From Cellulomonadaceae bacterium (GTDB lineage Bacteria > Actinomycetota > Actinomycetes > Actinomycetales > Cellulomonadaceae): a stretch of 11,632 bases of DNA. Location of the stretch: assembly GCA_031283115.1 (NCBI GenBank), contig JAITCK010000252.1, positions 1 to 11,632 of the forward strand, in the 5' to 3' direction. The position numbers and the translations under genes are program-made. Positions 1-11,632 of the stretch are shown here, in pieces; position 1 is the stretch's first letter, and the number at the start of each line of letters is the position of its first letter. Below the pieces are notes generated by a model that did not search any database, was not told the origin of the DNA, and worked only from the letters and a program-made list of their open reading frames with translations.

Positions 1-373
1 CTGCTGTCAGCCGTGTCGTTGACGGCGACACGATGAGCAAAGCTATCCCGGCCAGTGAGCCGATCGCCGCCAAGACGAGCAGGACGTGAACAGCCAACTC
101 CCCCGGCATTTCCCGTGTCGCATGGGCAGCCGTCGCGTCCGCATCCATCCGCCCGATAGACAGCCAGGTGACCAGAAAATAGGCGATTGCTGCAGCCGAC
201 CAGCCAAGCAGCGGGGCATAAACGGCATTGCCGGTCAGCACGACGACAACGGCTGTAAGACAGCCTGCCGCAACGGCAACAGCCAGGCGGGTGCGCGGGT
301 CGTGATGCCAACGAACAACCATCGACATAGGCAGGGCCGCCGCCTGCCCCAGATTGTGTACGGGAGACTCCAT
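1..373 (-). CDS. DUF1345 family membrane protein, N-terminal part
   Basis: The minus-strand frame reads MESPVHNLGQ at its start and stays open to the window edge, giving 124 codons; the C-terminal part lies outside. Two hydrophobic segments follow each other at about residues 29-45 and 49-63 (LAVAVAAGCLTAVVVVL, then APLLGWSAAAIAYFLVTWL). After a charged loop (GRMDADATAAHATREMPGE) comes a third membrane segment (LAVHVLLVLAAIGSLAGIAL). The pattern of a helix, an Arg/Asp/Ala-rich loop with a conserved RMDAD-type motif, and the next helix is that of DUF1345, an uncharacterised inner-membrane family of roughly 215 residues. The start is uncertain: ATG at 373 has no good ribosome site, a GTG lies two codons upstream, and an AGGGGG lies further upstream. 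High-GC codon use contrasts with the decayed gene upstream. Function unknown. Confidence 0.72.
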   Translation of the reverse strand, partial: MESPVHNLGQAAALPMSMVVRWHHDPRTRLAVAVAAGCLTAVVVVLTGNAVYAPLLGWSAAAIAYFLVTWLSIGRMDADATAAHATREMPGELAVHVLLVLAAIGSLAGIALLIVSPSTTRLTA

Positions 374-406
374 GCCCACAGGGTAAACCGACCCCCTAAC
401 ATTGGC

Positions 407-435
407 CGTGACCTGCTCCGCAGGGGCGGGTCACG
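407..435. other. Perfect 7-bp inverted repeat upstream of the DUF1345 gene
   Basis: CGTGACC (407-413) pairs perfectly with GGTCACG (429-435) across a 15-nt loop, and four T follow on the plus strand. It sits between the 3' end of the GNAT relic and the start of the DUF1345 gene, both on the minus strand. It could be a weak plus-strand terminator, a leader hairpin of the minus-strand gene, or an operator. Nothing else was recognised in the 149 bases between 374 and 522. Confidence 0.35.
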
Positions 436-522
436 TTTTGCCGGAAAGTGTACGACGCGGAACCCTGGGCATCTCGCTTGGGGCAGGCAGGCCGTAAGGT
501 GGTGGCGACGGCGTGCTGGGAT

Positions 523-1078
523 TCAGTAACGGCACAGCGGGGCGGGGTTCTCCTGGCCTTCACTAGACCATTCGGTCGCAAGGATCGCATAGATGTAGGT
601 GTCAGCCCAGACGGGGTTTCCGGCCGCGTCTGTCGTGAAATAAACGTTTTTGATGAGGCAACCCTCACGGCGGAAACCTAGCCTTTCCAGAAGTTTCCAA
701 GAAGGCTTGTTCACGGGGTTACACATTGCGACAATGCGACAATGCGACGAGCCTGCTCATGCCGAACCGACTCCATGACAAGGAATCTCACCGTTTCGGC
801 AGCATATCCTTTCCCGTGAAAATCCGCATTGAACACATAGCCTAGTTCCCAGGTATCGAAGTCTTGCTTTGCACGATACATATTTCCTATGAGAGTTCCA
901 GAGTCTTTTAGGCATACAGCCCAAAGTTGGGGTCTTGCGAACGATTGACCGCCTCCTGCGCGCGTTGGATGTGTGAGTCTTGCGGCGTCGCCATGTTGCC
1001 CAACCGCTATGCGATCAGAGCAATCGTGCATAACCCGCCTGTCATAATCATTCGCAGAACGGTCATTATGAAAGCATA
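523..1078 (-). pseudogene. GNAT family N-acetyltransferase, decayed by several frameshifts
   Basis: Fragments of one GNAT acetyltransferase are spread over three minus-strand frames. In order they are RSANDYDRRVMHD (about 1071-1010), NMATPQDSHIQRAQEAV to NFGLYA followed by a stop (about 1004-908), LKDSGTLIGNMY to ELGYVFNADFHGKGYAAETV (about 917-738), and NKPSWKLLERLGFRREG to DTYIYAILATEW (726-523). GKGYAAE matches the acetyl-CoA-binding Q/RxxGxG/A loop, and the NKPSWKLLERLGFRREG stretch is the typical C-terminal GNAT signature of the RimJ/RimL type. The last frameshift is an exact 8-bp tandem duplication; removing one copy restores ARRIVAMCNPVNKPSW. The usual first 10-15 residues are missing, and the relic abuts the 3' end of the lipoprotein gene at 1082. 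It is dead as it stands unless the duplication is variable, which the other two shifts argue against. Confidence 0.85.
728..748. repeat. 8-bp tandem duplication that frameshifts the GNAT gene
   Basis: The unit gcgacaat occurs at 728-735 and again at 736-743, followed by a partial gcgac at 744-748. Deleting one unit rejoins two GNAT fragments in one frame exactly at a well-conserved part of the family. Confidence 0.9.
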
Positions 1079-1081
1079 TTC

Positions 1082-1684
1082 CTAGAACATGCCATCTGTG
1101 GCGTAGCCTAGTTTTCCAATACCTGTTTGCGGGCAAATCTCAAGGAGGTGTAAAGCCTCGTCGTCAGATAACTCTCTGCCCTTGTCAGCAAATCCACTGA
1201 GCAACTGCGAATAGGGATTCCACGCCTCGGAAGAACCTTGTTCGAGCCAGACTTCCATGCTGGGTGGTTCGCTGATGTTATGTCCGTGAGCGACGAGGCA
1301 ACTGCGCACATCAAGCATCCTCTGGTACGCAGATTTGTCCTGCGGAGCGGACCAAACTGACGGTCGCGTGACTTGCCCATCACACTCATCCACTGCCTGC
1401 TCCACCAACTGCTGTGCCCCCGCAAGCGGTTCACCACTCGCCCCGGTGGGAGTCACTGCTGCGACTGACCCACCAACCATGACGATGCCTTGGACGCCAT
1501 GTTCGCTGTAGCAGGTCATCAAAGCAGACTGATACTCCTCCAGTTCTTGACGCGCCTGGGACATCCATCCCGGCTCTTCCCACTGGGTATTTTCCCCATC
1601 AGGAGTAGCAGCACAACCAAGCCCGACTGCAAGAGTGAAGAGCGCGAGAAAAGCAGCAAATGCAGGCTTGCAGCAAGGATGCAA
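1082..1684 (-). CDS. Putative lipoprotein with four conserved cysteines, paralogue 1
   Basis: From a TTG at 1684 the product is 200 residues, close to the 201 of its paralogue at 2183-2788. A basic residue and a hydrophobic stretch (KPAFAAFLALFTLAVGLGC) end at Cys24. This looks like a lipoprotein signal, though VGLGC is a poor lipobox. The mature part shares WxEPGWMxQARQExEEY, xxGVxGxxxVGGxVA, YQRMxDVRxCL and EPPSxEVWxEQG with the paralogue, and four cysteines (MTC, DEC, RSC, EIC) align. The start is doubtful: the frame is open to a TTG at 1807 and holds an ATG at 1792 with GGAG three bases away. Those starts would add 36-41 unlikely residues, and the chosen TTG lies inside a perfect hairpin. 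I do not recognise the family; a surface or periplasm-like location is inferred. Confidence 0.65.
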   Translation of the reverse strand: MHPCCKPAFAAFLALFTLAVGLGCAATPDGENTQWEEPGWMSQARQELEEYQSALMTCYSEHGVQGIVMVGGSVAAVTPTGASGEPLAGAQQLVEQAVDECDGQVTRPSVWSAPQDKSAYQRMLDVRSCLVAHGHNISEPPSMEVWLEQGSSEAWNPYSQLLSGFADKGRELSDDEALHLLEICPQTGIGKLGYATDGMF

Positions 1685-1690
1685 GCCTGC
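1662..1690 (-). promoter_or_regulatory. Perfect 11-bp hairpin over the putative start of lipoprotein 1
   Basis: On the minus strand GCAGGCTTGCA (1690-1680) is followed by a 7-nt loop and its exact complement TGCAAGCCTGC (1672-1662). The likely TTG start at 1684-1682 lies in the 5' arm, so the folded transcript would hide it. It could control translation. Alternatively it marks an inserted palindrome, in which case the true start lies elsewhere. There is no T-run expected of a terminator on either strand. Confidence 0.55.
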
Positions 1691-1821
1691 GCGTTGCCGC
1701 CAACTAGCGGTTCCGTGTCGTGCAGAGGTGCAAGAAAACGGCTCAGGTTCACTCTTATTCTGAGATAAGTGGGCAACAAACACCGTTGTCATCAACTCCA
1801 GTAACAAGTTCCGAAAATCTA

Positions 1822-1857
1822 TGATACATAATACCCATTATCGACGAGGGTGCCACC
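1822..1857 (-). repeat. dif-like repeat A (Xer-type site, diverged)
   Basis: Copy A matches copy D at 29 of 36 positions. Read on the minus strand it has GGTGGCACCCTCGTCGATAA, the 6-bp centre TGGGTA, and a TTATGTATCAT arm. The XerC-side arm and the GGTGGCA extension are kept, while the outer XerD-side bases have drifted. It lies just upstream of lipoprotein 1 and separates it from the segment carrying its paralogue. Confidence 0.75.
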
Positions 1858-2182
1858 TCAAACTGCTTATCTTAAACTTGCGGTCATGTGATTTTCTCAC
1901 GGTCTATCTCCTGTGTTGCTCCGATGCAGGTCAACTTGCCTGTTGCTCTACACGATACGCCTTGGTGCCTCTGACGGACTCGAACGTATTATCTGCGCCA
2001 CTGGAGAGCAGAACGAGACGAGTGAGCAATTGCTGCACAGTATCGAGACGCACGGAGGATAAACTTGGGTCGACACGGATACTACTCAGGCGGTGTGACA
2101 GCGCAATGAACAGCGAAACAAGCATGTGAACACCTACAGCCTGGTGACTTTCATGTTGATGAATGCTCTGCTGAATTCATCA
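1858..2182 (-). other. Gene-poor stretch with one unsupported 64-residue reading frame
   Basis: This 325-base interval separates dif-like copy A from the 3' end of lipoprotein 2. A minus-strand frame at 1931-2125 would encode 64 residues (MLVSLFIALSHRLSSIRVDP at the start), with a helix-like middle. It has no ribosome site I trust and no family resemblance. It may be the tail of a decayed gene. Base composition is lower in GC than the window's housekeeping genes. I see no RNA gene here. Confidence 0.3.
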
Positions 2183-2788
2183 TTAAGGCAAGACGAAGAA
2201 TCCGCCATTCCCACTTTGCTGACACACTGCATTGAGTCTTGACAACTCGTCCTCTGAAATATGAATGAAGTCGGGAGAATCAGGGTCGCTAAATATTGCA
2301 ACATACGGACTCCAGGCAGGCCCTTTTTGCCCTTGCTCCATCCATACTTCTGCACTAGGGGGTTCTGGAACCGCATAGCCCTCGCTAAGTAAACATTCAC
2401 GGACATCTATCATTCGCTGGTAGGTTTCGCCATCAGCGGGCAGCGTCCATATTTCGGGAACAGCAACACGAGAATCACACTCTGTCATTGCTGCTTCATT
2501 CTGTTCTCTCATTCCAGGTAGTGGAGCACCATTCTCATCGACTGGCTCCTTCAATGCCACGCCACCACCGACAATCAAACCACCTTCGACACCGAACTCC
2601 GTAAGACACGACATGTACGCAGTATTATATTCTTCGATTTCTTGGCGCGCTTGAGCCATCCATCCAGGTTCGAACCATTCCACACCTGTATTGTAGGGTT
2701 GTTCCGATACACATGCAGTAAGTAACAGGAGAGCAGCCACACATGCACCAAAGAAGCGAAGCACACGCACTATTGGCTCACTCAACAT
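2183..2788 (-). CDS. Putative lipoprotein with four conserved cysteines, paralogue 2
   Basis: The ATG at 2788 has AAGGG about 11 bases upstream and gives 201 residues; a GTG at 2806 is an alternative. The N-terminus has Arg8/Arg11, a hydrophobic run and the clean lipobox LLTAC with Cys26, so export and lipidation are likely. The mature part is acidic. Conserved blocks shared with the gene at 1082-1684 are WFEPGWMAQARQEIEEY (about residues 39-55), GVEGGLIVGGGVA, YQRMIDVRECL and EPPSAEVWMEQG, with cysteines at MSC, TEC, REC and AVC that could form two disulfides. The family is not recognised. Two copies flanking repeat A suggest a duplicated cassette. The downstream neighbour is the paralogue beyond repeat A; the upstream neighbour is a small secreted protein on the same strand. 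Confidence 0.82.
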   Translation of the reverse strand: MLSEPIVRVLRFFGACVAALLLLTACVSEQPYNTGVEWFEPGWMAQARQEIEEYNTAYMSCLTEFGVEGGLIVGGGVALKEPVDENGAPLPGMREQNEAAMTECDSRVAVPEIWTLPADGETYQRMIDVRECLLSEGYAVPEPPSAEVWMEQGQKGPAWSPYVAIFSDPDSPDFIHISEDELSRLNAVCQQSGNGGFFVLP

Positions 2789-2851
2789 CAGCGATACACC
2801 CTTCACACTTTTCTACAACGGTCTATCGCAATAGATGTTTAGGTAGCAACA

Positions 2852-3163
2852 TCAAAGACACTTATATTCACCAGTTAGAGCACCATTACCGCTTACGCCC
2901 CAAAAACCAGGCGCACCAGCCAGGCCATAATGAGTGTATGACCCCTGATTAGGTGCAGGTATTGTCCAGTTCGCTACATTTGGTGCCTCTAAAATCATTG
3001 TAGCAGTAGGTAGTTTCACACCAATGGAAGAGATGCGTGCCCCACCACAACTAGATACAAACTGTCTGACCGGCGCCTTGACGGGTGCCGCAACTGCCGG
3101 GGCTGCTTGCCCCATAACTAGCGCTCCAACAATCAGTGGCGCGGCAAGTTTCCTTCTGGACAT
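2852..3163 (-). CDS. Small secreted protein with signal peptide
   Basis: The ATG at 3163 is preceded by AGAAGGAGAAAGG, a strong ribosome site, and gives 103 residues; an in-frame start at 3205 is less likely. MSRRKLAAPLIVGALVMGQ followed by AAPAVAAP is a Sec-type signal peptide with a probable AVA-A cleavage site near residue 25; the SRR-K start is only faintly Tat-like. The mature protein is about 77 residues, rich in Gly, Ala and Pro. It has just two cysteines, in SSCGG and as the penultimate residue (YKCL), which could close one disulfide around the domain. Aromatic and Gly-rich NQGSYTHYGLAGAPGFWGV suggests a small beta fold. No family is recognised. It may be co-transcribed with lipoprotein 2, 63 bases downstream. 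Confidence 0.75.
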   Translation of the reverse strand: MSRRKLAAPLIVGALVMGQAAPAVAAPVKAPVRQFVSSCGGARISSIGVKLPTATMILEAPNVANWTIPAPNQGSYTHYGLAGAPGFWGVSGNGALTGEYKCL

Positions 3164-3313
3164 GGCCTTTCTCCTTCTGTGAGCCAGCGTAAACCACCAT
3201 TTCAAGGCTACGCTTTGTGCCTCAGAACTTCACTGTGCACCGTGATTTGTGCCACAAATCATCTCATCCTGCAACGTTCGCCCCGGATGGAGAAGCCATG
3301 TCCACTGTGCCGT

Positions 3314-3526
3314 TTATGGCACGCGGAGGATGCGGAGGGGGTCGCGGTGGGCTGCGTGGGTGGCGATGGGGGTTGCTGCGAGGAGGGTGAGTCCGGCGAC
3401 TCCTGTGGTGAACTGCCAACTGGGTAGTGAGGCGGTGGTGTAGTGCAGGACGATAAGTCCGGCAGTGGTGCCTAGGGTGATGCCGGTGACGTAATACCCG
3501 TTATCGGCGAGGCTGCCACCTCCCAC
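3314..3526 (-). pseudogene. Two-helix membrane protein piece starting inside dif-like repeat B
   Basis: The 70-residue frame starts at GTG 3526, and its first residues (GGGSLADNGYYV) are encoded by repeat B itself. After the repeat come two hydrophobic segments (GITLGTTAGLIVLHY and FTTGVAGLTLLAATPIATHAA) and a basic tail, HRDPLRILRVP. Codon use after the repeat is strongly GC-biased in third positions, as expected of real coding sequence. No convincing ribosome site precedes the GTG. Either this is the 3' part of a larger membrane protein cut at B, or a small protein whose start was supplied by the repeat. The family is not recognised; a faint likeness to YiaA/YiaB-type two-helix proteins is not enough for a name. 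Confidence 0.45.
3485..3520 (-). repeat. dif-like repeat B (Xer-type site)
   Basis: Copy B matches copy D at 34 of 36 positions. On the minus strand it reads GGTGGCAGCCTCGCCGATAA, centre CGGGTA, then TTACGTCACC. It has the same orientation as A and C and sits exactly at the 5' end of the membrane-protein piece. The toxin-like gene begins 56 bases to its right. Confidence 0.85.
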
Positions 3527-3576
3527 ACCCCACCCGTGCGTCTGATAAAACGAGACATTCGGGTAGTGTTTGGAAG

Positions 3577-4137
3577 ATGATGCCGGGCTTGGTGCGCGGC
3601 GTAGGGGCTGCTGACACCTTCGACCCCTATGCCGTCGCTATACGCGACGCTCACCCCGATTTGGTCTCCGACGCCGTACACTCCAGGGCCGTGAGCACTG
3701 CGGATAGGGCACGGGAACTGGCCGAACGCCTGGGCGTGACGTTTGAGAAAGACATCAGGGATCACGAGATCGATTTTTACGATGCCTTCTCACGCTCCGG
3801 GCATAAGTTCACGCCGATTCACCGCGATGAGATGAACTTCCTGCCCGCAGCAGGAGACTTCACCTGGGAAGGACAGACCCTTGAGCTGAAATCCATCCTT
3901 GTCACAGACCCCGAGGCCAAGCATCTGTACCGGCCTATCCGCGATTCGGTGAAGAAGGGTACAGCCCAGGGAGTTGATCGAACGAAGTTCATGATCGACC
4001 TGCGCGGCCAAGACCTCACAGACGAACTACGCGAAGCGCTCGAAACGTACAACACCCTCCCGCAGAACCAGGGCGCGAAGGTGACCCGACTGTTCGTGTT
4101 CACCCAGGGCGAGGTCATCGACATCGACCTGATCTGA
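3577..4137 (+). CDS. CdiA_C-like (tRNase-type) nuclease domain, probably a phage head protein tail
   Basis: The product is 186 residues from ATG 3577; the adjacent ATG at 3580 is equally possible, with GGAAG directly upstream. The C-terminal half has the layout of the CdiA C-terminal tRNA-nuclease fold. HKFTPIHRDEMNFLPAAGDF is followed by TWEGQTLELKSIL, where Glu-x-Lys is the expected catalytic strand, then a helix with IRDSVKKGTAQGVDR, the strand KFMIDLRG, and a final LFVFTQGEVIDIDL. In phages this domain is often the tail of a minor capsid protein placed before the scaffold gene, and the scaffold start at 4417 fits that order. The N-terminal part is short, and the frame stays open leftwards through repeat B, so 5' truncation at B is likely. 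No immunity gene is seen beside it. The domain call is from motif memory, hence moderate confidence. Confidence 0.6.
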   Translation: MMPGLVRGVGAADTFDPYAVAIRDAHPDLVSDAVHSRAVSTADRARELAERLGVTFEKDIRDHEIDFYDAFSRSGHKFTPIHRDEMNFLPAAGDFTWEGQTLELKSILVTDPEAKHLYRPIRDSVKKGTAQGVDRTKFMIDLRGQDLTDELREALETYNTLPQNQGAKVTRLFVFTQGEVIDIDLI

Positions 4138-4145
4138 ACAGAATA

Positions 4146-4190
4146 AGAACCCGGCGCCAATCCCTCTATTAGGTGGGGACGCCAGGTTCT
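4146..4190 (+). terminator. Hairpin after the nuclease-like gene
   Basis: AGAACC-C-GGCG (4146-4156) pairs with CGCC-A-GGTTCT (4180-4190), a stem of ten pairs with one mismatch around a 23-base loop, beginning 9 bases after the stop codon. There is no T-run, so it may be a processing or stability element rather than a Rho-independent terminator. Confidence 0.5.
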
Positions 4191-4416
4191 ACACGCGAGT
4201 GTAGCACGCGCTCCCCGCGCACGGCAAGACGCCACTACCCCCACATAGCGTGGGGCGCGCCCTGCACCGTCAACCCTACCCGAAGTCCCCACACCCTTGG
4301 TGCTGAGGGCTTTGTTATGCCCACCCTAGCGCTCGCTGCCGGGATGTTGTCCACCCCCTGCCGCGCCTGCCCGTGCGGCATCCCGCCCCGATACGCCCCA
4401 GGAGGCCGTACACACC
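4191..4416 (+). other. Phage-type intergenic leader with hairpins and AGGAGG site
   Basis: The interval between the nuclease-like gene and the scaffold start holds several short hairpins: ACAC/GTGT at 4191-4202, CCCCAC/GTGGGG at 4239-4255, and a TGCCGC/GCGGCA pair near 4364-4380. It ends with a perfect AGGAGG (4400-4405), 11 bases before the scaffold ATG. I see no gene in it. The layout resembles a phage control region between head genes. Confidence 0.4.
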
Positions 4417-4524
4417 ATGACAGACACCCCAGCCACTGACCCGGAAGCCCCGGAATCGTTTACGCCTGAGTATGTGGCCAAACTGCGTAAGGAGTCCGCC
4501 GATTACCGGGGCAAGATGACATAA
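4417..4524 (+). pseudogene. Phage scaffold-type protein, N-terminal 35 residues only
   Basis: A strong AGGAGG precedes ATG 4417. The frame encodes MTDTPATDPEAPESFTPEYV followed by AKLRKESADYRGKMT and stops at 4522-4524. TPEYVxKLRKESAxYR is the hallmark N-terminus of actinophage head scaffold (capsid assembly) proteins, which run on for 100-200 residues as a coiled coil. Here the frame enters dif-like repeat C at residue 33-34 and ends at a TAA inside the repeat. The gene was therefore cut at this site. It pairs with the head-protein-like nuclease upstream as a phage relic. Confidence 0.7.
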
Positions 4525-4550
4525 CACCCTCTATCGGTGAGGCTGCCACC
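4515..4550 (-). repeat. dif-like repeat C (Xer-type site)
   Basis: Copy C matches copy D at 31 of 36 positions. On the minus strand it reads GGTGGCAGCCTCACCGATAG, centre AGGGTG, then TTATGTCATC. It has the same orientation as A and B and is inverted relative to D. It carries the stop codon that ends the scaffold fragment and the GTG that opens the fragment on its right. Confidence 0.8.
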
Positions 4551-4695
4551 AGTTACCACGCAGGTCAAGGCTGAACGAACCGCCGCCGCGCGGGCAGGGC
4601 GCGTAACGGCAGCGGAGACGTCCAGCATCCTGGCCGAGATTCGCGCCGCTATCGCCGAGGCACTGGACCGAGGGCATAGCAGTTCTCAGTTGTGA
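4537..4695 (+). pseudogene. Truncated Ala-rich helical protein fragment right of repeat C
   Basis: A frame opening at GTG 4537 within repeat C encodes 52 residues, including VTTQVKAERTAAARAGRVTA and SSILAEIRAAIAEALDRGHS. The composition (Ala, Arg, Glu) and GC-rich third positions look like a real coiled or helical protein. It could be a broken piece of the scaffold protein's coiled coil or of a small DNA-binding protein. The 3' end overlaps the cysteine-rich minus-strand gene by about 47 bases. There is no ribosome site of its own. No family assigned. Confidence 0.4.
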
Positions 4696-4876
4696 TTTCT
4701 ACGATAGAACCCATGTGGTCGACACTGGTTCCGAATCGGCCGCCAACGTTGTTCCACGGGTGAACATCTGGGCAGTCGGCCATACAGCAACCGCATCGAC
4801 CGATGTCTGCCACGAACATCTTGGGATCTGCCTCACGGCAAAGGCACTCCTGACAGCGGCATAGCATGGCAACCAT
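4649..4876 (-). CDS. Cysteine-rich small protein, third gene of the higBA operon
   Basis: The 75-residue product starts at ATG 4876, whose first base is the last base of the higA stop (TGATG), so translation is probably coupled. It has nine cysteines, eight of them in the first 35 residues: C6, C8, C11, C13, then C28, C30, C31, C35. These are spaced as two close clusters that could bind zinc or another metal. After DVHPWNNVGGRFGTSVDHMG the tail is ordinary, with Cys66. No family is recognised. It could be an accessory factor of the toxin-antitoxin pair, a metal-binding regulator, or an unrelated cargo gene joined by recombination. The one-base overlap and shared strand argue that it belongs to the operon. 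Alternatively, ATG 4867 three codons later could serve as start. Confidence 0.6.
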   Translation of the reverse strand: MVAMLCRCQECLCREADPKMFVADIGRCGCCMADCPDVHPWNNVGGRFGTSVDHMGSIVEITTENCYALGPVPRR

Positions 4877-5190
4877 CAGGCGGCGGCAAGGTCAAGTTTG
4901 CGCAGCGGAGTGACATCTACGGTCTGGCGGGCCTGCCACAGGTCGTAGTTGTCCTGCATCCTCAGCCACATCTGTGCCGAACCTCGAAGGACTCCCTCAA
5001 GGCGGACGGCCATCTCTGGGGTGACTCGTGCTTGGCCGGACAGGATGCGCGTGACTGTGGTGACAGCGACGCCAAGTGCACCGGCGAGGGTGCGCGCGGA
5101 AATATTGAACGGCTCAAGGTAAGTGGCGGCGATGAACTCGCCAGGGTGTGGCGGGTCATACTGGGGGCTGATGGGGTCGGTGTCGGGCAT
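4876..5190 (-). CDS. higA: HigA-type antitoxin, XRE family DNA-binding protein
   Basis: The 104-residue protein has the full HigA/VapI layout. PPHPGEFIAATYLEPFNIS leads into a helix-turn-helix at about residues 31-52 (SARTLAGALGVAVTTVTRIL). Then come RVTPEMAVRLEGVL and the typical WLRMQDNYDLWQARQ, ending in TVDVTPLRKLDLAAA. HigA binds and neutralises HigB and represses the operon by binding its operator. The ATG at 5190 overlaps the higB stop by one base (TAATG). This toxin-first order is standard for higBA, with the antitoxin second. The cysteine-rich gene follows with another one-base overlap. The length is normal and the gene looks intact. Confidence 0.93.
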   Translation of the reverse strand: MPDTDPISPQYDPPHPGEFIAATYLEPFNISARTLAGALGVAVTTVTRILSGQARVTPEMAVRLEGVLRGSAQMWLRMQDNYDLWQARQTVDVTPLRKLDLAAA

Positions 5191-5468
5191 TAGTGGTAGT
5201 CCTCGTAGTCTAGGACGTAGACGTCACCGCCGGTGAAGTCGAACGTCATCCTCCAGTTTGCTTGTACGGTGATCGACCATCGGACCGCCTGGTCTGCAGT
5301 GAGCGGGTGCAGACGGTAGCCCGGCTGGTCGAGGTCTTCGATTGTTGATGCATCGTTGAGGGCGGCTAGTTGCATCCGCAAGCGGTTGGCGTGCTGCGGG
5401 ATGATTCCAGCTTTGGAGCCGGTTTCAAAGAAGCGCCGGAGTCCCTTGTGCTGGAATGATTTGATCAC
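5190..5468 (-). CDS. higB: HigB-type toxin, RelE/ParE superfamily mRNA interferase
   Basis: The 92-residue protein begins at GTG 5468 (VIKSFQHKGLRRFFE, read as Met). It matches HigB along its length: KGLRRFFETGSKAGI, HANRLRMQLAALNDA, GYRLHPLTADQAVRWSITV, ANWRMTFDF, and the terminal DVYVLDYEDYH. These are the family blocks, and the last holds the conserved catalytic/aromatic end. HigB toxins cut mRNA on the ribosome. The start lies about 12 bases after a TATACG -10-like element and has no distinct ribosome site, so the mRNA may be leaderless or nearly so. The gene is intact, is followed by higA, and lies in the segment bracketed by inverted repeats C and D. Confidence 0.93.
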   Translation of the reverse strand: MIKSFQHKGLRRFFETGSKAGIIPQHANRLRMQLAALNDASTIEDLDQPGYRLHPLTADQAVRWSITVQANWRMTFDFTGGDVYVLDYEDYH

Positions 5469-5510
5469 ACCCTAGTGTATCGTATAGCGCTACACGCTAC
5501 AACTTGACAA
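5469..5510 (-). promoter_or_regulatory. higBA promoter and probable HigA operator
   Basis: On the minus strand TTGTCA (5510-5505) and TATACG (5486-5481) are separated by 18 bases, a plausible sigma-70-type promoter. A near-palindrome, GTGTAGCGCTATAC (12 of 14 positions symmetric, centred on AGCGCT), overlaps the -10 element. It is the best candidate for HigA autorepression. The higB GTG follows within about 12 bases of the -10 element. Confidence 0.5.
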
Positions 5511-5522
5511 GCGGGAATGTTG

Positions 5523-5598
5523 CCCCCCCGCCGACGATGCGCGCGCGGGGGGCTATGCGTCCGCCGGACATCTTGTCTGCCCCTCTGCGGGCTATGCG
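5523..5598. other. GC hairpin and 10-bp direct repeats upstream of the small HTH gene
   Basis: CCCCCC (5523-5528) pairs with GGGGGG (5547-5552) around an 18-base loop. GGGCTATGCG occurs at 5550-5559 and again at 5589-5598, 39 bases apart. This lies between the leftward higB promoter and the rightward HTH gene. The hairpin could insulate the two units, and the direct repeats could be binding sites for the HTH protein. Confidence 0.35.
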
Positions 5599-5643
5599 CG
5601 CCTGGTGTACACTGCGCTCTACAGCAGGGGACAGGGAGTGGAT

Positions 5644-5862
5644 ATGGTCGAAGAACCGATGGCGCGCCTGGCTCGCACCCAGGGCGACTACGCGCGTGAC
5701 AAGCAGCGTGTCGCGGCCTCTATGAGCGCACGCGACGACGCGGCGCTTGTGGCCCATGAAGCGGGGGCGTCGTTGGCGCAAATCGCCAAAGTGACGGGAA
5801 CGACCCGCTCGGGCGTCCAGGGGATTATTGAACGCGCAAAAGCTGCTCTGTCTAACACCTAG
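5644..5862 (+). CDS. Small helix-turn-helix protein
   Basis: ATG 5644 follows AGGGAG with a 5-base spacer and gives 72 residues; earlier in-frame starts lack this site. The N-terminal third is charged and helical (LARTQGDYARDKQRVAASMS). Residues 38-66 (VAHEAGASLAQIAKVTGTTR, then SGVQGIIERAKAA) form a clear helix-turn-helix of the sigma-70 region 4 / LuxR-like kind, with the conserved pattern S-x-x-x-IA-x-x-x-x-x-x-R-x-x-V-x-x-I. No other domain fits in this length. It is probably a small DNA-binding regulator carried by the same module as higBA, transcribed away from it. No specific family assigned. Confidence 0.72.
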   Translation: MVEEPMARLARTQGDYARDKQRVAASMSARDDAALVAHEAGASLAQIAKVTGTTRSGVQGIIERAKAALSNT

Positions 5863-5973
5863 CGGGCCTTGCCGTCTAGGGGGAACGCGGCACCCGCCGA
5901 TAAGCAGGTTGCGGACTGGAACATCGAAGGCGACTTTGCGCCCTTGGAGGGTGGGTGGCAGCCTCGCCGATAA
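5863..5973 (+). pseudogene. Possible C-terminal gene fragment ending in repeat D
   Basis: The frame after a TAG at 5860-5862 reads to a TAA inside repeat D. Its second half (ADKQVADWNIEGDFAPLEGG) looks like real protein rather than random translation. It has no start or ribosome site of its own. It may be the tail of a gene brought in by recombination at D, or chance. Not recognised. Confidence 0.25.
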
Positions 5974-5989
5974 CGGGTATTATGTCAAC
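5954..5989 (+). repeat. dif-like repeat D (Xer-type site, best match)
   Basis: On the plus strand it has the arm CTCGCCGATAA (5963-5973), the 6-bp centre CGGGTA, and the arm TTATGTCAACC (5980-5990), preceded by GGTGGCAGC. As I remember the actinobacterial dif consensus (arms like TTCGCCGATAA and TTATGTCAAGT around 6 bp), 19 of 22 arm positions agree. This is the inverted copy. It supplies the ATG (5982) from which truncated cas1 could be read. Confidence 0.82.
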
Positions 5990-6452
5990 CCACACTGGCG
6001 GTGACCGTATCAACGCCATGCTCAACTACGGTTACGGAATCCTGCGCGCCCACGGTGTCCGGGCCACACTCGCCGCCGGACTCGACCCCGCCCTGGGCAT
6101 GTGGCACAGTCACCGCTCCAACGCCTTCAACCTGGTCGCCGACCTCATGGAACCCTTCCGACCTGCCATCGACTACGCCATCATCAACGCGCCACGCTAT
6201 TCGGCGCTGAGCAAACCGGAAACGAAAAAGTATCTCGCCGCCACCTGCGCTGCCCCTTTCGGCCAGTCCCGCACCCACCTCCCAGCATCTATCGCTGCAC
6301 TCGCCAGCAGGTATGCCCTATACATTGAGGGCCGCGCCAACAGTTTCGATGCGGAGTCCTGGCAACCCCCATCAAGCCCACCGACGACGACGACGGCAGC
6401 ACCGGCGACACTGACGCCAACCGAACCAGCAACAGCAGATGACCATGCCTGA
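5982..6452 (+). pseudogene. cas1: cas1, C-terminal half only, cut at dif-like repeat D
   Basis: The frame encodes GGDRINAMLNYGYGILRAHG, AAGLDPALGMWHSHRSNAFN and LVADLMEPFRPAIDYAI. These are the unmistakable C-terminal core of a type II-like Cas1 integrase (Cas9-system lineage). His42 of GMWH and Asp54 of ADLMEPF correspond to two of the three metal ligands. The first ligand, a Glu in the N-terminal part, is absent because about half the roughly 300-residue protein is missing. The remaining reading frame begins within the XerD-type arm of repeat D. The end has an odd Thr/Pro-rich tail (PPTTTTAAPATLTPTEP). Without its N-terminal half it cannot be an active integrase. It overlaps cas2 by 14 bases, as in an original operon. 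Confidence 0.85.
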
Positions 6453-6786
6453 ACGGACATCCGCCGACGGCTCTGACCGTTGGATCATCGTCAGTTTCGA
6501 CCCGTCACGCCGCGACACTGCCCAACTCAAAGCCGTCGAACAGTTCCGCCACAGCCTCGACCGCCTGGGCTATACCGCCCTCCACCACTATGCGGCCGAA
6601 CGGTTTGTCCCTGCCAGCGTCGGCTTCGAAGCGGAGAAAAACCGCATCTACGCCCTCGCCCCCGACAAGGCCGTCATCGTCATCATTGAACTCAGTCAGG
6701 CCGCCCGCCGCCGCTGCTTCCACGCCATCAAAACGCAACGCCAAAACCCTGCAGACCCGCCCGAACTCCTCACCATCTATACGTGA
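6439..6786 (+). CDS. cas2: Cas2-like CRISPR adaptation protein
   Basis: The 115-residue product starts at ATG 6439 (a second ATG at 6445), inside the end of cas1. RWIIVSFDPS places an Asp at the end of the first strand, as in the Cas2 ferredoxin-like fold. FRHSLDRLGYTALHHYAAER matches the helix and second strand of type II Cas2 proteins, and IYALAPDKAVIVIIELS the last strands. Cas2 is a structural partner of Cas1 in spacer integration; with cas1 truncated it is probably an orphan. The length and frame look intact. No CRISPR repeat follows it. Confidence 0.72.
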   Translation: MTMPERTSADGSDRWIIVSFDPSRRDTAQLKAVEQFRHSLDRLGYTALHHYAAERFVPASVGFEAEKNRIYALAPDKAVIVIIELSQAARRRCFHAIKTQRQNPADPPELLTIYT

Positions 6787-6992
6787 GGCAGCAACCAACG
6801 CCAACACAGCAGCCGTCGGGCGACCTTGTACGGGGCAGGTAGCGGACAAAACGGCTGCGGCGGCGGGCGTGTCGACCATACTTCTTGCTCGTGCCATGAC
6901 GGCTGCGCTCCACCCCACATGAGCGCGCCTGACGGAGCTGCGGTTGATTGAGCCGAGCCCTCCACACGAACCAACAAAGGAACCCACCACTC
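6787..6992. other. Intergenic stretch, no CRISPR array seen
   Basis: In a type II locus the CRISPR array often follows cas2. I find no repeated unit of 25 bases or more in this interval or elsewhere in the window with CRISPR-like spacing. An AAAGGA about 11 bases before GTG 6993 is the permease ribosome site. Confidence 0.5.
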
Positions 6993-8393
6993 GTGAGTAA
7001 CGTCGTCGAACAAAAACTTGAACAAAAATACGGTCTACTGACCGCAGTCTGCCTGGTTGTCGGGGCGGTGATTGGTAGCGGAATCTTCTTCCTCAACGAG
7101 ACGGTCTTCTCCGCCACTGGCGGGCGCCTGTACTTGGCTGTGGCAGCCTGGCTTATTGGTGGTCTCATCATGTTTGTCATGATGTACACCTGGGGTCAGT
7201 TAGCGAAAACCAAGCAGGGTATGAACGGTCTCATGGACTATTCCGACGCCCTGGTTGGCCGCACTTTCAGCTACTACCTGTCCTGGTTCTTGGGCACTAT
7301 TTTGTACCCGTCTTTTGTTGCGGTGCTGGCCTGGGTGTCCGCCCGTTTTACGGCCCCCCTGCTGGGGTGGAGTCAGCCCAACACGTCGGGTGCCGTGTGG
7401 ATGCTTGCGGGCGTCTACCTTATCGGCATTTACACGATGAACGTCATCTCGCCTAAGTTGGCCGGCCGGTTCCAAGTGTCCACTACCTTTATCAAGGTTG
7501 TTCCCCTGATTCTCATGGGTGTGGTCGGCATTATTGTCGGTATCGCCAACGGCACGGTCGCTGAAAATCTCGGTTATGTGCGCGCCGCCGAAGAAATCGC
7601 TGGAAACCCCCTGTACATGGCTATTCTCGCCACCGTGTTCGCTTACGCCGGTGCCGAAGAGGTGCTGATGATGAACAGCGAAATCACCAACTCTCAGCGC
7701 AACCTGCCGCGCGCCATCATTATCGGGTCACTGCTGATTATCGCCATTTACGTGATTTACACGATTGGTGTGTTTGGTTCGACGGCAGCCCACACTTTGC
7801 GCACGCCGGGCGGTATCCGGCTGGGCTTCGAGAACATGTTTGGCTCCACGTTCGGGTCAGTGCTTATCGTGTTCATTATTATTTCCTGCCTGGGAGCCAT
7901 GAACTCTGCCATGATGGCTGGCTCGCGGTCCTTCTACTCGATTGCTTTGCGTGGCACCGGTCCCGCCCCCGACCATGTAAGGTCAGTGGATTCCAAAACG
8001 AACATGCCGTCCACGTCGGCCGCTATTTCCCTGATTTTTTGCGGCCTGATGATGCTGGTGATTTTCGCTAACGCCCAGGATTACCCTTACCACATTCGCT
8101 GGTTCGGTGACATTTCCATTCCCGTCACGTCCTTGACACCTATCACCCTCATGTCCTTCTACATTCCCATCTTTATTGCCGTGATGCGCAAGATGAAGGA
8201 TTGGACGGTGCTCAACCGATACGTCATGCCTGGCCTGTCGATTGCTGGCGCTGGCCTGCTCATCTACATGTCCTTCAACACTAACCCGGTGGGCGCGCTC
8301 ATCTACCTGGCCGGCTTCGGCGTCATCATGGGTGCGGGCGCCCTGCTCCGCCTGCCTGCGGCCCGACGCCACAAGCACGAGTTGGCTGCCTAG
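6993..8393 (+). CDS. APC superfamily amino-acid permease (LAT/SteT-like)
   Basis: From GTG 6993, with AAAGGA upstream, the product is 466 residues with about twelve membrane helices, the usual APC size. TM1 carries the substrate-binding motif GSGIF (residues 28-32) after VGAVI. TM6 has FAYAGAEEVLMMNSEI, the region that contacts the amino group, followed by NSQRNLPRAI, a conserved cytoplasmic loop. FIKVVPLILMGVVGI is the TM5 feature seen in LAT-type exchangers. It should import or exchange an amino acid at the cytoplasmic membrane; the substrate cannot be read from the sequence. It is monocistronic, closed by the hairpin at 8418-8459. An in-frame start at 6948 would add 15 polar residues and lacks a ribosome site. 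Confidence 0.9.
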   Translation: MSNVVEQKLEQKYGLLTAVCLVVGAVIGSGIFFLNETVFSATGGRLYLAVAAWLIGGLIMFVMMYTWGQLAKTKQGMNGLMDYSDALVGRTFSYYLSWFLGTILYPSFVAVLAWVSARFTAPLLGWSQPNTSGAVWMLAGVYLIGIYTMNVISPKLAGRFQVSTTFIKVVPLILMGVVGIIVGIANGTVAENLGYVRAAEEIAGNPLYMAILATVFAYAGAEEVLMMNSEITNSQRNLPRAIIIGSLLIIAIYVIYTIGVFGSTAAHTLRTPGGIRLGFENMFGSTFGSVLIVFIIISCLGAMNSAMMAGSRSFYSIALRGTGPAPDHVRSVDSKTNMPSTSAAISLIFCGLMMLVIFANAQDYPYHIRWFGDISIPVTSLTPITLMSFYIPIFIAVMRKMKDWTVLNRYVMPGLSIAGAGLLIYMSFNTNPVGALIYLAGFGVIMGAGALLRLPAARRHKHELAA

Positions 8394-8417
8394 CCTTCTA
8401 CTCCGTCGCCTGAACTT

Positions 8418-8459
8418 TCGGCCCCTGCCACGGTGCGTTTGCGCTGCGGCAGGGGCCGA
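8418..8459 (+). terminator. Strong hairpin terminator after the permease
   Basis: TCGGCCCCTGCC (8418-8429) pairs perfectly with GGCAGGGGCCGA (8448-8459), a 12-bp GC-rich stem that can extend inward through GCG/CGC. It begins 25 bases after the permease stop. No long T-run follows, as is common in high-GC actinobacteria. Confidence 0.75.
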
Positions 8460-8477
8460 CGTTCGTACAGTGGGCTG

Positions 8478-9146
8478 GTGCCCACCCACCTCGACAGCCT
8501 GCACGACGACAGCCTGCCCGATGGCTGCGCCGACAGCGCTGGCCGCTTCGACGCGATCATTGTGGCTGGCGGACGCGGGTCTCGCCTGGGTGGGGTCGAC
8601 AAGGCGGCCGTCGTCATCGGCGATACAACCCTGCTTGACCGGGCACTTGCTGCCGTCGCCGGAGCCGCCCAAGTTGCCGTTGTCGGGCGTGACCTGCGAT
8701 GTTCTGTCAGCGAGTTTCCGTCCGATGGCGGCCCGGTTGCAGGGATTGCCGCCGGGCTGTCAGCCCTGAATCGTGACGACGCACCCGCCGTCGTCGTCCT
8801 GCTGGCCGTCGACATTCCCGACGCCGCGTCCGCCGTACCCCTGCTGTGTGAAGCATTACGGTGGGCCGACAATGACGTAGACGGCGCCTGCCTGACCCGC
8901 GACGGTCACCCGCAATGGCTGGTATCCGCCCTGCGGTGCGACCGGCTAAACCGCGCCCTCAACCGGCTGCGTGACGACGCGGGAAGCATGCGCAATCAGT
9001 CAGTTCGACGACTCGCCGGGATGCTCACCCTCCACCTCCTGCCCGATACCGCCCGCGCAAGCGAAGATGTGGACACCTGGGCCGACCATGCCCGCATCCA
9101 GGCCCGCATTGACCGTGACCGCTTCGACCGCGAAGCGGTGACGTGA
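8478..9146 (+). CDS. mobA: Molybdenum cofactor guanylyltransferase-like protein (MobA)
   Basis: The 222-residue product has the nucleotidyltransferase signature IIVAGGRGSRLGGVDKA at residues 27-43. GGPVAGIAAGL follows (base and ribose contact), then the acidic metal site LAVDIPDA and DGHPQWLVSAL near the substrate loop. MobA transfers GMP to molybdopterin to make the bis-MGD type cofactor in the cytoplasm. The weak conservation in parts leaves room for a related nucleotidyltransferase, but the moaA and moaD genes downstream favour MobA. I chose GTG 8478 because the earlier GTG at 8433 lies in the terminator hairpin. TACAGT ends about 7 bases before 8478, so the mRNA may be leaderless. The stop is 46 bases before moaA. 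Confidence 0.82.
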   Translation: MPTHLDSLHDDSLPDGCADSAGRFDAIIVAGGRGSRLGGVDKAAVVIGDTTLLDRALAAVAGAAQVAVVGRDLRCSVSEFPSDGGPVAGIAAGLSALNRDDAPAVVVLLAVDIPDAASAVPLLCEALRWADNDVDGACLTRDGHPQWLVSALRCDRLNRALNRLRDDAGSMRNQSVRRLAGMLTLHLLPDTARASEDVDTWADHARIQARIDRDRFDREAVT

Positions 9147-9192
9147 CGGCGTAACCTGACCGGCTGGCGAGAAACAAGTGAAGGAGGCGACG

Positions 9193-10341
9193 ATGACGGT
9201 ACCGGTGACACTCCCCTCCCCCGTCGTCGCGCCATCCCGCGCAGGCCTGACCGACCGGTTGGGCCGCACCGCCACCGACCTGCGGGTTTCCTTGACCGAC
9301 CGCTGCAACCTGGCCTGCACCTACTGTATGCCTGCCGCTTTCGCCGACGCCGCTAGTGCTGCTGACTCGTTGTCTCCGCCGGTTCCGCCGCAACGGCAGA
9401 CGATGACGCGGGCCGAGATTGTCCGCCTCGTCAGCATCGCCAGCCGCGACCTGGGCGTGACGGCGGTTCGGCTGACCGGCGGCGAACCCCTGTTACGCGG
9501 CGACCTACCCGACATCATCGCCGACCTAGCCCGCCTGACCCCCCGGCCAGAAATTGCCCTGACCACCAACGGTGTCGGCTTCGCCAGCCGGGCCGCCCGC
9601 TTACACGATGCCGGACTCGACCGGGTCAACATTTCCTTGGACACTCTCGACCCGCACGTTTTCTCAGCTCTGACCGGAAAAAACGCTCACGCCCGCGTGC
9701 TCGATGCCATCGAAACGTCCTTGATTGTCTTCGATACGGTCAAGGTCAACGCCGTGCTCACGCCCGTCACCCTCGACCATGCCCCCCGCCTGGTCGCCTG
9801 GTGCCTGGCCCGTAGCGTGGACATCCGCTTCATCGAACACATGCCGCTGGGCGGCGGCCCCTGGGGGGCAGACACCTTTGTCAGCGCCGCTAACCTGCAC
9901 AACGTGTTGTCCCGCGATTTCGTCCTCACCCCCTGGATTGGCGACCGGGCTGGTGCCCCCGCCCAACGCTTCGACGTCTACCCCCGCGGCGGCACTGGTT
10001 CGTTTGTGGATGCGATGCCAGGTGATGCGCCCGCTAGTAGGCCTCTGGGCCGCATTGGCATCATCGCTTCTATTACGCAGCCTTTCTGCGCGGACTGTCG
10101 CCGTACCCGCCTCACCGCCGACGGCGCTGTCAGGTCTTGCCTTTTCGACGATACCGAAACCGACCTGCTCACCTCCTTGCGGTCTGGCGCCAGCGACGCT
10201 GACCTGGCCGCCCTGTGGCGTGACGCCATGTGGACTAAACGCCCCGGTCACGGCTGCGACAACGGCCCTCTCGCTAGTCTCGCCGATGCCACTGCGACCC
10301 CACTGACCCGCACCCGAACTATGTCCGCCATCGGAGGCTAA
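9193..10341 (+). CDS. moaA: GTP 3',8-cyclase MoaA, radical SAM
   Basis: AAGGAGG (9181-9187) five bases before ATG 9193 fixes the start; the product is 382 residues. The radical-SAM cluster motif CNLACTYC is at residues 38-45 (Cys38, Cys42, Cys45), followed by TAVRLTGGEPLLRGDL, the SAM-binding GGEP. LTTNGVG and RVNISLDTLDP are MoaA family blocks, and RFIEHMPLG marks the substrate region. The C-terminal second 4Fe-4S site is FCADCRRTRLTADGAVRSCLF-like, with three cysteines. The protein ends in MSAIGG, the Gly-Gly tail essential in MoaA. It converts GTP to the 3',8-cyclised intermediate that MoaC turns into cPMP. A Ser/Ala-rich insert of about 25 residues follows the first cluster. It forms an operon with mobA and moaD. 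Confidence 0.96.
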   Translation: MTVPVTLPSPVVAPSRAGLTDRLGRTATDLRVSLTDRCNLACTYCMPAAFADAASAADSLSPPVPPQRQTMTRAEIVRLVSIASRDLGVTAVRLTGGEPLLRGDLPDIIADLARLTPRPEIALTTNGVGFASRAARLHDAGLDRVNISLDTLDPHVFSALTGKNAHARVLDAIETSLIVFDTVKVNAVLTPVTLDHAPRLVAWCLARSVDIRFIEHMPLGGGPWGADTFVSAANLHNVLSRDFVLTPWIGDRAGAPAQRFDVYPRGGTGSFVDAMPGDAPASRPLGRIGIIASITQPFCADCRRTRLTADGAVRSCLFDDTETDLLTSLRSGASDADLAALWRDAMWTKRPGHGCDNGPLASLADATATPLTRTRTMSAIGG

Positions 10342-10345
10342 CCCC

Positions 10346-10669
10346 GTGCCCGCAACCCCCACCACACCCGATATGCTGCCCGACAGCACCGAGGCCGCCG
10401 CCCCGATCACCGTCCAGGTTCGCGCCTTTGCTGCCGCCCGCGCAGTCCTCGGCTGGTCACAAAAAACCGTCACTGTCCCTGTCTCATCCGCGACAGTCGC
10501 CGCTGTGACCAGTCAACTCATCGCCAATGCCCCCAGCCCGCAGCAAGCGGAAACTGTCCTCAACACCTGCGCCATCCTCCTCAACGGCACCCGCGTCACC
10601 ACCCCCGCAGTAGCATCCATCCCGACCGCCGCTACCCTCGATCTCCTCCCCCCTTTCGCTGGCGGCTAA
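10346..10669 (+). CDS. moaD: Molybdopterin synthase small subunit MoaD
   Basis: GTG 10346 lies four bases after the moaA stop. Its GGAGG is embedded in the last moaA codons, so the two genes are tightly coupled. The 107-residue product has a ubiquitin-like fold: ITVQVRAFAAARAVLG, VTVPVSSATVAAVTSQL, CAILLNGTRV and LDLLPPFAGG. It ends exactly at the Gly-Gly that is adenylated and thiocarboxylated to carry sulfur for molybdopterin synthase. About 20 extra residues precede the domain. The partner subunit MoaE is not in the window. After the stop, 38 bases separate it from the convergent hsdR gene. Confidence 0.92.
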   Translation: MPATPTTPDMLPDSTEAAAPITVQVRAFAAARAVLGWSQKTVTVPVSSATVAAVTSQLIANAPSPQQAETVLNTCAILLNGTRVTTPAVASIPTAATLDLLPPFAGG

Positions 10670-10707
10670 ACCTGCCACCATTGCCGCAGTGAAGAAACTG
10701 CACGCCC

Positions 10708-11632
10708 CTATGCACCACCTCGCAAGGCCATCGTCTCGACTTGTTCGATGACAAGCCGGATCGCTTCGGGCTGTTTGTCGGGCGGGTAACGGTATTTCAC
10801 GAGTAGGCGTTTGACTGTCGACCGGAGTTTTGCTCGCACGTCGTCCCGCACCGACCAGTCGGTTTTCATGTCGCCGCGAACCGCAGCCAACAGTTCCCTG
10901 GCAATCTGCGCCAGCACCTCTTCGCCTTGCACCTCCAGCGCGGACTCGTTGGCGGCGATAGCGTCGTAGAAGGCCAATTCGTCGTGAGTCAGCGGCGGGA
11001 TGAAGGATGCGCCGCGCCGCGCCTCGGCGGCAACATCGCGAGCGAAGGCAATCAACTCGGCGATGACCTCGGCGGATGTCAGCTGCTCGTTGGTGTACTT
11101 GTTCATGATGTCGCGGAGCCGCTGCGAGAACGCTTGGCTACGCACCAGGTTTCCGCGAGTTGCGTGGGTGCCCTCTTGCAGGAGCAGGTCGCGCAGGGCT
11201 TCGATGGCCAGGTGTGGGTTTTCCGCATCAAGGGTTTGCTGGACGAACGCTGGCCCCAGGTCAGTGAGTGACGGCTTGGGCATTCCGGCGGCAGCGTAAA
11301 TGTCGATGACATCGCCTGCCTCGGTGGAGGAGGCCACCAACAGGGCTAGCAACCGTTTGACGTCGTCGGGTACGGGCGCGCCGTTGGCTTCGCGTTCGCG
11401 GGCGTCGAACTTGGCCATCCACACGCGCACTTCCTCATAGAACTGCGCGGCTCGACGTAGCTTGTCAAGGTCAGGGTGTCCGATGGCAAGCGCCCATATG
11501 CGGGCGAGTTTCCCTGACAGGTCACGGAATCTGTCGGTCAACGGCACCCAGGATTGAGCCTCATCCTCGTCTACGGGTCGCCTGTTTCCTGGCGTGTTCG
11601 GGTTGCGCAGGTAGTTGGTGAGCCCCATCGCG
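10708..11632 (-). CDS. hsdR: Type I restriction enzyme R subunit HsdR, C-terminal part
   Basis: The visible 307 codons run off the right edge. An in-frame ATG at 11628 exists, but the family is about 1000 residues long, so this is a C-terminal portion. The pattern from NLVRSQAFSQRLRDIMNKY to EVIAELIAFARDV is the helical region after the helicase motor. FIPPLTHDELAFYDAIAANE, VLAQIARELLAAVRGDMKTD and WSVRDDVRAKLRSTVKRLL then KYRYPPDKQPEAIRLVIEQVE are the blocks of the DUF3387-type C-terminal domain. That domain docks HsdR onto the HsdM/HsdS methylase. HsdR is the ATP-driven translocase and nuclease subunit; those domains lie outside. Intactness cannot be judged. Confidence 0.93.
   Translation of the reverse strand, partial: AMGLTNYLRNPNTPGNRRPVDEDEAQSWVPLTDRFRDLSGKLARIWALAIGHPDLDKLRRAAQFYEEVRVWMAKFDAREREANGAPVPDDVKRLLALLVASSTEAGDVIDIYAAAGMPKPSLTDLGPAFVQQTLDAENPHLAIEALRDLLLQEGTHATRGNLVRSQAFSQRLRDIMNKYTNEQLTSAEVIAELIAFARDVAAEARRGASFIPPLTHDELAFYDAIAANESALEVQGEEVLAQIARELLAAVRGDMKTDWSVRDDVRAKLRSTVKRLLVKYRYPPDKQPEAIRLVIEQVETMALRGGA

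Follow-up and report, generated by a model that had tools for sequence, protein, structure and literature searches.

A dif-like 36-bp repeat alternates with gene-sized DNA, in places beside cas genes, in a few actinobacterial genomes

Results

Repeats, inserts and genes of the window

The window, the 11,632-nucleotide stretch of Cellulomonadaceae DNA analysed here, is one entire contig of its assembly. It carries four copies of a 36-bp repeat, the inserts between them, a cas1 fragment and a cas2-like gene:

1822..1857, minus strand: repeat copy 1, degenerate; 29/36 positions identical to copy 4; centre TGGGTA
1858..3484, no strand: insert between copies 1 and 2, 1627 bp; ORFs 2183-2806, 2852-3205 and 3314-3526 (all minus)
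2183..2806, minus strand: lipoprotein-like ORF; its product and that of ORF 1082-1807 (minus) share 44% identity across 185 aligned residues
3485..3520, minus strand: repeat copy 2; 34/36 identical to copy 4; centre CGGGTA
3521..4514, no strand: insert between copies 2 and 3, 994 bp; ORF 3577-4137 (plus) and scaffolding-like fragment 4417-4512 (plus)
4515..4550, minus strand: repeat copy 3, degenerate; 31/36 identical to copy 4; centre AGGGTG
4551..5953, no strand: insert between copies 3 and 4, 1403 bp; HigBA toxin-antitoxin pair and small HTH ORF 5605-5862 (plus)
4876..5190, minus strand: HigA antitoxin (TIGR02607, 2.8e-30)
5190..5468, minus strand: HigB-like toxin (PF05015, 1.8e-19)
5954..5989, plus strand: repeat copy 4, the reference (36/36); centre CGGGTA; inverted relative to copies 1-3
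5990..6452, plus strand: truncated type II-like cas1, directly abutting copy 4; only its 3' portion remains, without the upstream portion that relatives have
6439..6786, plus strand: cas2-like gene, 32-33% identical to the Cas2 of genome G235 (below), with no Cas2 family match of its own

We reproduced the positions, identities to copy 4 and orientations (three copies against one inverted) given for the four copies by an earlier, sequence-only reading of this DNA; the 6-bp centre CGGGTA that it reported holds for copies 2 and 4 and fails for copies 1 and 3. In 200 dinucleotide shuffles of the window, no position reached 24 matches, so chance copies are not expected, and a degenerate pattern allowing up to 3 mismatches found no further copies in the window's genome (assembly of 1.57 Mb in 255 contigs, 72.9% complete). 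The unit reads GGTGGCA-N7-CGATAA-N6-TTATGTCA and is a sharp 36-bp repeat with clear boundaries on both sides, as opposed to a 28-bp site in random surroundings. The conserved flank noticed earlier outside the arm is GGTGGCA, a conserved part of the unit that recurs in arrays elsewhere.

By our own reading, ORFs 2183-2806 and 2852-3205 are secreted or lipoprotein-like; the former matched no Pfam or NCBIfam family, and its homologue 1082-1807 sits across copy 1 from it. ORF 3314-3526 runs out of copy 2. The fragment at 4417-4512 comprises about the first 32 codons of a phage scaffolding-like gene (phrog_233, a weak match, E 0.006) cut by copy 3, and both copy 3 and copy 4 lie at or inside broken genes. 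A protein search of phage records with ORF 3577-4137, of unknown function, gave no match, and neither did a DNA search of phage records with the cas1-cas2 stretch, which in the window lies downstream of a repeat, not upstream. The window gave no Rfam match, to a tracrRNA or otherwise.

Arrays of the repeat in other genomes

A search of other genomes, in line with the check proposed with the original observation, revealed arrays of the GGTGGCA-containing unit in three: a Cellulomonadaceae MAG (G006) and two termite-gut Propionibacteriaceae MAGs (G235 and G236). Together with the window, these hold 29 uninterrupted sites and 23 inserts of 332-3058 bp. The IS element between the halves of a split G006 site was not counted among the inserts, and a site with five mismatches in G236 (L093 7410) was left out as false. 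Matches in a Methylococcaceae MAG and a Nitrospirae MAG, one site each, are probably due to chance.

G235 has the best-preserved form of the array: a cas1 remnant, cas2, 26 bp, and then a succession of 36-bp repeats each followed by an insert of 0.37-1.8 kb. Both cas2 loci found in this genome (one intact, one frameshifted) lie 26 bp before the first repeat of an array, the place expected of a type II CRISPR array; in two ordinary type II loci, whose ORFs we read ourselves, the array comes directly after cas2. The G235 cas1, a pseudogene, is present at one of the two arrays. The cas1 sequences are closest to the type II model TIGR03639, falling below its cut-off because they are fragments. The two closest Cas1 relatives seen have 238 and 236 aa, and either may be incomplete. 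In G003, a cas2 fragment and a degenerate site share one 8.3-kb contig, 1.8 kb apart, a loose link. No cas1-cas2 was seen beside the G006 and G236 arrays, both of which run off their contigs, and cas genes are absent from the visible side of the G006 array. On our reading, the G006 Cas1 seems to belong to a type I-E-like operon. The Cas1 search that came up empty in G236 overlooked the G235 pseudogene as well, and no cas9 was seen in the array flanks that were read. Among 5.8 billion proteins, the Cas2 of the window and that of G235 found only themselves; an alignment of the two sequences had no relative encoded by viral contigs and yielded a poor structure model (mean pLDDT 52).

Within one array, the repeats are nearly identical across all 36 bp, with many perfect copies. 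They are direct throughout in G235 (13/13) and in G006 (4/4, counting the IS-split one), direct in three of the four cases in the window, and mixed in G236 (four plus and three minus on C12). The two G235 arrays have their own repeat variants (9/9 vs. 4/4) and no hybrids, which argues against recent exchange between them. In the C4 array of G235, repeats become less intact the farther they lie from cas2 (Spearman 0.76, permutation p 0.0175, n = 9); the opposite is seen in G006, where the imperfect repeat is the one on the would-be leader-facing side. Apart from two degenerate look-alikes, the repeats of G235 and G236 are confined to the arrays. The 36-mer is open in one frame, and we considered whether the site is a conserved protein motif. 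We rejected this: at the look-alikes (G235 C4:96003 and G236 C8:42196) that frame extends for only 43 and 51 codons, respectively, and frames crossing them in whichever direction reach at most 82 and 105 codons.

Ends of the inserts

Several inserts contain complete-looking genes, and one in G006 is phage DNA with a capsid gene cut about two thirds along. Where homologous inserts could be compared, all of the internal ends differ (8/8), with cuts flush with the 36-mer; these eight are not independent, because they stem from two source sequences only. A 378-bp insert of G235 corresponds to the interior of a 580-bp insert of G236 (98% identity over 376 bp), and in G236 copies of one gene, with identities of 84-100%, begin and end at differing positions. 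Ends agree in two pairs, the cas2-side pair of G235 and the far-side pair of G236; the insert comparisons exclude 26-bp matches linking G235 C10 to two flanks in G236. The DNA on the two sides of the sites is unrelated, open frames spanning them measuring 142.2 aa vs. 142.9 ± 5.5 aa in 300 shuffled pairings.

A base preference is seen at the insert ends, tested at 27 of the 29 sites after dropping the two cas2-adjacent repeats. On the GGTGGCA side, A occurs at 16/27 (p 3e-5) and GA at 10/27 (p 2.5e-6), both picked post hoc among 24 positions. The split G006 site, which is outside the 29, is also preceded by A. Weaker deviations occur on the other side (A at position 39 in 13/27, p 2.5e-3), and the preference is thus not wholly one-sided.

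Likeness to dif

The pattern CGATAA-N6-TTATGTCAA occurs within 1 mismatch in 34 of the 39 genomes searched, the window's own included, and the arms of the copies match it, in agreement with the dif architecture first ascribed to them. In the fetched loci of those genomes, GGTGGCA is absent before this pattern, except in the G006 array. The chromosomal dif of the window's genome was not found in its 72.9% complete assembly, so that repeat and dif could be compared in relatives only. In G235, G236 and G006, the repeat has arms resembling those of the host dif around a different 6-bp centre; the left arm, 11 bp long, is identical to that of dif at 10/11 positions in G235 and G006 and 9/11 in G236, with 6 of the 11 bases fixed by the search pattern. 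Neither observation that the sequence-only reading considered damaging to its case was made: the dif arms of these three genomes are the same or nearly the same as those of the repeat, not unrelated, and the 36-mer does not lie mainly within one conserved intact gene. Its picture of Xer sites spread through an accessory region gains from the dif architecture and from the recurrence of the arrays; Xer recombination itself we infer.

Among the tyrosine recombinases found in G235 there is no dedicated enzyme, an idea that was rejected, but XerC and XerD alone; the integron integrase model gave them 103 and 114 bits, respectively, against a cut-off of 265, and IntI was not found in this genome. 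The other genomes have 4-5 tyrosine recombinase matches each, two of those in the window's genome being typed as Xer.

Discussion

Comparison with known systems

Like the dif/pdif modules of Acinetobacter, the arrays have many dif-like sites, with sequences matching XerC and XerD arms on either side of a 6-bp centre, and gene modules that often encode toxin-antitoxin pairs, with no dedicated recombinase. They differ in their 36-bp unit with GGTGGCA outside the arm, in being near-uniform and mostly direct, in their differing insert ends and in the presence of cas2 beside some of them. PMC13141974 describes modules that alternate between C and D types, with adjacent sites inverted, fused modules excepted; the direct repeats of G235, G006 and most of the window do not alternate in this way, and the G236 repeats are mixed. 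Modules should also, by our own reading, keep their ends, which none of the comparable ends did.

Several features are reminiscent of a type II CRISPR array: sharp-ended repeats of some 36 bp that hardly vary, the start of the G235 arrays 26 bp after cas2, the type II-like cas1, the end preference and, in one array, the better preservation of cas2-near repeats. Adjacency to cas1-cas2 is seen at both G235 arrays, in the window (as a fragment) and in G003 (at 1.8 kb). In contrast to such an array, none of the 23 inserts approaches a spacer of about 30 bp, the repeats have dif arms and can be inverted, cas9 was not seen nearby, and cas1 is broken or absent: a pseudogene in G235, a fragment in the window's genome, none detected in G236 and apparently of another type in G006. 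The gene-sized inserts between recombination sites, with small and toxin-antitoxin genes, resemble a chromosomal integron, whose attC sites are variable, unlike these near-identical 36-mers, and whose IntI has no counterpart in G235. IMEX, Xer-exploiting integrative elements, also use dif-like sites; the arrays differ from them in not lying at the chromosomal dif, in the small size of the inserts and in the lack of a phage or plasmid backbone in the sequence read.

Proposed explanation and alternatives

We tentatively propose, giving it a little less than an even chance, that the four window copies belong, as repeats, to a CRISPR-like capture array that has decayed; in such an array, gene-sized DNA would be inserted with duplication of the repeat and the repeats would also be Xer sites. 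A Cas1-Cas2-kind integrase, likely Cas1-Cas2 itself, would cut the repeat at both outer ends, and a fragment with arbitrary ends would be joined in, of phage, plasmid or chromosomal origin and often carrying a toxin-antitoxin or other small gene. Gap filling would then copy the repeat, so that every insert would come to lie flush with a full 36-mer. Host XerC/XerD could recombine the repeats with each other, causing deletion or inversion; given dif arms and a centre unlike that of dif, such exchange could bypass dif. The roles of Cas1-Cas2 in insertion and of XerCD at the repeats, as well as any benefit to the host, are what we infer from these patterns. The lack of spacer-sized inserts (0/23), the broken cas1, the mixed orientation and the lack of a cas9 seen nearby weaken this capture reading. 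The mixed orientation in G236 and the window is not expected from CRISPR insertion alone, and exact dif arms in a CRISPR repeat are unexplained by capture beyond a second function. An extended form, which we consider rather doubtful, is a gene bank in which a Cas1-Cas2 adaptation module, its effector and 30-bp ruler lost or left behind, fills a chromosomal array that the Xer dimer-resolution machinery prunes and shuffles.

The main rival is an actinobacterial dif-module or integron-like array in which each insert is a module between Xer sites moved by host XerC/XerD, with GGTGGCA as an accessory sequence and cas1-cas2 as an early module or a landmark duplicated with the array. This is a serious possibility, if probably not the answer. 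A centre shared within the array and unlike dif fits the requirement for identical or nearly identical spacers in Xer exchange set out in PMC13141974, and the toxin-antitoxin genes parallel those of Acinetobacter modules and chromosomal module islands in PMC12907356. The absence of other tyrosine recombinases from those found in G235, the presence of both repeat orientations in G236 and the window, the left arm so like that of the host dif, and the complete-looking genes in several inserts, as Xer modules would have, point the same way. Moving modules should, however, keep their ends, and the near-identical, mostly direct 36-mers contrast with the alternating C/D modules with varied sites described in PMC13141974. 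Xer exchange also sits poorly with two G235 arrays that lack hybrid repeats, and leaves unexplained the phage fragments cut inside genes and the linkage to cas2. An ordinary type II CRISPR array, decayed and expanded by rearrangement or insertions, would account for the cas1-cas2 remnants, the 36-bp repeats and their cas2-proximal position; we consider it improbable in view of the many perfect repeats without a single 30-bp spacer, the related arrays in three other genomes and the dif arms. Copies at or inside broken genes, such as window copies 3 and 4, could also suggest that a 36-bp insertion element, or the end of a transposon, has scattered into genes. This was rejected because the flanks across sites are not contiguous; the mostly direct, array-confined repeats of G235 and G236 make it more improbable still, to the point of being very hard to credit.

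The textbook means of stockpiling genes is the integron, how its cassettes first arise being an open question; for short memories it is the CRISPR array. The alternation of a 36-bp dif-like repeat with gene-sized DNA, in places beside cas genes, suggests an undescribed form of whole-gene banking in bacteria. If so, CRISPR anatomy with gene-sized, arbitrary-ended contents would unite the two kinds of stockpiling, provide a natural case for studying cassette formation and give dif-type sites a new role beyond dimer resolution. A literature search, with subscription papers and preprints mostly beyond its reach, found no account of such arrays.

Viral and plasmid searches and repeat folding

A viral origin was considered and rejected: no viral contig matched either the G235 repeat or a stricter pattern, and the GGTGGCA pattern matched a single site in one. 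The bare dif pattern occurs in at least 120 viral stretches, with one site each among the 80 listed. In a plasmid collection, the G235 repeat gave four weak partial matches, none covering 80%. When the RNA folding of the repeats was assessed, five of the six strands did not stand out; the sixth, from the G235/G236 repeat, did so with a z of -2.06, 10 of 200 shuffles being equally good.

Repeats with dif arms in the window and in three other genomes

The sequence-only reading had reported four 36-bp dif-like repeats in the window, three sharing an orientation and one inverted. All four were confirmed, in the same orientations and with the same identities to the last copy:

1822-1857 (-), copy 1, 29/36
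3485-3520 (-), copy 2, 34/36
4515-4550 (-), copy 3, 31/36
5954-5989 (+), copy 4, 36/36

No copy of at least 24/36 arose in 200 dinucleotide shuffles of the window, and a search of its own genome (a 1.57-Mb assembly, 72.9% complete, of which the window is one entire contig) returned these four alone. Aligned to a common strand, the copies follow GGTGGCA-N7-CGATAA-N6-TTATGTCA with minor variation; the core centre CGGGTA proposed earlier holds for two of them and fails for the other two. Two lipoprotein-like ORFs flank copy 1 in like orientation (1082-1807 and 2183-2806, 44% identical), neither with a match in Pfam or NCBIfam.

The repeat arms are the dif arms of relatives. CGATAA-N6-TTATGTCAA was present with at most one mismatch in 34 of 39 genomes searched, the window's own counted, and was single in each except G006 and G009. 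GGTGGCA was absent before the dif-like sequence in the loci examined from these genomes, the array of G006 being the exception. When 84,980 species genomes were scanned, seven stretches matched GGTGGCA-N7-CGATA-N7-TTATGTC: two lone matches in unrelated phyla, and five from three array-bearing MAGs, namely Co333_bin51 (Cellulomonadaceae; G006, alias G240) and the Propionibacteriaceae Nt197P3bin23 (G235) and Nt197P3bin38 (G236). According to PMC7024585, Nt197 denotes the termite Neocapritermes taracua. By genome search, G235 has 13 sites and G236 has 9, both within two mismatches, and G006 has 3; in G006 an additional, fourth site is interrupted by an IS1595-type element with ACAGGCAT at either side. 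This element occupies 395-1546 of locus L042 (contig C52) within the array repeat, ACAGGCAT being an apparent 8-bp duplication. The pattern occurred in 3 of 221 genomes of the window's family (its own, G006, and G003 with one degenerate site) and in 3 of 198 of G235's family, the third having the core of G235 dif. An isolated degenerate site with array core CGATAACGTGCGCTATGTCA lies at C4:96003 of G235 (L148), distant from the arrays.

Anatomy of the arrays and their insert ends

Contig C4 of G235 carries nine same-orientation sites in 7.6 kb, and C10 and C8 carry two apiece close to the contig ends. The 36-mer has sharp boundaries on both sides. Repeats are near-identical within each array of G235, G236 and G006, and less alike in the window. 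Each of the two G235 arrays has its own repeat variants: positions 8 and 34 are both A in 9/9 C4 sites, and are G and C, respectively, in all four C10/C8 sites. Counting as an insert the DNA between two sites of one contig (the split G006 site bounded by hand, the IS excluded), the four genomes gave 23 complete inserts of 332-3058 bp (median 921 bp), none of them spacer-sized.

Open frames spanning the joined flanks of 29 sites measured 142.2 aa, against 142.9 ± 5.5 aa in shuffled pairings, and 175 of 300 shuffles matched or exceeded the real value. Since spanning frames are no longer than in shuffled pairings, a site joins unrelated stretches of DNA and is not inserted into one continuous sequence. 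A 378-bp insert of G235 corresponds to the interior of a 580-bp insert of G236 (98% over 376 bp), both ends differing. Related copies of one gene in G236, 84-100% identical where aligned, start and stop at differing points, each abutting a complete 36-mer in either orientation. All eight comparable internal ends differ, though they derive from two source sequences and are hence not independent. The outer flanks agree: in G235 the cas2-side flanks of both arrays, 87% identical over 335 bp, and in G236 the far flanks of its two pieces, 99% identical over 282 bp, reach the repeat at the identical base. On the GGTGGCA side, the preceding base is A in 16/27 cases (p 3e-5) and the preceding pair GA in 10/27 (p 2.5e-6), a preference sought post hoc among 24 positions with flanks shared between some sites; the opposite side shows weaker deviations too.

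Linkage to cas1 and cas2

The C4 array of G235 begins 26 bp past a cas2 gene that scores 33.6 bits with TIGR01573 (cut-off 24.5) and 24.7 bits with Pfam Cas2 (cut-off 23.8). Upstream of this gene lies a cas1 pseudogene, for which the nearest model is the type II one, TIGR03639 (73 bits, below the cut-off of 120). The C10 array likewise begins 26 bp past a frameshifted cas2, and no other relative of cas2 turned up in G235. In the window, copy 4 abuts the 3′ portion of a type II-like cas1, followed by cas2. The cas1 fragment scores 67.9 bits with Pfam Cas1 (cut-off 22.3) and, being a fragment, 87 bits with TIGR03639, below the same cut-off of 120; it shares 44% identity with the cas1 of G235, and its missing upstream part is present in the relatives P0004 and P0005. 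In G003, which belongs to the same genus as the window, a C-terminal piece of cas2 lies 1.8 kb from the degenerate site. For comparison, in two ordinary type II loci, whose cas9 and cas2 were identified by ORF reading alone, the array (64-66-bp repeat spacing) begins shortly past cas2. No cas gene was seen on the visible side of the G006 array. A search for Cas1 returned nothing in G236, though it missed the G235 pseudogene as well. A Cas1 on C66 of G006 (L113) apparently belongs to a type I-E-like operon, by ORF reading, and is unconnected with the array. The viral-classed contig IMGVR_UViG_3300047175_000060 (L283) has an apparent cas9-cas1-cas2 locus, with a repeat array of 66-bp period near the contig end.

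Relation to dif and possible origin of the arrays

The chromosomal dif was taken, by sequence alone, to be CGATAAGGTACATTATGTCA in G235 and G236 and CGATAATGTACATTATGTAA in G006; that of the window's genome was sought in its assembly and not found. The left 11-bp arm of the arrays agrees with the host dif at 10/11 positions in G235, 10/11 in G006 and 9/11 in G236; the search pattern itself sets six of these eleven bases. Sites within an array of these genomes have a common 6-bp centre, unlike that of dif (CGTGCG and TGCCTG vs. GGTACA and TGTACA); in the window, CGGGTA is common to two of the four. For Xer exchange the two centres must be the same or almost so (PMC13141974), and by this rule array sites could recombine with one another and hardly with dif; dif arms with a differing centre would fit the needs of an insulated Xer site. 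G235 encodes two tyrosine recombinases above the family cut-off, scoring best as XerC and Xer/XerD kinds; both kinds were also typed in the window's genome, which has two matches besides these.

We tentatively propose, at just short of even confidence, that these are capture arrays whose repeats serve two purposes. CRISPR-type integration would duplicate the repeat around inserted DNA, and the flush 36-bp repeats, arbitrary insert ends, agreeing outer flanks and cas2-proximal start are the traces expected of such a process. The main rival, an array of modules moved by Xer alone, is a serious candidate that we consider somewhat less likely. Site-specific movement by itself would preserve module ends. 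The mixed orientation of repeats, seen in G236 and in the window, is closer to Xer or other recombination than to CRISPR insertion. Acinetobacter has Xer module arrays, including chromosomal module islands (PMC12907356), and these resemble the present arrays in that dif-like sites separate gene modules; unlike them, the arrays here have a uniform, mostly direct 36-bp repeat, differing ends and cas2 linkage. Under the Xer-only explanation, they would be a further form of dif modules. Repeat-duplicating capture fits neither the Xer-module nor the CRISPR family. We found no description of CRISPR-like arrays with kilobase-long inserts, or of dif-like CRISPR repeats, in an open-access collection with few subscription papers and preprints. 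Because their cas1 genes are broken, the present genomes may be unable to gain inserts today. The window has two repeats that are degenerate and a cas1 that is truncated, and gives the impression of an array of this kind in decay.

Insert contents

Genes found in the inserts

Toxin-antitoxin genes: HigBA in the window; HicB-like in G236
DUF6036/AbiEii-kind nucleotidyltransferases: G006 (above cut-off); G235 (below cut-off)
Others: HTH proteins, excisionase-like proteins, an HD/SpoT-like protein, phage pieces

One G006 insert holds genes for scaffolding and for the major capsid protein. The capsid gene shares 59% identity with its counterpart in Brevibacterium phage Rousseau (311 codons including the stop) and is cut by the insert end after about 216 codons. 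A window insert stops after the first 32 or so codons of a scaffolding-like gene (weak match, E 0.006). The window ORF at 3577-4137 (+), 186 aa with no significant Pfam, NCBIfam, PHROG or phage-record match, adjoins phage-like DNA.
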